A program made the translations under genes and the position numbers. The notes below the pieces were generated by a model. It was not told where the DNA came from. It searched no databases and saw nothing but the letters and a program-made list of their open reading frames with translations. Shown here one piece after another: positions 1 to 64,000 of a stretch of 64,000 nucleotides of DNA. This DNA comes from Candidatus Blautia stercorigallinarum (GTDB taxonomy: Bacteria; Bacillota; Clostridia; Lachnospirales; Lachnospiraceae), in assembly GCA_019112785.1 (NCBI GenBank), contig DXIQ01000058.1, positions 1 to 64,000 on the forward strand, in the 5' to 3' direction. Each line of letters opens with the position of its first letter. Position 1 is the first letter of the stretch.

Positions 1-147
1 ATCTCCAGAGCTCTTCTGGAAGCAGACAGCGATTACAGACCAGCTCTGAAAGCAGCAGGTTACTTAACTCGTGACCCAAGAATGAAAGAGAGAAAGAAAT
101 ACGGTCTCAAAGCTGCACGTCGTGCTCCACAGTTCTCCAAGAGATAA
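1..147 (+). CDS. rpsI: 30S ribosomal protein S9, C-terminal end (partial)
   Basis: The first 48 codons read in frame to a TAA at 145-147. They give the lysine/arginine-rich S9 tail, with [30 protein letters not shown], and a [12 protein letters not shown] end. S9 is a small-subunit protein whose C-terminal tail reaches the P site. The N-terminal part and its usual partner rplM lie outside the window. A strong intrinsic terminator follows at 182-211, so this is the end of that operon. Confidence 0.97.
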
Positions 148-181
148 TCAAAGAGCATACGCTGTATTACAAAAGATATTT

Positions 182-211
182 ATCCCGGAAGTTTCGGCTT
201 CCGGGATTTTT
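182..211 (+). terminator. Intrinsic terminator after rpsI
   Basis: A perfect 10-bp stem (ATCCCGGAAG / CTTCCGGGAT) with a six-base loop is followed by a run of T. It lies 35 bases after the rpsI stop. Confidence 0.95.
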
Positions 212-316
212 AAATCAACTTATATCATATCAATTCAAATTAATTCAAATTAATTATATCAAACATCCGGTAGTCATCGGAAAACGTTCCAAATATAAGA
301 AATCAAGAACCAGGCT

Positions 317-630
317 GTAGAAATAAGCCGAGACCTACAGCAGAAAATCGAGGAAAGCGAAATTCGCCGGTAGAAATAGGCTGAAGCCTACAGCAAAAAA
401 TCAGAAAAGGTGAAATTCGCCGGTAGAAATAAGTTGAAGCCTGCGGCAGAAAATCGAGAAAAGCGAAATTCGCCGGTAGAAATGAGTCCAAGCCTACGGT
501 AGAAAATCGGAAAAGGTGAAATTTGCCCGTAGAAATAGACTGAGGCCTACAGCAGAAAATCGGAAAAGGTGAAATTCGCCTGTAGAAATGAGCTGATGGC
601 TCCAGCAGAAAATTCAGAAAAAATTTATTT
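317..630. repeat. Six-copy 53-bp direct tandem repeat
   Basis: Units begin with GTAGAAAT at 317, 370, 423, 476, 529 and 582. The first five are exactly 53 bp. The sixth is 49 bp and diverged, and a further GTAGAAA stub begins at 631. Each unit holds a GCCTACAGCAGAAAATC-like core and ends near GAAATTCGCCG, with short inverted segments such as AGGC/GCCT. Copies differ at several positions, so the array is not newly made. It fills nearly all of the space between the rpsI terminator and the nuclease-like gene at 658. It is not CRISPR-like: there are no unique spacers. Confidence 0.93.
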
Positions 631-657
631 GTAGAAAAATCAGGAAAGGAGCAATTG

Positions 658-1455
658 ATGAAAGGTCTTAAAGATATGCTACTCTGTGAGCAGCGCAGAC
701 TGGAGAATATATTGGAGAAAACAGCAAAAGAAATGGAAAAGGATGTTCCGCCTGGTTCGCTGCGGATATCTGTAAACAAAAAGTGGGTACAGTTTTATCA
801 GGGCATGCCGGGAGATAAGACAAAAGGGACGTATATTCCAAAAGAAAACCAGAAACTGATCTGTAGGCTCGCTCAGAAATCCTATGATGAGAAGATAATC
901 CGATTAGTTTCCAAAAGACTTGATCAAATCAAGAAAATAACCAGGGATTATGAAGATGACGAGGTGGAAATGGTATATTGGAAAGAACATATAGAAAAAC
1001 AAAAGCGTATCCGGCCGGTGGAGACTATCTGGAAACGCCAGATAGAAGAATGGGAAAAACAGGAGTATAAAGGAAAAGAATTCAGAGAGGATACTCCTCT
1101 GATTCGGAGTGAACGGGGAGAAAGGGTACGTTCGAAATCTGAAAAGATACTGGCGGATTTCTTTTACAGAAACCAGATCCCTTACAAATATGAATGTCCT
1201 TTACATCTGAAAAATTTTGGAACGCTCTATCCGGATTTCACTTTTCTGTCAGCAAAGACCGGACAGGAAATCTACTGGGAGCATGACGGCAGGATGGACG
1301 ATCCGGTTTATGCACAAAACGCGATCAGAAAGATTTATGCATATGAGGAAAACGGAATTTATCCGGGGGAGCGCCTGATCCTTACATATGAGACAGAAAA
1401 AACAGTTTTAAATATGCAGATTGTAGAACGGCTTGTCTACAAATATTTGAAATAG
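658..1455 (+). CDS. PD-(D/E)XK-like nuclease-fold protein (uncharacterised)
   Basis: This protein has 265 residues. The first half is charged and probably helical/coiled-coil. The last ~120 residues resemble the PD-(D/E)XK fold. RSKSEKILADFF supplies a Glu on the first helix, YPDFTFL the Asp, and IYWEHDG the E-x-H in place of the usual E-x-K. It ends with a YAYEENGIYPGERLILT segment. ATG 658 is preferred over the overlapping TTG 655 because AGGAAAGGA (642-650) is correctly spaced for it. No restriction, methylase or transposase partner is adjacent. The gene stands alone behind the 53-bp repeat array. The nuclease fold is inferred from motif order, and activity is unknown. Confidence 0.6.
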   Translation: MKGLKDMLLCEQRRLENILEKTAKEMEKDVPPGSLRISVNKKWVQFYQGMPGDKTKGTYIPKENQKLICRLAQKSYDEKIIRLVSKRLDQIKKITRDYEDDEVEMVYWKEHIEKQKRIRPVETIWKRQIEEWEKQEYKGKEFREDTPLIRSERGERVRSKSEKILADFFYRNQIPYKYECPLHLKNFGTLYPDFTFLSAKTGQEIYWEHDGRMDDPVYAQNAIRKIYAYEENGIYPGERLILTYETEKTVLNMQIVERLVYKYLK

Positions 1456-1525
1456 TACTAGATGGCACGTTTTAGTGACCACCTATTGCCATAAATCAAA
1501 ATCCCCTTTGCCTGGGGAAGTAAAA

Positions 1526-1609
1526 GACTCCGATACCAAGCATACGGGGCATCAAACTCGCAGTGACGCAAGCATGTACGCTTGGCTCGTTGCCTGCAGA
1601 AATAAAAAC
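1526..1609. repeat. Dispersed intergenic repeat, short copy
   Basis: This shares CATACGGGGCATCAAACT and CGCTTGGCTCGTTGCC, followed by a GC-GAAATAAAAA end, with the copy at 62502-62631. It lacks about 47 bp of the middle found there. The missing part is flanked by CAAGCAT and CAGCATGT in the longer copy, as expected if the deletion arose between short direct repeats. It lies between the convergent nuclease-like and cupin genes. No protein-coding content is evident. Confidence 0.75.
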
Positions 1610-1698
1610 ATCCCCCTGAGAATTGGACATGCTGCCTTCACCATACTCTCAGGCAGCACGCCAATCAACAGGAGGATTAAGTATTATGCGCAATCTAA

Positions 1699-2136
1699 TT
1701 ATTTTAATTTGGAATATGTTTCATCATCTACAGCTTCCAGCCATTCGTTGCTGGTCTCTGTTCCCGGAACTTCGAAGGCAATGTGGGAGAACCAGCTATC
1801 TGCCTTGGCTCCATGCCAGTGCTTTACTTCAGGGGGAATCACGATGACAGTGCCTGGCTCCAGACTTACCGGATCTTTTCCTTCTTCCTGATACCAGCCG
1901 CTGCCTGCTGTGCAGATCAGGATCTGTCCGCCTCCGGTTTTGGCGTGATGGATATGCCAGTTATTGCGGCAGCCTGGTTCAAATGTGACATTTGCCAGAA
2001 ATACAGGGCTTTCTTCCGGCTTTGTCAGGGGATTTAAATAAGAGTTTCCAATAAAATACTGGGCAAAAGCGGTATTCTCCTGCCCCAGGCCGAATACATT
2101 GGCTTTATCAAAGGTTGCTTTGTCCTGAATTTTCAT
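1699..2136 (-). CDS. Cupin-domain protein
   Basis: This is a 145-residue single-domain cupin. The first cupin motif is WHIHHAKTGGGQILICTAGSG, with the metal-binding H-x-H and later Glu/Gln positions. The second is the LEPGTVIVIPPEVKHWHG block with a further His. The preceding AAGGAGGT site is well spaced for the ATG at 2136. It lies 15 bp downstream of the MerR-like gene on the same strand, so the two are likely cotranscribed. Small cupins of this type commonly sit beside carboxymuconolactone decarboxylase-like and aldo/keto reductase genes, as here, and are thought to act in small-molecule redox or detoxification. The substrate is unknown. Confidence 0.85.
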   Translation of the reverse strand: MKIQDKATFDKANVFGLGQENTAFAQYFIGNSYLNPLTKPEESPVFLANVTFEPGCRNNWHIHHAKTGGGQILICTAGSGWYQEEGKDPVSLEPGTVIVIPPEVKHWHGAKADSWFSHIAFEVPGTETSNEWLEAVDDETYSKLK

Positions 2137-2151
2137 AAATAAAATACCTCC

Positions 2152-2517
2152 TTAGAATGATTTCCCGGTATCCTGCTCTTTGCAGATGTTATAGCGGAGA
2201 TAGTCCAGATTGCTGAGCTGTTTTTCCCGAAAATGGATCTCGTCTAAAAGATTCTGCCTTTTCTTCTCCAGCATTTTCAGACACTGGTCCTCTCCGGATT
2301 CCTTTTCCAGTAATTTTCTCATATAGGTTTCTATCTCAAAATTTTCAAAACCGATATCGTGAAGGGTCATGATCATACTCAGATGCTCCAGATCTGTATC
2401 ATCATACTGCCAGGCGCCCATCACTTTTTTTACGGCTCCGCACAGTCCCCATTGTTCATACTCTTGGAGAATTTCCAGGGGAATGTTATAGCGCCTGCTT
2501 GCCTCATCAATGGTCAT
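2152..2517 (-). CDS. MerR-like transcriptional regulator
   Basis: This protein has 121 residues. The N-terminal part, TIDEASRRYNIPLEILQEYE, fits a MerR-type winged helix, followed by a YDDTDLEHLSMIMTLHDIGF segment typical of the second helix pair. A charged coiled-coil dimer helix follows. The ATG at 2517 is chosen because a very strong AAGGAGGAG site lies just before it; a longer reading frame to 2568 has no such site. The gene is divergent from the aldo/keto reductase at 2827 and heads a two-gene unit with the cupin. It probably controls both directions. The inducer is not evident, and no metal-binding cysteines are seen. Confidence 0.72.
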   Translation of the reverse strand: MTIDEASRRYNIPLEILQEYEQWGLCGAVKKVMGAWQYDDTDLEHLSMIMTLHDIGFENFEIETYMRKLLEKESGEDQCLKMLEKKRQNLLDEIHFREKQLSNLDYLRYNICKEQDTGKSF

Positions 2518-2826
2518 AGAACTCCTCCTTATTTGTATCAGTTCATTTGTCTGCGGATAAAAGGACACCGTGTAAAATACAAGCGTGTTTATCTTTGTAC
2601 TTTTATATTTTAGTCTTGAAAGAGAAGCGTGTCTAATGCTTAGATTGGATCGCTGTCAATGCCTAAAAGATATATTTGCGGCACTGGAAAATGGAAAAAT
2701 AGAAAAAAGGCATGGAGAAAGATAAAGCATAGGTATTAGACAGATGGTCATTTTCTCACTATAATAAAACCAAAAGAAGATCCGATGAAGGATCCATGCA
2801 GAATAAAAACAGGGAGGGATTCTTTT
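2518..2826. other. Divergent intergenic region, 309 bp
   Basis: This AT-rich spacer separates the MerR-like and aldo/keto reductase genes and must hold both promoters. GTCTAATGC near 2631 and GTATTAGAC near 2733 form an imperfect, widely spaced inverted pair that could be regulator half-sites. No convincing long MerR-type spacer promoter was found. A 29-codon open frame (2636-2725) lacks a ribosome site and is not called. Confidence 0.4.
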
Positions 2827-3873
2827 ATGAAGTATACAAAACTTGGCAACTCAGATCTGACGGTGTCCAGGATCTGTATGGGATGTATGGGCTTTGGAGA
2901 TGCCAAAAACGGACAGCACAGCTGGACAATAGACGAGGAACATTCCCGGGAAATCATTAAAGAAGGACTGGATCTTGGAGTTAACTTTTTTGATACAGCT
3001 ATCGGGTATCAGAGCGGTACCAGTGAGCAGTATGTAGGCCGGGCGATAAAAGATTTTGCAAAGCGGGAAGATGTGGTAATTGCCACAAAATTTCTCCCCC
3101 GGACACCGGAGGAGATCCAGCAGGGAATTTCCGGACAGGAACATATTGAACGGATGATCAATACCAGTCTGAAAAATCTGGGACTGGACTATATAGATCT
3201 GTATATTTACCATATGTGGGATTACGAGACTCCTCTTTACGATATTATGGAGGGTCTGAACAAGATCGTTAAAGAGGGAAAAGCCCGTTATATCGGAATT
3301 TCCAACTGTTTTGCCTATCAGCTTGCCAAGGCAAACGCACTGGCAGAAAAGGAAGGCTTCCAGAAGTTTGTATCCATTCAGGGCCATTATAATCTGATCT
3401 TCCGTGAGGAAGAAAGAGAGATGGCTAAGCTTTGTGCAGAAGACAATATTGCTATGACGCCTTACAGCGCTCTGGCAGGAGGACGTCTTTCCAAACACCC
3501 GGGAGAAACTTCCAAGAGACTTGAAGAGGACAGCTATGCAAAACTGAAATATGATGATACTGCCCGTCAGGATCAGGTGATCATTGACCGGGTGGCAGAG
3601 CTGGCAGATAAGCGGGGCGTATCTATGACTGAGATTTCTCTGGCCTGGCTTTTGACGAAGGTAACCGCGCCGGTAGTAGGCGCCACTAAACTCCACCATA
3701 TCCAGGGAGCGGCAAAAGCCGTGGATCTTCAGCTTACGGAGGAAGAGATGAGATATCTGGAAGAGGCTTATGTTCCTCATAAACTGGTAGGAGTCATGGC
3801 TCAGAATACACCGGCTGCCGCTAAGCAGACCCATGTTTGGTCTACAGGCAGTCAGAAAATAGAAACAAAGTAA
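2827..3873 (+). CDS. Aldo/keto reductase
   Basis: This 348-residue cytosolic NADPH-dependent reductase has a TIM-barrel fold. The tetrad is visible: Asp in NFFDTAIGY, Tyr in the following GYQSG, Lys in VIATKF, and His in LYIYHMWD. Cofactor-site segments include YIGISNC near residue 160, SIQGHYNLI, and the late APVVGATKLHHIQG. ATG 2827 is preferred because AGGGAGG (2811-2817) precedes it; the in-frame ATG at 2785 has no good site. The CMD-like gene follows after 36 bp. Family members reduce aldehydes, ketones or quinones, and the substrate here cannot be read from sequence. Confidence 0.93.
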   Translation: MKYTKLGNSDLTVSRICMGCMGFGDAKNGQHSWTIDEEHSREIIKEGLDLGVNFFDTAIGYQSGTSEQYVGRAIKDFAKREDVVIATKFLPRTPEEIQQGISGQEHIERMINTSLKNLGLDYIDLYIYHMWDYETPLYDIMEGLNKIVKEGKARYIGISNCFAYQLAKANALAEKEGFQKFVSIQGHYNLIFREEEREMAKLCAEDNIAMTPYSALAGGRLSKHPGETSKRLEEDSYAKLKYDDTARQDQVIIDRVAELADKRGVSMTEISLAWLLTKVTAPVVGATKLHHIQGAAKAVDLQLTEEEMRYLEEAYVPHKLVGVMAQNTPAAAKQTHVWSTGSQKIETK

Positions 3874-3909
3874 AATAAGGAAAATAGGGAAAATAAGGAG
3901 GATGTCAAG

Positions 3910-4608
3910 ATGGATTACAGAGAAACAGATCCGGAGTTTGCGGAACGGTTTGAACATTTTGCTTTTGAAGAGGTAGTCCGGGAAGAAGGACAGCAGTTAG
4001 AGGAAACCACATGCCACATGGCGATCATCGCCATCCTTCTGGGGTGCCAGGGGATTGATGAGTTCAAGACAGAACTGCCTCGGGCACTGGACGGAGGGCT
4101 TACTCCTGTTATGGTGAAAGAGGTAGTCTATCAGGCAGTAGATTATCTGGGCATAGGCAGGGTACGTCCTTTTCTGGATGCAGTAAATGAGATTTTGACA
4201 GAAAGAGGCGTGAAACTGCCTCTGGAAGGACAGGCTACAACTACTATGGAAGACCGTCTGGAGAAAGGGGCACAGGCCCAGGTGGATATTTTTGGCGAGG
4301 GCATGAGAGAAGCCTGGAAAAACGGCCATATTAACCGGTGGCTGGCAGACAACTGCTTTGGAGACTATTATACACGTACCGGTCTTACACTGGCTCAGCG
4401 AGAGATGATCACTTTCTGCTTCCTGGCAGCCCAGGGAGGATGTGAACCTCAGCTCATTGCCCATGCGGGAGGAAATATGAATCTGGGAAATGACAAAGAG
4501 TTCCTTACAAAAGTGGTATCCCAGTGCCTGCCCTACATCGGCTATCCCCGGAGTCTGAACGCAATTACCTGTATTAATAAAGCGGCGGAGGCCAGAGAAA
4601 AGGGTTAA
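3910..4608 (+). CDS. Carboxymuconolactone decarboxylase (CMD)-family protein
   Basis: This protein has 232 residues and two tandem CMD/AhpD-like helical domains. The first, around residues 15-95, has a CHMAIIAILLGCQG helix. The second, around residues 125-225, has a REMITFCFLAAQGGCEPQL helix. The AhpD CxxC redox pair is absent, so a peroxidase-reductase role is not supported. AAGGAGG at 3896-3902 sets the start. The gene ends the aldo/keto reductase unit, and a terminator follows at 4666. The exact reaction is unknown; the cupin/AKR/CMD grouping suggests oxidative or electrophile stress. Confidence 0.88.
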   Translation: MDYRETDPEFAERFEHFAFEEVVREEGQQLEETTCHMAIIAILLGCQGIDEFKTELPRALDGGLTPVMVKEVVYQAVDYLGIGRVRPFLDAVNEILTERGVKLPLEGQATTTMEDRLEKGAQAQVDIFGEGMREAWKNGHINRWLADNCFGDYYTRTGLTLAQREMITFCFLAAQGGCEPQLIAHAGGNMNLGNDKEFLTKVVSQCLPYIGYPRSLNAITCINKAAEAREKG

Positions 4609-4665
4609 AAAGATTTTGCTGTGAAAGATCAGAATATCAGGAATAATAAATTATAGAAGCCGTCA

Positions 4666-4716
4666 GGGCAGTATCCGGAACAAGGTGAATCCTTGTTCTA
4701 GATACTGCCCTTTTCT
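4666..4716 (+). terminator. Intrinsic terminator after the AKR/CMD unit
   Basis: A 10-bp stem (GGGCAGTATC / GATACTGCCC) with an inner AACAAG/CTTGTT pairing is followed by TTTTCT. Confidence 0.9.
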
Positions 4717-4956
4717 ATTTCATAAAAAGTGAAGAAGAGAGGGAAAAAGAACAAGAAAATGGTATAATCAGATTAATGAAGAAGTTTTGATACACATAAG
4801 TAAAAAAAGTATCTCTAAGGCTGTAGATTTCCGAAAAAGTCAGGATATATGGACAGGACATTTTATGTCCGGCAGATTTTTCCTCATTTCTCCTTTTATG
4901 TCCTGGTCTTTTGAATCACAGCTATGTATTCTGGAAGTAGAAAGGGGGCGACGGAC
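4717..4956 (+). promoter_or_regulatory. Upstream region of the XRE regulator
   Basis: A possible promoter, TTGATA then TATCTC with a 17-bp spacer, lies near 4788-4816. Downstream, GGACAT is followed by ATGTCC near 4858-4872, and a second ATGTCCT near 4899 could pair with the same left arm. These repeated half-sites may be where the XRE protein binds its own gene, but this is inference. Confidence 0.35.
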
Positions 4957-5655
4957 ATGGATATGAAAAAAATCGGAGGATTTCTGAAACTCCTCCGAAA
5001 AGAGAGGGGACTTACCCAGGAGCAGGCCGGGGAGATTTTTATGGTAGCGGGACGGACGATCTCCCGCTGGGAAAACGGCGTGAATATGCCGGATTTAAGC
5101 CTGTTGATCCAGATTGCAGAATACTATGATGTAGAACTTGAAGAAATCCTGAACGGAGAAAGGAGAAATGAGGATATGGATAAGAAGCTGAAAAATACTC
5201 TATTGAAGGCAGCGGATTACAGTGAACTGGAAAAAAAACAGAAAGCAAAGGCAGGGAATGTGGCGTTTATGGTGATGTTTTTTACCTGTGTTATAGGGAT
5301 CCTGCTACAGATAGCCTTAACTTCCGATATAAAAATTGTTATGGGAGAAACTGCAGCAGTTATTGTTGGAGGAATCGCATATATTTCACTGCTCCTATAT
5401 AATGGGCTGTGGGAGAGCAGAGCCGGGAAAAAGAGAGCCTGGTTTTCAGATCTGGTGATCAGTATATTGTGCAGCGGCGTTTTTTCGGTTTTATATGGCT
5501 TCTGTATACTGAGAATGGGAGCAGATAAAATCCGGGCAATACAGTTAGGTACAGGCTTCTTTTTGGGAATTACGATCATCGGTTTTCTGATCCTGAGAGG
5601 ACTAGCCTGGATTAATAAAAAGCAGAGAAACAGGAGAGAGAAGGTGGATTTATGA
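4957..5655 (+). CDS. XRE-family transcriptional regulator with membrane tail
   Basis: This protein has 232 residues. Residues 5-65 form a Cro/CI-type helix-turn-helix: IGGFLKLLRKERGLTQEQAG, then RTISRWENGVNMPDLSLL. After a charged linker there are about four hydrophobic segments (for example MVMFFTCVIGILLQIAL and FSVLYGFCILRMG), so it is probably membrane-anchored. ATG 4957 is used because AAAGGGGG at 4941-4948 is correctly spaced. Its last four bases overlap the next gene (ATGA), indicating coupling. Such regulators are common in Lachnospiraceae; the signal is unknown. Confidence 0.88.
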   Translation: MDMKKIGGFLKLLRKERGLTQEQAGEIFMVAGRTISRWENGVNMPDLSLLIQIAEYYDVELEEILNGERRNEDMDKKLKNTLLKAADYSELEKKQKAKAGNVAFMVMFFTCVIGILLQIALTSDIKIVMGETAAVIVGGIAYISLLLYNGLWESRAGKKRAWFSDLVISILCSGVFSVLYGFCILRMGADKIRAIQLGTGFFLGITIIGFLILRGLAWINKKQRNRREKVDL

Positions 5656-6041
5656 TCTATGAGGAAGAAAGCGATTATATCATGCGTATGATCAAAGAAG
5701 CGGCCAGGGTATTATTTTCGCTGATTTTTGGAAAAAAGTATACCCAGGTAGAACTGCCAAAGGAGAATAAGTTTTCTGTTTCAGGAAGCAATCTGGATGA
5801 TCTTACGGGATTGGTAGACCAGGGGAAGATCAATGAAGCAGAAAATATTCTTTTGGAAAATCTGGATCATGAGAATCCCGAGGAACTGGCGGCGGCCGTT
5901 TTATTTTATGAATATGTAAGTGAGAAAGGCCGGGAATTTTTGGAGGCCCATGATTATTCCCTGGAGGAAGCGGCAGAGGGAATGAAGCAGATCGCAGAGT
6001 ATGCCGGGTATGGGGCACTTCTGGAGGAAATGGATCTGTAA
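5652..6041 (+). CDS. Small acidic protein, DUF6483-like (uncertain)
   Basis: This protein has 129 residues and is translationally coupled to the XRE regulator by a 4-base overlap. It starts YEEESDYIMRMIKEAARVLFSLIFGK, an amphipathic N-terminal helix often seen in a Lachnospiraceae family that I recall as DUF6483. The rest is acidic and helical, with TPR-like LVDQGKINEAENILLENL. There is no signal peptide. The function is unknown. Coupling suggests it works with the membrane-tailed regulator. Confidence 0.65.
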   Translation: MIYEEESDYIMRMIKEAARVLFSLIFGKKYTQVELPKENKFSVSGSNLDDLTGLVDQGKINEAENILLENLDHENPEELAAAVLFYEYVSEKGREFLEAHDYSLEEAAEGMKQIAEYAGYGALLEEMDL

Positions 6042-6069
6042 AATCAAGGCGGAGACAGGATAAAACAGA

Positions 6070-6127
6070 TTGACATTATCGATATTCGATGTTATAGTGA
6101 AATCAGAAGAATATTGATATTCGATAA
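6070..6127 (+). promoter_or_regulatory. Promoter and dyad operator of PadR/DUF2812 locus 1
   Basis: TTGACA (6070-6075), 17 bp, then TATAGT (6093-6098) makes a near-consensus promoter. The spacer contains ATCGATATTCGAT, itself a dyad. An inverted relative (GATATTCGATAA) lies near 6116-6127, just before the ribosome site. The layout resembles 14454-14509, pointing to control by the PadR proteins. Confidence 0.75.
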
Positions 6128-6140
6128 AAGGAGCGATGCT

Positions 6141-6476
6141 ATGGCCAGAGCAAAGTTTCAGACTTTAACGGAACAGATGTTTTATATCCTTCTCTGCCTC
6201 AGGCAGGAATGTTGCGGTATGGATATTATGGAGAAGGTCCGCGTGATGACAGAAGGCAGGGTAAATATAGGACCGGGAACCCTTTATAATCTTCTGGACC
6301 AGTTTTCCCAGGCAGAAATGATCGTAGAGACAAAAGTGGAGGGAAGAAGAAAAAGTTATATTCTTACAGAGATAGGGAAAGAGGCACTTCGGGCAGAGTA
6401 TGAGAGGATATGCGGTCAGGCGGCAGACTACCGCCGTTATATGGAGGTGCAGGAAAATGAGAAGGGGGAAGCTTGA
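6141..6476 (+). CDS. PadR-family transcriptional regulator (locus 1)
   Basis: This 111-residue winged-helix protein has the PadR signature QTLTEQMFYILLCLRQECCG, then DIMEKV, GPGTLYNLLDQF and RRKSYILTEIGKEAL. The start MARAKFQTL at 6141 follows an AAAGGAG site. It overlaps the start of the DUF2812 gene, so the pair is coupled. It is a close paralogue of the protein at 15801-16130 (QFQTLTEPMYYILLALTEECCG). PadR proteins are usually repressors of an adjacent membrane-protein gene. The dyad across the upstream promoter fits autorepression. Confidence 0.92.
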   Translation: MARAKFQTLTEQMFYILLCLRQECCGMDIMEKVRVMTEGRVNIGPGTLYNLLDQFSQAEMIVETKVEGRRKSYILTEIGKEALRAEYERICGQAADYRRYMEVQENEKGEA

Positions 6477-7827
6477 ACTGGTATGGTCTTATTATTATGA
6501 CCATACTACAATGGAACGGCACTTTGAAAAAATGGCAGGGAAAGGCTGGGCTCTGGACAGAATGGGGATCTTCTGGCACTATCACAGGATCGAGCCTAAG
6601 CCCCTTCACTATGCAGTGGGATATTTTCCGGGAGGCGGGGTCTATGCTCCTCCTACCGGGGAGGAGCTGACCTTTGAAGAATACTGTGAGATGGCAGGAT
6701 GGGAGCTGGCGGCAGAACATGGACCTATGAAGATTTTCTGTAATGAAAGGGAAAATCCTGTTCCCCTGGAAACCCAGGCAGATCTTCAGGTGGAAAATAT
6801 CCGCAGAGGATCAAGAAGATTCAGGATCGCAGATGGAGTCCTGGGAGGGATCGGCTGGCTGATCGTTATTTATTTCATATTGAGTCTTTACTTTGACGGA
6901 GTAAGGACCCTTTCCGGCGGAACCGGCCTAACCCTGACCTTCATGGGCTTGATGCTGGGAATTTATGGGGTAGTGGAGTTTATTACTTATCAGCGCTGGT
7001 ATCGAAAGGCAAAGGTAAATGCACAGAGAGACCAGTCTTTTACGCCCACCAAAGGACATCCTGCGGCTTCAAAAATAATTATATGGTTGACTATAGCCGC
7101 TGCAATTTTTTACGCCTCTACGGCAGGAAAGATACTGGTACTGCTCATATTGGTTGGCTATTGGATCGTCTATTATCTTCAGGATATTATCCGAAACGGT
7201 ATGAGAGACAAAGGAATCAGTACCGTAGTAAACATAGGAATCAATTTTGGCATTGCTTTTTTTATTTTCTTTTTTGTAATAAATGGTTACCGGCACCTGC
7301 TCTCCTCTGATGCAGAAGACTATTATGGAAACTATTATGAAAACTATTATGAAAAAAACGGATTTCACTGGGACGGACAGGAAAATCCCCTGACGCTTCA
7401 GGAGCTGGCCGGACCGGAGTTTGACGGGAAAGGATATATTGATACCCAGAATATCCAAAGCTCCGTTTTCCTTTCCAGGATGGAGATAGAACAGTTTTAT
7501 GATGAGGTTTTGTCCGGGGCCGGGGGAGATCCGGGATATTACCTGGAATACGTGGTGGCAAAGGTAAAACTGGAACCTCTTTACGGATTTATCAGATCTT
7601 CTATGGAACGGACTTATGGCAGTGGGGAAAACTGGAAGTCTATGGATTCATGGAAAAAAGGAGAGAAGGGAGTGCTTCAGATCCGGCAGACAGAATTTAG
7701 CAGAAAAGGGCAGAAAATTTATCGGTATCTGATCTGCATGAAAGACAGGATCGTGAAGATAGACCTGAGCTTTGCGCCGGATAAGGTCCAGCAGGAAAAA
7801 ATTGTGGAAACTTTAGGGAAAATATAA
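6457..7827 (+). CDS. DUF2812 membrane protein (locus 1)
   Basis: This protein has 456 residues. Residues ~3-110 match DUF2812, with HFEKMAGKGWALDRMG and the EYCEMAGWEL block. Then come several membrane segments between about 130 and 285 (for example GWLIVIYFILSLYF, LTFMGLMLGIYGVVEF, ILVLLILVGYWIVYYL, NFGIAFFIFFFVIN). A ~170-residue soluble C-terminal domain follows. GGAGGT (6443-6448) places the start at 6457, inside the padR end. DUF2812 proteins typically pair with PadR regulators; their role (envelope sensing or stress) is not established. The second copy at 14554 has a shorter C-terminal domain. Confidence 0.85.
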   Translation: MRRGKLELVWSYYYDHTTMERHFEKMAGKGWALDRMGIFWHYHRIEPKPLHYAVGYFPGGGVYAPPTGEELTFEEYCEMAGWELAAEHGPMKIFCNERENPVPLETQADLQVENIRRGSRRFRIADGVLGGIGWLIVIYFILSLYFDGVRTLSGGTGLTLTFMGLMLGIYGVVEFITYQRWYRKAKVNAQRDQSFTPTKGHPAASKIIIWLTIAAAIFYASTAGKILVLLILVGYWIVYYLQDIIRNGMRDKGISTVVNIGINFGIAFFIFFFVINGYRHLLSSDAEDYYGNYYENYYEKNGFHWDGQENPLTLQELAGPEFDGKGYIDTQNIQSSVFLSRMEIEQFYDEVLSGAGGDPGYYLEYVVAKVKLEPLYGFIRSSMERTYGSGENWKSMDSWKKGEKGVLQIRQTEFSRKGQKIYRYLICMKDRIVKIDLSFAPDKVQQEKIVETLGKI

Positions 7828-7831
7828 AATA

Positions 7832-7861
7832 TTGACAAAGCTATAATGAAAGGAGTATGAT
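7832..7861 (+). promoter_or_regulatory. Promoter upstream of brnQ
   Basis: TTGACA (7832-7837), 18 bp, TATGAT (7856-7861) predicts a start near 7868, upstream of the hairpin at 7879. The site lies 5 bp after the preceding stop codon. Confidence 0.6.
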
Positions 7862-7878
7862 ATATAGATATAAGCGAT

Positions 7879-7915
7879 GGTGCTTCGGCTTCAGACTGAG
7901 GCACCTGTTTTTTTT
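7879..7915 (+). terminator. Terminator/possible attenuator ahead of brnQ
   Basis: An 8-bp stem (GGTGCTTC / GAGGCACC, one G-U pair) is followed by TG and a run of eight T. It lies downstream of the predicted brnQ promoter and 64 bp before the brnQ start. It may end the DUF2812 transcript, attenuate brnQ, or both. No branched-chain-rich leader peptide was seen. Confidence 0.75.
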
Positions 7916-7978
7916 GCGGCGTACTTTTATGCGGTGAAAGATTATCGTATTAATATGGTGCTTGAAGGGAGAGATAAG

Positions 7979-9319
7979 ATGAAGAAAAGTATGTTTAAGG
8001 ACATTTTGATCACAGGATTTGCCATGTTTGCCATTTTTTTCGGCTCTGGAAACCTGATATTTCCGCCTCAGGTAGGGCTGCTTTCCGGTGAGCATGTATT
8101 CTGGGCAATTGGAGGTCTGGCTATTTCTGCCATCCTCTTCCCTATGCTGGCAGTAGCGGCAGTGGGAAACGTGGGGTATGGAATCCAGGATATGATGAAG
8201 CATGTAACAAGCTGGTGGCATTACCTGTATATGGGTCTGGGACTTCTGGTAGTTATTTTCGGAACCATTCCCAGGTGCGGAGGGGTAGCTTACGAGACCG
8301 GATTTGAAGGGATCTTCGGATCTCTTCCTGTGTATGCCAGAATTATCTTCCTCCTTCTTTTCTTTGGGATATCTTACTATTTTGCCATGAATAAGTCTAA
8401 TGTCATTGACCGGATCGGTAAATATCTGACACCGATCCTTCTCATTACTCTGCTGGTAGTGATCCTTCTGGCCATATTCCGGCCTCTGGGACCGGTCCAG
8501 GGAGGAACCCAGGCAAGCGGGCAGGAAGCCTTTCTCAGTGCTTTCCTCACCGGATATAATACAGGAGATGTAGGAACGGGAATTATCTGTGCTGGAATTT
8601 TTATTGCGGCTTTTCAGCAGAAGGGCTATACCAAAAAAGAAGAGTACCGGAAAATGATGTTTGGGATTATTGTTATTGGATTCCTTCTTTTGTTTATTGT
8701 ATACAGCGGCTTAGCCTATCTGGGAGCCCAGGGAGGAAATGACTATCCTGCAGATGTGGATACCACTTATCTTCTTACTGATCTGGTGAGAAGGCTGGCA
8801 GGTACAGGGGGAAGTGTTGTGCTGTCCCTGGCTGTGATCTTTGCCTGCCTGACTACGGCGGTGGGAATGATCGCTACCACTGGTCAGTGGGTGGAAGACT
8901 GGACAAAAGGAAAAGTTTCTTATAAGCTGGCTTCTCTGGTGATCACCATTGCCATTTTCCTGGTATCTTCTACAGGAGTAAGCAATGTGCTGACTATTTC
9001 CGGTCCGATCTTTACCATTATCTTCCCAATGTCTGTGGTCATGATGATCCTGGGATTGTTTAAAAAGTTTGTGCCTAATGACGGAGCCTGGAAAGGAGCG
9101 GTGATCGTATCCGCAGTCATGTCTTTGTTTGACGCATTAAATGTGGCCCAGTCTTCCGGACTGATCCCGATAGACGTATCCGGCATTATGAATATTATTT
9201 ATATGATCCCCTTTGCTGGACAGGGCTTTGCCTGGGTAGTGCCTACGATCATCGGATTTCTGGTGGGAGCGGTAACTTATAAGGTAACGGGGAAGGAAAG
9301 TGTTCCCTATGCGATATAG
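7979..9319 (+). CDS. brnQ: Branched-chain amino acid transport system II carrier protein
   Basis: This 446-residue inner-membrane protein has about 12 hydrophobic segments. It is a sodium-coupled importer of Leu, Ile and Val of the LIVCS family. Signature parts are ITGFAMFAIFFGSGNLIFPP near the N-terminus, then FGTIPRCGGVAYETGFEG and GTGIICAGIFIAAFQQKGY. MKKSMFKD at 7979 is used because GGGAGAG lies just before it. It is followed after 26 bp by the amidohydrolase and then the TIGR00300-type protein. The grouping suggests amino acid or amino-acid-derivative catabolism. Confidence 0.93.
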   Translation: MKKSMFKDILITGFAMFAIFFGSGNLIFPPQVGLLSGEHVFWAIGGLAISAILFPMLAVAAVGNVGYGIQDMMKHVTSWWHYLYMGLGLLVVIFGTIPRCGGVAYETGFEGIFGSLPVYARIIFLLLFFGISYYFAMNKSNVIDRIGKYLTPILLITLLVVILLAIFRPLGPVQGGTQASGQEAFLSAFLTGYNTGDVGTGIICAGIFIAAFQQKGYTKKEEYRKMMFGIIVIGFLLLFIVYSGLAYLGAQGGNDYPADVDTTYLLTDLVRRLAGTGGSVVLSLAVIFACLTTAVGMIATTGQWVEDWTKGKVSYKLASLVITIAIFLVSSTGVSNVLTISGPIFTIIFPMSVVMMILGLFKKFVPNDGAWKGAVIVSAVMSLFDALNVAQSSGLIPIDVSGIMNIIYMIPFAGQGFAWVVPTIIGFLVGAVTYKVTGKESVPYAI

Positions 9320-9345
9320 GAGATAAATGGAGGTACGGTACATAA

Positions 9346-10953
9346 ATGAACGCTTGTATTTACGAAAACGGAAAAATCTTCACATCAGATAAGGAAAATC
9401 TGTATGCAGAGGCCATGCTGACAGAGGAGGGAGTTATCCGGAAAGTTGGCAGCAGGGAAGAAGTAGAAAAGCTGGCCCCTCAGGGCTGTGAAAGGGTAGA
9501 TCTTCAGGGAAGCCGGGTGATACCGGGGTTTGTAGACGCCCACATGCATCCCCTTATGCTGGCGGATTACAGCCGGCAGATATCGGCTCTGCCCCCAAAG
9601 ATCCATTCCATTGAAGAACTGATCCAGGCAGTACGTGAAAAGAGAGAAGCGCAGGGACCGGGAAAATGGTGTCTCGGCTGGGGATATGACGAAGGAAAGT
9701 TTGCTGAGCGCCGTTCTATCACCCGGTGGGATCTGGATAAGGGCTGCAGTGATTCCCCGGTGTCTATTGTACGGACCTGCGGTCATATCCGCTGCGTCAA
9801 CAGCAAAGCTCTGGAGATGGCAGGAATTGACCGGAATACCCCGGACCCTGAAGGAGGGGAGATCGAACGGGACGAAAATGGTGAACCTACAGGAGTCCTA
9901 AAGGAAAATGCCAGAAATCTGGTCACACCTTTTATGCCTCCGGAAAATCGGGAAGAAGCAGTGGAAAATCTGACAGAGCTGGGAAAACTTCTCACTTCTC
10001 AGGGAATTGTAGCTGTGACGGATATGGGAAATCTGGACGAAGGGGACAATTACCTCTTGTACCAGGAGGCAGTCCGGAAAGGTTTTCTCCAGGAAGTGGG
10101 TGTTTACTATATGTGGGATTTCTTTATGGATAAAGAAGATTTCCAGATTCCTGAGGAACGTTTTAATAAGAAACAGCAGATTTTTGTTTCCGGTCTGAAA
10201 CTGATCGGAGATGGAAGCGTTTCAGGAAAGACCGCCTGGATGGCAGAACCTTATCTGGATTCTGATTCCTGTGGAATTTCCGTATGCAGTGACCGTCAGA
10301 TGGAAACTGCTGTTGATTTCTGTAAGAAAAATCACTGTCAGCTTTCCATGCATGCTATGGGAACGAAAGCCATTGAAAGAGTGGTAGACCGGGCCGTCAG
10401 AGAAGAAAAGTGGAATCAGGGTCCGGAACCTTATGTCCGGGTAGAGCATATCACCCTTCCTTCAGAAGACAGCATTGAAAAGGCAGCCGCACATGGAATC
10501 GGTTTTGTGACACAGCCTATCTTTCTTTATGCAGAGATTGAAAGTTATCTGAAAAACCTGGGAACCGAGAGGATGAAGACTTGTTACCCGATCCGCCATC
10601 TGCTGGATAAAGGAGTAAAGCTCTGCTTATCCACAGACGCTCCGGCTACCTCCTGGGCGGTTCCTTCGGACCCTTTCCCCAATATAAAAGGAGCAGTAAC
10701 CCGGAAGGCCTGGGACGGCACGGATTGCGGAAAAGACCAGGCCATTGGTATAGAGACAGCCCTGATCCTTTATACAAAGGAATCTGCGGAAATGGTGGGA
10801 TTTGACAGGCTTGGCCAGTTAAAAGAAGGATATAAGGCAGATTTTCTTATCCTTGACCGGGATATCCTGGAAATTCCTCCGGAAGAGATCGATCAGGTCA
10901 GCGTGGCGGAAACGTATATTAATGGCCGCTGTGTATATAGAAAAAACAAATAA
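9346..10953 (+). CDS. Amidohydrolase, YtcJ-like
   Basis: This 535-residue metal-dependent amidohydrolase has a TIM-barrel fold. The N-terminal β-sandwich is followed by the metal site VIPGFVDAHMHPLM (H-x-H). Further on are GTKAIERVVD with a preceding MHAMGT His, VEHITLP with its His, and the late Asp in KLCLSTDAPAT. The C-terminus, KADFLILDRDI, is the second sandwich half. GGAGGT at 9329-9334 sets the start. YtcJ-type enzymes cleave N-substituted amides; the natural substrate is usually unknown. The position between an amino acid carrier and an ornithine cyclodeaminase-type protein suggests an amino-acid amide. Confidence 0.92.
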   Translation: MNACIYENGKIFTSDKENLYAEAMLTEEGVIRKVGSREEVEKLAPQGCERVDLQGSRVIPGFVDAHMHPLMLADYSRQISALPPKIHSIEELIQAVREKREAQGPGKWCLGWGYDEGKFAERRSITRWDLDKGCSDSPVSIVRTCGHIRCVNSKALEMAGIDRNTPDPEGGEIERDENGEPTGVLKENARNLVTPFMPPENREEAVENLTELGKLLTSQGIVAVTDMGNLDEGDNYLLYQEAVRKGFLQEVGVYYMWDFFMDKEDFQIPEERFNKKQQIFVSGLKLIGDGSVSGKTAWMAEPYLDSDSCGISVCSDRQMETAVDFCKKNHCQLSMHAMGTKAIERVVDRAVREEKWNQGPEPYVRVEHITLPSEDSIEKAAAHGIGFVTQPIFLYAEIESYLKNLGTERMKTCYPIRHLLDKGVKLCLSTDAPATSWAVPSDPFPNIKGAVTRKAWDGTDCGKDQAIGIETALILYTKESAEMVGFDRLGQLKEGYKADFLILDRDILEIPPEEIDQVSVAETYINGRCVYRKNK

Positions 10954-10973
10954 AATATGAGGGAGAGAAGAGA

Positions 10974-12068
10974 ATGTTTACATTACCAAAATATTATGAA
11001 CCAGATTTTTCGTCAGAGCCGCTGAAAAACGCGCCGGATGCCAAATGGGAGGAAGCGGCAGCAGACGGAGTCGCTCCGGAGAATTACCACAGTACATCTA
11101 TGTATCCGGAGTATTTTAAGATCAACGGGAAATGGATGCTGCCGGAAAAATCCCGCATGGATTCCAGTGTAGTATATGACAAGGACGGAACTTTAAAAGT
11201 GGTGGAAAACAGGAATCTGAAAAAAGGAGACCGGGTGATCCTGGGAAGAACGGAAAAGGGAGAAGAGGGGATCTATCTTCACACCACAGGATTTGAAAAT
11301 CCGGAAGAAACCCAGAAGGATCAGTTTGTGTTCCGTCAGGGAAGAAGCCGGGAGACTTCTTATGCCAGAGACTATGACAGACTTTTTGAACTGCTGAATT
11401 ATGAGCGGGAACATGGGAATATCCTCTGGGTCATGGGACCGGCTTTTGCTTTTGATGCTGATGCCAGAAGAGCTATGGAAGCTATGGTGGAAAACGGCTA
11501 TGTGGACGGTCTTATGGCAGGAAATGCCCTGGCTACCCATGATCTGGAAGGGGCCATGTTCCATACAGCTCTGGGGCAGGATATTTATACTCAGAAGTCC
11601 CATCCAAACGGTCATTACAATCATCTGGATGTGATCAACCGGGTGAGAAAAAGCGGATCTATCCCTCAGTTTATAGAAGATTATAAGATTGACAACGGCA
11701 TTATGTACAGCTGTGTGAAAAACAAGATCCCATTTGTTCTTACAGGCTCTATCCGGGATGACGGACCACTGCCGGAGGTGATCGGAAATGCCTATGAGGG
11801 ACAGACGGCTATGCGTCAGATGGTGGAAAAAGCCACTACTGTGATCTGTCTGGCTACTATGCTCCACACTATCGCCACAGGGAATATGACACCTTCCTAT
11901 ACTGTAACCGCTGAGAAGGAGATCCGTCCGGTTTTCCTCTATACAGTAGACGCTGATGAATTTGTGGTGAACAAGCTTCTGGACAGAGGCAGTCTTTCTG
12001 CGACCACTATTGTGACCAATGTGCAGGATTTCATTATGCTTACAGTAAAGGGGCTGGGAATCCTTTAA
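10974..12068 (+). CDS. TIGR00300/LOR-SDH-like protein (ornithine cyclodeaminase type)
   Basis: This protein has 364 residues. The C-terminal ~240 residues contain the conserved blocks of the TIGR00300 family: ILWVMGPAFAFDADARRAME, VDGLMAGNALATHDLEGAMF, GHYNHLDVINRVR, SIRDDGPLPEV, CLATMLHTIATGNM, and KLLDRGSLSAT. The same domain forms the C-terminal half of ArgZ/AgrE-type enzymes and of archaeal ornithine cyclodeaminases, which convert ornithine to proline and ammonia using NAD. The first ~110 residues are a shorter family-specific region. AGGGAGAG near 10960 precedes the ATG, 20 bp after the amidohydrolase. The ornithine reaction is inference from family. Confidence 0.78.
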   Translation: MFTLPKYYEPDFSSEPLKNAPDAKWEEAAADGVAPENYHSTSMYPEYFKINGKWMLPEKSRMDSSVVYDKDGTLKVVENRNLKKGDRVILGRTEKGEEGIYLHTTGFENPEETQKDQFVFRQGRSRETSYARDYDRLFELLNYEREHGNILWVMGPAFAFDADARRAMEAMVENGYVDGLMAGNALATHDLEGAMFHTALGQDIYTQKSHPNGHYNHLDVINRVRKSGSIPQFIEDYKIDNGIMYSCVKNKIPFVLTGSIRDDGPLPEVIGNAYEGQTAMRQMVEKATTVICLATMLHTIATGNMTPSYTVTAEKEIRPVFLYTVDADEFVVNKLLDRGSLSATTIVTNVQDFIMLTVKGLGIL

Positions 12069-12150
12069 AACATATCTTGACTTTGGAGCGGCTCTGTGTT
12101 AAATTCCTAGTTGTTTGATGAAGAGTTATGAAGAATGTTTGCCGCCGGGT

Positions 12151-12204
12151 AACGCCTGATCCATTCCGATAGGCCTTAGAAGGAATGGAGCCAGGCGTTT
12201 TTTT
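12151..12204 (+). terminator. Intrinsic terminator after the brnQ unit
   Basis: AACGCCTG and CCATTCC pair with GGAATGG and CAGGCGTT, followed by seven T. It ends the brnQ/amidohydrolase/TIGR00300 unit. Confidence 0.92.
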
Positions 12205-12274
12205 GTGGGATAAGACCGGCGGGACAAGTAAAACTTCGGAGAAAAAGACAGAGATTACAGGAGGATTTCAGAAA

Positions 12275-12772
12275 ATGTTCGGAGAAATGAGAAGAAAAAA
12301 ACAGGCTCTTCCTTTGGAGGCCTGTGAGAAGATCCTGGAAAGGGGAACCTCAGGTGTATTGGCTTTGGAGGGAGAGGAAGGTTATCCTTATGCCGTTCCC
12401 CTCAGTTATTATTACGAGAAGGGAAAGATTTTCTTTCACTGCGGGAAAAGGGGATATAAGATAGAAGCCTTAAAACGGAATGAAAAAGTTTCTTTCTGTG
12501 TTATTGACCAGGATCAGATCATACCGGAAGAATATACCACCTATTTCCGCAGCGTGATCGTTTTTGGAAAGATCCGTATTCTGGAAGGAGAAGCGGAAAA
12601 AAGAAGGGCCATTGAAAAGCTTGCCCTGAAATATGCCCCGGAAGAACCGGAGGAGAAAACAAACAGAGCCATTGACCGGGAGTTTTCTCCTCTGTGTATG
12701 CTGGAACTTTCTATAGAACATATCAGCGGTAAAGAAGCTATTGAGCTGGTAAGAGAAAATAGAGAAAGATAG
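12275..12772 (+). CDS. NimA-like pyridoxamine 5'-phosphate oxidase-family flavoprotein
   Basis: This 165-residue split-barrel flavin-binding protein has the start MFGEMRRKKQALPLEACEKI. ERGTSGVLALEGEEGYPYAVPLSY and KIFFHCGKRGYKIEALKRN form the typical NimA-like strands. ATG 12275 follows AGGAGG (12259-12264); an upstream in-frame ATG sits inside the terminator and is rejected. Proteins of this type bind FMN/heme and some reduce nitroimidazoles; others have unknown roles. It converges on a TetR gene 19 bp away. Confidence 0.88.
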   Translation: MFGEMRRKKQALPLEACEKILERGTSGVLALEGEEGYPYAVPLSYYYEKGKIFFHCGKRGYKIEALKRNEKVSFCVIDQDQIIPEEYTTYFRSVIVFGKIRILEGEAEKRRAIEKLALKYAPEEPEEKTNRAIDREFSPLCMLELSIEHISGKEAIELVRENRER

Positions 12773-12791
12773 AAAGGATGATCCTTTCCGG

Positions 12792-13421
12792 TTACAGTTT
12801 TTCCGGCGTATTTTGCGGGGATGGATTCTTTTTAGAGACAGTCTGGCGTCCGTCACAGATCAGGAAGCTTTCCAGACCTGCCTTGATAAAATGGTCTATG
12901 GCCTGCTGGATTTCCTGCCAGTTTGTACATTTGTTTTTCAGCATTCGTTTATTAATAGCCAGACAGCCGTTCATCTGAAAATAAAGGACAGCCTCCGCCT
13001 GCTCAAAGGTAAGGAGGCTGTTCTGCATAAGATGGGTGACAAATTCTTCTTTGGACAGTTCGCAGAGCTTCTCCAGGAGCCGGGAAGAAGCCACATCATC
13101 AAAAAACAGGACCTGAAGCCGCGTATCTTCCTGAACTTTCCGGCAGAAAGGATAGGTACAGCCCAGTTTTTCCGGGCAGAGCACATGATCAAGTATGCTG
13201 GAAGTGTCTGTGATCACATCATTCAGCAGATCATCCAGCACGTCATCTATATCATAATAATGAAGATAAAAGGTTCCCCGGTTGATCTCTGATATGCGGC
13301 ATATTTCGGTTACTGTGATCTTGGAGAAAGGTTTTTCCTCCAGAAGAGTCAGAAAAGAGTCTTTAATGGTCTGCCGGGTATATCTGGTGCGGCGGTCTGT
13401 AACTTTCATTTTATTTTTCAC
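12792..13421 (-). CDS. TetR/AcrR-family transcriptional regulator
   Basis: This protein has 209 residues. Residues 10-60 are the TetR helix-turn-helix: RYTRQTIKDSFLTLLEEKPF, then ITVTEICRISEINRGTFYLHY. The remaining all-helical domain, including a SILDHVLCPEKLGCTYPFC Cys-containing stretch, would bind a ligand. GTG 13421 is likely the start because a CAGGGGGAT site lies 7 bases upstream; an ATG at 13409 is the alternative. It is divergent from the CooC gene at 13600, with a 178-bp AT-rich gap. The target could be either neighbour. Confidence 0.88.
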   Translation of the reverse strand: MKNKMKVTDRRTRYTRQTIKDSFLTLLEEKPFSKITVTEICRISEINRGTFYLHYYDIDDVLDDLLNDVITDTSSILDHVLCPEKLGCTYPFCRKVQEDTRLQVLFFDDVASSRLLEKLCELSKEEFVTHLMQNSLLTFEQAEAVLYFQMNGCLAINKRMLKNKCTNWQEIQQAIDHFIKAGLESFLICDGRQTVSKKNPSPQNTPEKL

Positions 13422-13599
13422 ATAAAATCCCCCTGTTCATAGACAATTTTTAAAATCTGTTGAGAAACATGGCAAATCTGTAAATCTGATCATTGTATTC
13501 TTTTGAATTTTATTATAATATCCATACTGTAAGAAAATCAACAACATGTTCAGTAAAATATATCCCTTATAAGGAAAATAGAGACAGGAGGAATGAATT

Positions 13600-14370
13600 A
13601 TGGGACATATTATTGCAGTATCCGGAAAAGGCGGCGTGGGTAAGACTACACTGTGCGGGCTTTTAATCCAGTATCTCTGTGAGACAGGTAAAAAGCCGGT
13701 GCTGGCTGTGGACGCAGACGCCAATTCTAATTTAAATGAAGTTCTGGGCGTAGAGACAGGAGTTACTCTGGGAGAACTGAGAGAAGAGATTGAACGGGCA
13801 GGTACGGATCCGAAATATAAGATTCCGGCTGGGATGACAAAAGCAGAATATCTGGAAGCCCGTATGATGGATGCTGTCACAGAGGAAGATGACTACGACC
13901 TGATGGTCATGGGACGTTCCCAGGGACAGGGGTGTTATTGCTTTGTAAACGGTCTGGTACAGACCCAGGTACAGAAACTCCAGAGTCATTATCCTTACAT
14001 TGTGGTGGATAATGAAGCGGGAATGGAGCATATCAGCAGAGGAATCCTGCCGGCAATGGAGATCGCCATCCTGGTCAGCGACTGCTCCAGGAGAGGCGTC
14101 CAGGCAGCAGGGAGGATTGCCAGACTTATGAAAGACCTGAATTTTCATCCGAAGAAAACAGGACTGATCGTCAATCGGGCGCCTCAGGGCAAACTGGACC
14201 AGGGAACTCTGGAAGAAATTAAAAACCAGGGCCTGGAGCTTCTGGGTGTAGTGCCTCACGACGATATGGTATATCAGTATGACTGTGACGGAAAGCCAAC
14301 CGTGCAGCTGCCAAAAGATTCACCCGTGCGGACAGCGCTGAAAGAGATCATTGAGAAGCTGGGATTATAA
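13600..14370 (+). CDS. CooC-type MinD/ParA ATPase (CO dehydrogenase maturation)
   Basis: This 256-residue protein has a deviant Walker A, SGKGGVGKTT (residues 8-17). LAVDADANSNLNEVLG follows. MVMGRSQGQGCYCFVN carries the C-x-C pair seen in CooC/AcsF proteins, and YIVVDNEAGMEHISRG is the Walker B/switch region. CooC proteins use ATP to aid nickel insertion into CO dehydrogenase or acetyl-CoA synthase. CAGGAGG precedes the ATG. No cooS or acs genes are in the window, so it acts at a distance or on another nickel enzyme. Its presence is the main hint of acetogenic metabolism. Confidence 0.85.
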   Translation: MGHIIAVSGKGGVGKTTLCGLLIQYLCETGKKPVLAVDADANSNLNEVLGVETGVTLGELREEIERAGTDPKYKIPAGMTKAEYLEARMMDAVTEEDDYDLMVMGRSQGQGCYCFVNGLVQTQVQKLQSHYPYIVVDNEAGMEHISRGILPAMEIAILVSDCSRRGVQAAGRIARLMKDLNFHPKKTGLIVNRAPQGKLDQGTLEEIKNQGLELLGVVPHDDMVYQYDCDGKPTVQLPKDSPVRTALKEIIEKLGL

Positions 14371-14383
14371 GATATAAAGTAAG

Positions 14384-14438
14384 GCGGACATGGGAGCATG
14401 CTCACCGCTTGTCTTATTGTCTGCAGAAATTAAAATAA
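14384..14438. repeat. Possible degenerate copy of the dispersed intergenic repeat
   Basis: GCATGCTCACCGCTTG followed by a TTGTCTGCAGAAATTAAAA end resembles the right end of the repeats at 1526 and 62502 (GCATGTCCGCTTGG, then GCGGAAATAAAAA). The similarity is partial and needs gaps. Confidence 0.35.
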
Positions 14439-14453
14439 AATATAGGAAATCTA

Positions 14454-14509
14454 TTGCAATTATCGAGTGTCGATATTATACTGAAAGTAGGAAATATCGA
14501 CACTCGATA
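14454..14509 (+). promoter_or_regulatory. Promoter with perfect 17-bp dyad operator, DUF2812/PadR locus 2
   Basis: TTGCAA (14454-14459), 17 bp, TATACT (14477-14482) is the promoter. TATCGAGTGTCGATATT (14461-14477) and its exact reverse complement (14493-14509) flank a 15-bp centre. The left arm lies inside the promoter spacer. A bound PadR dimer or dimers would block RNA polymerase. Confidence 0.85.
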
Positions 14510-14553
14510 GTTTGTTTTAAGGGAAAGTTTTTTCGGAGAACGGGGGTGTTCTT

Positions 14554-15741
14554 ATGAGAAGAAAAGTAATATTTGGAAATTTCCGTTATAGGGAATGTGA
14601 TAATCTTGCCTTATATCTGGAGAAGATGGCCCGGCAGGGCTGGATCTTCAAAGACTGGCGTTTGGGAATGGTATTTGAAAAAGAAGAACCTCAGAATCTG
14701 GAATATGCAGTGGAGGTGTTCTCAGAAGGAAACGAAAATGACACAAAACCGGAACCTGAAACAGAGGAGTTTGTCGTATACTGCCGGGAGGCCGGCTGGG
14801 AGCTGGTAAGCAGCAGAAAGAAACTTTGCATTTTTCGGAAAATTTATCAGGATGCGGCCCCTATTATGGAACCGGAGGAACGGTATAGAAATATCAAAAA
14901 GGCAGAGAGAGAATCCGGAGGAAGGTGGGCGATTTTTATCTGTATTCTGGGACTGAGCATGCTAAATGGCCTGCGGACAAACAATCCCGGGGAATGGATC
15001 TTTGACAATCTGGAACTGGCTCTTTGGATCACTTTGTTTTGTCTGTTTATCCATAAACTGATCTGGTTCCTGGATTTCCGGTATTGGACGGGCAGAGCAC
15101 GTCGGGCTTTGGATATGGGAGCAGAGCCTTTTTACGGAAAAGAAGGAGAGTGGATCTATTTTTGGATACAGATCAGGTGGCTTTTCCCTTATCTTATAGC
15201 TCTGGTATATCTGACGCTTACATTTTTTGCCGGAGACGAGATAAGCGGCGGGTTACTGCTTACAATTTTTATTGTGGTGGTACTATATAAAGGCTGGATG
15301 GGGCTGCTGAAGCCACAAAGATATCGCCATGAAATGGCTTTTATGATGATCATCCTGATTCTTCCTGTGATGGTTTATGGACTATGGCTGGGACTGGTGC
15401 CGGCGGCGCCTAAGGAAGAAGAAAAGATTGAAACAGCCTATGGAGGAGGAACTGTCTCAATAGAGGAAGATAAAAGGGGAATCATGGGAAGAGCGGTTAC
15501 TTATGAGATTACTCCTGCAGATCCTTCACTGCTGCCGGAGGAAAGCGTTACCTGCGAATTATACGAAACGTCTCATACATGGTTGCTGAACAGGATGGAA
15601 GAACTGTGGGAAAAAGAAGAAACAGGGAAAGAAATACTGATACGACAGCAAAATACGTTGATACGCATATTCGGGGCAGATCAACTGGATGAAGACCAGA
15701 TCCTTTTTATCCGGCAGGTCCTGAAGCTTCAGAAGATCTAA
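14554..15741 (+). CDS. DUF2812 membrane protein (locus 2)
   Basis: This protein has 395 residues. DUF2812 covers about residues 1-105, with LALYLEKMARQGWIFKDWRLG and VYCREAGWELVSSRKKLCIF. There are hydrophobic segments near 125-285 (WAIFICILGLSMLNGL, ALWITLFCLFIHKLIWFL, LFPYLIALVYLTLTFFAG, LLLTIFIVVVLYKGW, MIILILPVMVYGLWLGL). A ~110-residue soluble tail follows. It is paralogous to 6457-7827, but here the membrane gene precedes padR. The dyad at 14461-14509 controls its promoter. Function unknown; the PadR linkage suggests an envelope-stress or drug-responsive role. Confidence 0.85.
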   Translation: MRRKVIFGNFRYRECDNLALYLEKMARQGWIFKDWRLGMVFEKEEPQNLEYAVEVFSEGNENDTKPEPETEEFVVYCREAGWELVSSRKKLCIFRKIYQDAAPIMEPEERYRNIKKAERESGGRWAIFICILGLSMLNGLRTNNPGEWIFDNLELALWITLFCLFIHKLIWFLDFRYWTGRARRALDMGAEPFYGKEGEWIYFWIQIRWLFPYLIALVYLTLTFFAGDEISGGLLLTIFIVVVLYKGWMGLLKPQRYRHEMAFMMIILILPVMVYGLWLGLVPAAPKEEEKIETAYGGGTVSIEEDKRGIMGRAVTYEITPADPSLLPEESVTCELYETSHTWLLNRMEELWEKEETGKEILIRQQNTLIRIFGADQLDEDQILFIRQVLKLQKI

Positions 15742-15800
15742 TAATGGGGAACATTAACACCCTGTGAAAGAACGTCTGCCTGAAAAGGAGGCTTTAAAGA

Positions 15801-16130
15801 ATGGCAAGAGAACAGTTTCAGACATTGACAGAACCTATGTATTATATCCTGCTGGCCCTTACCGAGGAATGCTGCGGGGTGGATATTATGGAAAAGGTCC
15901 GGAAGATTTCCGGCGGCAGAGTAAAGGTAGGGCCGGGGACTTTGTATGCTATGCTGTCAAAATTTGAAAAAAACCAGATCATACGGCTCACCGGTGAAGA
16001 AAACCGGCGGAAATCCTATATTATTACAGATGTGGGAAAAGAAATGCTTTTAGAAGAATATGAAAGACTGCGGATCATGGCAGAGGACGGCAGAGTATAT
16101 ATAGAAAATATGAAAAACCGGCAAAAATGA
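15801..16130 (+). CDS. PadR-family transcriptional regulator (locus 2)
   Basis: This protein has 109 residues: MAREQFQTLTEPMYYILLAL, then EECCGVDIMEKVRKI, GPGTLYAMLSKFEK and RRKSYIITDVGKEMLLEEY. It is a close paralogue of the PadR protein at 6141-6476. A strong AAAGGAGG site lies at 15785-15792. It ends the unit started at 14482 and is the probable binder of the perfect dyad upstream. The histidine phosphatase gene follows after 71 bp and may be read through. Confidence 0.92.
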   Translation: MAREQFQTLTEPMYYILLALTEECCGVDIMEKVRKISGGRVKVGPGTLYAMLSKFEKNQIIRLTGEENRRKSYIITDVGKEMLLEEYERLRIMAEDGRVYIENMKNRQK

Positions 16131-16201
16131 AAATAAGATTGTGGCAATGGGAAGGATATGATAGAATGTCCAAAAATGCAGAAAGAGAGAGGAATTAAAG
16201 A

Positions 16202-16741
16202 ATGGGGCACTTTTATTATGTAAGACATGGACAGACTGTATGGAATGTGGAAAATAAGATCTGCGGCGCAACAGATATCCCCCTTACACCTCTGGGATAT
16301 GAACAGGCAAGAGAACTGGGAGAGGAGATCCTGCGCCAGGGTCTGAAGATCGATAAAATCTTATATTCACCCCTGATCCGGGCAAAGGAGACTGCCAGAC
16401 AGATTTCTGAGGCAGCAGGAATACCTATGGAAGAGGAAATCCGGCTGAAAGAGCAGAATTTCGGTATGTATGAGTCTACGCCCAGAGACGGAGCAGAATT
16501 TAAAAAGGCAAAGGAAAATTTTGTCTCCAGCTATGGAGGAGGAGAGTCTATGCTGAAGCTCTGCCAGAGGATATACAATCTGCTGGATGATCTGAAGGAA
16601 CGTTCCGATAGAGAAACCGTCCTGCTGGTGGCCCACAACGGGATCGCAAGGGCTGTGCACTCCTATTTTTATGATATGACCAATGGAGAATTTGCGGCTT
16701 TCGGCATGAAAAACTGCCAGATCCGAAGATACGATTTTTAA
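16202..16741 (+). CDS. Histidine phosphatase-family protein
   Basis: This 179-residue cytosolic protein has the phosphoglycerate mutase-like fold. The catalytic YYVRHGQTVWN motif is at residues 5-15, and the second catalytic His sits in VLLVAHNGIARA near residue 145. ILYSPLIRAKETARQI is the conserved Arg-containing block. The length and lack of PGM insertions suggest a small-molecule phosphatase (CobC/GpmB-like), with unknown substrate. An AGAGAGGAAT site precedes it, and the LURP-one gene follows 16 bp later. Confidence 0.9.
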   Translation: MGHFYYVRHGQTVWNVENKICGATDIPLTPLGYEQARELGEEILRQGLKIDKILYSPLIRAKETARQISEAAGIPMEEEIRLKEQNFGMYESTPRDGAEFKKAKENFVSSYGGGESMLKLCQRIYNLLDDLKERSDRETVLLVAHNGIARAVHSYFYDMTNGEFAAFGMKNCQIRRYDF

Positions 16742-16757
16742 GAAGAAAGGGAAAAAG

Positions 16758-17228
16758 ATGAAACTTTTAATTAAACAGCGGGTGTTTTCCTGGACAGACA
16801 CATTTGATATTTATGATGAAGAGGGGAATGCGAAATATTTTGTAAAAGGAGAATTTCTGTCTCTTGGCCATAAGCTTCATGTCTATAACAGCAAAGGAGA
16901 GGAAGTTGGACTGGTACGGGAGAAGCTTTTCCAGCTGCTGCCGGTTTTTGAGATTGTGATCCATGGTCAGGAAATGGGGCGTATCCAGAAAAAACTGACT
17001 TTTCTCAAGCCCAGATATGAAATTGATTATAAAAACTGGAAGGTACAGGGAGATTTTCTGGAATGGAATTATGATGTGACGGATGAGCTGGGCGTGGTAG
17101 TACATATCGCGAAAGAACCGCTGCACTGGGGAGATACTTATGTCCTGGATTTTGCCAGTGAGGAAGATGAGCTTCCGGGGCTGCTGACAGTGATCGCCAT
17201 TGATGCGGCCAACTGCCAAAACCAGTGA
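16758..17228 (+). CDS. LURP-one-related (Tubby-like/scramblase-like) protein
   Basis: This protein has 156 residues. The β-rich sequence MKLLIKQRVFSWTDTFDIYDEEG, then AKYFVKGEFLSLGHKLHVYN, EVGLVREKLFQLLPVFEI and YEIDYKNWKVQGDFLEWNYDV is typical of the bacterial LURP-one family, a 12-strand barrel around one helix. The last residues (LTVIAIDAANC) would be the central helix. Its role in bacteria is not known. It is 16 bp downstream of the phosphatase gene. Confidence 0.88.
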   Translation: MKLLIKQRVFSWTDTFDIYDEEGNAKYFVKGEFLSLGHKLHVYNSKGEEVGLVREKLFQLLPVFEIVIHGQEMGRIQKKLTFLKPRYEIDYKNWKVQGDFLEWNYDVTDELGVVVHIAKEPLHWGDTYVLDFASEEDELPGLLTVIAIDAANCQNQ

Positions 17229-17246
17229 TAAAAAATCCGATAAAAC

Positions 17247-17274
17247 TTGACAAGTTCCGCTTTTTAGGTATAAA
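17247..17274 (+). promoter_or_regulatory. Promoter upstream of the AGCS symporter
   Basis: TTGACA (17247-17252), 16 bp, TATAAA (17269-17274) predicts a start near 17281. The terminator-like hairpin at 17314 lies downstream. Confidence 0.6.
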
Positions 17275-17313
17275 CTGTAATAAGTTTATTGCGATAAAAA
17301 GGTGAAGTGATAC

Positions 17314-17352
17314 AAGGGTGTATGGACTTTATTGGTGTCATATGCCCTTTTT
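17314..17352 (+). terminator. Leader terminator/attenuator ahead of the AGCS symporter
   Basis: AAGGGTGTATG (17314-17324) pairs over 11 bp, with two G-U pairs, to CATATGCCCTT (17339-17349), followed by T. It lies between the promoter and the GTG start at 17398. A 19-codon frame (17323-17382) starting in the hairpin ends at the ribosome site and could be a leader peptide, but its own ribosome site is poor. Confidence 0.6.
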
Positions 17353-17397
17353 GCTTATCTTTCTGCCGCAGAGAAAGTTAAAGGAGGGAGTACAAAA

Positions 17398-18783
17398 GTG
17401 TACGAAACTATCTATTCTGCCGTTCAGGCGGTAGACGATCTGGTCTGGGGCTGGGCCATGATCCTGCTGCTTTTAGGCACCCACATTTTCATGACCATTC
17501 GGACAAAAGGAATCCAGAGAAAGGTTTTTAAAGGGATTAAGCTTTCTGTGACAAAGGACCCTGAAGCAGAAGGCGAAGTAAGCCAGTTCGGGGCTCTTAC
17601 CACAGCTCTGGCAGCAACTATCGGTACAGGAAATATCATCGGCGTGGGAACGGCCATTGCCCTTGGAGGACCTGGCGCTGTGCTGTGGTGCTGGCTCACC
17701 GGTGTATTTGGTATCGCTACAAAATACAGCGAGGCATTGATCTCTGTGAAATATCGTGTAAAGACAAGAGACGGACGTATGCTGGGCGGGGCCATGTATG
17801 CTCTGGAGAGAGGACTTCATGCAAAATGGCTGGGACTTCTTTTCGCGATCTTCGGCGGCCTGGCTTCCTTCGGAATCGGCTGCGCCACTCAGGTAAACGC
17901 CATTGCTTCTGTATGTAATGAGAATCTTGGGATCCCTACCTGGATCATCGGCATCATAGTAGGTATTCTGGTGGCCATGGTTATTTTCGGCGGGATCAAG
18001 TCTATTGCCAATGTATGTGAGAAGCTGGTTCCCTTCATGGCTTTCTTCTATGTGTTTGGCTGTATCATCATCCTTTGCTTTAATTACGACTTTATCCTTC
18101 CGGCTCTTAAGACAATCTGTACTTTGGCCTTTAAGCCGGGAGCAGCAGCCGGAGGTCTTATCGGCGGCGGTATTATGCAGGCTATGCATTACGGAGTTGC
18201 CAGAGGTCTGTTTTCTAATGAGTCCGGTATGGGCTCCGCGCCGATCGCTGCAGCAGCTGCTCAGACAAGGAATCCGGTACGCCAGGCTCTGGTATCCAGT
18301 ACAGGAACCTTCTGGGATACAGTAGTTGTCTGTGCTATGACAGGTCTGGTTCTGGTGACCAGCATTATGAAAAACCCGCAGATCGATATGGGAGCTATCA
18401 GTGACGGCGGCGTGCTGACTACCCTGGCATTTAATCAGATACCGGGGATCGGACCGGTGATCCTGGTAATGGGTATCATTACCTTTGCTTTCTCCACAGT
18501 TCTGGGATGGGCTTATTATGGAGAAAGGTGTATTGAATATTTTGCCGGCAAGAAGATCATGATCCCATATCGTGTCCTTTACATAATCGTAGCAGTGATC
18601 GCACCTATCGCACCGTTAAACCTGATCTGGCTGGTAGCGGATATCCTGAATGCCCTCATGGCGATCCCCAACCTGGTGGCTGTGCTTCTTCTGTCGCCGG
18701 TGATCGTTATGGAGACAAAGAAATATCTGAACAACCTGGATATGAAGGATGATACTCCGGTTCCATACGAGGATGAGGTATAA
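17398..18783 (+). CDS. Alanine/glycine:cation symporter (AGCS) family protein
   Basis: This 461-residue membrane protein has about 10-11 hydrophobic segments. It is a sodium-coupled alanine/glycine importer. Signature blocks are QFGALTTALAATIGTGNIIG near residue 65, then KYSEALISVKYR, GGAMYALERGL, and ARGLFSNESGMGSAPIAAAA near residue 280. The GTG at 17398 is chosen because AAGGAGG (17381-17387) is ideally placed; a longer frame to 17332 runs through the leader hairpin. It has its own promoter and hairpin, so it is probably regulated by early termination. Confidence 0.93.
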   Translation: MYETIYSAVQAVDDLVWGWAMILLLLGTHIFMTIRTKGIQRKVFKGIKLSVTKDPEAEGEVSQFGALTTALAATIGTGNIIGVGTAIALGGPGAVLWCWLTGVFGIATKYSEALISVKYRVKTRDGRMLGGAMYALERGLHAKWLGLLFAIFGGLASFGIGCATQVNAIASVCNENLGIPTWIIGIIVGILVAMVIFGGIKSIANVCEKLVPFMAFFYVFGCIIILCFNYDFILPALKTICTLAFKPGAAAGGLIGGGIMQAMHYGVARGLFSNESGMGSAPIAAAAAQTRNPVRQALVSSTGTFWDTVVVCAMTGLVLVTSIMKNPQIDMGAISDGGVLTTLAFNQIPGIGPVILVMGIITFAFSTVLGWAYYGERCIEYFAGKKIMIPYRVLYIIVAVIAPIAPLNLIWLVADILNALMAIPNLVAVLLLSPVIVMETKKYLNNLDMKDDTPVPYEDEV

Positions 18784-18840
18784 ACAGTTTTCATAAAGGC
18801 TCTTTTGTGTTAGAATAGTCCCGTTAAGGGGGAAAGAAAT

Positions 18841-20175
18841 ATGCAGAAAAATCTGACACAGGGGCCGATCACAAAAACATTAGTAGTTTTTGCCCTGCCT
18901 ATGATCGGCGGAAATATGCTGCAGCAGCTTTATAATATTGCAGATACCCTGATCGTAGGCAGGTTTATTGGTTCAGAGGCATTGGCGGCAGTAGGATCTT
19001 CCTACACACTGATGACCTTTCTCACATCTATCCTGCTGGGGCTGTGCATGGGCAGCGGGGCGGTTTTCTCTATCCGCTACGGAGAGGGAGATATGGAAAA
19101 GCTCCATGAAAGCCTGGGAGCATCTTTTGTTCTGATCCTTGCAGTGGCCGCAGTGCTGAATCTGGCGGTTTTTCTACTGATAGATCCCATTATGTATCTT
19201 CTGCAGGTCCCCGGAGAGATCTATGATATGATGCGGCAGTATCTGTGGGTGATCTTCTGGGGGATCCTGGCTACATTTTTGTATAATTATTTTGCCTGTC
19301 TTCTCAGGGCAGTGGGAAATTCTGTGGCGCCTCTGATCTTCCTGGCGGTATCTTCTGTAATGAATATTGTCCTGGATCTGTGGTTTGTCCTGGGATTTCA
19401 CTGGGGAGTGGCAGGAGCAGCTTTTGCTACGGTGCTGTCCCAGTATGTGTCCGGGATCGGCCTGGCAGTTTACACCTACTGGAAAACACCGGAATTCCGG
19501 ATACAGCCCAGATATCTGAAGCCGAAACCGGCTATGCTGAAGGAAATCGGCCAGTTTTCCTTTCTGACTTCTGTTCAGCAGTCAGTGATGAACCTGGGGA
19601 TCCTTATGGTACAGGGGTTGGTGAACAGTTTTGGCACAGTGATCATGGCGGCTTTTGCGGCGGCGGTGAAGATTGATTCTTTCGCCTACATGCCGGCCCA
19701 GGAGTTTGGAAACGCCTTTTCTACTTTTGTCGCCCAGAACTATGGCGCCGGGAAATCAGAGAGGATCCGGAAAGGGATAAAAACAGCGGTCGTACTTTCC
19801 GTGGGATTCTGCCTGGTGATCTCTCTTCTGGTATTTATCTTTGCAGGACCTCTGATGACTATTTTTGTGGATCCTGCTGAGACTGAGATCCTGGAGGCAG
19901 GAGTAGAGTATCTGCGGATCGAAGGCGCCTTTTACTGCGGGATCGGCTGTCTGTTCCTGCTCTACGGTTTATACAGAGCTATCAAAAGGCCGGGGATGTC
20001 TGTGGTCCTTACTATATTTTCCCTGGGGACCAGAGTGGTGCTGGCTTATGTGCTGTCAGGGATAGATTTTATCGGCGTCACAGGAATCTGGTGGTCGGTA
20101 CCTATCGGATGGGCCCTGGCGGATCTGGTGGGATTTGTGTATTATAAAAAGAATAAGAAAAAACTGTTTAACTAA
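18841..20175 (+). CDS. MATE-family efflux transporter
   Basis: This 444-residue protein has twelve membrane segments in two similar halves. The N-terminal half opens MLQQLYNIADTLIVGRFIGSEA; the second repeats with AKIDSFAYMPAQEFGNAFSTF-type sequence (VKIDSFAYMPAQ). MATE proteins export cationic drugs or metabolites in exchange for Na+ or H+. An AAGGGGGAAAG site precedes the start, and an extended -10 (TGTTAGAAT) is visible near 18808. A terminator follows at 20230. The substrate cannot be inferred. Confidence 0.93.
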   Translation: MQKNLTQGPITKTLVVFALPMIGGNMLQQLYNIADTLIVGRFIGSEALAAVGSSYTLMTFLTSILLGLCMGSGAVFSIRYGEGDMEKLHESLGASFVLILAVAAVLNLAVFLLIDPIMYLLQVPGEIYDMMRQYLWVIFWGILATFLYNYFACLLRAVGNSVAPLIFLAVSSVMNIVLDLWFVLGFHWGVAGAAFATVLSQYVSGIGLAVYTYWKTPEFRIQPRYLKPKPAMLKEIGQFSFLTSVQQSVMNLGILMVQGLVNSFGTVIMAAFAAAVKIDSFAYMPAQEFGNAFSTFVAQNYGAGKSERIRKGIKTAVVLSVGFCLVISLLVFIFAGPLMTIFVDPAETEILEAGVEYLRIEGAFYCGIGCLFLLYGLYRAIKRPGMSVVLTIFSLGTRVVLAYVLSGIDFIGVTGIWWSVPIGWALADLVGFVYYKKNKKKLFN

Positions 20176-20229
20176 GATTTAACCAAAATCCGGTAACAGG
20201 TAAAATAAAGGAAAGTTATAATTTTCTGT

Positions 20230-20254
20230 AAAGGAAAGGATAGCTTTCCTTTTT
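20230..20254 (+). terminator. Intrinsic terminator after MATE gene
   Basis: AAAGGAAAG pairs with CTTTCCTTT across a five-base loop, then T. Confidence 0.85.
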
Positions 20255-20298
20255 ACATTTCTTATCAAAAAAGTCTATATGGTAAAGGAGACCTGCAT

Positions 20299-21672
20299 AT
20301 GGTAAAAATCTATGTTATCGACACCAATGTTCTGATCCAGAATCCTCAGGCTCTGCTGAGTTTTGAAGATAATCAGGTGATCCTTCCGGTGGTAGTGCTG
20401 GAAGAACTGGATAACCTGAAGAAAGCAGAAGGAGAGAAAGGAAGAAATGCCAGAGCAGCCATACGGATCCTGGAAGAGCTTCGCCTGAAGGGAAATCTTC
20501 TGGAAGGGATCCGGCTGGAACCTCATGGAATGATCCGGGTGGAGAAGAATTACATAGATGTAAAGCTTCCTGAAGATCTGCCGGAAGACAAGATGGATAA
20601 CCGGATCTTAAAGGTCTGCAAAGGATTGGCAGAGTCCTCCAGTCAGCAGGTGATCCTGGTGACAAAAGATATCCTTCTTAGGATCAAAGCACAGATCATA
20701 GGGATCCGGGCGGAAGATTATACTACAGAGCAGGTGGCAGAATATGAAGGGCAGTATAAGGGAAGAATTGAAGTATACGTGCCGGAAGAAAAGTTTAAGG
20801 ATTTCAAGAAAAAAGGCGTTCCGGTAGAGGACGTTTACCTTTCCGATGAACAGGGAAACCGGAAAGTACCGAAACTGGAGGAAAACGAGTTTGTGATCCT
20901 GAAAGCAGATCAGTCTGCCAAAAAGACCCAGCTGGGAAGAGTGGAAAAAGGAATGATAAAGAAACTGGAATACCGGAAAAGTATCCCCTACGGAGTGACT
21001 CCCAGAAACGCCGGTCAGTATTTTGCCCAGGAGGCTCTTATGCAGCCTGCGGACAAAGCGCCTCTGGTGATCATCAAAGGAATGGCAGGCACCAGCAAGA
21101 CTTTTTATACCCTGGCGGTAGGTTTGGAAAAGGTGTTGAATAATCCTACAGGAGAATACAGGAGGATCCTGATCTCCAGGCCAAATGCCCAGTTTGATTC
21201 GGATATCGGCTTTCTCCCGGGAGATGAACAGGAAAAGATCTCTCCCCTTATGCGGCCGATTATTGACAATCTGGAACAGCTGATCGACTCCAATGAGGAG
21301 GAACGATATAAGGATGAAATGGAGCTTCAGGGAAAAATAGATGAGATTTTCGAGAGAGGGATGATCCAGACAGAAGCTTTGAATTATATCCGGGGCCGTT
21401 CTATTGTAAAGACCTATCTGATCATTGACGAAGCCCAGAATATGACTCCCAATCAGGTAAAAGGGATCATTACCAGAGCTGGAAAAGGCACGAAGATCAT
21501 CCTTCTTGGGGATACCAATCAGATCGACCGTCCTATGCTGGATGAAAGGACCAACGGGCTCAGTTTTGCCGCTGAATATATGAAGGGCAGTCCTCTCTGC
21601 TGGCAGGTCACCTTCTCCCCCGAGGAGTGCGAGCGCTCGGCCCTTGCCATGGACGCTATTACGAGACTATAA
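20299..21672 (+). CDS. PhoH-family protein with N-terminal PIN domain
   Basis: This protein has 457 residues. A PIN ribonuclease-like domain spans ~1-145, with acidic residues in VIDTNVLIQ, LEELDNLKK, and VTKDILLRIKAQ. A PhoH ATPase spans ~235-455, with Walker A IIKGMAGTSKT and Walker B YLIIDEAQNMTP. The pairing is that of the YlaK/PhoH2 type, thought to be an RNA helicase-nuclease. An AAAGGAGA site precedes ATG 20299. The HD-domain gene follows by 21 bp, and the two likely share a transcript. Confidence 0.93.
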   Translation: MVKIYVIDTNVLIQNPQALLSFEDNQVILPVVVLEELDNLKKAEGEKGRNARAAIRILEELRLKGNLLEGIRLEPHGMIRVEKNYIDVKLPEDLPEDKMDNRILKVCKGLAESSSQQVILVTKDILLRIKAQIIGIRAEDYTTEQVAEYEGQYKGRIEVYVPEEKFKDFKKKGVPVEDVYLSDEQGNRKVPKLEENEFVILKADQSAKKTQLGRVEKGMIKKLEYRKSIPYGVTPRNAGQYFAQEALMQPADKAPLVIIKGMAGTSKTFYTLAVGLEKVLNNPTGEYRRILISRPNAQFDSDIGFLPGDEQEKISPLMRPIIDNLEQLIDSNEEERYKDEMELQGKIDEIFERGMIQTEALNYIRGRSIVKTYLIIDEAQNMTPNQVKGIITRAGKGTKIILLGDTNQIDRPMLDERTNGLSFAAEYMKGSPLCWQVTFSPEECERSALAMDAITRL

Positions 21673-21693
21673 GAAAAGGAGCTGCTGCAGTAT

Positions 21694-22374
21694 ATGACTG
21701 AAGAGAAAAAAGGTGAGATCACCTACAGACAGATAAAGAAAAATGAAGAGATCAATTTACTGATCGAAAGAGGAAACCAGGTACTCAATGTCCTGGGATT
21801 TACGGAACATTCTAAGAAACACGCCGCCAAAGTGGCGGAGACAGCAGGAAAGATCCTGAAAGACCTGGGATACAAAGAAAAGGAAATCCGTCTCAGCAAG
21901 ATCTCAGGGTATATGCATGATATCGGCAACAGCATTAACCGCCATGACCACGCCCACACAGGAGCCCTTCTGGCTTATGGGATCCTGAAGGATCTGGGCA
22001 TGCCCCTGGAGGATGTGCTCACAGTGACTACTGCTATCGGCAATCATGATGAGTCTACGGGAACTGCGGTAGATGTGGTGTCTGCCGCTCTGATTCTGGC
22101 GGATAAAACAGACGTCCGCCGGAACCGGGTGCAGAATTCTTCCATTGCAAACTTTGATATCCATGACCGGGTAAATTATGCGGCGCTGACTTCCACTCTG
22201 GAAGTAAAGCGGGAAAAACGGGTGATCCAGATGGACCTGGAACTGGACGACGAAATGTGTACGGTAATGGATTATTTTGAGATCTTTTTGAAACGGATGA
22301 TCATGTGCAGAAGAGCCGCGGAAGTTCTGGGCTGCAAATTCAAACTGGTGGCAAACGGAAATAAAATATGCTGA
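21694..22374 (+). CDS. HD-domain phosphohydrolase
   Basis: This protein has 226 residues. The metal-binding HD motif is in SGYMHDIGNS near residues 71-80, with an upstream His in TEHSKKHA and later HDHAHTGA, GNHDESTG and LADKTDVRRNRV. This is the usual HD superfamily set for phosphate ester hydrolysis. It lacks relA-type synthase residues. AAAGGAG lies 11 bases before the ATG. It may act on a nucleotide; the substrate is unknown. A bidirectional terminator follows at 22443. Confidence 0.88.
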   Translation: MTEEKKGEITYRQIKKNEEINLLIERGNQVLNVLGFTEHSKKHAAKVAETAGKILKDLGYKEKEIRLSKISGYMHDIGNSINRHDHAHTGALLAYGILKDLGMPLEDVLTVTTAIGNHDESTGTAVDVVSAALILADKTDVRRNRVQNSSIANFDIHDRVNYAALTSTLEVKREKRVIQMDLELDDEMCTVMDYFEIFLKRMIMCRRAAEVLGCKFKLVANGNKIC

Positions 22375-22442
22375 TCCAGCCGCCATAAACGATAAAATCC
22401 AGGGCAGGACTGAAAACAAGATACAGAAGATGCAAACAAAGC

Positions 22443-22468
22443 GAGCCGGGAGTTTTTACTCCCGGCTC
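22443..22468. terminator. Bidirectional terminator between HD and dehydrogenase genes
   Basis: Perfect 10-bp stem GAGCCGGGAG / CTCCCGGCTC with loop TTTTTA. The T-rich sequence after it is moderate on both strands. Confidence 0.75.
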
Positions 22469-22493
22469 AATGTTTCTTTAAACAGAATTCTCC

Positions 22494-23489
22494 TTAATAT
22501 TTCTGGAAAGTCAGCTCTGTGTCGCAGGTCCCGGCGGTGATCATCTGATAAATACCCAGTATGCCGCATTTTACCATACTTTCTACTGCAGCGTCAGTAT
22601 AAAAGGCCATGTGCTGCGTCATGATCACATTCCGGAACTGGTGAAGATAGAACCAGTTCCGGTCGGCAAGGATATCCGTCTTGTGGTCCTGATGGATGAT
22701 CTTTTCTTCTCCTTCCGCAGTATCGATCCCCAGAGCACCGATATGTTCTGATTCGATACCTTCGATCAGAGCTTCCATATCAGCCAGTTCTCCTCTGGCA
22801 CAGTTGATGAGCACTACGCCTTTCTTCATTTTTCCGATACTTTCCCGGTTGATGATTTCTCTGGTGGAGTCAAAAAGAGGCATATGCAGAGTGATAATAT
22901 CAGATTCTGCGTAGAGGGTATCCAGATCCACATAAATAGCAGGAGGCGTAACAGCAGGGTTCTTCCTTACATCATAGGCCAGGATCCTGCAGCCGAAACC
23001 GGAAAGTTCCCGGATCACCTGAGCTCCTATCCGGCCTGTTCCCATAACTCCCACAGTAAGGTCTTTCATTTCACGGCCCATTAATCCGGACAGAGAGAAG
23101 TCGTTCACCTGGCCCCGCCAGAGAGCCTGTTTATACTGCCTCAGACACATGAGCATCATCATAATGGTGAAGTCCGCGACACCATTGGGGGCATAGCTGG
23201 CATTGCATACATGGATCCCCAGCTTTTCTGCATGTTCCAGATCAATATGGTTGTATCCGATAGTCCTGGTAGAAATATAATGAACGTTAAGTTTTGCCAG
23301 AGCCTCCAGAAACAGTGCGTCGATCCTGCCTTGTCCCAGAATAGAAATGCCGTCGCAGCCTTCTGCCATGGACACATTTTCCAGAGACGGAATCTCTGCG
23401 GTAGTCTGAATCTCTATAGGCAGCTCTTTCCCTAATTTGCGGATGGCCTCCAGCTCATCTTACCGTGTTTCATAGATCAGTATTTTCAT
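22494..23489 (-). pseudogene. D-2-hydroxyacid dehydrogenase with nonsense codon at position 10
   Basis: The natural start is ATG 23489, behind AGAGGAG, and reads MKILIYETR before a TAA at 23462-23460. The same frame then continues DELEAIRKLGKEL and so on to 22494, giving a full-length D-lactate dehydrogenase-like protein of 331 codons before its normal stop. The NAD site GVMGTGRIGAQVIRELSG, catalytic Arg in INCARGE, Glu in DTAEGEE and His in MTQHMAFYTD are intact. A CAA-to-TAA change would explain the stop. Restart at GTG 23375 would lose 38 residues of the substrate domain. It may be a broken gene or a sequencing error. Confidence 0.85.
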
Positions 23490-23597
23490 AGTATGTCTCC
23501 TCTTCTTACAGCAAAAAATGCAATGTTGATAAAACCTGTCTGTTAATTATGATAGAGTGGAAAAAGTCCCATTGCAACTGCAAATATCCCATGATAA

Positions 23598-23614
23598 TAT
23601 AAGATAAACTTATA
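23598..23614. promoter_or_regulatory. Possible LysR binding dyad
   Basis: TATAAG, 5 bp, CTTATA forms a perfect dyad in the divergent gap between the dehydrogenase and LysR genes. It fits the LysR pattern of a short interrupted palindrome, about 85 bp before lysR. Confidence 0.45.
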
Positions 23615-23699
23615 ATATGCTTCCAAGGTTAAAAGAACATACTTTAAAATGAGAAGGCAGGGCTTTGGGAGCAGAAGAATTTTTCGGGAGAATTATACT

Positions 23700-24590
23700 A
23701 TGAATATGAATCAGCTTCGATATTTTATTGGGGTGGCAGAGTATCAGAGTTTTACAAAAGCTGCCGCCAGCTATTATATTACCCAGACAGCCATTACCCA
23801 GCAGATCCGCGCTCTGGAAAACCATCTGGGAGTTCAGTTGTTTGACCGGAATACCCGTCCTGTGAGACTGACGCCGGAAGGCAGCGTATTTCTCAGAGAG
23901 GCAAAAGGGATCCTGGAGCGTGTGGAACAGGCGGAACACCGGGTCCGGGAAGCTTCCGTGGGACTGGTGGGCAGCCTGAAAATTGGGTATATCAAGGGAT
24001 ATGAAAGAAGCAGCCTCTCAGACCGGCTTCGAAGTTTCCACAATAAATACCCTAACATTCTGATTTCCTGCTACCGCTGGGATACGGGCATCCTGGAGAA
24101 CGGACTCCAGAAAGGAGACTATGACATTATCTTTACATGGAACAGTGAGGATAGTGTGAAAAATGGGGATACAGACTGTATTTGTGTGGAAAGATCGCCA
24201 CTGACTGTAGTGCTGTATGACAGTCATCCCTTTGCACGCCGCCAGGTTCTGAGAAGAGAAGAACTGGCACAGGAACCGATCATTTATATGACTCTTTCAG
24301 AGGACGCAAATTCTTTTGGGGACCTTCATTTCCTGGAACTGTATCAGAAATCCGGCGGCCAGCCTAACATCCTGTTTCAGAGCAACGATATAGAAAGTAT
24401 ATTGATGATGGTTGCTGCGGAAGAAGGAATCTCAATCCTTCCTTCCTTTGTTACCAGTAAGATCACCAACGGAGACAATCTGAAATTTATTCCCCTGGAA
24501 GGGCCAGAAGAATTTGTGGATATCTATGCTCTGTGGAAGAAAAACAGGAAAAACCAGATCCTGGAACACTTTCTGGAAGAAATCAGTTGA
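23700..24590 (+). CDS. LysR-family transcriptional regulator
   Basis: This protein has 296 residues. Residues 1-60 form the LysR winged helix: NQLRYFIGVAEYQSFTKAAA, then QTAITQQIRALENHLGVQLF. The two-lobed effector domain follows, with LKIGYIKGYER and the late EGISILPSFV. ATG 23700 follows a CGGGAG site; an upstream in-frame start at 23649 has none. It is divergent from the D-2-hydroxyacid dehydrogenase, the usual arrangement for a regulator and its target. The broken target raises the question of what it now controls. Confidence 0.92.
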   Translation: MNMNQLRYFIGVAEYQSFTKAAASYYITQTAITQQIRALENHLGVQLFDRNTRPVRLTPEGSVFLREAKGILERVEQAEHRVREASVGLVGSLKIGYIKGYERSSLSDRLRSFHNKYPNILISCYRWDTGILENGLQKGDYDIIFTWNSEDSVKNGDTDCICVERSPLTVVLYDSHPFARRQVLRREELAQEPIIYMTLSEDANSFGDLHFLELYQKSGGQPNILFQSNDIESILMMVAAEEGISILPSFVTSKITNGDNLKFIPLEGPEEFVDIYALWKKNRKNQILEHFLEEIS

Positions 24591-24747
24591 GAAAGAACCC
24601 TTTATCGACTTATTTCTTCACTTATATTATGTTATTATTGTTATCATAATAAATGCGGCAAAAGAAAATCGGGAACTTATGCCCGGTTTGCCGGAAAAAT
24701 TGACAGAAATGTGATTAAATAACTGCATATGGAGAGAGGTGAAATCT

Positions 24748-26229
24748 GTGAATTTTGATATATCCCAATTTGACTCTTACCGTGAGGATAACCGCCGCGA
24801 AGCCAAAAAAGCCAAAGACGGACTTCCAAATTCATTATGGGAGACATACTCGGCTTTTGCTAACTGTTATGGAGGAGTCATTATCCTTGGTGTAAAAGAA
24901 AATAAGGACGGAAGCTGGTATATGACCGGACTGGAAAATCCGGCAAAACTGCGAAAAGATTTCTGGGATACGATTAATAATAAAAATAAGGTTTCGGTAA
25001 ATCTGTTGACGGATAATGATTTGGAGATATTTGAAGAAAGTAACGGTATCATAATGGTTGTCCATGTTCCTAAGGCAAAGCGTGAACAGAAGCCCGTATA
25101 TATAAACGGAGATATGTTTAGTGGAACTTTCCGCAGAAACTGGGAGGGTGATTATCACTGTGACCGCAGCGAGGTGCTGGCAATGCTCCGTGATCAGCCG
25201 GAAGAAACCGCAGATATGAAAATTTTACAGGATATGTCTCTTGAAGTACTCAATTCAGAGACTGTGCATGCCTACCGCAACCGGCATATGGCATATCGAA
25301 CAGAACATGTATGGGAAAGGCTGAGTGATGAAGAATATTTAGAGCGGATAGGCGCTGCAAAGCTGTCTGTCAGAGATTATACTTTGCACCCTACAGCTGC
25401 CGGACTTCTTATGTTTGGAGAAGAATATAAGATTTTATATGAATTCCCTGAATATTTTCTGGACTACCGGGAAGTTCTCGATCCGACAATACGATGGACG
25501 GATAGGCTGCAGTCAAGTTCCGGTGACTGGACGGGGAACTTATTTGATTTTTTCTTCCGGGTTTATGGAAAACTTGTGAAGGATCTGAAAATTCCTTTTA
25601 AGCTGGAGGGAATAACCCGCATAGATGATACGCCTGTACACAAGGCATTGAGGGAAGCCCTGGCGAACTGTCTGGTAAATACCGATTTTTATTTCCCAAG
25701 AGGGATTGTGATCCGTAAAGACGCAGAATCTATCATAATGGAGAATCCGGGAAGCATTCGGACTGGTAAAGCCCAGATGCTGAAAGGCGGCATATCAGAT
25801 CCCCGAAATAAAGCTTTGATGAAAATGTTCAATCTGATCGGTATTGGTGAGAGAGCCGGCAGCGGTGTGCCGGATATTTACAGCGTGTGGGAACAACAGG
25901 GATGGAGACAGCCGGAGGTTATAGAAGAGTATGGTCCAGACAGAACTATTTTGAAATTATCATTATTAAAAAAAGCGGCGATAAAAAATGGCGATAAAAA
26001 AGTAGCGATAAAAAGTGGCGATAAAAAGAAAATAACCAAAAAGACGGAACAGCAGTTGAAATATATTCTGGAATATATGGTACCTGATCAAGAATATAAA
26101 ACAAGTGAAATAGCAGAAGTTCTTGGCGTGAAGGAGTCAAGGGCAAGAGCTCTTGTATATGAACTTGCAAAATCAGGTAGGATAGAAGCAGAAGGAAAAA
26201 ATAAAGGACGCAGATATAGATTGAAGTAG
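24748..26229 (+). CDS. AlbA_2 (Schlafen-type)/HATPase-like putative regulator
   Basis: This protein has 493 residues. Residues ~10-140 form an AlbA_2 domain (EAKKAKDGLPNSLWETYSAF, then ANCYGGVIILGVKE). Residues ~285-400 form an ATPase-like part (HKALREALANCLVNTDF, IIMENPGSIRTG, IGERAGSGVPDIY). A lysine-rich linker with two GDKK-containing 27-bp repeats follows. The end is a winged helix (YKTSEIAEVLGVKESRARAL). GTG 24748 fits the GAGAGG site best; GTG 24739 overlaps it. The family is found near stress and mobile functions; the role here is unknown. Confidence 0.85.
   Translation: MNFDISQFDSYREDNRREAKKAKDGLPNSLWETYSAFANCYGGVIILGVKENKDGSWYMTGLENPAKLRKDFWDTINNKNKVSVNLLTDNDLEIFEESNGIIMVVHVPKAKREQKPVYINGDMFSGTFRRNWEGDYHCDRSEVLAMLRDQPEETADMKILQDMSLEVLNSETVHAYRNRHMAYRTEHVWERLSDEEYLERIGAAKLSVRDYTLHPTAAGLLMFGEEYKILYEFPEYFLDYREVLDPTIRWTDRLQSSSGDWTGNLFDFFFRVYGKLVKDLKIPFKLEGITRIDDTPVHKALREALANCLVNTDFYFPRGIVIRKDAESIIMENPGSIRTGKAQMLKGGISDPRNKALMKMFNLIGIGERAGSGVPDIYSVWEQQGWRQPEVIEEYGPDRTILKLSLLKKAAIKNGDKKVAIKSGDKKKITKKTEQQLKYILEYMVPDQEYKTSEIAEVLGVKESRARALVYELAKSGRIEAEGKNKGRRYRLK
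25978..26031 (+). repeat. Two 27-bp in-frame repeats in AlbA_2 linker
   Basis: Two copies of a GCGATAAAAA-TGGCGATAAAAA unit (25978-26004 and 26005-26031) encode AIKNGDKKV and AIKSGDKKK. Copy number change would keep the frame and alter linker length. Confidence 0.85.
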
Positions 26230-26250
26230 TTGCATACAAGGATCCCTTTA

Positions 26251-26310
26251 TCGACAGATCCCCCTTTCTGTGCTATGATTATATTTACACGATCATAGAA
26301 CAGAAAGGGG
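26251..26310 (+). promoter_or_regulatory. Promoter and long inverted repeat covering the ribosome site
   Basis: CCCCTTTCTGT (26261-26271) and CTATGAT (26273-26279) pair with ATCATAG (26292-26298) and ACAGAAAGGGG (26300-26310). One mismatch separates an 11-bp and a 7-bp arm; the loop is 12 bp. The right arm contains the AAAGGGG ribosome site of the gene at 26318. A possible extended -10 (TGCTATGAT) with a TCGACA -35 lies in the left arm. If transcription starts there, the repeat is a DNA operator. If it starts upstream, it is an RNA hairpin hiding the ribosome site. Confidence 0.7.
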
Positions 26311-26317
26311 TATTTTC

Positions 26318-29035
26318 ATGGAAAATACGTCTGAAAATAGACAGAAAAATCAGGTTTTAAAGCCTTCAAAGCATATCAATATCGGCCTTCTGGCCCATGT
26401 GGACGCAGGCAAGACCACTTTGGCGGAAAGCCTTTTGTATCATACGGGAAGCATCCGGAAGATGGGAAGAGTAGACCATCAGGACGCCTTTTTGGATACC
26501 AATGAAATGGAGCGGGCCAGAGGGATCACTATTTTTTCAAAGCAGGCGGTTTTTGATCTGAAGGATAAGGAGATCACTTTGTTGGATACCCCGGGACATG
26601 TGGATTTTTCTGCGGAAATGGAGCGTACCCTTCAGGTGCTGGACTACGGGATCCTGATCATCAGCGGCCCCGACGGGGTACAGGGACATGTGGAGACTCT
26701 CTGGAGGCTTTTAAATCAGTATCATATCCCTACGATACTTTTTGTAAACAAAATGGATCAGGAGGGAACAGAAAAGAAGAAAATACTGGGCCAGTTAAGG
26801 AAGCGTCTTCACGAACATTGTATAGATTTTTCCCAGGACAGAGAACGGGAAGAGTTTCTGGAGGAGACCGCCATGTGCGGGGAACCGGCTCTGGAAGAAT
26901 ATCTGGAGACAGGAAATATTTCTCAGAAAAAACTCAGGGATATGGTAAAAAACAGGGAGCTGTTTCCCTGCTTTTTCGGTTCAGCCCTGAAATCCCAGGG
27001 GATCACAGAATTTTTAAAGGGCTTGGAAGAGCTTCTGGAATGTCCCTCCTATCCTGAAACCTTCGGTGCTAAGGTCTATAAGATTTCCAGAGACGATAAA
27101 GGGACCCGGCTGACTCACATGAAGATCACCGGAGGAAGTCTGAAGGTAAAACAGTTGATCACAGGAGAAGGGTGGGAGGAAAAAGCAGATCAGATCCGTA
27201 TCTATGACGGCCAGAGTTTTCAGACCGTGGAAGAGGCCGGGGCCGGTTGTGTCTGTGCAGTTACGGGTCTTACGAAAACCTGGTCGGGAGAAGGCCTTGG
27301 GGAAGAACCGGTTTCTGCACCTCCGGTGCTGACTCCGGTGCTGACCTATGAGATCAGACTTCCCCAGGGCACAGACGTTCATGGAATGCTGATAAAATTA
27401 CGGCAGCTGGAGGAGGAGATTCCGGAACTTCAGATCCTCTGGAATGAACAGCTGGGAGAGATCCATGCTCAGGTTATGGGGGAAGTGCAGATTGAGATCC
27501 TGAAACAGATGATCCTGGAGCGTTTTGGCATAGAAGTGGAATTTGGCTCCGGGAATATTGTATACAAAGAAACCATCAAAGAACCGGTAGAAGGGATCGG
27601 ACATTTTGAGCCGCTCCGCCATTATGCGGAGGTGCACCTTTTGCTGGAGCCCTTAGAGAGGGGAGCAGGGCTGGTTTTTGCCGCGGACTGCAGCGAGGAT
27701 ATTCTGGACCGGAACTGGCAGAGACTGATCCTCACCCATCTGGAGGAGAAACATCATCTGGGCGTCCTTACAGGATCTGAAATTACAGATATGAAGATCA
27801 CCTTGATTGCCGGAAGGGCTCATCTGAAACATACAGAAGGGGGAGATTTCCGTCAGGCAACCTACCGGGCAGTGCGGCAGGGGCTGAGAAAAGCGGAAAG
27901 TATCCTTCTGGAGCCGGTATACGAATATTCCCTGGAGGTACCCCAGGATGCAGTGGGAAGGGCTATGGCTGACATCCAGCGGATGAGTGGAACCTTTTCC
28001 ACTCCGGATATCCAGGGAGAATATGCCTTTCTCACAGGAACCGCCCCGGTATCCGAGATGCGGGATTATCAGAGAGAGGTCACAGCCTATACCAGGGGAA
28101 GAGGCCATCTGTCCTTTGTCCTGAAAGGTTATGAACCCTGTCATAACAGTCAGGAGATTATAGAGGCGGCGGCTTATGATCCGGAAGGAGATCTGGAAAA
28201 TCCCACAGGTTCTGTTTTCTGCTCTCACGGAGCAGGCTTTAACGTGCCATGGGACCAGGTAGAGGAGTATGCCCATATTGATACCGGATTCGGAAAGGAA
28301 GAGGAGCCGGAAATGGAGATCCAGTCGGTGCCGGTTCCCAGTTTTGAAGAGATCCGTCTGACCCAGCAGGAGCTGGAGGAGATTTTTGTCCGTACTTACG
28401 GCCCTATAAAGCGGCCAAGGTATAATCAGGAAGAGGACTTTGCAGTAAAGAAAACTCCGGAAAAGACCAGAAGATATAAAAAGCAGGAGCCGGAGAAAGA
28501 ATACCTTCTGGTAGACGGATATAATATTATTTTTGCCTGGGAGGACCTTCAGGAGCTGGCTAAAGTGAATATTGAAGGAGCCAGAAACAAACTGATGGAC
28601 ATGCTCTGCAATTACCAGGGCTACAAAAAATGCACTTTGATCCTGGTTTTTGATGCTTATAAGGTGGAAGGGAATCAGGGGGAGGTTCAGAAATATCACA
28701 ATATTTATGTGGTTTATACAAAAGAAGCGGAAACTGCCGATCAGTATATTGAAAAGACCGTCCATGAGATCGGAAGGAAGTATCATGTAACCGTAGCCAC
28801 CTCTGACGCTTTAGAGCAGGTGATCATTATGGGACAGGGAGCGGCCAGACTTTCTGCCAGAAACCTTCGGGAAGAGATCCAGATGATGAACCGGGAGATC
28901 CGGAACCATTATCTGGAAAAAACAAAGAAAAGCGGCAGTTATCTTTTTGAGAGCCTTCCGGAACATATGACGGACTTTATGGAGGACGTCCGTCTGGGAA
29001 GAAAAAATTTTGAGGATTTAGAGAAAAAGTCTTGA
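26318..29035 (+). CDS. TetM-like ribosomal GTPase fused to Rae1/YacP-type NYN endonuclease
   Basis: This protein has 905 residues, about 265 longer than a usual TetM/TetO protein. Residues ~18-700 are EF-G-like. GTPase motifs are AHVDAGKTT (26-34), RGITIF, DTPGHVDF and NKMDQ, followed by the domain III-V sequence. A Lys-rich linker leads to residues ~728-905, which match YacP/Rae1 along the whole length: YLLVDGYNIIFAWEDL, LVFDAYKVEG, ETADQYIEKT, VATSDALEQ and GQGAARLSARNL. Rae1 cuts mRNA in the ribosomal A site, where the GTPase would also bind. Whether it protects from tetracycline or rescues/cleaves at stalled ribosomes is unknown. The fusion itself is plain in one frame. Confidence 0.92.
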   Translation: MENTSENRQKNQVLKPSKHINIGLLAHVDAGKTTLAESLLYHTGSIRKMGRVDHQDAFLDTNEMERARGITIFSKQAVFDLKDKEITLLDTPGHVDFSAEMERTLQVLDYGILIISGPDGVQGHVETLWRLLNQYHIPTILFVNKMDQEGTEKKKILGQLRKRLHEHCIDFSQDREREEFLEETAMCGEPALEEYLETGNISQKKLRDMVKNRELFPCFFGSALKSQGITEFLKGLEELLECPSYPETFGAKVYKISRDDKGTRLTHMKITGGSLKVKQLITGEGWEEKADQIRIYDGQSFQTVEEAGAGCVCAVTGLTKTWSGEGLGEEPVSAPPVLTPVLTYEIRLPQGTDVHGMLIKLRQLEEEIPELQILWNEQLGEIHAQVMGEVQIEILKQMILERFGIEVEFGSGNIVYKETIKEPVEGIGHFEPLRHYAEVHLLLEPLERGAGLVFAADCSEDILDRNWQRLILTHLEEKHHLGVLTGSEITDMKITLIAGRAHLKHTEGGDFRQATYRAVRQGLRKAESILLEPVYEYSLEVPQDAVGRAMADIQRMSGTFSTPDIQGEYAFLTGTAPVSEMRDYQREVTAYTRGRGHLSFVLKGYEPCHNSQEIIEAAAYDPEGDLENPTGSVFCSHGAGFNVPWDQVEEYAHIDTGFGKEEEPEMEIQSVPVPSFEEIRLTQQELEEIFVRTYGPIKRPRYNQEEDFAVKKTPEKTRRYKKQEPEKEYLLVDGYNIIFAWEDLQELAKVNIEGARNKLMDMLCNYQGYKKCTLILVFDAYKVEGNQGEVQKYHNIYVVYTKEAETADQYIEKTVHEIGRKYHVTVATSDALEQVIIMGQGAARLSARNLREEIQMMNREIRNHYLEKTKKSGSYLFESLPEHMTDFMEDVRLGRKNFEDLEKKS

Positions 29036-29062
29036 CCTTCCACCTGGTAGAAGGTGTATAGC
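29032..29062 (+). promoter_or_regulatory. MerR-type promoter with 19-bp spacer and dyad
   Basis: TTGACC (29032-29037), 19 bp, TATAGC (29057-29062). The spacer region holds ACCTTC, 9 bp, GAAGGT (29035-29055), a perfect dyad. An over-long spacer with a central dyad is the hallmark of MerR-activated promoters. The -35 overlaps the stop codon of the GTPase gene. Confidence 0.88.
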
Positions 29063-29149
29063 AGAAGTAAAAGAAAGTATCTGATCTATACTGTGGCCGG
29101 AAACACCGGCGCAGAGAACGGCAGGATCAGAGGTAGGAGGTTACAGGCT

Positions 29150-29812
29150 ATGAAGATTGGAGAAGCGGCAAAGAAAGCAGGAATCTCTCCCGGCAATATC
29201 CGGTTTTATGAGAAGAAAGGGCTGCTGAAACCCTCAAGAGAGGAAAGCAGCAGCTACCGCAATTATACAGAGGAAGATGTAGAAAGACTGAAGAGGATCC
29301 TGGTCCTTCGGAAAACGGACCTTTCTGTAGAAAATATTTTCCTGCTTCTGGGTGGAAAAGAAGATCCCGGCTTCCTTCTGAGAAAACAGGAGGAAATTCT
29401 GGAAAATCAGATGAGAGAATTGGAGGGTTCTCTTCTCCTCTGCAGAAAACTGGAACAGGAGGAAGATCTTCTGAAAGCAGATCCGGAGAAATACCTTCAG
29501 TTTATTCAGAAAGAGGAGCAAAAAGGAAGAAGGTTTTCCCCGGCAGAGGAACTCCTTGGCGAACTTTCAGATTTTACGGCAGAGTGCTATGGAGGTTCGG
29601 GATGGTTTACGGCGGTTTTCGGAAGCTGGGCGGATCTGGTAAAGCTGATCCTGGGAGCGGGACTTTGGCTGTTCTTTCTGTACATGGTTGCGGTAAGATT
29701 TATGGAAGAACCGGCTTCGGTTTCTCACATTGTATTCTGGACAGGACTGTTCCTTGCCTATAATCTGAGTTTTTTGAAATACTGGGCAAGTAAAAGAAGA
29801 ACAACACAATAA
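29150..29812 (+). CDS. MerR-family regulator with C-terminal membrane segments
   Basis: This protein has 220 residues. Residues 1-70 form the MerR winged helix: MKIGEAAKKAGISPGNIRFY, then EKKGLLKPSREESSSYRNY. A long dimerisation helix follows, then two hydrophobic segments (LVKLILGAGLWLFFLYMVAV and SHIVFWTGLFLAYNL) near the end. The start at 29150 follows TAGGAGG. Its own promoter has a 19-bp spacer and dyad, so autoregulation is likely. A membrane-bound MerR suggests sensing of an envelope or lipophilic signal; no transporter is adjacent. Confidence 0.88.
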   Translation: MKIGEAAKKAGISPGNIRFYEKKGLLKPSREESSSYRNYTEEDVERLKRILVLRKTDLSVENIFLLLGGKEDPGFLLRKQEEILENQMRELEGSLLLCRKLEQEEDLLKADPEKYLQFIQKEEQKGRRFSPAEELLGELSDFTAECYGGSGWFTAVFGSWADLVKLILGAGLWLFFLYMVAVRFMEEPASVSHIVFWTGLFLAYNLSFLKYWASKRRTTQ

Positions 29813-29821
29813 TGCTAAGTC

Positions 29822-29877
29822 AAAGCCCCCGGGCTGTCCTTTTTCTTGATGTTGAAAAGAACAGCCCAGGGGCTTTT
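29822..29877. terminator. Bidirectional terminator between MerR and trkH
   Basis: AAAGCCCC and GGGCTGT pair with ACAGCCC and GGGGCTTT, with an internal mismatch and a loop of about 22 bases, then T. It serves the convergent merR and trkH genes. Confidence 0.88.
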
Positions 29878-29921
29878 TATCCGTGAAGACAATGGCAGGT
29901 AAAAGCCTGATGTCTGATATT

Positions 29922-31364
29922 TTAGTATCTTCTCCAGGTGCCTCTTACGAAGAGCAGCAGGATGGGGAAGATCTCCAGTCTTCCTGCAAGCATGTCGAAG
30001 GTGAGCACCAGTGTAGAAAAGTTTGAATATATAGAAAAGTTCTGTGTGGGGCCTGCCATCTCCAGACCCGGGCCGATATTGTTGAAGGTAGCGGCCACCG
30101 CAGTGAAGTTGGTGATCAGGTCAAAATTATCTACAGCGATCAGAAGTACGGAAAATGCGAAGATCAGTACATAAGCGATCAGGAACACGTTTGTGGAACG
30201 GATAACCTCATGGTCTATAGCGTGACCGTCCATTTTCAGTTTCTTTATGCTTCTCGGATGGATCAGAGTCTGCAGTTCTTTTCCAATCGTCTTTACCAGG
30301 ATCACCAGACGGGATACTTTAATACCGCCGCCGGTACTTCCTGCACAGGCGCCTATCAGCATAAGAAGCACCAGGATCGTCCTTGGGATTTCCGGCCATT
30401 GGTTAAAGTCTGTAGTCGCGTATCCGGTGGTGGTGATAATAGAGCCTACCTGGAAAGCAGCCTGCTGGAAAGCCTCTCCGAAGCCGGAGTACTGATCGGT
30501 CACCATTACGGCGATCACAATGATCGATACCAGGATGATGCCGAAATACCAGCGGATTTCTTCAATAGAAAATGCTTCCTTGAATTTTTTCTGAAGGATC
30601 AGATAGTAGGCGCTGAAGTTAACACCAAAGAGGATCATGGAGATGGTCACTACTACCTGCAGGTATACGGAATAGCTGGCCATACTGTCGTTTTTGATCC
30701 CGAATCCTCCGGTTCCGGCAGAACCAAAGGTAATGGTCAGAGTATCAAAAAGAGGCATGCCTCCAACCAGCAGGAAGATGATCTCTATAATGGTCATTCC
30801 CAGATATATCAGGTACAGGGTTTTGGCTGTGGAACGGACAGTAGGGGTCAGTTTATTTACAGAAGGTCCCGGGCTCTCTGCTTTCATCAGGTTCATATGA
30901 GAACCGCTTCCTGTGATATGGAGGATAGAAAGCAGGAAAACCAGGACACCCATACCCCCGATCCAGTGGGTGAAGCTTCGCCAGAAAAGCACACATCTTG
31001 GAAGCGCTTCAACATCTTTTATAATGCTGGCTCCTGTGGTGGTAAAACCGGACACTGTCTCGAATAGAGCGTCGATGGGATTGGTGATCGAGCCGCTGAT
31101 GAGGAAGGGAAGGGACCCCATGATACTCAGTATGATCCAGCTTAAGGCTACGGTGACAAATCCTTCTTTCGTATAAAAGACTTTGTTTTTCGGTTTTTTA
31201 TGGGTAAGGATAAAGCCAAGCAGGACACAGAGCAGGCCGGTGATCACAAAAGACCAGCCGCAGGATTCCTGGTAAATGATGGCTGTCATACAGGGAGGCA
31301 CCATAAAGGCTGCCTCAAAATATAATACATATCCGATTACATATCTCACAATTGCGTAATTCAT
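29922..31364 (-). CDS. trkH: TrkH/KtrB-family potassium channel subunit
   Basis: This 480-residue membrane protein has about ten hydrophobic segments and four pore-loop repeats, seen as TTTGASII, AGTGGFGIKN, TTTGYATTDF and NIGPGLE. These conserved glycines form the K+ filter. It takes up K+ together with the cytosolic NAD-binding TrkA encoded just upstream (16-bp gap), so the two form one unit. A GGAGG site precedes the ATG at 31364. Confidence 0.95.
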   Translation of the reverse strand: MNYAIVRYVIGYVLYFEAAFMVPPCMTAIIYQESCGWSFVITGLLCVLLGFILTHKKPKNKVFYTKEGFVTVALSWIILSIMGSLPFLISGSITNPIDALFETVSGFTTTGASIIKDVEALPRCVLFWRSFTHWIGGMGVLVFLLSILHITGSGSHMNLMKAESPGPSVNKLTPTVRSTAKTLYLIYLGMTIIEIIFLLVGGMPLFDTLTITFGSAGTGGFGIKNDSMASYSVYLQVVVTISMILFGVNFSAYYLILQKKFKEAFSIEEIRWYFGIILVSIIVIAVMVTDQYSGFGEAFQQAAFQVGSIITTTGYATTDFNQWPEIPRTILVLLMLIGACAGSTGGGIKVSRLVILVKTIGKELQTLIHPRSIKKLKMDGHAIDHEVIRSTNVFLIAYVLIFAFSVLLIAVDNFDLITNFTAVAATFNNIGPGLEMAGPTQNFSIYSNFSTLVLTFDMLAGRLEIFPILLLFVRGTWRRY

Positions 31365-31379
31365 ATCTGCCTCCGGGTC

Positions 31380-32738
31380 TTATCTTTTCAGGATGTCTCT
31401 TAAGTCTTTCAGACCTTTAACAGTAGTTACTACGATAACGGTATCTCCCACCTGGATGGTATCCTGGCCTCTGGGGATACTGACTTTTCCGCCGCGGTTA
31501 ATGCAGGCGATGAGAAGATCTCTTTTCAGATTCAGCTGGGCCAGAGGGATATCCGTTACTTCAGAAGCTTCTCTTACGTAGAATTCCAGAGCCTCCGCCT
31601 GATTGTCCAGGATCTGATACAGGGTTTCTACATTACTTCCTACAGTATTTCCCATAGCCCGCACATACTGAAGGATATAATCGGCAGTAATATATTTGGG
31701 ATAGATCACGCTGCCAAGATCCAGTTCATCTATTACCTCGTCAAAAGCAAGACGGTTGACCTTGGTAACAAGTTTGGCCTTAGAAACCTTTTTGGCGAAA
31801 AGAGACAGAAAGATGTTTTCTTCGTCTAAATTTGTAAGAGTGACAAAGGATTCTGCATTTGCCAGTTCTTCCTCAAAGAGAAGCTTTTTGTCAGTTCCGT
31901 CTCCGCAGATGATAGTGGCTTCCGGAAGAAGGTCGCTTAACTCTTCACACCGCTCTTTTCTGGATTCGATGATCCGTACTTTTATCTTCATCTCGATAAG
32001 GAGAGAAGCCAGATAGTATCCAATGGTGCCTCCGCCTACAACAAGAGCATTTCTCACCTGATGGGTATGTACGCCGATCTTTTTAAAGAAGAGTCCGGAG
32101 TTTTTCGGAGAAGCTACAATGGAAACCAGGTCATTGTCCTGAAGGGTGAAAGAACCGGAAGGAATATAAACATTTCCGCCCCTCTCTACGCCGCAGATCA
32201 GGATGTCGCTGCGGTATTTTTCAATTACCTCCATAACAGACATTCCATGGAGCCGGAATTCAGGCAGCAGCTTAAATTTCAGCAGTTCTACCCGGCCTTT
32301 GGAAAATGTATCCAGTTTAATGGCTGATGGAAAACGGAGAAGCCTGGAAATTTCCATTGCAGCCGCAAGTTCAGGATTAATGATCATGGAAACGCCCAGA
32401 CGTTCTTTAATAAAATGTATCTCCTTATTGTAAATGGGATTGCGCACACGGGCAATGGTGTGGCAGCTGCTGACTTTTTTGGCAATGAGACAGCACAGAA
32501 GGTTCAGCTCGTCAGAGCCGGTTACCGCAATAAGAATATCTGCTTCCTTTACTCCGGCTTCAGATAACACTCCGATACTGGAGCCGTTGCCGGTGATACC
32601 TAATAAATCCAGATCTTCTGAAAGCTGCTGTATTTTGTCAGAATTTGTGTCGATCACCACTACCTGGTGCTCCTCATTGCACAGCTGTTCTGCCAGTGTG
32701 CTTCCTACCTTACCGCAGCCAACAATGATAATATTCAT
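31380..32738 (-). CDS. trkA: Trk system potassium transporter TrkA
   Basis: This 452-residue peripheral protein gates TrkH by NAD(H)/ATP binding. It has two RCK_N/RCK_C repeats. The first NAD fold opens MNIIIVGCGKVGSTLAEQL; the second is ALVVGGGTIGYYLASLL near residue 230. Each is followed by a TrkA_C domain (VYIPSGSFTLQDND and VSIPRGQDTIQVGD). ATG 32738 is used because TGGAGGT precedes it; the upstream in-frame ATG at 32750 lacks a site. Confidence 0.95.
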   Translation of the reverse strand: MNIIIVGCGKVGSTLAEQLCNEEHQVVVIDTNSDKIQQLSEDLDLLGITGNGSSIGVLSEAGVKEADILIAVTGSDELNLLCCLIAKKVSSCHTIARVRNPIYNKEIHFIKERLGVSMIINPELAAAMEISRLLRFPSAIKLDTFSKGRVELLKFKLLPEFRLHGMSVMEVIEKYRSDILICGVERGGNVYIPSGSFTLQDNDLVSIVASPKNSGLFFKKIGVHTHQVRNALVVGGGTIGYYLASLLIEMKIKVRIIESRKERCEELSDLLPEATIICGDGTDKKLLFEEELANAESFVTLTNLDEENIFLSLFAKKVSKAKLVTKVNRLAFDEVIDELDLGSVIYPKYITADYILQYVRAMGNTVGSNVETLYQILDNQAEALEFYVREASEVTDIPLAQLNLKRDLLIACINRGGKVSIPRGQDTIQVGDTVIVVTTVKGLKDLRDILKR

Positions 32739-32975
32739 AGTTACCTCCAAATAAGTTATTAATTATTTTAAAAATAAAATGAATAAAATAAAAAAAGATT
32801 AAAATATCAGAGATATTATAGCACTGCCGCCAGCAAATGCAACAAGATATTACAAGATTTTACGAGTTCCTTACAAAACTCCATTTTGTTGTGCATATAG
32901 AATACAAAAGTGTGAGAAATCAAACAAAATATAGGGAAAAAGCACAAATAAAAAAGGTTTTTCTGAAGAAAAAGA

Positions 32976-33007
32976 CTGAAACCGTGGTGTTTTAAAGACG
33001 GTTTCAG
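32976..33007 (-). terminator. Terminator after ftsH (first copy)
   Basis: CTGAAACCGT / ACGGTTTCAG stem with 12-base loop. On the minus strand it is followed by CTTTTTCTTC, suitable for ftsH at 33024. Confidence 0.85.
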
Positions 33008-33023
33008 CCTTTTGATATCAAGA

Positions 33024-34841
33024 TCACTGTTCCAGGATCCTCATAAATTCCTCTCCGGTAATAGTCTCTTTAGTATATAAGTACTTAGCCAGTTCATCCA
33101 GTTTTCCTCGGTTTTCTTCCAGGATCCGGCTGGCTTTCTGATGCTGGCGTTTTACAAGGTCTACCACCTGTTTGTCGATTTCAGCCTGGGACTGGGCCGA
33201 ACAGGCCAGGGAAGCGTCGCCGCCCAGATACTGATTGGTTACTGTCTCCAGAGCTACCATGTCGAAATCAGGACTCATACCGTAGCGGGTGATCATTGCC
33301 CTTGCCAGTTTGGTTGCCTGTTCGATATCGTTGGAAGCGCCTGTGGAGGCAGAGTGAAATACCAGTTCCTCCGCAGCCCGTCCTCCGGTAAGAGTGGCGA
33401 TCTTATTCTCCAGTTCTTCCTGGCTCATCAGGTAGTGGTTGCCTTCTTCTACCTGCATGGTATAGCCAAGAGCGCCGGAAGTACGGGGAACAATGGTGAT
33501 CTTCTGGACAGGAGCAGAATTTGTCTGCTTTGCTGCCACCAGAGCATGTCCGATCTCGTGATATGCCACCACTTTCTTTTCCTGATCTGTGAGGATGGAA
33601 TTTTTCTTCTGATAACCGGCGATGACTACCTCAATACTTTCCTCCAGATCAGCCTGTGTCACATATTCCCGATTATCCCGCACCGCGCGGAGAGCAGCTT
33701 CATTTACAATATTAGCCAGTTCCGCACCGGAAGCGCCGGAAGCCATCCGGGCGATTTTTTCAAAATCGATATTATCGCTGAGATTTACTTTCTTTGCATG
33801 AACCCGGAGGATAGCTTCTCTTCCCTGAAGATCAGGCAGTTCTACCGGCACCCGGCGGTCAAATCTTCCCGGACGGGTAAGCGCCGGATCCAGACTTTCC
33901 GGACGGTTGGTAGCCGCCAGGATCATAACTCCGGTATTTTCTTCAAAGCCGTCCATCTCTGTAAGGAGCTGGTTCAGTGTCTGTTCCCGTTCGTCGTTAC
34001 CTCCTGCACGTCCATCACGTTTCTGGCCAATGGCGTCGATCTCATCGATAAATACGATACAAGGAGCTTTTTCTTTAGCCTGTTTGAAAAGATCACGGAC
34101 CTTAGAGGCTCCCATGCCTACGAACATTTCCACAAATTCAGAACCGGACATGGAGAAAAATGGCACTCCGGCTTCCCCTGCCACGGCTTTCGCCAGCATG
34201 GTCTTACCTGTTCCCGGAGGGCCTACCAGAAGGATCCCTTTGGGCATGGAGGCGCCGATTTTTTTATATTTATCCGGATTGTGGAGATAGTCTACGATCT
34301 CAGAGAGATTTTCTTTGGCTTCGTCTTCCCCTGCCACATCAGAAAAACGGATCCCTTCCGAGGATTTTACATATACTTTGGCATTGCTTTTCCCCATACC
34401 AAAGGTCATGGCATTGGGCCCTCCGGCATTTTTCATGATCTTTCTGGAAATGTACTGGCCGATAAGGATGAAGACCACGATGGGAAGGATCCAGCTGAGA
34501 AGAATGCTTAAAAGGGGATCCGTCTGCTTTATGATCTCGCTGGTAAAGACGGCTCCTGAATCGTAGAGCCGGTCAGTCAGATCCGGGTCCGGCATCATAC
34601 CGGTTTTATAAATGTGCTGCTTATCCTTATCTGTAAAGATGATCTGATTTTCCTGTTCCTGTACTTCCACCTGACCAATATTTTTCTCTTTCGTCATGGT
34701 CATAAAAGTTCCGTAGTCCACTTCCTGTACCTGCCTCTGCGCCAGCCAGGGCATGGCAAGAAAGTTGAAGAGCAGCAGGATCAGCATGACGATCACATAG
34801 TAGAAGATCAGGGGCTTTTTTGGCTTTTTTATTTCCTGCAT
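33024..34841 (-). CDS. ftsH: ATP-dependent zinc metalloprotease FtsH (first copy)
   Basis: This 605-residue membrane-anchored AAA protease has two N-terminal membrane segments ([20 protein letters not shown] and [20 protein letters not shown]). Walker A is GPPGTGKT, Walker [12 protein letters not shown], and the zinc site [12 protein letters not shown]. FtsH degrades misfolded membrane and some soluble proteins. ATG 34841 follows AAAGGAG; a longer frame to 34904 has no site. The coiled-coil gene is 13 bp upstream. A second ftsH lies at 56528-58492, and the two share the catalytic core but differ in N- and C-terminal regions. Confidence 0.95.
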
Positions 34842-34854
34842 AATATTCTCCTTT

Positions 34855-35286
34855 CTAAGATTGTTTTGGATCTGTCTGCATATCGATGGCAGAAAGGGAG
34901 GCAAGCAGCGCGTATTTTACTGCCATTGAAGCAAAATCAATGGCATATTCCGCATATAAGGCGGAAGCTTCTTCTTTGTCTTCCGCAGGTGTATTTGCAT
35001 CGGAATGAAGATCCCCTGCCACCTGTTCTTTCAGCAGCTTTTCCGTTTCTGTACTGTAAGCGAGCTGGACTTTTGCCAGACGGGAAACAGCAGGGGAGCG
35101 GCTGGTTTCTACGGTGCTTCTCAGCCGCAGCTGCAATGTGTCATATTCTTTTTTGGCAGACTCTAATTCCTGGTGGATCTGTCCGGGATCTTCCCCTTCA
35201 CAGATTTGCAGACGATTCCGGAGATGTTCATATTGCTGTTCCAGTTCCTGGAGTTTTGCTCCCAGAATATCCTGATATATTTTCAT
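34855..35286 (-). CDS. Coiled-coil protein of unknown function
   Basis: This protein has 143 residues. Residues 1-70 form a predicted coiled coil (LQELEQQYEHLRNRLQ, SAKKEYDTLQLRLRST). The rest is helical and Ala-rich (YAIDFASMAVKYALLASLSA). There is no signal peptide. An AAAGGAG site precedes ATG 35286, and the gene ends 13 bp before ftsH, so they likely share a transcript. I do not recognise the family. Linkage to FtsH hints at an adaptor or a substrate, but nothing in the sequence proves it. Confidence 0.7.
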   Translation of the reverse strand: MKIYQDILGAKLQELEQQYEHLRNRLQICEGEDPGQIHQELESAKKEYDTLQLRLRSTVETSRSPAVSRLAKVQLAYSTETEKLLKEQVAGDLHSDANTPAEDKEEASALYAEYAIDFASMAVKYALLASLSAIDMQTDPKQS

Positions 35287-35516
35287 GATCTCAATTCTCC
35301 TTTCCGGAAGATTGCCTCTCTGCTTCCTGTTATAACAGGTTTCAGGGAAAATAGGGATTATCAATTCAGAGATTCTGTACTTACATATTTTTGGAATTGT
35401 AAAAAAAACTGACATTTTTTTTAATCTGTCAATACACACCTAAAAAAGTGTCAGTAGAAAATATCCGGCAGGATTGTTAGCATAATTTGGAAAAAGGAGA
35501 AAAGGAGATTGAAGTT

Positions 35517-36353
35517 ATGGAACTTCTTGTAACAGTGGATAAGAAATATCTTCCGCCTCTTCAGGTGATGCTTACCTCACTGTATATCAATAATCCGGGA
35601 GAAGACCTTGAAATCTATCTGATACACAGCGGATTGAGAGAAGAGGAAATGGAACCTTTGAAAAGACAATGTGATGGGATGGGATATAAACTTTTTCTCA
35701 TAAAAATAGAAGAAGAGTATTTTGAAGACGCACCGGTGACAAAACAATATCCCAGGGAAATGTATTACCGTCTGCTGGCTCCCTGTTTTCTTCCGGACCG
35801 GCTTACGCGCATCCTGTACCTGGATCCGGATATCCTGGTGATCAATTCTCTCCGGCCTCTTTGGGAAACGGATCTGGAGGGAAGGCTGTTTGCCGCTGCA
35901 GCTCACACAGGCAAGACCAACCTTGCTAATAATATCAATCAGGTCAGGCTGGGCACAGACAATAAATATTATAATTCCGGCGTGCTCCTGATGAACCTGG
36001 AGCAGGGACGCAAGGAGATCAGGCCGGATGAAATCTTTGCCTATTCCAGAGAACATGCCAGGGAACTGCTGCTTCCTGACCAGGATATTTTAAATGCAGT
36101 TTTCGGTTCCAGGACCTGGGAACTGGACGATTTTCTCTGGAACTATGATGCCAGAAATTACAGTACTTATCTGCTGCGGAGCGGAGGGATCTGCGATATG
36201 GACTGGGTGATGAGTCATACAGGGATCCTCCATTTCTGTGGAAAATCCAAACCCTGGCAGTCAGGATATATCCACAGGTTTGGAATTTTGTATAAGCACT
36301 ATATCCAGCTTAACCGCCGGATGTGTCAGCGTTTTGAATCCGGACTCAGATGA
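35517..36353 (+). CDS. Glycosyltransferase family 8 protein
   Basis: This 278-residue GT-A enzyme retains the anomeric configuration. It opens MELLVTVDKKYLPPLQVMLT. The D-x-D metal/UDP-sugar site is in RILYLDPDILVINSLRPLW, NSGVLLMNLEQG is the GT8 block, and the C-terminal ILHFCGKSKPWQ gives the late His. It probably adds hexose to a cell wall or lipid acceptor. ATG 35517 follows AAAGGAGA. Its last 28 bases overlap the convergent TetR gene. Confidence 0.92.
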   Translation: MELLVTVDKKYLPPLQVMLTSLYINNPGEDLEIYLIHSGLREEEMEPLKRQCDGMGYKLFLIKIEEEYFEDAPVTKQYPREMYYRLLAPCFLPDRLTRILYLDPDILVINSLRPLWETDLEGRLFAAAAHTGKTNLANNINQVRLGTDNKYYNSGVLLMNLEQGRKEIRPDEIFAYSREHARELLLPDQDILNAVFGSRTWELDDFLWNYDARNYSTYLLRSGGICDMDWVMSHTGILHFCGKSKPWQSGYIHRFGILYKHYIQLNRRMCQRFESGLR

Positions 36354-36886
36354 AGAAGCTGTCCGGAAATGATCTGTTCTAACTGCCGGGACAGTTTTTC
36401 GGGATCCTTTGGAGATGTTTTGCTGGTTTTGCCGTATTCCATCAGGACCCCTACCAGTCCGCAGGCGTTAAACTGGAGCAGAACATCCATATCTTCATAA
36501 TTTACATACAGATCAGAATGACTATGCCGGGACATTTCGATCATGTAGGTTTTAACTGCGTCTACCAGTAAAGTTTCTATCTGGGCCCGTCTGTGAGAAT
36601 CCATCAGTTTCTGAAACCAGGAGAAGTGTTCGGTATTGAAAGAAATAAAAATCTGAAGGGCGGTCTGAAGATCTTCAGCCTTCAGGCTTTCTTTTACCAG
36701 AGTGTTGGTTTCCTGCCTGACACACCACTCCAGGACATCCATGATATCCTGAAAATGATAATAAAAAGTCTGGCGGGAAATATGGCATTCTTCGATTAAT
36801 GATTTTACAGTGATCTTATCGATCCCTTTGCGGGCTACCATCTTTACGAAGGCCTCCCCGATGATGTTTTTCATATCTGCAGGCAT
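36326..36886 (-). CDS. TetR/AcrR-family transcriptional regulator
   Basis: This protein has 186 residues. The N-terminal helix-turn-helix is KNIIGEAFVKMVARKGIDKI, then TVKSLIEECHISRQTFYYHF. The C-terminal helical domain, with VLEWCVRQETN and a FSWFQKLMDSHRR segment, resembles the DhaS-like group. ATG 36886 follows AAAGGAC. Its 3' end overlaps the GT8 gene by 28 bp. It is divergent from the ATP-grasp cluster at 37084, which makes that cluster its most likely target. Confidence 0.9.
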   Translation of the reverse strand: MPADMKNIIGEAFVKMVARKGIDKITVKSLIEECHISRQTFYYHFQDIMDVLEWCVRQETNTLVKESLKAEDLQTALQIFISFNTEHFSWFQKLMDSHRRAQIETLLVDAVKTYMIEMSRHSHSDLYVNYEDMDVLLQFNACGLVGVLMEYGKTSKTSPKDPEKLSRQLEQIISGQLLHLSPDSKR

Positions 36887-36984
36887 ATGCAAGTCCTTTC
36901 TATGTGCGATCTAATGTTTCCTGAAAAATAATTATAAATTATCTTTCTCAAGAAATAAAGAAAATAATTTGCAAAGATAAGAAG

Positions 36985-37014
36985 TTGACAATCCCTGAAA
37001 AAATGTAGTAGACT
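36985..37014 (+). promoter_or_regulatory. Promoter of the ATP-grasp cluster
   Basis: TTGACA (36985-36990), 18 bp, TAGACT (37009-37014) predicts a start near 37021, ten bases before the hairpin at 37031. Confidence 0.6.
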
Positions 37015-37030
37015 ATAAGAAATAAGCAAA

Positions 37031-37062
37031 GGCGCTCAGAGCAGATGCTCTGGGCGCCTTTT
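37031..37062 (+). terminator. Leader hairpin/attenuator ahead of the ATP-grasp cluster
   Basis: GGCGCTCAGAGC pairs over 12 bp (one G-U) with GCTCTGGGCGCC around an AGAT loop, followed by TTTT. The only gene upstream is divergent, so it cannot end a nearby same-strand gene and probably acts in cis on the cluster. The T run is short. Confidence 0.65.
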
Positions 37063-37083
37063 CCATTTAAGGAGGGAGCAGGA

Positions 37084-38397
37084 ATGAGAGAACTGGTGGA
37101 ACATACAGAAGGGATCAACCGTCTTATGGCCAGATTCGGGGTCAAATTCGGGATCTATAAAAACGGCGAGTTTCATGAGCAGCTATTTCCCTTTGACGCT
37201 ATTCCCCGGGTGATCACCCGGGAGGAATTCCGGATACTGGAAAAGGGACTGATCCAGAGGGCGGACGCCCTGAACCTTTTTCTGAAGGATATATATGGAG
37301 AAAAAAAGATCATAAAGGATCAGGTAGTTCCGGAGGAGTTTGTATTTATTTCTTCCGGCTATCTTCCGGAATGTGAGGGGATCTGCCCGCCCAAGGGAAT
37401 CCACAGTCATATTTCGGGAATTGATCTGGTGCTTGGCAAAGATGGAGAGTGGTACATTCTGGAGGATAATCTCAGGATTCCTTCCGGCGCTTCCTACCCC
37501 ATGATCGCCAGGGAAATCTGCCGCCGGGTATCTCCAAAAACCTTCAGCAACAATCAGATCGTAGACAATCGAAACTATGCGGACCTGCTGAAGGAGACTC
37601 TCGACTGGGTAAATACAGGAGGAATACCGGTGATCATGACTCCGGGAAGATATAACGCCGCCTATTTTGAACATTCCTATCTGGCAGAGCGGACAGGGAG
37701 CGAACTTGCTGCCTGCTTGGAGCTTTTTGTAGAAAATGATTATCTTTATTACCGGGACTACAGGAATACCAAACAGAAAGTAGGGGTACTTTACAGAAGG
37801 ATATCGGACGAATATCTGGATCCGCTGACTTTTCTTCCTGAATCCCTTATAGGCATCCCAAATCTTATGGAAGTATACCGGAAAGGCAATGTGGCCATTG
37901 TAAATGCGCCGGGGAATGGAGTGGCAGATGATAAGGGAATCTATTATTTTGTACCTAAAATGATCCGTTATTACCTGGATCAGGAACCGATCCTGAAAAA
38001 TGCTCCCACTTTTCTTCCCTATTATCCGGAGGACCGGAAATATGTCCTGGATCATCTGGAAAAACTGGTGGTAAAAGATGTGGCGGAAGCCGGAGGATAC
38101 GGGGTGATCTTTGGAAATGAACTGAGCCGGGAAAAACTTTCTCAGATGAGGGAGATCATTGAAAAAGAACCCAGAAGATTCATTGCCCAGGAGGTTATTG
38201 ATTTTCAGGATATGGAAGTTTCCGAAGGAACCGGGACTGTGCTGCGAAAAGCAGACCTGCGGGCTTTTGTATTATCCGGAAAGGAGACAAAAGTGTGGGC
38301 CAGCGGACTGACCAGGTTTTCCAGAAACCCGGATTCCTTTGTAGTAAATTCATCACAGGGAGGAGGATTTAAAGACACATGGGTATTATCTCAATAG
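37084..38397 (+). CDS. Circularly permuted type 2 ATP-grasp protein (DUF404/DUF407)
   Basis: This protein has 437 residues. It matches the amidoligase-like circularly permuted ATP-grasp group: INRLMARFGVKFGIYKNGEF, then RVITREEFRILEKGLIQRA, ISGIDLVLGKDGEWYILEDN, LRIPSGASYPMIAREI, and a C-terminal VSEGTGTVLRKADLRAF. Family members are thought to join an amino or acid group to a peptide or metabolite using ATP. AAGGAGGGA (37070-37078) sets the start. It overlaps the alpha-E gene by 19 bp. A product cannot be named. Confidence 0.93.
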   Translation: MRELVEHTEGINRLMARFGVKFGIYKNGEFHEQLFPFDAIPRVITREEFRILEKGLIQRADALNLFLKDIYGEKKIIKDQVVPEEFVFISSGYLPECEGICPPKGIHSHISGIDLVLGKDGEWYILEDNLRIPSGASYPMIAREICRRVSPKTFSNNQIVDNRNYADLLKETLDWVNTGGIPVIMTPGRYNAAYFEHSYLAERTGSELAACLELFVENDYLYYRDYRNTKQKVGVLYRRISDEYLDPLTFLPESLIGIPNLMEVYRKGNVAIVNAPGNGVADDKGIYYFVPKMIRYYLDQEPILKNAPTFLPYYPEDRKYVLDHLEKLVVKDVAEAGGYGVIFGNELSREKLSQMREIIEKEPRRFIAQEVIDFQDMEVSEGTGTVLRKADLRAFVLSGKETKVWASGLTRFSRNPDSFVVNSSQGGGFKDTWVLSQ

Positions 38398-39053
38398 AAA
38401 AAGCAGACCATCTATATTGGCTGGGACGGTATACGGAAAGAGTGTATACCACACTGCGGGTATTCTTTCATATATACGACAATATGATCGAACAGCCGGA
38501 AGGCATTTATGCGAAGTACTGTAAAAGGCTGAATATCCCGGATATCTATACTTCTAACAGACAGTTTGCCCAGTCTTATCTTTTTGATGAAGATAATCCG
38601 GATTCTGTAGTATCCAATATGAAACGGGCCTATGACAATGCAGTGGTGCTAAGAGAAGAATTAAGTAGCAATGTGCTGTCCTATGTCCAGCTTGCCCTGG
38701 ATACTTTCCAGGCCTGCAAGAAGACTACAGCGCCCCTTCTGGAACTGCAGCAGGCCATTGATTATCTGCTGGCTTTCTGGGGCTGCGCCGATGATTATGT
38801 GGATCAGGAGGACTGCAGGAATATCCTGAAATGCGGAAAATATGTAGAAAGACTGGATCTTTTTATCCGTCTGGATTACCATAGAGAAGATCTGGAAAAA
38901 GAATTCAGAAAGCTGACCAACCGTCTGTTCAGAACGAATTTAAACTATAATGAAGAAAACCTGAAGCGGCTGGAACAGATCATTATGGATAAAGACCATC
39001 AGAAATCTTATGATCAGGAGGCACTGGGCTGTCTGGGAGGACTGATCTCCTGA
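38379..39053 (+). CDS. Alpha-E domain protein (DUF403)
   Basis: This 224-residue all-helical protein is the constant partner of circularly permuted ATP-grasp proteins. It opens MGIISIEKADHLYWLGRYTE, the typical alpha-E start, followed by RVYTTLRVFFHIYD and later CGKYVERLDLFIRLD. It has no known catalytic site and may be a carrier or docking subunit. Its start lies inside the ATP-grasp gene, and the transglutaminase-like gene follows 16 bp later. Confidence 0.9.
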   Translation: MGIISIEKADHLYWLGRYTERVYTTLRVFFHIYDNMIEQPEGIYAKYCKRLNIPDIYTSNRQFAQSYLFDEDNPDSVVSNMKRAYDNAVVLREELSSNVLSYVQLALDTFQACKKTTAPLLELQQAIDYLLAFWGCADDYVDQEDCRNILKCGKYVERLDLFIRLDYHREDLEKEFRKLTNRLFRTNLNYNEENLKRLEQIIMDKDHQKSYDQEALGCLGGLIS

Positions 39054-39069
39054 GCTGCCTGCAGGTGAT

Positions 39070-39900
39070 ATGAAAAAATTAAGATTTATATACAGAATGG
39101 AAATTCGATTTTCGTCTCCGGTGAACAGCCATTATTTTGCCCTGCGCTGTATCCCCGGAGACTCTTCGCGGCAGAGGATCATCCTGACAGAACAGAATAT
39201 TTATCCGGCAGATTATCTGAGCAGGACAAAAGACGGCTTTGGCAACATCCGGCTTAACGGGTGCTGCCAGGGACCTCATGAGACTTTCGGATATACCATA
39301 GCCGGGACTGCTCAGACAAAGGGAATGGAAGTGGTAAAAGAGCCTCTTCATCCCATGTACCGGTATCCTTCTTTCTATACCTGCCCGGATCCGGGAATAG
39401 CTGCTTTTGCCTGTAAAGCAGAACAGCTGTGCAGGGAACAGGGAAAGGAAGAGAACCTGGAAAAGGCCGTCTGTGTTATGGGAATGCTCTATGAGGGCTT
39501 TTCTTATGTGCCAGGGTCTACAGATATCAGCACTACGGCGGGAGAGGCCTTAAAGCAGGGAAAAGGAGTATGTCAGGACTATGCCCATATCATGACTGCA
39601 GTGCTCCGGTATATGGGAATCCCTGCCAGATATGTGACCGGATTGATGATAGGGGAAGGGTATACCCATGCCTGGGTGGAAGTTTATACCAGGGATGGCT
39701 GGTATGGCCTGGATCCTACCAATAATCTGCACATTGATGAATATTATATTAAGCTTGCCCATGGGAGAGACTACGGAGACTGCGTGATTGACCGGGGATG
39801 CTTCCGTGGAAACGCCGGGCAGGAACAGAAAATTTATGTAAAGGTGGAGGAAATAAAAAATGACGGAAACAGTGGTGGCAATGAAACTGCCGGTGGATGA
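39070..39900 (+). CDS. Transglutaminase-like cysteine protease
   Basis: This protein has 276 residues. The N-terminal ~110 residues form the β-rich bacterial transglutaminase-like region (FIYRMEIRFSSPVNSHYFAL). The catalytic triad is Cys in GKGVCQDYAHIM, His in GYTHAWVEVYTRD and Asp in WYGLDPTNN. Such proteins usually hydrolyse or form isopeptide/amide bonds. It is the third member of the ATP-grasp/alpha-E/transglutaminase set. No signal peptide is seen, so it acts in the cytosol. Its end overlaps the next gene by 41 bp. Confidence 0.92.
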   Translation: MKKLRFIYRMEIRFSSPVNSHYFALRCIPGDSSRQRIILTEQNIYPADYLSRTKDGFGNIRLNGCCQGPHETFGYTIAGTAQTKGMEVVKEPLHPMYRYPSFYTCPDPGIAAFACKAEQLCREQGKEENLEKAVCVMGMLYEGFSYVPGSTDISTTAGEALKQGKGVCQDYAHIMTAVLRYMGIPARYVTGLMIGEGYTHAWVEVYTRDGWYGLDPTNNLHIDEYYIKLAHGRDYGDCVIDRGCFRGNAGQEQKIYVKVEEIKNDGNSGGNETAGG

Positions 39901-40798
39901 AAGCCTGCGGATCCAGAAAAACCGGATCATGCCCGCCCATCCTACGGGGGAAGAAAAGAGGATCGCGGTAGTAACCGGTACCCATGGAGACGAGCTGGAG
40001 GGCCAGTTTGTCTGCTACGAGCTTCTCAGGCGGCTGAAGGCGGAGCCGGAACGGCTGAGAGGGATCGTAGATGTATATCCGGCTCTGAATCCTCTGGGAA
40101 TTGATTCCATCACCAGAGGGATCCCCATGTTTGACCTGGATATGAACCGGATCTTTCCGGGAAATGAAGAGGGGCCTATGATGGAGTCCCTGGTCTATGG
40201 ACTGATGGAGGACCTGAAAGGAGCAGATCTCTGTGTGGATATCCATGCCAGTAATATTTTCCTTATGGAACTTCCTCAGGTGCGGATCAACGAGCTTACT
40301 GCCGAGAAACTGGTCCCGTTGGCAAAGGATATTAATGTGGACTTTGTCTGGGTACATGCCAACGCTACCGTGCTGGAATCTACTCTGGCCTACAGCTTAA
40401 ACCAGGCAGGCACCCCTACTCTGGTTGTAGAGATGGGAGTGGGGATGCGTATTACAAAGACCTATGGATATCAGCTTGTGGAAGGCCTGTTAAATGTTAT
40501 GAAGACCCTGGGAATCTGGGATGGGGAAGTGGGAGAGATCCGGAAGCCTATCGTGTCTGCAGATCAGGAAATCGGCTATCTGAATGCAGACTGCGCAGGA
40601 ATCTATGTTCCCCAGGTGCAGATCGGAGAACAGGTGAAAGAAGGAGATCTTCTGGGAGAAATCCTCAATCCCCTTACCGGAGATGTGGAGCAGGCGGTGA
40701 AAGCACCTGTTTCCGGTATGGTGTTTACAAGAAGAGAGTATCCGGTAGTTTACAGCGGTTCCCTGCTGGGAAGGATACTGGGAGGTGGAAGAGCATGA
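39860..40798 (+). CDS. Succinylglutamate desuccinylase/aspartoacylase-family deacylase
   Basis: This 312-residue protein has an M14-like zinc fold. Zn ligands are H42 and E45 in VVTGTHGDELEGQ and the His in CVDIHASN. LVVEMGVGMRI may hold the catalytic Glu. The C-terminal ~90 residues form a β-barrel, with an APVSGMVFTRREYPV end like other AstE/AspA-type members. GGAGG at 39846-39850 sets the start. It would cleave an N-acyl or amide bond of a small substrate, possibly the product of the cluster. It overlaps the next paralogue by 4 bp. Confidence 0.92.
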   Translation: MTETVVAMKLPVDESLRIQKNRIMPAHPTGEEKRIAVVTGTHGDELEGQFVCYELLRRLKAEPERLRGIVDVYPALNPLGIDSITRGIPMFDLDMNRIFPGNEEGPMMESLVYGLMEDLKGADLCVDIHASNIFLMELPQVRINELTAEKLVPLAKDINVDFVWVHANATVLESTLAYSLNQAGTPTLVVEMGVGMRITKTYGYQLVEGLLNVMKTLGIWDGEVGEIRKPIVSADQEIGYLNADCAGIYVPQVQIGEQVKEGDLLGEILNPLTGDVEQAVKAPVSGMVFTRREYPVVYSGSLLGRILGGGRA

Positions 40799-41730
40799 GA
40801 AAAACAGAGATTTATACCCTTGGTTCTCCATACCGGGAAGATCTGAAGATAACCGGCTATGCATTTGGACAGGAACAGAAATCTGCCTGTATAGTGGGAA
40901 GCATAAGAGGAAATGAAGTCCAGCAGCTTTATGTCTGCTCCCAGATTGTGAGAAAGCTGGAAGAGCTGGAGGCAGCGGGAAAAATTGCCAAGGATAAGGG
41001 AATTCTGGTGATACCGTCCATAAATCATCATGCTATGAATATCGGAAAACGGTTCTGGCCTGTGGATAATACAGATATAAACCGGATGTTTCCGGGGTAT
41101 GATCTGGGAGAAACTACCCAGAGGATCGCAGCAGGAGTATTTGAAAAGGTGAAGGATTATGATTACGGTATCCAGTTCGCAAGTTTCTACATGCCCGGAG
41201 ACTTTATTCCTCATGTCCGTATGATGGATACCGGAAAGCAGAACACCAGCCTGGCCGGGCTTTTCGGCCTTCCCTATGTAGTCATAAGAAAACCCAGGCC
41301 CATTGATACTACAACTCTGAATTATAACTGGCAGATATGGGATACCAATGCCTTTTCTGTCTATACTGCAGAGACAGATTTCATAGATGAAGAATCCGCC
41401 CAGCAGGCGGTTTCTGCTGTCCTTCGTTTCCTCACCAGAATGGGGATCCTGAAATACAACTGCCATAACGGCTATATTGCTACCGTGATCAATGAAGAAG
41501 AGCTTATGTCTGTCAGGACCAATACAGGAGGAATCTACAGAAGGCTCTGCCGTCCCGGGGATGAGGTATATACCGGCCAGCCTCTGGCAGAGATCCTGGA
41601 TCCTTATGAGGGATATGTGACCTCTACCATCTTGTCCCCTACAGACGGGATCATCTTTTTCACCCATAAGAAACCTTTGGCTACAGAGAACGAAGTGATC
41701 TGTAAGATCATACGGCGGCTGCATAACTGA
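40795..41730 (+). CDS. Second M14 deacylase-like protein, zinc ligands apparently lost
   Basis: This 311-residue protein is a paralogue of the preceding gene along its whole length. At the site of H42/E45 it has SIRGNEVQQLY, with Arg (R38) in place of His; Glu (E41) remains. At the third zinc ligand it has GIQFASFYMPG in place of DIHAS, so that His is missing as well. The C-terminal barrel (SPTDGIIFFTHKKP) is kept. It may bind rather than cleave the substrate, or form a heterodimer with the active paralogue. It starts in ATGA overlap with its partner and ends the unit. Confidence 0.85.
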   Translation: MRKTEIYTLGSPYREDLKITGYAFGQEQKSACIVGSIRGNEVQQLYVCSQIVRKLEELEAAGKIAKDKGILVIPSINHHAMNIGKRFWPVDNTDINRMFPGYDLGETTQRIAAGVFEKVKDYDYGIQFASFYMPGDFIPHVRMMDTGKQNTSLAGLFGLPYVVIRKPRPIDTTTLNYNWQIWDTNAFSVYTAETDFIDEESAQQAVSAVLRFLTRMGILKYNCHNGYIATVINEEELMSVRTNTGGIYRRLCRPGDEVYTGQPLAEILDPYEGYVTSTILSPTDGIIFFTHKKPLATENEVICKIIRRLHN

Positions 41731-41753
41731 TAAAGTAAATAAAGCAATCCTAT

Positions 41754-41818
41754 AAAAAGATCAGACAACTGAGAACTGCCTAAAAGAGAGCATAGTACTC
41801 AGGATATCTGATCTTTTT
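41754..41818 (+). terminator. Terminator of the ATP-grasp cluster
   Basis: AAAAAGATCAGA (41754-41765) is an exact complement of TCTGATCTTTTT (41807-41818), with CTGAG/CTCAG inside. Confidence 0.88.
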
Positions 41819-41839
41819 ACATGCCATGTCTCAGGAGTG

Positions 41840-41899
41840 TTGACGTAAGGGAAATTTTGGTATAATATATAGATGGTAGATATATAGAAGGCCTATATA
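41840..41899 (+). promoter_or_regulatory. Promoter and dyad of PadR locus 3
   Basis: TTGACG (41840-41845), 15 bp, TATAAT (41861-41866). TATATAG, 5 bp, CTATATA (41881-41899) is a perfect dyad just downstream of the predicted start. A further TATATAG lies at 41866-41872. Confidence 0.65.
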
Positions 41900-41931
41900 A
41901 AATAAGGATTTTATGAAAGGAGGCAGGGGTT

Positions 41932-42282
41932 ATGGGAGAAGGAAAAATTGATAAAAGTCTTCTTTCTGGAAGTACCACTTTACTTCTTCTTCAGCTTTTG
42001 TCAGAAAAGGATATGTACGGCTATGAGATGATCGAAACCTTAAGAGACAGGTCTCAGAATGTGTTCGAGCTGAAGGCAGGGACTCTTTATCCCCTTCTTC
42101 ACGGGCTGGAGGGGAAGAAGTATCTGGAATCCTATGAACAGGAGGCGGGAGGAAAGACCAGGAAGTATTACAGGATCACCAGAGCAGGAAGAAAACATCT
42201 GGAAGAAAAGAAAAAGGAGTGGGAGACTTACACCGGCGCAGTAGGCCGTGTCCTGGGAGGGCCTGCCTATGGACGTATATGA
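41932..42282 (+). CDS. PadR-family transcriptional regulator (locus 3)
   Basis: This 116-residue protein is of the shorter PadR type: LLSGSTTLLLLQLLSEKDMY, then GYEMIETL, ELKAGTLYPLLHGLEGK, and KTRKYYRITRAGRKHLEE. An AAAGGAGG site lies ~10 bases before the ATG. Its final bases overlap the start of its partner gene, the usual coupling of PadR with a permease-prefix membrane protein. The partner is broken, so the regulator may now control only itself through the upstream dyad. Confidence 0.93.
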   Translation: MGEGKIDKSLLSGSTTLLLLQLLSEKDMYGYEMIETLRDRSQNVFELKAGTLYPLLHGLEGKKYLESYEQEAGGKTRKYYRITRAGRKHLEEKKKEWETYTGAVGRVLGGPAYGRI

Positions 42283-43125
42283 GTATTGAGATCAGGTGGA
42301 AAAACAGATACGCCAGGAGGCTGTGCGCAAAGAAATCCGTACAGAGCTGGGGCAGCATATCGAAGACCAGGCGGATTTTTATCAGGAATCAGGCATGAGC
42401 CGGGCAGAAGCAGTGGAAAGAGCAGTAGAGGATATGGGAGACCCGGTGGAGACGGGAGTGCAGCTGGATATGGTCCATCAGCCTCAGCTGGATAAGAAAC
42501 TGATGTTCGCAGTGGCCCAGCTATTAGCTACAGAAGCAATCCTTCAGATTTTCTTTTATTTGAGGATAGAAAGACAACCTGCAGTTTTTTCTACAGTGGC
42601 CATGATTATGTTTGGACTGATAGATTTTCTGTGGATGCTGATGTTTGCTACAAGAAGCTTCTTTTCCCATAAATTTCATGAGGCCTCTACCTGGTTTTGC
42701 ATGTGGCTGTCAATTGCTATTTTAGGAGCCGTTTTCGGAGGAACGGGAATCAGCGGAGCAGAGAGAGTTGGCCTTACCTGCCCGGAATCCTGAAGGCTCT
42801 GGCCGGTGAATATTTTCCAGTAAGCCTTTGTGTATGTGCAGCAGCAATTCTGGGTTTCTTTCTGTGGCTGATCCTGAACATCCGAAAACTGACCAATGAC
42901 CTGTGCCGGATGCTGTGCCTGGGAGTTTTAGGAGGTTTTTTGATACAGACCTTATATTCACTGGCTTGTCTTGCCGGACTGGGACCATATGAATATGTAT
43001 TTTTTCCTTTGCTGTCGGTATGGTACAGCGGCATGGGCGCTATACACTCGTATCACTACTGGTTCCTGGGGATTTTCCTGAACTGTCATAAATCCGACAG
43101 GATCATTCCAAAAAAAATGAAATAA
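42269..43125 (+). pseudogene. Permease-prefix-domain membrane protein, nonsense plus frameshift
   Basis: ATG 42269 follows GGGAGGG and overlaps padR. It reads MDVYEY, then TGA (42287-42289), then DQVEKQIRQEAVRKEIRTEL, a normal PadR-partner start with one Leu codon replaced by a stop. The frame then runs through ELGQHIEDQADFYQESGM and two membrane segments to a TGA at 42791. The missing remainder (WPYLPGILKALAGEYF, membrane segments, HYWFLGIFLN) is in a different frame up to 43125, consistent with loss of one base between about 42700 and 42790. Two lesions make true decay more likely than a read error. Confidence 0.85.
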
Positions 43126-43135
43126 AGACCAATGT

Positions 43136-43209
43136 AAAAGGACTGTCTCAAAATTCAGAACAGAAAATAGTAGTTTCTTGTTCCCGACGGATTGAGAAAC
43201 AGTCCTTTT
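43136..43209. terminator. Bidirectional terminator, PadR locus 3 / asr operon
   Basis: AAAAGGACTGT pairs exactly with ACAGTCCTTTT, with CTCA/TGAG inside. It serves the convergent locus 3 and asrC. Confidence 0.85.
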
Positions 43210-43221
43210 GACGTGACATTT

Positions 43222-44196
43222 TTACCTGAAATGAATTCCGCTCCAGTAAACATTATCCTTCACAATGGTCTCAGGAGGCAGCTCTACCCCCTCCAGGGCC
43301 CATTTTTTGAACTCCTTAAAACCTACCCGGTCGATGATGTAGCCTACATGTTCTTTTCCCCCGGGAGCTTTTGGATCAATGTATTCTTTTGCAAATTTGT
43401 AAGTATTCAGGATTACCTTTACAATGGTATCCTCGTCAGCCCAGAGAAGGAAATCTTCTCCCAGCCTTGGATTTTTCTTTCCTGTACGTCCCATAATGGT
43501 AAGACGGTAATATTTTTTCCGGCTTCTTGTCCAGGCCCTGGTAGGGCATTTGGTGACGCAGACACCGCAGCCCACACATTTTTCTGTGTTCCGGACAATC
43601 TTATAATTTTCCATATGGAGGGCGTCTACAGAAAGCTGGTCGCAGCCTTTGATACAGGCACTGCAGCTTACGCACCGGTTGGGATCGTACTGGGGCTCCG
43701 TCATTCCGATAATGCCGAAATCATGCATCCTGGCCTTGATACAGTCGTTGGCGCAGCCGGTAAGAGCGATCTTAAAATGCAGGTCATTGGGGAAAATGGC
43801 TTTTTCGATCCGTTTTGCAAAGGCCGCTGTATTATAGTTTCCGAAAGGACAGACCCGGTTGCCGATGCAGGCGCTGACATTTCTGGTTCCGGAAGAGGCG
43901 TAGCCGGTGCCGGGAACTTCCTGATTGATCTCCAGATTTTCAATAATGGGTTGAAGTTTTTCATTAACCTTTGCCATGTCCCTGATAGAGATCCCTTCAA
44001 TCTCGAATCCCTGGCGGGTAGTAATATGTACCTGGCCGTTGCCGTATTCTCTTGCAATTTCTGCCACCTGAGTCAGTACGTCTGCGTTACAGGCTCCTCC
44101 GGGAATACGGACTCTGGAGGCCACGACATCTCTGTGTTTGGTCACACGAAAAGCGTTCTTTTTTAACTTCTTTGTATTTACATCAACATGCATCAT
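43222..44196 (-). CDS. asrC: Anaerobic sulfite reductase subunit C
   Basis: This 324-residue siroheme/[4Fe-4S] catalytic subunit reduces sulfite to sulfide. Siroheme-cluster cysteines are ACIGNRVCPFG and LTGCANDCIKARM near residues 110 and 145. Two ferredoxin clusters follow: CVSCSACIKGC and CVGCGVCVTKCP. The start is the first of two adjacent ATGs (44196), behind AAGGAGGT. It is the last gene of the crp-asrA-asrB-asrC unit, 10 bp after asrB. A terminator follows. Confidence 0.95.
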   Translation of the reverse strand: MMHVDVNTKKLKKNAFRVTKHRDVVASRVRIPGGACNADVLTQVAEIAREYGNGQVHITTRQGFEIEGISIRDMAKVNEKLQPIIENLEINQEVPGTGYASSGTRNVSACIGNRVCPFGNYNTAAFAKRIEKAIFPNDLHFKIALTGCANDCIKARMHDFGIIGMTEPQYDPNRCVSCSACIKGCDQLSVDALHMENYKIVRNTEKCVGCGVCVTKCPTRAWTRSRKKYYRLTIMGRTGKKNPRLGEDFLLWADEDTIVKVILNTYKFAKEYIDPKAPGGKEHVGYIIDRVGFKEFKKWALEGVELPPETIVKDNVYWSGIHFR

Positions 44197-44206
44197 TCCA
44201 ACCTCC

Positions 44207-44998
44207 TTAATCCAGCAGTTTTTTGCCTTCGGTATAATTAAATACCGGGCCGTCCAGACAAATATAGGTGTCTCCCATACGGCAGTGGCCGCATTTGCCC
44301 AGACCGCAGCACATTTTCCGCTCCTGGGAGATCCAGATCTGATGGTCTTCAATATCCAGTTTCTTAAATTCCGCTACAGCGAATTTCATCATTACGGGAG
44401 GGCCTACTACGATGACAGCCGCATTTTCCTTATTTTCAAAAGTAATATCCGGGATATATTTTGTCACCAGTCCCACGTTCCAACCAGGCTCTTCGGCTGC
44501 GTCTACGGTAATGGTGAGATTCATTTTCTGATCTTCCCATCTTTTGATGTCTTCTTTAAAAAGCACATCTTCGGGAGATTTGAATCCTGCAATGACTGTA
44601 AGGGATCTTACTTCCTCCGGATGATTTCCGAAATAGTCGATCACGCCTTTTACGGGAGATACACCTGTTCCTCCGGCAACGATGATCAGTTCCTTTTCTC
44701 GATAATTTTCCGGGAGAAAGCCGTTGCCGTAAGGCCCCCTCATAAAGAGGCTTTTTCCTTCCTGGTTTTCAAAGATTTCGTTGGTTACTTTTCCTACTTT
44801 ACGGATGGTCAGATCCACATAGTCCGGGCCGATGCCGCTGACAGAGATGGGAGCCTCCCCGTATTTAGGAACAGAGACTTCAAAGAACTGCCCTGGCTTA
44901 ACCTCTCCGACATAGTGCATGCGGAAGGTGTATTCAATATCTGTGTGACGGATGACTTTCTGTATCCGGGACAAAAAAGGCATATATGGGTTATTCAT
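44207..44998 (-). CDS. asrB: Anaerobic sulfite reductase subunit B
   Basis: This 263-residue FAD/NAD(P)H reductase subunit passes electrons to AsrC. FAD site parts are FFEVSVPKYGEAPISVSGIG and MRGPYGNGFLPE. The NAD part is ELIIVAGGTGVSPVKGVI. C-terminal cysteines for a [2Fe-2S] cluster are in MCCGLGKCGHCRMG, then YICLDGP. ATG 44998 follows GGAGGG. The 3' end of asrA overlaps its start by 8 bp, so translation is coupled. Confidence 0.95.
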   Translation of the reverse strand: MNNPYMPFLSRIQKVIRHTDIEYTFRMHYVGEVKPGQFFEVSVPKYGEAPISVSGIGPDYVDLTIRKVGKVTNEIFENQEGKSLFMRGPYGNGFLPENYREKELIIVAGGTGVSPVKGVIDYFGNHPEEVRSLTVIAGFKSPEDVLFKEDIKRWEDQKMNLTITVDAAEEPGWNVGLVTKYIPDITFENKENAAVIVVGPPVMMKFAVAEFKKLDIEDHQIWISQERKMCCGLGKCGHCRMGDTYICLDGPVFNYTEGKKLLD

Positions 44999-45998
44999 GG
45001 ACCTTCCCTCCAATCTCTGATAATTTATTCAAACATCCTATATAGGAAATATATTCCGGACAGACGTTCTCACATCTGCCGCAGCCTACGCACATAGGAT
45101 AACCGAAGCGGTTTTTATAGTTCTGGATCTTATGGAGCACTTTAAAACGCATACGCTCTCCCTGATCTTTGCGGAAGCTGATGCCTCCGGCAATATCGCT
45201 GTATCCGTCTACCTGGCAGGAAGCCCAGACTCTCCGCCGCTCACCTGCATTTTCATTATCCCGGTAAAAGATATCCTGCATGGTAAAGCAGGTGCAGGTA
45301 GGACAGACAAAGTTGCACCGTCCGCAGCCGATACATCTGCCGCTGTATTCTTTCCATACTTCATGGGAGGAAATATTTTCCGGGAGAGTTTCCGGGATGG
45401 GAACAGTTTCTTCATTTTCTTTTACATACTGGATGTCCTGATTGTCCTGGGGAACTGATATACCTTCTGCATAGGAAGAAAGAACTTCATCTTTCAGTTC
45501 CAGGTAAAGACCTTCTTCGGCAGGGTGGGCGTAGCCGTCATAGTTTTCTGCCTGGTTGGTACCCATGGAGACACAGAAGCAGGATTTAAAGGACTGGTTG
45601 CAGCCCATTAAGATAAATTTGGCGTTTTTCCGGATATTTTTGTAGTAGAAATCTTCCGGTCCGTTATGAAGATAGATATCATCCAGACGCTTTAAAGCAT
45701 TCAGATCACAGGATCTCAGGAAAATCAGTCTTTTTTTCTTCTCTTCGGGGATTTTTACGCTGTTTTCTGTAAAATACATAATGGTATCAGAAATGGGCAG
45801 CAGCGTTTCCTTAAAGCTGTAATCGGATTTTTCATCCCAGACAATTTCATCAAAAGACTCAATAATACCGTAGCGGACAATATCTGTATCAGAATAACAT
45901 CCGGTGCCGGCATAAAGCCTGGGAGCAAATACATCATAGTCTTTTTTCAGATTTTTCAGAAGCTCGGATAAGGCTTCCTTATTCCAAAGATTTCCCAT
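44991..45998 (-). CDS. asrA: Anaerobic sulfite reductase subunit A
   Basis: This 335-residue electron-transfer subunit has two [4Fe-4S] sites. One is CIGCGRCNFVCPTCTCF near residue 225. The second, near residue 305, is CVGCGRCENVCPEYISYIGC. Upstream regions (YAGTGCYSDTDIVRYGI, LRSCDLNALKRLDDI) match the AsrA family. ATG 45998 follows AAGGAG; a GTG at 46004 is too close to the site. The regulator gene ends 12 bp upstream. Confidence 0.95.
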   Translation of the reverse strand: MGNLWNKEALSELLKNLKKDYDVFAPRLYAGTGCYSDTDIVRYGIIESFDEIVWDEKSDYSFKETLLPISDTIMYFTENSVKIPEEKKKRLIFLRSCDLNALKRLDDIYLHNGPEDFYYKNIRKNAKFILMGCNQSFKSCFCVSMGTNQAENYDGYAHPAEEGLYLELKDEVLSSYAEGISVPQDNQDIQYVKENEETVPIPETLPENISSHEVWKEYSGRCIGCGRCNFVCPTCTCFTMQDIFYRDNENAGERRRVWASCQVDGYSDIAGGISFRKDQGERMRFKVLHKIQNYKNRFGYPMCVGCGRCENVCPEYISYIGCLNKLSEIGGKVHE

Positions 45999-46010
45999 AA
46001 ACACACTCCT

Positions 46011-46700
46011 TTACATTTTATAAAATTCGGCCAGACCATCGGGATTGGGAAGGATAAAATGGCGGTCCCGGTAGACAAGAAGGCCTCTGGCCGCCAGACT
46101 TTTGCAGGCTCTGGAAACATTTTCCCTGGGTACGCCTACAAAGTCAGCCATTAAAGTCATGGTAAAAGGCAGGTAGATATAGACCCCTTCTTCCCGCCGC
46201 TCTCCAAAGTCTCGCCCTAATTTCCACAGTTTTGCCGCAATCTTCCGTTCAGTGACCATACTGCCGGAAGTATTTTTCAGCTGATGGGCCAGACGCCAGA
46301 GATACCTCTCATATTCATCCAGCACCGCCTGGGTGAGAGGAAAACTTTCCTTCATAAAGCCCAGGAAATTCTTTTTTGAAATTTTCAGCACAAGGACCGG
46401 AGTAATAGATTCACAGGAAAGAGACAGGGAATGGGAACTGTTTATATCATGGTTCAGAAGATGTCCTTTCCCCAGAAAAAACAGGATCTTCCTCTGTCCG
46501 TGTTTGGTGATGTTGTAGACAGATACTTCCCCTGACAGGAGAATCAGCACATTTTGAATATTTTCGCCGCTGGAAAACAGCAGGCTTTTTTTCGGTATGT
46601 CCTGGATATGCCCGGCATTTAAAAGAGTCTGGACAAACTCCAGGGGCAGCCGGTGAAAAAATTTCAGAGCCTTTAACTGGCCGGCAGATATAGTTTCCAT
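46011..46700 (-). CDS. Crp/Fnr-family regulator of the asr operon
   Basis: This protein has 229 residues. A cyclic-nucleotide-binding-like β-barrel (NVLILLSGEVSVYNITKHGQ) and long dimer helix lead to a C-terminal winged helix, TLMADFVGVPRENVSRACKS. It lacks the N-terminal Cys cluster of Fnr, so it does not sense oxygen by an iron-sulfur site. AGGAGGAAG precedes the ATG. It is the first gene of the asr unit, and its promoter carries a perfect palindrome placed for class II activation, so autoregulation is likely. The effector is unknown. Confidence 0.92.
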   Translation of the reverse strand: METISAGQLKALKFFHRLPLEFVQTLLNAGHIQDIPKKSLLFSSGENIQNVLILLSGEVSVYNITKHGQRKILFFLGKGHLLNHDINSSHSLSLSCESITPVLVLKISKKNFLGFMKESFPLTQAVLDEYERYLWRLAHQLKNTSGSMVTERKIAAKLWKLGRDFGERREEGVYIYLPFTMTLMADFVGVPRENVSRACKSLAARGLLVYRDRHFILPNPDGLAEFYKM

Positions 46701-46734
46701 AACTTCCTCCTAATGGAAATAGATTCCTGGTGTC

Positions 46735-46778
46735 AGTATAGCACAGAAAAGATCCGGTGTCTGTGACGTACGTCACAG
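46735..46778 (-). promoter_or_regulatory. Crp/Fnr palindrome and promoter of the asr operon
   Basis: CTGTGACGTACGTCACAG (46761-46778) is an 18-bp perfect palindrome containing TGTGA-N6-TCACA. On the minus strand an extended -10, TGCTATACT (the TATACT is at 46740-46735), predicts a start near 46728. The palindrome centre (46769.5) is then at about -41.5, the class II activator position. Confidence 0.88.
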
Positions 46779-46809
46779 CAGGCTTTGCATACCGGGAGAT
46801 AAATCAAGA

Positions 46810-46839
46810 TAGACAAATCCTCTCAAAATGGATTATACT
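46810..46839 (+). promoter_or_regulatory. Promoter of greA
   Basis: TAGACA (46810-46815), 18 bp, TATACT (46834-46839), divergent from the asr promoter. Confidence 0.55.
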
Positions 46840-46900
46840 GTAAGAACAGATGATAATATCTGATTTGACAAATGGAGTATTGACAGAAAGGAAGTTTGTT

Positions 46901-47404
46901 ATGGGAGAGCAGTTGACCCAAAGCGATGTGAAAAAGATCCAGGAGGAGATCGATTACCGGAAGCTGGTGGTGAGAAAAGAAGCCATTGAGGCGGTCAAAG
47001 AAGCCAGAGCCCAGGGAGATCTCAGCGAGAATTTTGAGTACTATGCGGCAAAGAGAGATAAGAATAAAAATGAGAGCAGGATCCGTTATCTGGAGAGAAT
47101 GCTGAAGAACGCCACCATTGTTTCAGATACTTCCAAAACAGGTGAGGCAGGTATGAATAATTTTGTGGAAGTTTATTTTGAAGATGATGACGAGACAGAG
47201 CGGTATAAACTGGTAACATCCATCAGAGGAAATTCTCTCGATAATAAGATCAGCATTGAATCTCCTCTTGGAAAGGCCATACTGGGCCACAGGGCAGGAG
47301 ACAGGGTCTATGTAAAGATCAATGACAATGCAGGCTATTATATTCAGATTAAAAAAATAGAAGATACCACAGATGATGAGGCAGATGCTATCCGGAGCTT
47401 TTAG
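46901..47404 (+). CDS. greA: Transcription elongation factor GreA
   Basis: This protein has 167 residues. The N-terminal coiled coil carries GDLSENFEYYAAKRDK, with the acidic tip (D, E) that helps RNA polymerase cleave back-tracked RNA. The C-terminal FKBP-like domain includes SPLGKAILGHRAGD. ATG 46901 follows AAAGGAAG; an upstream start at 46850 is less likely. It is followed by the two-component genes 68 bp later. Confidence 0.93.
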   Translation: MGEQLTQSDVKKIQEEIDYRKLVVRKEAIEAVKEARAQGDLSENFEYYAAKRDKNKNESRIRYLERMLKNATIVSDTSKTGEAGMNNFVEVYFEDDDETERYKLVTSIRGNSLDNKISIESPLGKAILGHRAGDRVYVKINDNAGYYIQIKKIEDTTDDEADAIRSF

Positions 47405-47472
47405 CGCAGATACAGAAGAGCGAGAAAAGACTCCCTGGCTGGACAGGGAAGAACTGTGGCTGAGGTGAAGAA

Positions 47473-48147
47473 ATGATTTACTGTGTGGAAGATGAAAGAA
47501 ATATCAGGGAGCTTCTGGTTTATACTCTGAGCGGCAGTGGCTATGAGGCAAAAGGAGTGGCCAACGGCAAAGAACTGAAAAAAGCTTTAAAAGAGGAAAT
47601 ACCGGATCTGATATTGCTGGATATCATGCTTCCCGGCGAAGATGGATATGCGGTTCTGGAATATCTGAAAGGAAGGCCGGATACCCAGGATATTCCCGTG
47701 ATCATGGTCACTGCAAAAGAGGCGGAATATGATAAAGTCCGGGGGCTGGAAGGAGGCGCTGATGATTTTATCACGAAACCTTTCGGCATGATGGAATTCC
47801 TGGCCAGGGTCAAGGCAGTCCTGCGCAGAACAAAAAAGCAGGAACAGCCTAAAGAATATCATTATAAAGGCCTGACGGTAGATATGAAAAGCCGTAAAGT
47901 CCGGGAAAATGGAAGATGTGTAGATCTCACTCTGAAAGAATTTGAACTGCTGCGGTATCTGCTGGAAAACCAGGGAACGGTTCTCAGCAGGGAAAAGATC
48001 CTGGAGAAGATCTGGGGATATGAGATCTATGGTGAAACAAGAACAGTAGATGTCCATATCCGTACTCTCCGGCAGAAGCTTGGAGAAGCGGGAAAAATGA
48101 TCGAAACTGTCCGCGGGGTAGGATACCGTATAGGAGAAGAAACATGA
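47473..48147 (+). CDS. OmpR-family response regulator
   Basis: This protein has 224 residues. The receiver domain (1-120) has the phosphorylation Asp in DLILLDIMLPGEDG, Thr in VTAKE and Lys in FITKPFGMMEF. The winged-helix output domain (~130-222) has LTLKEFELLRYLLENQGTVL and the recognition helix TVDVHIRTLRQKLG. It overlaps the histidine kinase gene by 4 bp. It is PhoB-like in plan; the target genes are probably the ABC ATPase downstream and others. Confidence 0.95.
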   Translation: MIYCVEDERNIRELLVYTLSGSGYEAKGVANGKELKKALKEEIPDLILLDIMLPGEDGYAVLEYLKGRPDTQDIPVIMVTAKEAEYDKVRGLEGGADDFITKPFGMMEFLARVKAVLRRTKKQEQPKEYHYKGLTVDMKSRKVRENGRCVDLTLKEFELLRYLLENQGTVLSREKILEKIWGYEIYGETRTVDVHIRTLRQKLGEAGKMIETVRGVGYRIGEET

Positions 48148-49499
48148 GACAGAGGATCATGAGCCATGTAACCGTACTTGTAGTATTGTCTGTGCTCCTT
48201 ACTTATCTGGCAGCCAGCCTGGTCCTGTATCATAAATACAGAGGAGACATGCAGGCAGATGTGATCAAGGAAGCGGAATATATCCGGTATGCTCTGGAAA
48301 ATGTGGGAGAAGAATATCTGGCAAAGGATCTGGGGCAGCTGACGACCAGCCGGATCACCGTGCTTAATTCCCAGGGTGAGAAAGTCTATGACTCAAACCC
48401 GGAAGAAGACCAGGAAAACTATGGAGAGATGGAGGAGATACAGGAGGCACAGGACCAGGGAACCGGCCAGGCTCTGCGTTTTTCCGGAATGCTTTCTCAT
48501 CAGACCTTTTATTATGCGGTTCAGCTGGAAAACGGAGATATCCTCCGGGTAGGGAAGACAGGGGACAGTATTTTCCGTACTATGGTTTCCAGTTTTCCTC
48601 TTTTGGGCCTGATCATGGTGCTGATCCTGGCCCTGGGTTTTCTTTATATGAATTACCAGACCAAAAAGCTTATTGAACCTATTAATTGTCTTGATCTGGA
48701 GAAGCCGCTGAAAAATGTGGTCTATGAAGAGCTGAGGCCACTGCTGAAACGGGTGGATCAGCAGAACCGGCAGATTGCCAGTCATGTGGAAGAACTGAAA
48801 CAGGCGGAGCGGGTAAGAAGAGAATTCTCCGCCAATGTATCCCATGAGCTGAAGACCCCTCTCATGTCTATCTCCGGTTATGCGGAGATCATGAAAAACG
48901 GCATGGTGCGGCAGGAAGATGTACCGGAATTTGCTGCCAGGATCTATGATGAGGCGGCCAGACTTACAAGTCTGGTCCAGGATATTATTGAACTGTCCAA
49001 GCTGGATGAGAAGGAGGGAGAGCTGCCTCTGGAGATGGTAGATCTGTATGAACTTGTCCAGGATGTATGCAGAAACCTGGCTCTGCCCGCCGGCAAAAAA
49101 AATATTTCTGTCAAAGTAGAAGGCAGCCCGGCAAAGATCCGGGGTATCCGCCATGTATTATATGAAATGTTTTATAACCTGGTAGATAACGCTGTGAAAT
49201 ATAACCGGGAAGGCGGGTGGATAAAAGTCTCTCTTGATCCTGGCGAAAACGGCCCTGTCTTTACTGTGGAAGATAACGGCATTGGCATTGCCAGAGAGGA
49301 ACAGGACCGGATCTTTGAACGTTTTTACCGGGTGGACAAAAGCCATTCCAGAAAAACGGGAGGAACAGGCCTGGGCCTTTCCATTGTCAAGCACGGAGCG
49401 GCGCTCCATCAGGCAGAGATCCGTCTGGAAAGCCGTCTGGGAGAAGGAACAAAGATACGGATATTTTTTAAAGAACCAGAGAAGCATCCTGAAGGATGA
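48144..49499 (+). CDS. Sensor histidine kinase
   Basis: This 451-residue membrane protein has two membrane segments (VTVLVVLSVLLTYLAASLVL near residue 10 and FPLLGLIMVLILALGFLY near residue 155). They flank a ~120-residue extracellular sensor. The HisKA box is SANVSHELKTPLMSIS, the N box NLVDNAVKYN, then DNGIGIA and GTGLGLSIVKHG. It phosphorylates the response regulator encoded just upstream. The sensor domain gives no ligand clue. It is PhoR-like in order. Confidence 0.95.
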   Translation: MRQRIMSHVTVLVVLSVLLTYLAASLVLYHKYRGDMQADVIKEAEYIRYALENVGEEYLAKDLGQLTTSRITVLNSQGEKVYDSNPEEDQENYGEMEEIQEAQDQGTGQALRFSGMLSHQTFYYAVQLENGDILRVGKTGDSIFRTMVSSFPLLGLIMVLILALGFLYMNYQTKKLIEPINCLDLEKPLKNVVYEELRPLLKRVDQQNRQIASHVEELKQAERVRREFSANVSHELKTPLMSISGYAEIMKNGMVRQEDVPEFAARIYDEAARLTSLVQDIIELSKLDEKEGELPLEMVDLYELVQDVCRNLALPAGKKNISVKVEGSPAKIRGIRHVLYEMFYNLVDNAVKYNREGGWIKVSLDPGENGPVFTVEDNGIGIAREEQDRIFERFYRVDKSHSRKTGGTGLGLSIVKHGAALHQAEIRLESRLGEGTKIRIFFKEPEKHPEG

Positions 49500-49563
49500 T
49501 ACAGGCAGCTTATGCTGCAAAGATACAGAAGCGCAAACAGATGCAGGAGAGAGGAGCGGATCT

Positions 49564-50268
49564 ATGGCATATATAGAGTTTCAGCATGTGAAAAAATTTT
49601 ACGGAAAGAAAAATGAGGCAGTGATCAAGGCTCTGGATGACACCAATTTTACAGTGGAGGAAGGAGAACTGGCGGTGATCCTGGGAGCCTCCGGCGCAGG
49701 AAAGACCACGGCTCTTAATATTCTCGGAGGGATGGACCAGGCTACCCAGGGAGAAGTGATCGTAGCAGGAAAACATCTGAACAAATTTTCCGAGAAGGAA
49801 CTGGTGAAATACCGGAGAAATGATGTGGGATTTGTATTTCAGTTTTACAATCTGGTGCCTAACCTTACCGCGCTGGAAAATGTAGAGCTGGCGGTACAGA
49901 TCTGCAAGGACTATCTGAATCCGGAAGATGTGCTGAAAAAGGTGGGCCTGGAGGACAGGATGAAAAATTTTCCGGCCCAGCTTTCCGGAGGAGAGCAGCA
50001 GAGGGTGGCCATTGCTAGGGCTATAGCCAAGAATCCTAAATTGTTATTATGTGATGAACCGACGGGTGCCTTGGACTATAACACAGGCAAACAGATCCTT
50101 CAGCTTCTCCAGGATACCTGCCGGAAAGAACATATGACAGTGATCATTATCACCCACAATTCGGCTCTGGCTCCTATGGCAGACCGGATCATCCGTTTTA
50201 AAAGCGGAAAGGTTACAGATATTACATTAAATGAAAATCCCACCCCGATCTCCGAAATCGAGTGGTAG
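49564..50268 (+). CDS. ABC transporter ATP-binding protein (LolD/MacB type)
   Basis: This protein has 234 residues. Walker A is GASGAGKTT near residue 43, the signature is [14 protein letters not shown], and Walker B is [26 protein letters not shown] carries the H-loop. Subunits of this group normally pair with an FtsX/MacB-like permease. None is encoded next; proA follows 22 bp later. It probably belongs to the two-component unit, and the permease must be elsewhere or has been lost. ATG 49564 is used, behind GGAGAGAGGAG. Confidence 0.93.
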
Positions 50269-50290
50269 GAAGAAAAGAGGGCAGAGAGAT

Positions 50291-51586
50291 ATGGATATCA
50301 GAACAGAAGTAAAGAAAATGAAGGCGGACAGCCCCATTATGGCGGCCTTGTCTCTGGAAACCAGAAACCGGGCCCTGGAGGCTGCCGCGAAAGCTCTGGT
50401 GGAGAAGAAGGAAAACATCTTCCAGGCCAATAAAGAAGATATGGAAGCCGCAGAAAAGGCAGGTCTGGGGCAGGCTGTGCTGAAAAGGCTGAAATTCGAT
50501 GAACATAAGCTGGAGGATGTGATCAAGGGCATTGAAAATCTGATCCGTCTGCCGGATCCTCTGTCCCGGATACAGCTGGCCAGAGAATTGGACCAGGGAT
50601 TGGAGCTGTATCGGGTTACCTGTCCCATCGGTGTTATCGGGATCATTTTTGAGGCAAGGCCGGATGCCCTGGTGCAGATTTCCTCTCTCTGTATCAAAAG
50701 CGGCAACTGTGCGGTGCTGAAGGGAGGAAAAGAGACAGCCAGGACCAATAAAGTGCTCTTTAATCTGATCCATGAAGCCGTTGTAGGCTGCGGCCTTCCG
50801 GAAGGCTGTATGCTCCAGGCGGAGCTCCACAATGAGATCGATGAGCTGCTGGCCTGCGATGATTGTGTGGACCTGCTGATCCCCAGAGGTTCAAACCAGT
50901 TTGTCCGTTATATCATGGATCATACAAAGATACCGGTCATGGGCCATGCCGACGGGATCTGCCATATTTATGTGGATGAAGATTACGATATGGAAAAAGC
51001 GCTGCCTATCATCATAGACGCCAAGACTCAGTATACCGCTGCCTGCAATGCGGTGGAAACCCTTCTGGTAAACCGGAAAGCAGCGGCAGGCTTTCTTCCC
51101 GAGGCGGCGAAAGCCCTTAATGCGGCAGGAGTAAAACTCAGGGGAACCAGAGAGGTAAATGAGATCATCCCCTGTGAGATCATGGGAGAAGAGGAATTCC
51201 ATCGGGAGTATCTGGATCTGATCCTTTCAGTGAAGATCGTAGAGGATCTGGAAGAGGCTGTAAACCACATCAATACATATGGTTCTCATCATACGGACTG
51301 TATTATCACAGAAAATAAAGAACATGCATTAAGATTTATGCAGCTGGTGGATTCTGCCGGAGTTTATCAGAACTGTTCCACCAGGTTTGCCGACGGATTC
51401 CGCTACGGATTCGGAGCAGAGGTAGGGATCAGTACAGGAAAGATCCATGCCAGAGGACCGGTAGGTCTGGAAGGTCTGGTGACTTATAAATATAAGCTGT
51501 TTGGTCAGGGACAGATCGTGGGAGATTATGCTTCCGGAAAGAAAGCTTTTCATTTCCATGATCTGGATCCAGAGGCCGGCGTATGA
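50291..51586 (+). CDS. proA: Glutamate-5-semialdehyde dehydrogenase (gamma-glutamyl phosphate reductase)
   Basis: This 431-residue enzyme reduces glutamyl-5-phosphate to glutamate-5-semialdehyde with NADPH, the second step of proline synthesis. Motifs include IGVIGIIFEARPDALVQI, KSGNCAVLKGGKE, YTAACNAVETLLVN with the catalytic Cys, and a GLEGLVTYKYKLFG end. The usual partner proB is not adjacent. MDIRTEVKKM at 50291 is the natural start. The CPBP gene overlaps its end by 4 bp. Confidence 0.95.
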   Translation: MDIRTEVKKMKADSPIMAALSLETRNRALEAAAKALVEKKENIFQANKEDMEAAEKAGLGQAVLKRLKFDEHKLEDVIKGIENLIRLPDPLSRIQLARELDQGLELYRVTCPIGVIGIIFEARPDALVQISSLCIKSGNCAVLKGGKETARTNKVLFNLIHEAVVGCGLPEGCMLQAELHNEIDELLACDDCVDLLIPRGSNQFVRYIMDHTKIPVMGHADGICHIYVDEDYDMEKALPIIIDAKTQYTAACNAVETLLVNRKAAAGFLPEAAKALNAAGVKLRGTREVNEIIPCEIMGEEEFHREYLDLILSVKIVEDLEEAVNHINTYGSHHTDCIITENKEHALRFMQLVDSAGVYQNCSTRFADGFRYGFGAEVGISTGKIHARGPVGLEGLVTYKYKLFGQGQIVGDYASGKKAFHFHDLDPEAGV

Positions 51587-52302
51587 TGGGAAAGGGCAGG
51601 ACCCTTGGCATCAGTCTCCTTCCCGCTTTGCTGTGGATCCTGATACAGTGTGCAGTAGTGCTGGGATTTCCACCGGTCATGTCGGGGATCGGCAATATAC
51701 TGTCCCTGCTGGGGGTGGATACCGGAGAATTTTATGGATTTCTTGAAAAGAATGGTTCCTATTGTATTTATATCCTTATGGATGTTATCATGCTGATACC
51801 GGCAGTGTTGTGGTTCCGGCGATTCCCGGTCAGAAGAGAAAAGAAAGAAGGGAGATTTTTCGGGATTTCTTTCCGGGGAATCCTGCTTTTGCTGCTGGCG
51901 GGTCTTTGCCTGCAGCTGCTCTCAAATCTGTTTTTAACCCTGGTATTTGGAATTTTCCCGGAACTGATGGAATCTTATTCCCAGGTCCTGGAAAATCTGG
52001 GAATGGACAGCCCTACAGTATTATCTTTGGCCTATACCGTGCTTGTGGCCCCTGTTACAGAAGAGCTGATTTTCAGAGGACTGACTCTGAGGATCCTGGA
52101 GGGAGCCTTTCCCTTCTGGGCGGCAAATATCCTTCAGGCTTTATATTTCGGAATCATCCATGGAAACCTGGTACAGGGAGGGTATGCTTTTCTGGCAGGA
52201 ATGGTCCTGGGATATCTGGTGAAAAGGAACGGCACTCTGGCTGCAGGCATCCTCTGCCACTTTGGCGTGAATCTTTCCGGCGTTTTATTAGGGCTTTTTT
52301 AG
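51583..52302 (+). CDS. CPBP-family intramembrane glutamic endopeptidase
   Basis: This 239-residue protein has about six or seven membrane segments. The paired glutamates and Arg of the CPBP (Abi/CAAX) family are in APVTEELIFRGLTLRI near residue 160; the first His is in YFGIIHGNLVQ and the second in LCHFGVNLSG. These form the intramembrane protease site. It is coupled to proA by a 4-base overlap and followed 13 bp later by the radical SAM gene. Its substrate is not apparent; it may process a peptide or a membrane regulator. Confidence 0.92.
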   Translation: MMGKGRTLGISLLPALLWILIQCAVVLGFPPVMSGIGNILSLLGVDTGEFYGFLEKNGSYCIYILMDVIMLIPAVLWFRRFPVRREKKEGRFFGISFRGILLLLLAGLCLQLLSNLFLTLVFGIFPELMESYSQVLENLGMDSPTVLSLAYTVLVAPVTEELIFRGLTLRILEGAFPFWAANILQALYFGIIHGNLVQGGYAFLAGMVLGYLVKRNGTLAAGILCHFGVNLSGVLLGLF

Positions 52303-52315
52303 GAGAACGAGAATT

Positions 52316-53419
52316 ATGAGACATTTACAGTTAATGGTTAAACCGGCTTCTTCCAACTGTAATCTCCGGTGTTCGTACTGCTTTTATGAAGACGAATGCA
52401 AAAACAGAGAGATACCGTCTTATGGGATCATGGATCTGGAGACTCTGGAGATAGTTGTAAAAAAAGCGTTGGAAGAGGCGGAGCAGTCCTGCACCTTTGG
52501 CTTTCAGGGAGGGGAACCTTTTTTAGCAGGCCTGCCTTTTTTCCGGAAGTTTATAGAATATACAGAGAAATATAAAAAGCCGGAAACCAGCCTGTCCTTT
52601 TGTATACAGACCAATGGGACGCTGATCGATGAAGAATGGATAGAGTTTTTAAAACAACATCATTTCCTTACAGGCATCTCCATGGACGGCATCCAGGAGA
52701 TCCATGACCGGAACAGAAAGGACGCCGGAGGTAAAGAGACTTTTAAAAAGGTACTGAAAAATGCCCGGCTCCTTCAGAATGCCGGAGGGAATGTGAATAT
52801 TCTCTGTGTCCTTACAAAACAGAGCGCAAGAAAGATCCGTTCTATATACAATTTTCTGAAAAAACAGGGGTTTTATTACCAGCAGTATATTCCCTGCCTG
52901 GATCCACTGGGAGAGGAAAGAGGCGGAAGACCCTGGTCTCTTACACCGGAAGATTATGGAAACGCCCTGAAGGAGCTGTTCGATCTGTGGTACAGGGATA
53001 TGATGGAAGGACAGAGGGTTTCGGTGCGGGAGTTTGATAACTGGCTGGCTATGCTGGGAGGAAATCCTCCGGAGGCCTGTGCTCAGATGGGACGCTGTTC
53101 TATGCAGAATATCATAGAGGCAAACGGAGATGTGTTTCCCTGCGATTTTTATGTCCTGGACCAGTACAGGACGGGAAATGTCCGGGATGAAGATTTTCGC
53201 TTTTTCCAGGAGGATCTTTCCACTATAAGATTTCTTGCAGAGGGAAAAGAGAGGGGCAGAGCCTGTCCTTCCTGTCACTGGTATCCTCTGTGCAGAGGCG
53301 GATGCCGGAGAGATTATACCCCAGAGGGAGAAAATTATTTCTGCCGGGCATATCAGGAATTTTTTCAATATGCCATTGAAAGGCTGGAGAAACTGGCGGC
53401 CATTACCTTTGGCTTTTAA
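52316..53419 (+). CDS. Radical SAM/SPASM protein, anaerobic sulfatase-maturase type
   Basis: This protein has 367 residues. The radical SAM cluster is in SNCNLRCSYCFYEDECK (C-x3-C-x2-C) near residue 15. FGFQGGEPFLAG is the GGEP motif. The SPASM end has CAQMGRCSMQNI, GDVFPCDFYVLD and ACPSCHWYPLCRGGC. This pattern fits anSME enzymes, which oxidise Cys/Ser of sulfatases to formylglycine, or similar peptide modifiers. No sulfatase gene is in the window. AGGAGA precedes the ATG. The CPBP protease just upstream suggests a peptide-processing link, but no precursor peptide was seen. Confidence 0.88.
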   Translation: MRHLQLMVKPASSNCNLRCSYCFYEDECKNREIPSYGIMDLETLEIVVKKALEEAEQSCTFGFQGGEPFLAGLPFFRKFIEYTEKYKKPETSLSFCIQTNGTLIDEEWIEFLKQHHFLTGISMDGIQEIHDRNRKDAGGKETFKKVLKNARLLQNAGGNVNILCVLTKQSARKIRSIYNFLKKQGFYYQQYIPCLDPLGEERGGRPWSLTPEDYGNALKELFDLWYRDMMEGQRVSVREFDNWLAMLGGNPPEACAQMGRCSMQNIIEANGDVFPCDFYVLDQYRTGNVRDEDFRFFQEDLSTIRFLAEGKERGRACPSCHWYPLCRGGCRRDYTPEGENYFCRAYQEFFQYAIERLEKLAAITFGF

Positions 53420-53553
53420 AGTCGAAAAGAATTCGGAAAGATATGTAAAAGAGTACTTGAAATTTTGGACGGTTAGTGGTAGAGTGATTATAGAAACATA
53501 AATGATGTTTTGAAACAAAAAAAATAGTGCATTTCTCAAAGGAGGAACAGGAA

Positions 53554-54570
53554 ATGGCAATTTTAGTGACAGGCGGAGCCGGTTTTATCGGAAGCCACAC
53601 AGTAGTGGAACTGCAGAATGCAGGCTATGATGTAGTTGTAGTGGATAACCTTTGCAATTCCAGTGAAAAATCATTGGAGCGTGTAAAACAGATCACAGGA
53701 AAACCGGTGAAGTTTTATAAGGCCGATATCCTGGACAGAGAAGCTTTAAATAAGATTTTTGATCAGGAGTCTATTGATTCCTGCATCCATTTCGCAGGAC
53801 TGAAAGCAGTAGGAGAATCTGTACAGAAGCCCTGGGAGTATTATGAGAACAATATCTCCGGTACACTGATTCTGGTAGATGTGATGAGAAAACATAATGT
53901 GAAAAACATCATCTTCTCTTCTTCCGCCACCGTATACGGGGATCCTGCTTTTGTTCCTATTACAGAAGAGTGCCCGAAAGGACAGTGTACAAATCCTTAC
54001 GGCTGGACAAAATCCATGCTGGAACAGGTTCTTACTGACATCCAGAAAGCAGATCCGGAATGGAATGTAGTTCTGTTAAGATATTTTAATCCTATCGGAG
54101 CACATCCAAGCGGACTGATCGGAGAAAATCCAAACGGTATCCCCAATAACCTGATGCCATACATAACCCAGGTAGCAGTAGGAAAACTGAAAGAGCTGGG
54201 TGTCTTCGGAAATGACTATGATACTCCGGACGGCACAGGCGTGAGAGATTATATCCATGTGGTAGACCTGGCCAAAGGTCATGTAAAAGCCCTGAAGAAA
54301 CTGGAAGACCACTCCGGACTTTCTATCTATAATCTGGGAACCGGAAAAGGATACAGCGTACTGGATATTGTAAAGAATTTTGAGGAAGCTACAGGAGTGA
54401 AGATCCCCTATGTGATCAAACCCCGCCGTGCAGGAGATATCGCTACCTGCTACGCCAGCGCAGAGAAGGCAGAGAAAGAGCTGGGCTGGAAAGCTGAATA
54501 TGATATCAAAGATATGTGCCGGGACTCCTGGAACTGGCAGTCAAAGAATCCTAACGGATATGAGGACTGA
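53554..54570 (+). CDS. galE: UDP-glucose 4-epimerase
   Basis: This 338-residue extended SDR enzyme interconverts UDP-glucose and UDP-galactose with bound NAD. It has NAD site [31 protein letters not shown], catalytic Ser in [10 protein letters not shown] and Tyr-x3-Lys in [16 protein letters not shown] 53554 follows AAAGGAGG (53539-53546). A possible promoter (TTGAAA, 17 bp, TAGAGT) lies before it. It is followed by the large inverted repeat at 54595. Confidence 0.96.
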
Positions 54571-54594
54571 GAGATCATAGAATAACAAAAAATT

Positions 54595-54749
54595 AAAAGG
54601 CGCTGCCGCATTAATTAAAATCGAGAATATTTATACATTTTATTGCTCCGTCTGCAACCCTTTGAGCCTATAGTCTCAAAGCGGTGCAGGACAAATTCGC
54701 ATAAAATGTACAAATATTCCTGAAATATGTTAATGCGGCAGCGCCTTTT
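54595..54749. repeat. 155-bp nested inverted-repeat element
   Basis: The outer arms (54595-54614 and 54730-54749) are 20-bp perfect complements, AAAAGGCGCTGCCGCATTAA on the left. The middle arms, AATATTTATACATTTTAT and ATAAAATGTACAAATATT (54626-54643, 54701-54718), pair with one mismatch. An inner CTGCA/TGCAG and CTTTGAG/CTCAAAG form the tip. It lies between convergent genes and could terminate both. Its size and nesting exceed a simple terminator. The TTAATGCGGCAG arm recurs in the terminator at 58512. Confidence 0.88.
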
Positions 54750-54786
54750 TTTATTATATATATGGCGGGGTATGTCTCATGTTCCT

Positions 54787-54824
54787 ATCCCCCTGGCTAA
54801 AAGCCGGCTTTTAGCCAGGGGGAT
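54787..54824. repeat. 38-bp perfect palindrome
   Basis: The sequence from 54787 to 54824 equals its own reverse complement; each half is ATCCCCCTGGCTAAAAGCC. It lies 5 bp after the stop of the DUF1846 gene on the minus strand and has no T run, so it is a stable hairpin, possibly an mRNA 3' end stabiliser. Confidence 0.9.
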
Positions 54825-54829
54825 GGAGA

Positions 54830-56305
54830 TCAATATAATTTTTTATGCTCATACACCGGCTCTGTAGTAAGCTGTACCCCTAATTTCTTAAAGATTTTTT
54901 TATCTATAGAGGAGAGCATCACAGAAGAATGTACCTGACAGCCTTTTAACTTGGGCAGCTGTTCCAGGGCCAGTTTGGCGATATCGCTGGTAGCGGCGCT
55001 GCTGGAAAGGGCAATGAGTACTTCATCGGTATGGAGTCTCGGGTTTTTGCTTCCCAGGTATTCTGTTTTCAGCTTCTGGATAGGCTCAATGGCTACTGGA
55101 GAGATCACATGGATCTTATGCTGGATCCCGGCCAGCTCTTTCAGGGTATTCAAAAGCAGGGCGGCAGAAGCTCCCAGCAGATCAGAAGTCTTGCCTGTGA
55201 TGATCCTTCCGTCTTCCAGTTCGATGGCAGCGGCCGGTCCTCCTGTCTGTTCGGCTCTTTCCTTAGCGGCAACTGTGACCTTTCTGTTTTCAGGAGAAAT
55301 TCCTGCCTGTTTCATCAGCAGTTCCAGCTTGAACACTTCTTCATCGGTGCTTGTCTCTTCCAGACGTCCGGTAAGTGCCTGATAGTAACGGCGGATGATC
55401 TCCTGTTTGGAAGCTTCCCGGCATACTTCATCATCTATGATACAGTTTCCGGCCATATTGACCCCCATATCCGTAGGAGACTGGTAAGGGCATTTTCCGA
55501 AGATACGTTCAAATATAGCACTGAGAACTGGGAAGATCTCCACATCTCTGTTGTAGTTGACGGTGGTTTCTCCATAGGCTTCCAGATGGAAAGGATCGAT
55601 CATATTTACGTCATTCAGATCAGCGGTAGCTGCTTCATAAGCCAGGTTTACCGGATGCTTCAGCGGAATGTTCCAGATAGGGAAAGTTTCGAATTTAGCG
55701 TAGCCTGCGTGGATCCCCCGTTTATGTTCATGATAGAGCTGGGAGAGACAGGTAGCCATTTTTCCGCTTCCAGGTCCGGGGGCAGTAACGACTACCAGAG
55801 GACGGGAGGTCTCTATGTATTCGTTTCTTCCATATCCTTCGTCGCTTACGATGAGAGGGATATTGCTTGGATAGCCTTCAATAGGATAGTGGATATAGAC
55901 CCGGATCCCAAGACCCTCCAGTTTTGCCTTAAAGGCATTGGCGCTGTTCTGTCCGGAATACTGGGTGATCACTACGCTTCCTACAAAAAGGCCTCTGTTT
56001 TTGAATGCGTCGATAAGACGGAGTACATCAATATCATAGGTGATCCCCAGATCTCCTCTGACTTTGTTTTTTTCAATATCTCCGGCACTGATCACGATGA
56101 CGATTTCCGCATGATCTGAAAGCTGCATTAACATACGAAGCTTACTGTCCGGGGCAAATCCGGGTAAAACTCTGGAAGCATGATAGTCGTCAAAAAGCTT
56201 CCCTCCAAACTCCAGGTACAATTTATTGTCGAACTTGCTGATACGTTCTTTAATATGCTCAGACTGCATAGATAAATACTTCTCGTTATCAAAACCGATT
56301 TTCAT
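54830..56305 (-). CDS. DUF1846-family protein
   Basis: This 491-residue protein is uncharacterised, but the family is widespread in Firmicutes. It opens MKIGFDNEKYLSMQSEHIKE. A P-loop-like VVTAPGPGSGKMATCLSQL lies near residue 175, followed by HKRGIHAGYAKFETFPIWN. IITGKTSDLLGASAALLLNT occurs later. No membrane segments are visible. It is a single gene with its own region upstream; the function is unknown and should not be guessed beyond possible nucleotide binding. Confidence 0.93.
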   Translation of the reverse strand: MKIGFDNEKYLSMQSEHIKERISKFDNKLYLEFGGKLFDDYHASRVLPGFAPDSKLRMLMQLSDHAEIVIVISAGDIEKNKVRGDLGITYDIDVLRLIDAFKNRGLFVGSVVITQYSGQNSANAFKAKLEGLGIRVYIHYPIEGYPSNIPLIVSDEGYGRNEYIETSRPLVVVTAPGPGSGKMATCLSQLYHEHKRGIHAGYAKFETFPIWNIPLKHPVNLAYEAATADLNDVNMIDPFHLEAYGETTVNYNRDVEIFPVLSAIFERIFGKCPYQSPTDMGVNMAGNCIIDDEVCREASKQEIIRRYYQALTGRLEETSTDEEVFKLELLMKQAGISPENRKVTVAAKERAEQTGGPAAAIELEDGRIITGKTSDLLGASAALLLNTLKELAGIQHKIHVISPVAIEPIQKLKTEYLGSKNPRLHTDEVLIALSSSAATSDIAKLALEQLPKLKGCQVHSSVMLSSIDKKIFKKLGVQLTTEPVYEHKKLY

Positions 56306-56470
56306 TTTTTTTGTCGCCCCTTCTTTCCAAATTTTTTTATTACTGGGTTAGTATACTACAAATGCGGAGGGAAATTCCAGCCCGGGAAGAAAAAATATTT
56401 TATTTTGTGGATATTCAACAGAAATTTACAAAAGTTTAAGAATTGTGTTCTCTTTTTCATCATGTTCATA

Positions 56471-56500
56471 TTGACTTTATAAACCCAGAATCTTTATAAT
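56471..56500 (+). promoter_or_regulatory. Promoter of ftsH (second copy)
   Basis: TTGACT (56471-56476), 18 bp, TATAAT (56495-56500), 28 bp before the start. Confidence 0.7.
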
Positions 56501-56527
56501 ATAAAAGATAATGTGAGGAGGAATGAA

Positions 56528-58492
56528 ATGAATCAGAATCAAAATAATGATCCTAAGAATGACGGACCCAAGAACAGACAGTCCCTGCTGGTGTTGCTGG
56601 TCTGCATTATGATCAGTCTGGTCTGTGTGAATCTTTTAAGCAGGATGACAAGCAATATGACCAGTGAGATCCCATACAGTGAATTTATAAAGATGCTGGA
56701 AGCGGGAGAAGTGGAAAGTGTAGTGCTGAAATCCGATACTCTGACTATTACCCCCAAGACTAAGAACTCCATGACAGGCACAACGGAGATCTATACCACT
56801 TTGATGGAAGATGAGAGCGAGCTGACCCAGCGTCTGGAAGAGGCCGGAGTAGATAAGTATTATAAGGAACCGCCGGATATGACCTCCAGTATCATTTACA
56901 GTCTGCTGAGCATCGTGCTTCCTGTGCTGATCATGGTGGGCCTGTTAAGCTGGCTTTTCCGCCGTATGAATAAGGGCGGAGGAATGATGGGAGGCGTAGG
57001 AAAGAGCAAAGCCAAGGCCTATGTCCAGAAGGAGACAGGGGTTACTTTTAAAGATGTAGCCGGCGAGGATGAGGCCAAGGAATCTCTCCAGGAAGTGGTG
57101 GATTTTCTCCATAATCCTGGAAAATATGCGGCTATCGGTGCAAAACTCCCAAAAGGCGCCCTTCTGGTAGGTCCTCCGGGAACCGGTAAGACACTTCTGG
57201 CAAAGGCAGTGGCAGGAGAAGCTCATGTGCCATTTTTCTCTCTGTCCGGATCAGATTTCGTAGAGATGTTTGTAGGTGTAGGCGCTTCCCGTGTAAGAGA
57301 TCTGTTTGAGGAGGCGAAGAAAAACGCTCCCTGTATTATCTTTATCGATGAGGTGGATGCCATCGGAAAAACCCGTGATTCCCGTTACGGAGGAAATGAT
57401 GAGCGGGAGCAGACCTTGAATCAGCTTCTGGCTGAGATGGATGGATTTGATACATCCAAAGGTCTGTTGATCCTGGCGGCTACCAACCGTCCGGAAGTAC
57501 TGGATCCGGCTCTTCTGCGTCCTGGACGTTTTGACCGGCGGATCATCGTGGACCGTCCGGATCTGAAAGGCCGTGTAAGTATCCTGAAAGTCCATGCCAA
57601 GAATGTATCTCTGGATGAGACTGTGGATCTGGATGCCATTGCCCTGGCTACGTCAGGGGCAGTAGGATCAGATCTGGCAAACATGATCAATGAAGCGGCC
57701 ATCCTGGCTGTAAAGCACGGACGGAAAGCAGTGTCCCAGAAAGACCTGCTGGAAGCGGTGGAAGTAGTCCTGGTGGGTAAAGAGAAAAAAGACCGGATCT
57801 TAAGTCCTGAAGAGAGAAAGATCGTTTCCTACCATGAGGTGGGACATGCATTGGTCAGCGCTCTTCAGAAAGATTCCGAGCCGGTGCAGAAGATCACCAT
57901 TGTTCCCAGGACCATGGGAGCTCTGGGGTATGTGATGCATGTGCCGGAGGAAGAGAAATACCTGAACACTAAGAAAGAACTGGAAGCTATGCTGGTAGGC
58001 TATCTGGGAGGCCGGGCAGCAGAGGAGATCGTTTTTGATACAGTGACTACAGGAGCTGCCAATGATATTGAGCAGGCTACAAAGGTAGCCAGAGCCATGA
58101 TCACTCAGTACGGCATGTCTGACCGCTTCGGCCTTATGGGACTGGCGGAGACCCAGAGCCAGTATCTGGACGGACGGGCTATGTTAAACTGCGGTGATTC
58201 TACAGCTACAGAGATCGATCATGAGGTTATGAAACTTCTGAAAAAATCTTATGATGAGGCAAAACGTCTTCTCAGTGAGAACCGGGAGGTTATGGATAAG
58301 ATCGCCGCATTTCTGATCGAAAAGGAAACCATTACCGGAAAAGAATTCATGAAGATCTTCCACGAGGCACGGAGAATTACGGAACCGGAGTCAAAGCAGA
58401 GGATCAGTGAAAAGAATCCAGGAGAGAAACAGGAGAATACTCCGGAGGAACTTCCGGTAGAGACACAGCCGGTTTCAGAAAATCCGGCGTAA
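56528..58492 (+). CDS. ftsH: ATP-dependent zinc metalloprotease FtsH (second copy)
   Basis: This 654-residue protein has two N-terminal membrane segments ([19 protein letters not shown] and [20 protein letters not shown]), Walker [14 protein letters not shown], Walker [13 protein letters not shown], and zinc site [12 protein letters not shown]. The ~35-residue C-terminal tail is rich in Glu, Pro and Gln. MNQNQNND at 56528 follows GAGGAGGA. It shares the core with the copy at 33024-34841, but the termini differ, so the two may serve different partners. A terminator follows. Confidence 0.96.
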
Positions 58493-58511
58493 CAACAGAA
58501 TAGGAGTCAGG

Positions 58512-58561
58512 AACTGCCGTATTAAATGGATATGTGAGAAAATTTAATGCGGCAGTTTTTT
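58512..58561 (+). terminator. Intrinsic terminator after ftsH (second copy)
   Basis: AACTGCCGTATTAAA pairs with TTTAATGCGGCAGTT (one mismatch), then T7. The right arm resembles the outer arm of the repeat at 54595. Confidence 0.9.
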
Positions 58562-58583
58562 TATCATAAGGGAAAGGTAGTAA

Positions 58584-60455
58584 ATGATGTTTGATATAGA
58601 AGAAGAGCTGAAAAAACTTCCTGCCTGTCCGGGAGTTTATATCATGCATGACGATAAGGACGCCATTATCTATGTGGGAAAGGCTATAAGCCTGAAAAAC
58701 CGGGTGCGCCAGTATTTTCAGAAAAGCCGGAACCTGGGGATCAAAAAGGAACAGATGGTGGAACAGATCGCCAGGTTTGAGTATATCATTACAGATTCGG
58801 AGCTGGAGGCCCTGGTGCTGGAGTCCAATCTGATCAAGGAGCATCGTCCAAAATACAATACTATGCTGAAGGACGATAAAAATTATCCTTTTATAAAGGT
58901 AACGGTAGGGGAAGAGTTTCCCAGGATCATGCTGGCCAGAAAAATGAAAAAGGATAAGTCACGGTATTTTGGCCCCTATACCAGCAGTACAGCGGTAAAG
59001 GATGTGATCGAGCTTACCAGAAAGCTGTATCATCTTCGTTCCTGCAACCGCAGTCTGCCCAGGGATATCGGAAAAGAACGTCCCTGTCTGTATTACCATA
59101 TAAAACAGTGCAATGGACCCTGCCAGGGATATATTTCCCAGGAAGATTATAAAAAACAGGTAGATGGACTGCTGGATTTTCTGAATGGAAATCACAGGGA
59201 AATCCTGAAAGAACTGGAAGAAAAGATGTTACAGGCCTCAGATAAACTGGATTTTGAAGAAGCGGCCCAGTACCGGGATCTGATCCAGAGCGTGGAGAAA
59301 ATCGGAGAGCGGCAGAAGATCACTGATCAGCACAGAGAGGATAAAGATATCATAGCGGCGGCTATAGAGGGAGAGGACGCGGTAGCCCAGGTCTTCTTTA
59401 TGAGAGACGGAAAGCTGATCGGACGAGACCATTTTTATATGAAGATTGCCCCCGGTGATGACCGGAAGGGAGTACTTTCCAGTTTTCTGAAGCAGTTTTA
59501 CGCAGGAACTCCTTTTATTCCCAAAGAGATCATGCTCCAGGAAGAGGTTGAGGATATGGAGCTGGTAGCCCAGTGGCTGGAAAAGAAAAAGGGACAGAAA
59601 GTGCGGATCACCGTGCCTAAGAAGGGAACGAAGGAAAAACTGGTAGAGCTGGCCTATCAGAATGCTCAGATGGTCCTTCAGAGAGATAAAGAGAGGATCA
59701 AGAGGGAAGAAGGACGTACCATCGGCGCGGTAAAAGAGATTGCTGCCCTTTTAGGACTTGCAGAGATCAACAGGATCGAGGCTTTCGACATTTCCAATAT
59801 CAGCGGTTTCCAGTCTGTAGGTTCTATGGTGGTCTATGAAAAGGGAAAGCCAAAGAAAAGCGATTACCGGAAATTCAGGATCAAGTGGGTAAAAGGCGCA
59901 AATGACTATGCCAGTATGGAGGAGGTCCTTACCAGAAGATTTATTCATGGATTGGATGAACAGGAAGAAAGAAAGGCAGAAAATTTAGAAGATGATTATG
60001 GAAGCTTTACCAGATTTCCGGACCTTCTTATGATGGACGGAGGAAAAGGACAGGTAAATATCGCGCTGGATGTTCTGGAAAAGCTGGATCTTCATATTCC
60101 TGTATGTGGAATGGTGAAAGATGACCGGCACAGGACCCGGGGCCTGTACTACAATAACGAGGAAATCCCCATCGATAAAGACAGCGAGGGATTTAAACTG
60201 ATCACCAGGATCCAGGATGAGGCCCACAGGTTCGCCATAGAGTATCATCGTTCTCTGCGGAGCAAGGGACAGGTCCATTCCATGCTGGAGGATATTCCAG
60301 GTATCGGTCCGGCCAGAAGAAAAGCTCTTATGAAGCATTTTAAAGGACTGGAGGGAATACGGGAGGCTACAGTGGAGGAGCTGGCCGCTATAGATTCTAT
60401 GAATGAAAAATCGGCCGGAGAGGTGTATGCTTTTTTTCATCAGAGGGAAGACTAA
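58584..60455 (+). CDS. uvrC: Excinuclease ABC subunit C
   Basis: This 623-residue nuclease of nucleotide excision repair makes both cuts around a lesion marked by UvrAB. The GIY-YIG domain covers residues ~10-95 ([20 protein letters not shown]). A UVR motif lies near residue 210 ([18 protein letters not shown]). The RNase H-like C-terminal nuclease has [13 protein letters not shown] and [12 protein letters not shown], then a helix-hairpin-helix end ([19 protein letters not shown]). An AAGGGAAAGG site precedes ATG 58584. Confidence 0.97.
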
Positions 60456-60470
60456 ACTTCCAGAGGATTG

Positions 60471-60499
60471 TTGAACTTGCTCATACCATATGATAAAAT
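60471..60499 (+). promoter_or_regulatory. Promoter of hprK
   Basis: TTGAAC (60471-60476), 17 bp, TAAAAT (60494-60499), 39 bp before the start. Confidence 0.6.
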
Positions 60500-60538
60500 A
60501 GGGATAGATTTTTAAGATAAACCGAAGGAGAGAGAGAC

Positions 60539-61480
60539 ATGAAAGGTGTAGAATTAAAAAAAATGATACAGGAACTGAACCTGTATAATAAGACACCGGA
60601 TATTGACATATCTGCAAAAAGGATCAACACGCCGGAGATCAACCGTCCGGCTCTGCAGCTTACCGGCTATCTGGAGCATTTTGCCAACGAACGGGTCCAG
60701 ATCATCGGTTATGTGGAGTATACTTATCTTCTGCATTTGCAAAGAGAGGAGAAAGTAAAAGCATTTGAACGCTTTGTTTCCAGTAAGATCCCATGCGTAG
60801 TGTTTACGACCATGACAGAACCTGATGAGGATATGCTGAATCTGGCTCATAAATATGATGTGCCGATCCTGGTGACCAGAAATACTACATCAGCTTTCAT
60901 GGCTGAGATTATCCGTTGGCTGGGTGTACAGCTTGCACCCTGCATTTCTATCCATGGTGTGCTGGTAGATGTATATGGTGAAGGCGTACTGATCATGGGC
61001 GAGAGCGGTATTGGAAAGAGCGAAGCCGCCCTGGAACTGATCAAGAGAGGCCACCGTCTGGTCAGCGATGATGTGGTAGAGATCCGCCGTGTCAGCGATG
61101 TGACCCTGGTCGGATCTGCGCCTGACATTACCAGACATTTTATTGAACTTCGAGGAATCGGGATCATTGATGTGAAGACCCTTTTCGGTGTGGAGAGTGT
61201 TAAGAATACCCAGTCTATCGATCTGGTGATCAAGCTGGAAGAGTGGAACCGGGATAAGGAATATGATCGTCTCGGTATGGAAGAAGAGTATACAGAGTTC
61301 CTTGGCAACAAAGTAGTCTGCCATTCTCTTCCTATCCGCCCCGGCCGGAATCTGGCAGTGATCGTAGAGGCTGCAGCTGTTAATCACAGACAGAAGAAGA
61401 TGGGATATAACGCGGCTCAGGAATTATACAGACGTGTTCAGGAGAACATGATGAAGAAGAGAGAAGAGGGAGATGAGTAA
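60539..61480 (+). CDS. hprK: HPr kinase/phosphorylase
   Basis: This 313-residue enzyme phosphorylates Ser46 of HPr and removes it again, the central switch of carbon catabolite control in Firmicutes. Walker A is IMGESGIGKSEAALEL near residue 155, and ELRGIGIIDVKTLFG is the HprK signature. The N-terminal half carries TNRP-like YLEHFANERVQIIGYVEY. AAGGAGAGAG sets the start. The glucokinase gene is two bases downstream, tying the CCR switch to glucose entry. Confidence 0.97.
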   Translation: MKGVELKKMIQELNLYNKTPDIDISAKRINTPEINRPALQLTGYLEHFANERVQIIGYVEYTYLLHLQREEKVKAFERFVSSKIPCVVFTTMTEPDEDMLNLAHKYDVPILVTRNTTSAFMAEIIRWLGVQLAPCISIHGVLVDVYGEGVLIMGESGIGKSEAALELIKRGHRLVSDDVVEIRRVSDVTLVGSAPDITRHFIELRGIGIIDVKTLFGVESVKNTQSIDLVIKLEEWNRDKEYDRLGMEEEYTEFLGNKVVCHSLPIRPGRNLAVIVEAAAVNHRQKKMGYNAAQELYRRVQENMMKKREEGDE

Positions 61481-61482
61481 CT

Positions 61483-62427
61483 ATGGAAAAGAAGTATTGT
61501 TTTGGGATCGACGTGGGCGGTACTACCGTTAAATGCGCGCTGTTTGAAGCAGATGGAAATATAGCGGATAAATGGGAAATTACCACCCATGTGGAAAATC
61601 AGGGTGAAAGGATCCTGCCGGATATTGCAGAAACAGTGCTGGCTAAAATAGAAGAAAAAGGACTGGACAAGTCCCAGGTTGCGGGAATCGGTATTGGCCT
61701 TCCAGGCCCTATTGAAGAAAATGGCGAGATTGTCTGTGCGGTAAATCTTCATTGGGGAAGAAAGAATATTGAAAAGGATCTGGGAGATCTGACAGGCCTT
61801 AAAGTAAAAGCCGGAAACGACGCCAACGTAGCCGCTCTTGGAGAAATGTGGAAAGGCGGCGGACAGGGGGCCAGAAATCTGATCATGGTCACTCTTGGAA
61901 CCGGCGTGGGAGGCGGGATCATCATTAATGAGAAGATCGTAACCGGCGCCCACGGAGCAGGAGGAGAGATCGGACACGCCCCGGTGAATCCCAAGGAAGA
62001 GGTGCCATGCAACTGTGGAAACAAAGGATGTCTGGAACAGTATGCGTCAGCTACGGGAATCGCCAGACTGGCAAGAAAGGCCATGGAAGCTTCCCAGAAA
62101 CCTTCTGTTTTACGCGAAGTTCCAAATGTAAGCGCTAAGACCGTGTTTGACGCTTATAAAGAAGGGGATGAGATGGCTATCGAGGTAGTGGAAGAATTTT
62201 CCGAATATCTTGGACGGGCGCTGGCTGCTTTTACCTGCGTGACAGATCCGGATGTGATCGTTTTGGGAGGCGGTGTTTCAAGAGCAGGACAGCCGCTGAT
62301 CGATTGTGTTGAGAAATATTATCGGAATTATGCTTTTACTGCCTGTAAGGAGACGCCTATCCGTCTGGCTACTTTGGGCAATGACGCCGGTGTATGCGGA
62401 GCGGCAAAGCTGATACTGAGTCAGTAA
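61483..62427 (+). CDS. glcK: ROK-family glucokinase
   Basis: This 314-residue protein phosphorylates glucose with ATP. The ATP site is FGIDVGGTTVKCALFE, and the sugar-binding part has GAGGEIGHAPVN. The ROK zinc motif is CNCGNKGCLEQYASATGI (C-x-C-x4-C), and VIVLGGGVSRAG is near the end. It starts 2 bp after the hprK stop, with a GGGAGATGAG stretch inside hprK serving as ribosome site. A terminator follows at 62455. Confidence 0.95.
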   Translation: MEKKYCFGIDVGGTTVKCALFEADGNIADKWEITTHVENQGERILPDIAETVLAKIEEKGLDKSQVAGIGIGLPGPIEENGEIVCAVNLHWGRKNIEKDLGDLTGLKVKAGNDANVAALGEMWKGGGQGARNLIMVTLGTGVGGGIIINEKIVTGAHGAGGEIGHAPVNPKEEVPCNCGNKGCLEQYASATGIARLARKAMEASQKPSVLREVPNVSAKTVFDAYKEGDEMAIEVVEEFSEYLGRALAAFTCVTDPDVIVLGGGVSRAGQPLIDCVEKYYRNYAFTACKETPIRLATLGNDAGVCGAAKLILSQ

Positions 62428-62454
62428 GGAAGCATAGAAAAGAAGAATAGATGG

Positions 62455-62497
62455 AAACTGCAGTGATCCGGAGCCCCGGAACACTGCAGTTTTTTTG
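62455..62497 (+). terminator. Terminator after glcK
   Basis: AAACTGCAGTG and CACTGCAGTTT form an 11-bp stem, with TCCGG/CCGGA inside, then T. Confidence 0.92.
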
Positions 62498-62501
62498 GCA
62501 A

Positions 62502-62631
62502 AGACCCCGATGCAAGCATACGGGGCATCAAACTGGCAGTGATGCAAGCATCGGGGGATCAGACCTTCGCGGCAGTTACCAAATGGGCATGCCAGCATGT
62601 CCGCTTGGCTCGTTGCCCGCGGAAATAAAAA
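62502..62631. repeat. Dispersed intergenic repeat, long copy
   Basis: This holds both blocks shared with 1526-1609 (CATACGGGGCATCAAACT and CGCTTGGCTCGTTGCC), plus ~47 bp between them that the short copy lacks. It includes hairpins such as CCCCG/CGGGG and GATGC/GCATC. It lies between two terminators of convergent genes, so neither strand need be transcribed through it. Confidence 0.8.
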
Positions 62632-62638
62632 TATAAAG

Positions 62639-62701
62639 AAAGAACCTGTGTCCAGGCAGTACCGAAAATCATCAGTCTGCCTGGACACAGGTTCTTTTTA
62701 A
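62639..62701. terminator. Terminator of penicillin-binding protein gene
   Basis: A 21-bp perfect stem (62639-62659 and 62677-62697; left arm begins AAAGAACCTGTG) with a 17-base loop and T/A runs on either side. It can act on both strands. Confidence 0.92.
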
Positions 62702-62706
62702 AAATA

Positions 62707-64000
62707 TTACTGAGCGACTTCTCCGCCTGTATCTGCAGGAGCCTCGCCGCCTCCCGTGTCTGTTCCTCCATCTGCAGGAGGTGTTTCCGTGCTTTCTTCA
62801 GGAACAGATACTTCGGGCTGGGTTTCTTCCGGAACTTCTGCAGGAGTTTCCGGTGTCGGCTCCTCTACGGTAGTATTGGAATCTTCGGAGCTGTCTGTGC
62901 CGGAATCTTCCGAATAATCATAGCTGTAATCATAATTGTAATTATAGTGATAAGAGTAGTGACCGGAACAATACTGAGTAGGGATCTGGTCTATATCAAA
63001 ATATTCTGTTACAGCATTGCAGCTGGAAGTAGCCAGAAGGCCGGTCTGTGTACAGATAGATGCTTTCTGTACAGTAGACGGCATCTTGAAATCTGTATCG
63101 GGAAGATCCGCGTGGATCCTCTGCATGATATTTCTCCAGAGAGTCTGCTGGTAAGTACGGTAAGTTCCCTGGGGAAGTACTGTATTGTCATCATAGCCTG
63201 CCCACACAGAACAGGTATAATAAGGAGTAAAACCGCAGAACCAAAGGTCACGGTAATTATCTGTGGTACCTGTTTTACCTGCTATATGCATACCATCAAA
63301 CTGCACCCTTGTACCGGTACCTTCCGTGACAACATCTTCCATTACGTTGGTAAGAAGATAGGCGGTGCTGGGCTTGATGACAGTAGTTTTCTCCGGACTA
63401 TTATCGATCACTACATTGCCGTCGGCATCCAGGATCTTTGTGTAGAAGACCGGTTTGATATAGGTGCCGTTATTGGCAATAGTTGCATAAGCGGCTGTCA
63501 GTTCCAGATTGCTGACGCCCTGTGTGATTCCTCCGATAGCGGTGGAAGCGTTGACATCATCATAGATTCCGCCATTGATCTCTGTAGGTTCAGTGATCAG
63601 AGTAGTAAATCCAAATTTCTGAAGATATTCTACACCTAATTCCGGGGTGATCTCGATCATACATTTTACTGCAGGTATATTGTAGGAATGAACGATAGCT
63701 TCACGCATAGTGACGGTACCATGGTACTGCCGGTCTGCGTTATACAGTGGTTCTCCATTGTCATAGGTGAAAGGCTCGTCCTCAAATGTAGTTGCCAGAG
63801 ACATACCGCATTCATTTAAGGCTGCGGCATAAGCTGCCAGAGGTTTGAAAGTAGAACCTGGCTGCCTGGTTGTATTAGTGGCTCTGTTCAGACTTAAGCT
63901 GGAGGATTTTTCACCTCTTCCCCCAACGATCGCTTTTACATATCCGGTATGCTGGTCGATGATGCACAGAGAAGACTGGGGCTGAGGTGTAAAGTGGACA
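62707..64000 (-). CDS. Class A penicillin-binding protein, C-terminal part (partial)
   Basis: About 430 residues are in the window, read from the edge; the glycosyltransferase domain is outside. The transpeptidase serine is in RQPGSTFKPLAAY (S-x-x-K), near 63860, and the KTG triad is in AGKTGTTDNYRDLW. It cross-links peptidoglycan outside the membrane. After TATSSCNAVTEYFD comes a ~25-residue Tyr-rich run (HYNYNYDYSYDYS), then a ~70-residue tail rich in Pro, Thr, Glu and Gly ending GGEVAQ. The frame is open without a break to 64000. Likely PBP1A-type. Confidence 0.93.
   Translation of the reverse strand, partial: VHFTPQPQSSLCIIDQHTGYVKAIVGGRGEKSSSLSLNRATNTTRQPGSTFKPLAAYAAALNECGMSLATTFEDEPFTYDNGEPLYNADRQYHGTVTMREAIVHSYNIPAVKCMIEITPELGVEYLQKFGFTTLITEPTEINGGIYDDVNASTAIGGITQGVSNLELTAAYATIANNGTYIKPVFYTKILDADGNVVIDNSPEKTTVIKPSTAYLLTNVMEDVVTEGTGTRVQFDGMHIAGKTGTTDNYRDLWFCGFTPYYTCSVWAGYDDNTVLPQGTYRTYQQTLWRNIMQRIHADLPDTDFKMPSTVQKASICTQTGLLATSSCNAVTEYFDIDQIPTQYCSGHYSYHYNYNYDYSYDYSEDSGTDSSEDSNTTVEEPTPETPAEVPEETQPEVSVPEESTETPPADGGTDTGGGEAPADTGGEVAQ

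Follow-up and report, generated by a model that had tools for sequence, protein, structure and literature searches.

A conserved AstE/AspA-type pseudoenzyme encoded beside an active-looking paralogue in Candidatus Blautia stercorigallinarum

Introduction

Why should a bacterium keep a metallohydrolase without its metal site directly downstream of an active-looking copy? This question is raised by two adjacent genes, here called A and B, in a 64,000-nucleotide stretch of Candidatus Blautia stercorigallinarum DNA (assembly GCA_019112785.1, contig DXIQ01000058.1, positions 1 to 64,000 of the forward strand; hereafter, the window). A sequence-only reading had described B as a pseudoenzyme of the M14 type and suggested that it forms a heterodimer with its neighbour or binds substrate.

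Pairs of this kind are known elsewhere. The metformin hydrolase MetCaCb consists of paired ureohydrolases, adjacent active and metal-free paralogues that occur together across genomes, and the metal-free paralogue is required by the active one (PMC11271267). Their fold and metal are unrelated to those of A and B, and MetCaCb is biochemically proven, whereas the A-B pair is known from sequence. In trypanosomes, the dead paralogue prozyme activates the live S-adenosylmethionine decarboxylase (AdoMetDC) (PMC5201418). The same superfamily as A and B includes the M14 pseudocarboxypeptidases AEBP1, CPXM2, CPD-III and Ecm14, which have lost the catalytic glutamate, replaced by tyrosine in three of them (PMC11266112). 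Unlike B, these proteins are eukaryotic, belong to the carboxypeptidase branch, are mostly extracellular and have no operon-paired active paralogue. Aspartoacylase-type proteins do not figure in a review of pseudoenzymes among the metallopeptidases (PMC11266112), and no pseudoenzyme or pseudo-subunit of the AstE/AspA branch paired with an active copy was found in the literature searched, which covers the field in part.

Gene Pair and Operon

Gene A (39860..40798, forward strand) encodes an active-looking AstE/AspA-type hydrolase of 312 aa, identified from its open reading frame, a structural model and a match to the Pfam profile PF24827 (81.3 bits against a cut-off of 25). Gene B (40795..41730, forward strand) starts with ATG, encodes 311 aa and matches the same profile with 45.2 bits. 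Both proteins thus exceed the curated threshold for PF24827 (AstE/AspA, M14-like fold). The TGA stop codon of A overlaps the ATG of B by 4 bp (ATGA). The two proteins align from end to end with 23% identity (E 3e-24), and the profile-profile comparison gives a probability of 99.9%; the description of B as an M14 paralogue of its neighbour is therefore confirmed. An antisense ORF of 324 aa (40750-41724, reverse strand) covers B and is probably a by-product of codon usage.

Three operon mates precede the pair on the forward strand: a circularly permuted ATP-grasp ligase (37045..38397; PF14403, 450.8 bits; PF04174, 411.5 bits), a short Alpha-E protein (38379..39053; PF04168, 79.4 bits over the first 165 of 294 positions) and a transglutaminase-like protein (39070..39900; PF01841, 83.5 bits; PF08379, 37.2 bits). 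The transglutaminase ORF and gene A share 41 bp at the start of A (39860-39900). The Alpha-E proteins of clostridial operons are about 224 aa long and match the Pfam model over its first half only; those of other Bacillota, including the distant family f60 described below, comprise 304-324 aa.

The first three genes and their order are identical to those of the Anbu operon. The difference lies in the hydrolase slot, which is occupied here by the M14 pair as the fourth and fifth genes and not by the Anbu Ntn-hydrolase. One proposal for the Anbu operon is that its products make a peptide or tag and also cleave it (PMC6376114; PMC5666114); Anbu itself showed no peptidase activity (PMC6376114). 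In three loci of other Bacillota (L157, L158 and L159), the ATP-grasp/Alpha-E/transglutaminase module is present, but no M14 pair was recognised within the 14-15 kb covered; in L158, the Alpha-E and transglutaminase genes are fused.

Active-Site Residues

The site of A is complete, with HGDE (His42 and Glu45), DIHAS (His129) and VVEMG (catalytic Glu191), and its pattern is that of the related solved structures aligned with A. The corresponding positions in B are Arg38, Glu41, Ala129 and Tyr190/Thr191. The motif RGNE (residues 38-41; 40906..40917) places Arg38 at the first zinc histidine and keeps Glu41, the second ligand, as it does in 110 of 110 homologues. The segment QFASFY (residues 127-132; 41173..41190) stands in place of DIHASN in A, with Ala129 for the third zinc histidine. 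Opposite the catalytic Glu191 of A lie Tyr190-Thr191 (41362..41367), and which of the two is its exact counterpart depends on the alignment. In the homologue alignment, the substrate-carboxylate binding loop DINRMFPG (residues 94-101; 41074..41097), including Asn96 and Arg97, is preserved; all four segments are on the forward strand. Hence, the zinc triad HxxE...H reads R-x-x-E...A in B: two of the three zinc ligands and the catalytic glutamate are missing, and the middle ligand and the DINR loop remain. Both histidine substitutions had been recognised from the sequence (His42, replaced by Arg, is in A numbering), although the loss of the glutamate had been missed.

Gene A itself varies among lineages. 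The full zinc triad and the glutamate are found in 97 of 107 A sequences, this one among them; in the other ten, His42 is replaced by Tyr or Gln. Nine of these belong to an Anaerostipes-type clade (L030, L074, L076, L088, L089, L100, L103, L104 and L105), where the first zinc histidine is Tyr, Asn96-Arg97 are often replaced too, and Glu45, His129 and Glu191 stay. The tenth (L009) has Gln and likewise keeps the other three residues. Judged by these sequences, catalysis by A in the Anaerostipes-type clade is uncertain, and A may not be catalytic there. The idea of a pseudoenzyme beside an active copy accordingly holds, by sequence, for most lineages.

Fold Models and Related Structures

AlphaFold2 models of B and A were built from alignments of 67 and 68 homologues, respectively. 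Both feature the catalytic domain and the C-terminal barrel, with a pLDDT of 91.8 and pTM of 0.90 for B (strands continue to residue 307) and 89.2 and 0.88 for A. The top PDB match of the B model is EutE/DoeB (6TWM, TM 0.78), in line with the earlier proposal that fold and barrel are retained. In this fold, the side chain of Arg38 would probably take the place of the metal, next to Glu41.

For both models, the solved structures that match best are EutE/DoeB, related desuccinylase-family entries and CphZ, all of the AstE/AspA family. The N-acetyl-diaminobutyrate deacetylase EutE/DoeB (6TWL/6TWM, 3NA6) has the closest solved fold for A and B (TM about 0.8) and shares the HxxE...H...E site with A. 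However, A scores 61 bits, far under the DoeB equivalog cut-off of 402.7; DoeB also differs in lying with the genes of ectoine catabolism, and this analysis met no inactive paralogue paired with it. The cyanophycin beta-Asp-Arg dipeptide hydrolase CphZ (8EIN/8EIP) has the family and the barrel domain in common with the pair, but the identity is about 17% and CphZ is encoded by one gene. Neither a cyanophycin synthetase nor a cyanophycinase was recognised in the examined stretch.

Conservation and Selection

The loss of the site residues in B is general. His, His and Glu are all absent in 110 of 110 scorable homologues, which extends to other clusters the histidine loss noticed in one. Arg38 and Glu41 are invariant (110/110), as is Asn96 (110/110), and Arg97 is found in 109 of 110. 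Position 129 is Ala, Thr, Pro or Ser and never His in 111 sequences, and Glu never occurs at the Tyr190/Thr191 place in 110. Many polar invariants are new and confined to B (the Gln43-Gln44 pair, Asn82, Asp171 and Gln180), and the TLNYNWQ segment is nearly invariant together with the pocket residues Arg38, Glu41, Asn96 and Arg97. The sole near-invariant histidine is His140 (103/111), replaced by Gln in eight homologues.

Against close relatives, B has a dN/dS of 0.02-0.05 and A one of 0.04-0.09, and the mean identity over 5512 locus pairs is 0.560 for B and 0.563 for A. Judged by this low dN/dS and a mean identity equal to that of A, B is not decaying but is maintained under strong purifying selection. 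A slower evolution of B than of A was considered and dropped, since the mean identities are equal and the lower dN/dS of B appears only among near relatives. Sequencing error or decay in a single strain is rejected by the same losses in all 110 homologues and by the dN/dS values. Many of the loci were taken from metagenome bins, and binning may account for some of the host names (Prevotella, Sutterella, Duodenibacillus). Arg97 of A is lost in 10 of 10 loci where B has Lys86; this correlated pocket change (A Arg97 with B Arg86) is suggestive, but it comprises only three independent pairs and is not significant.

Co-occurrence of A and B

Strong matches to A and B were counted in 150 Lachnospiraceae genomes. 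A is present in 33 and B in 35 of them, and B accompanies A in 33 of 33, the co-occurrence expected of a MetCaCb-like active/inactive pair. The two genomes with B only are G124, where an operon remnant (L190) contains a shortened ATP-grasp gene running into a shortened B and joined to the B tail, and G061, which is 99% complete and has an intact B and no A. Other remnants were observed: in genome G025 (L191), an N-terminal ATP-grasp piece is left with a remnant B tail in a dead operon, and in L056, an ATP-grasp tail lies upstream of an intact A-B pair.

A full-length ATP-grasp gene occurs in only 16 of the 33 genomes with A; therefore, the A-B pair outlasts the other operon genes. Where a second copy is present, it is again an A-B pair (G029, G031, G070 and G074), and in G616, the genes are unlinked and both retained. 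The commonest A/B junction is an overlap of exactly 4 bp (43 of 106). Co-occurrence, paired copies, retention and the junction pattern speak for two proteins that act together rather than independently. On the other side, linkage in an operon can by itself keep independent proteins side by side, and the lone intact B of G061 counts against obligate pairing.

In L154 (2172-3704, reverse strand), the reading frame of B extends into a SAM-dependent methyltransferase domain, giving 511 aa altogether; either the fusion is genuine or a stop codon has been lost.

Origin of the Pair

Searches of the phylum Bacillota and of one class within it for distant relatives revealed the family f60, whose operons have the same order: ATP-grasp, Alpha-E, transglutaminase, A and B. 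In the tree, computed with the site columns removed, A groups with f60 A (support 100/99) and B with f60 B (97/88). This topology points to one duplication that would have given rise to A and B before the clostridial and f60 lines split, the support for the B grouping being good and not maximal.

The f60 B proteins (five sequences) keep all three His-Glu-His zinc ligands and have Met for Glu191, so the pair appears to be older than the zinc loss, and the decay stepwise. The simplest order suggested by these sequences is loss of the glutamate followed by loss of the two zinc histidines; alternatively, the glutamate may have been lost independently in the clostridial and f60 lines. Among outgroup members that have no partner, the site is complete in all but L124, which has Gln for Glu. 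The counterpart of His140 (IPHLR) is already present in the f60 B proteins with their full normal triad.

Discussion

The pseudoenzyme status of B is well supported by the conserved loss of two zinc ligands and the glutamate, the strong purifying selection and the f60 intermediate. Regarding its function, we consider it reasonably probable that A and B make up a two-subunit zinc amide hydrolase of the AstE/AspA type, in which B is the fixed and obligate partner that keeps the pocket but does not catalyse, by analogy with MetCaCb. The heterodimer or substrate-binding role suggested from the sequence fits the strict accompaniment of A by B and the retained Arg/Asn/Arg pocket. The two genes would stem from a duplication in an early Bacillota ancestor. 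B would first have lost the catalytic glutamate, a state still seen in f60, and in the clostridial line two of its zinc ligands, with Arg38 becoming fixed beside Glu41 as fold, DxNR loop and barrel were retained. A and B would then assemble as a heteromer, in which A would provide the zinc and the catalytic glutamate, and B would stabilise or activate A or shape substrate access.

Among the other readings, that of B as a free-standing ligand-binding protein, a sensor or substrate carrier using the old pocket with Arg38 for zinc and forming no stable complex with A, appears unlikely. The nearly invariant pocket and TLNYNWQ segment would suit it, as would the lone B of G061 and the separated genes of G616; however, a free sensor does not require that A never occurs without B, and B carries no fused partner or DNA-binding domain, the L154 methyltransferase read-through apart. 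The B-only polar invariants, and a dN/dS equal to or under that of A, could also be read as marks of a new, zinc-independent enzyme using the invariant Arg38, Glu41, Asp171 and Tyr190. This is quite improbable: conserved acidic, Cys and His positions are few, there is no conserved new nucleophile or cofactor motif, and an intermediate that lost the catalytic glutamate first suggests loss of function rather than its exchange.

A normal enzyme with a rebuilt site, binding zinc via other residues such as the invariant Glu41 and the near-invariant His140, is very improbable. It is the reading under which the pseudoenzyme interpretation would fall, but the matching histidine already stands beside the full triad in f60 B, so His140 is not a substitute that arose for a lost ligand; eight homologues have Gln in its place, B has no other conserved histidine and the catalytic glutamate is gone too. 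We reject this candidate since His140 predates the loss and stands alone. The motif loss itself is what a decaying duplicate kept by operon linkage alone would display, although the low dN/dS, identical losses in 110 homologues and retention after the loss of other operon genes make such decay barely credible.

For the two-subunit hydrolase, the substrate would carry an acidic acyl part in amide or isopeptide linkage, like those of CphZ, DoeB and aspartoacylase. CphZ splits beta-Asp-Arg, and isoaspartyl dipeptidase activity is reported for its family (PMC10206079), which makes an isopeptide or acidic amide a sensible guess. The neighbouring module of ATP-grasp, Alpha-E and transglutaminase may make or handle this substrate. 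A bolder version, possible but doubtful, is that the heteromer is a two-subunit isopeptide/amide hydrolase that serves gut Firmicutes in place of the Anbu Ntn-hydrolase, within a tagging or small-peptide system built on ATP-grasp and transglutaminase; Arg38 of B would then be a substrate-anchoring charge in the position of zinc.

The A-B pair would offer a small, expressible hydrolase for finding the substrate of the ATP-grasp/Alpha-E/transglutaminase system. The series from a full site, through a site with zinc ligands kept and glutamate lost, to one with zinc lost may be a readable record of an enzyme becoming a subunit.
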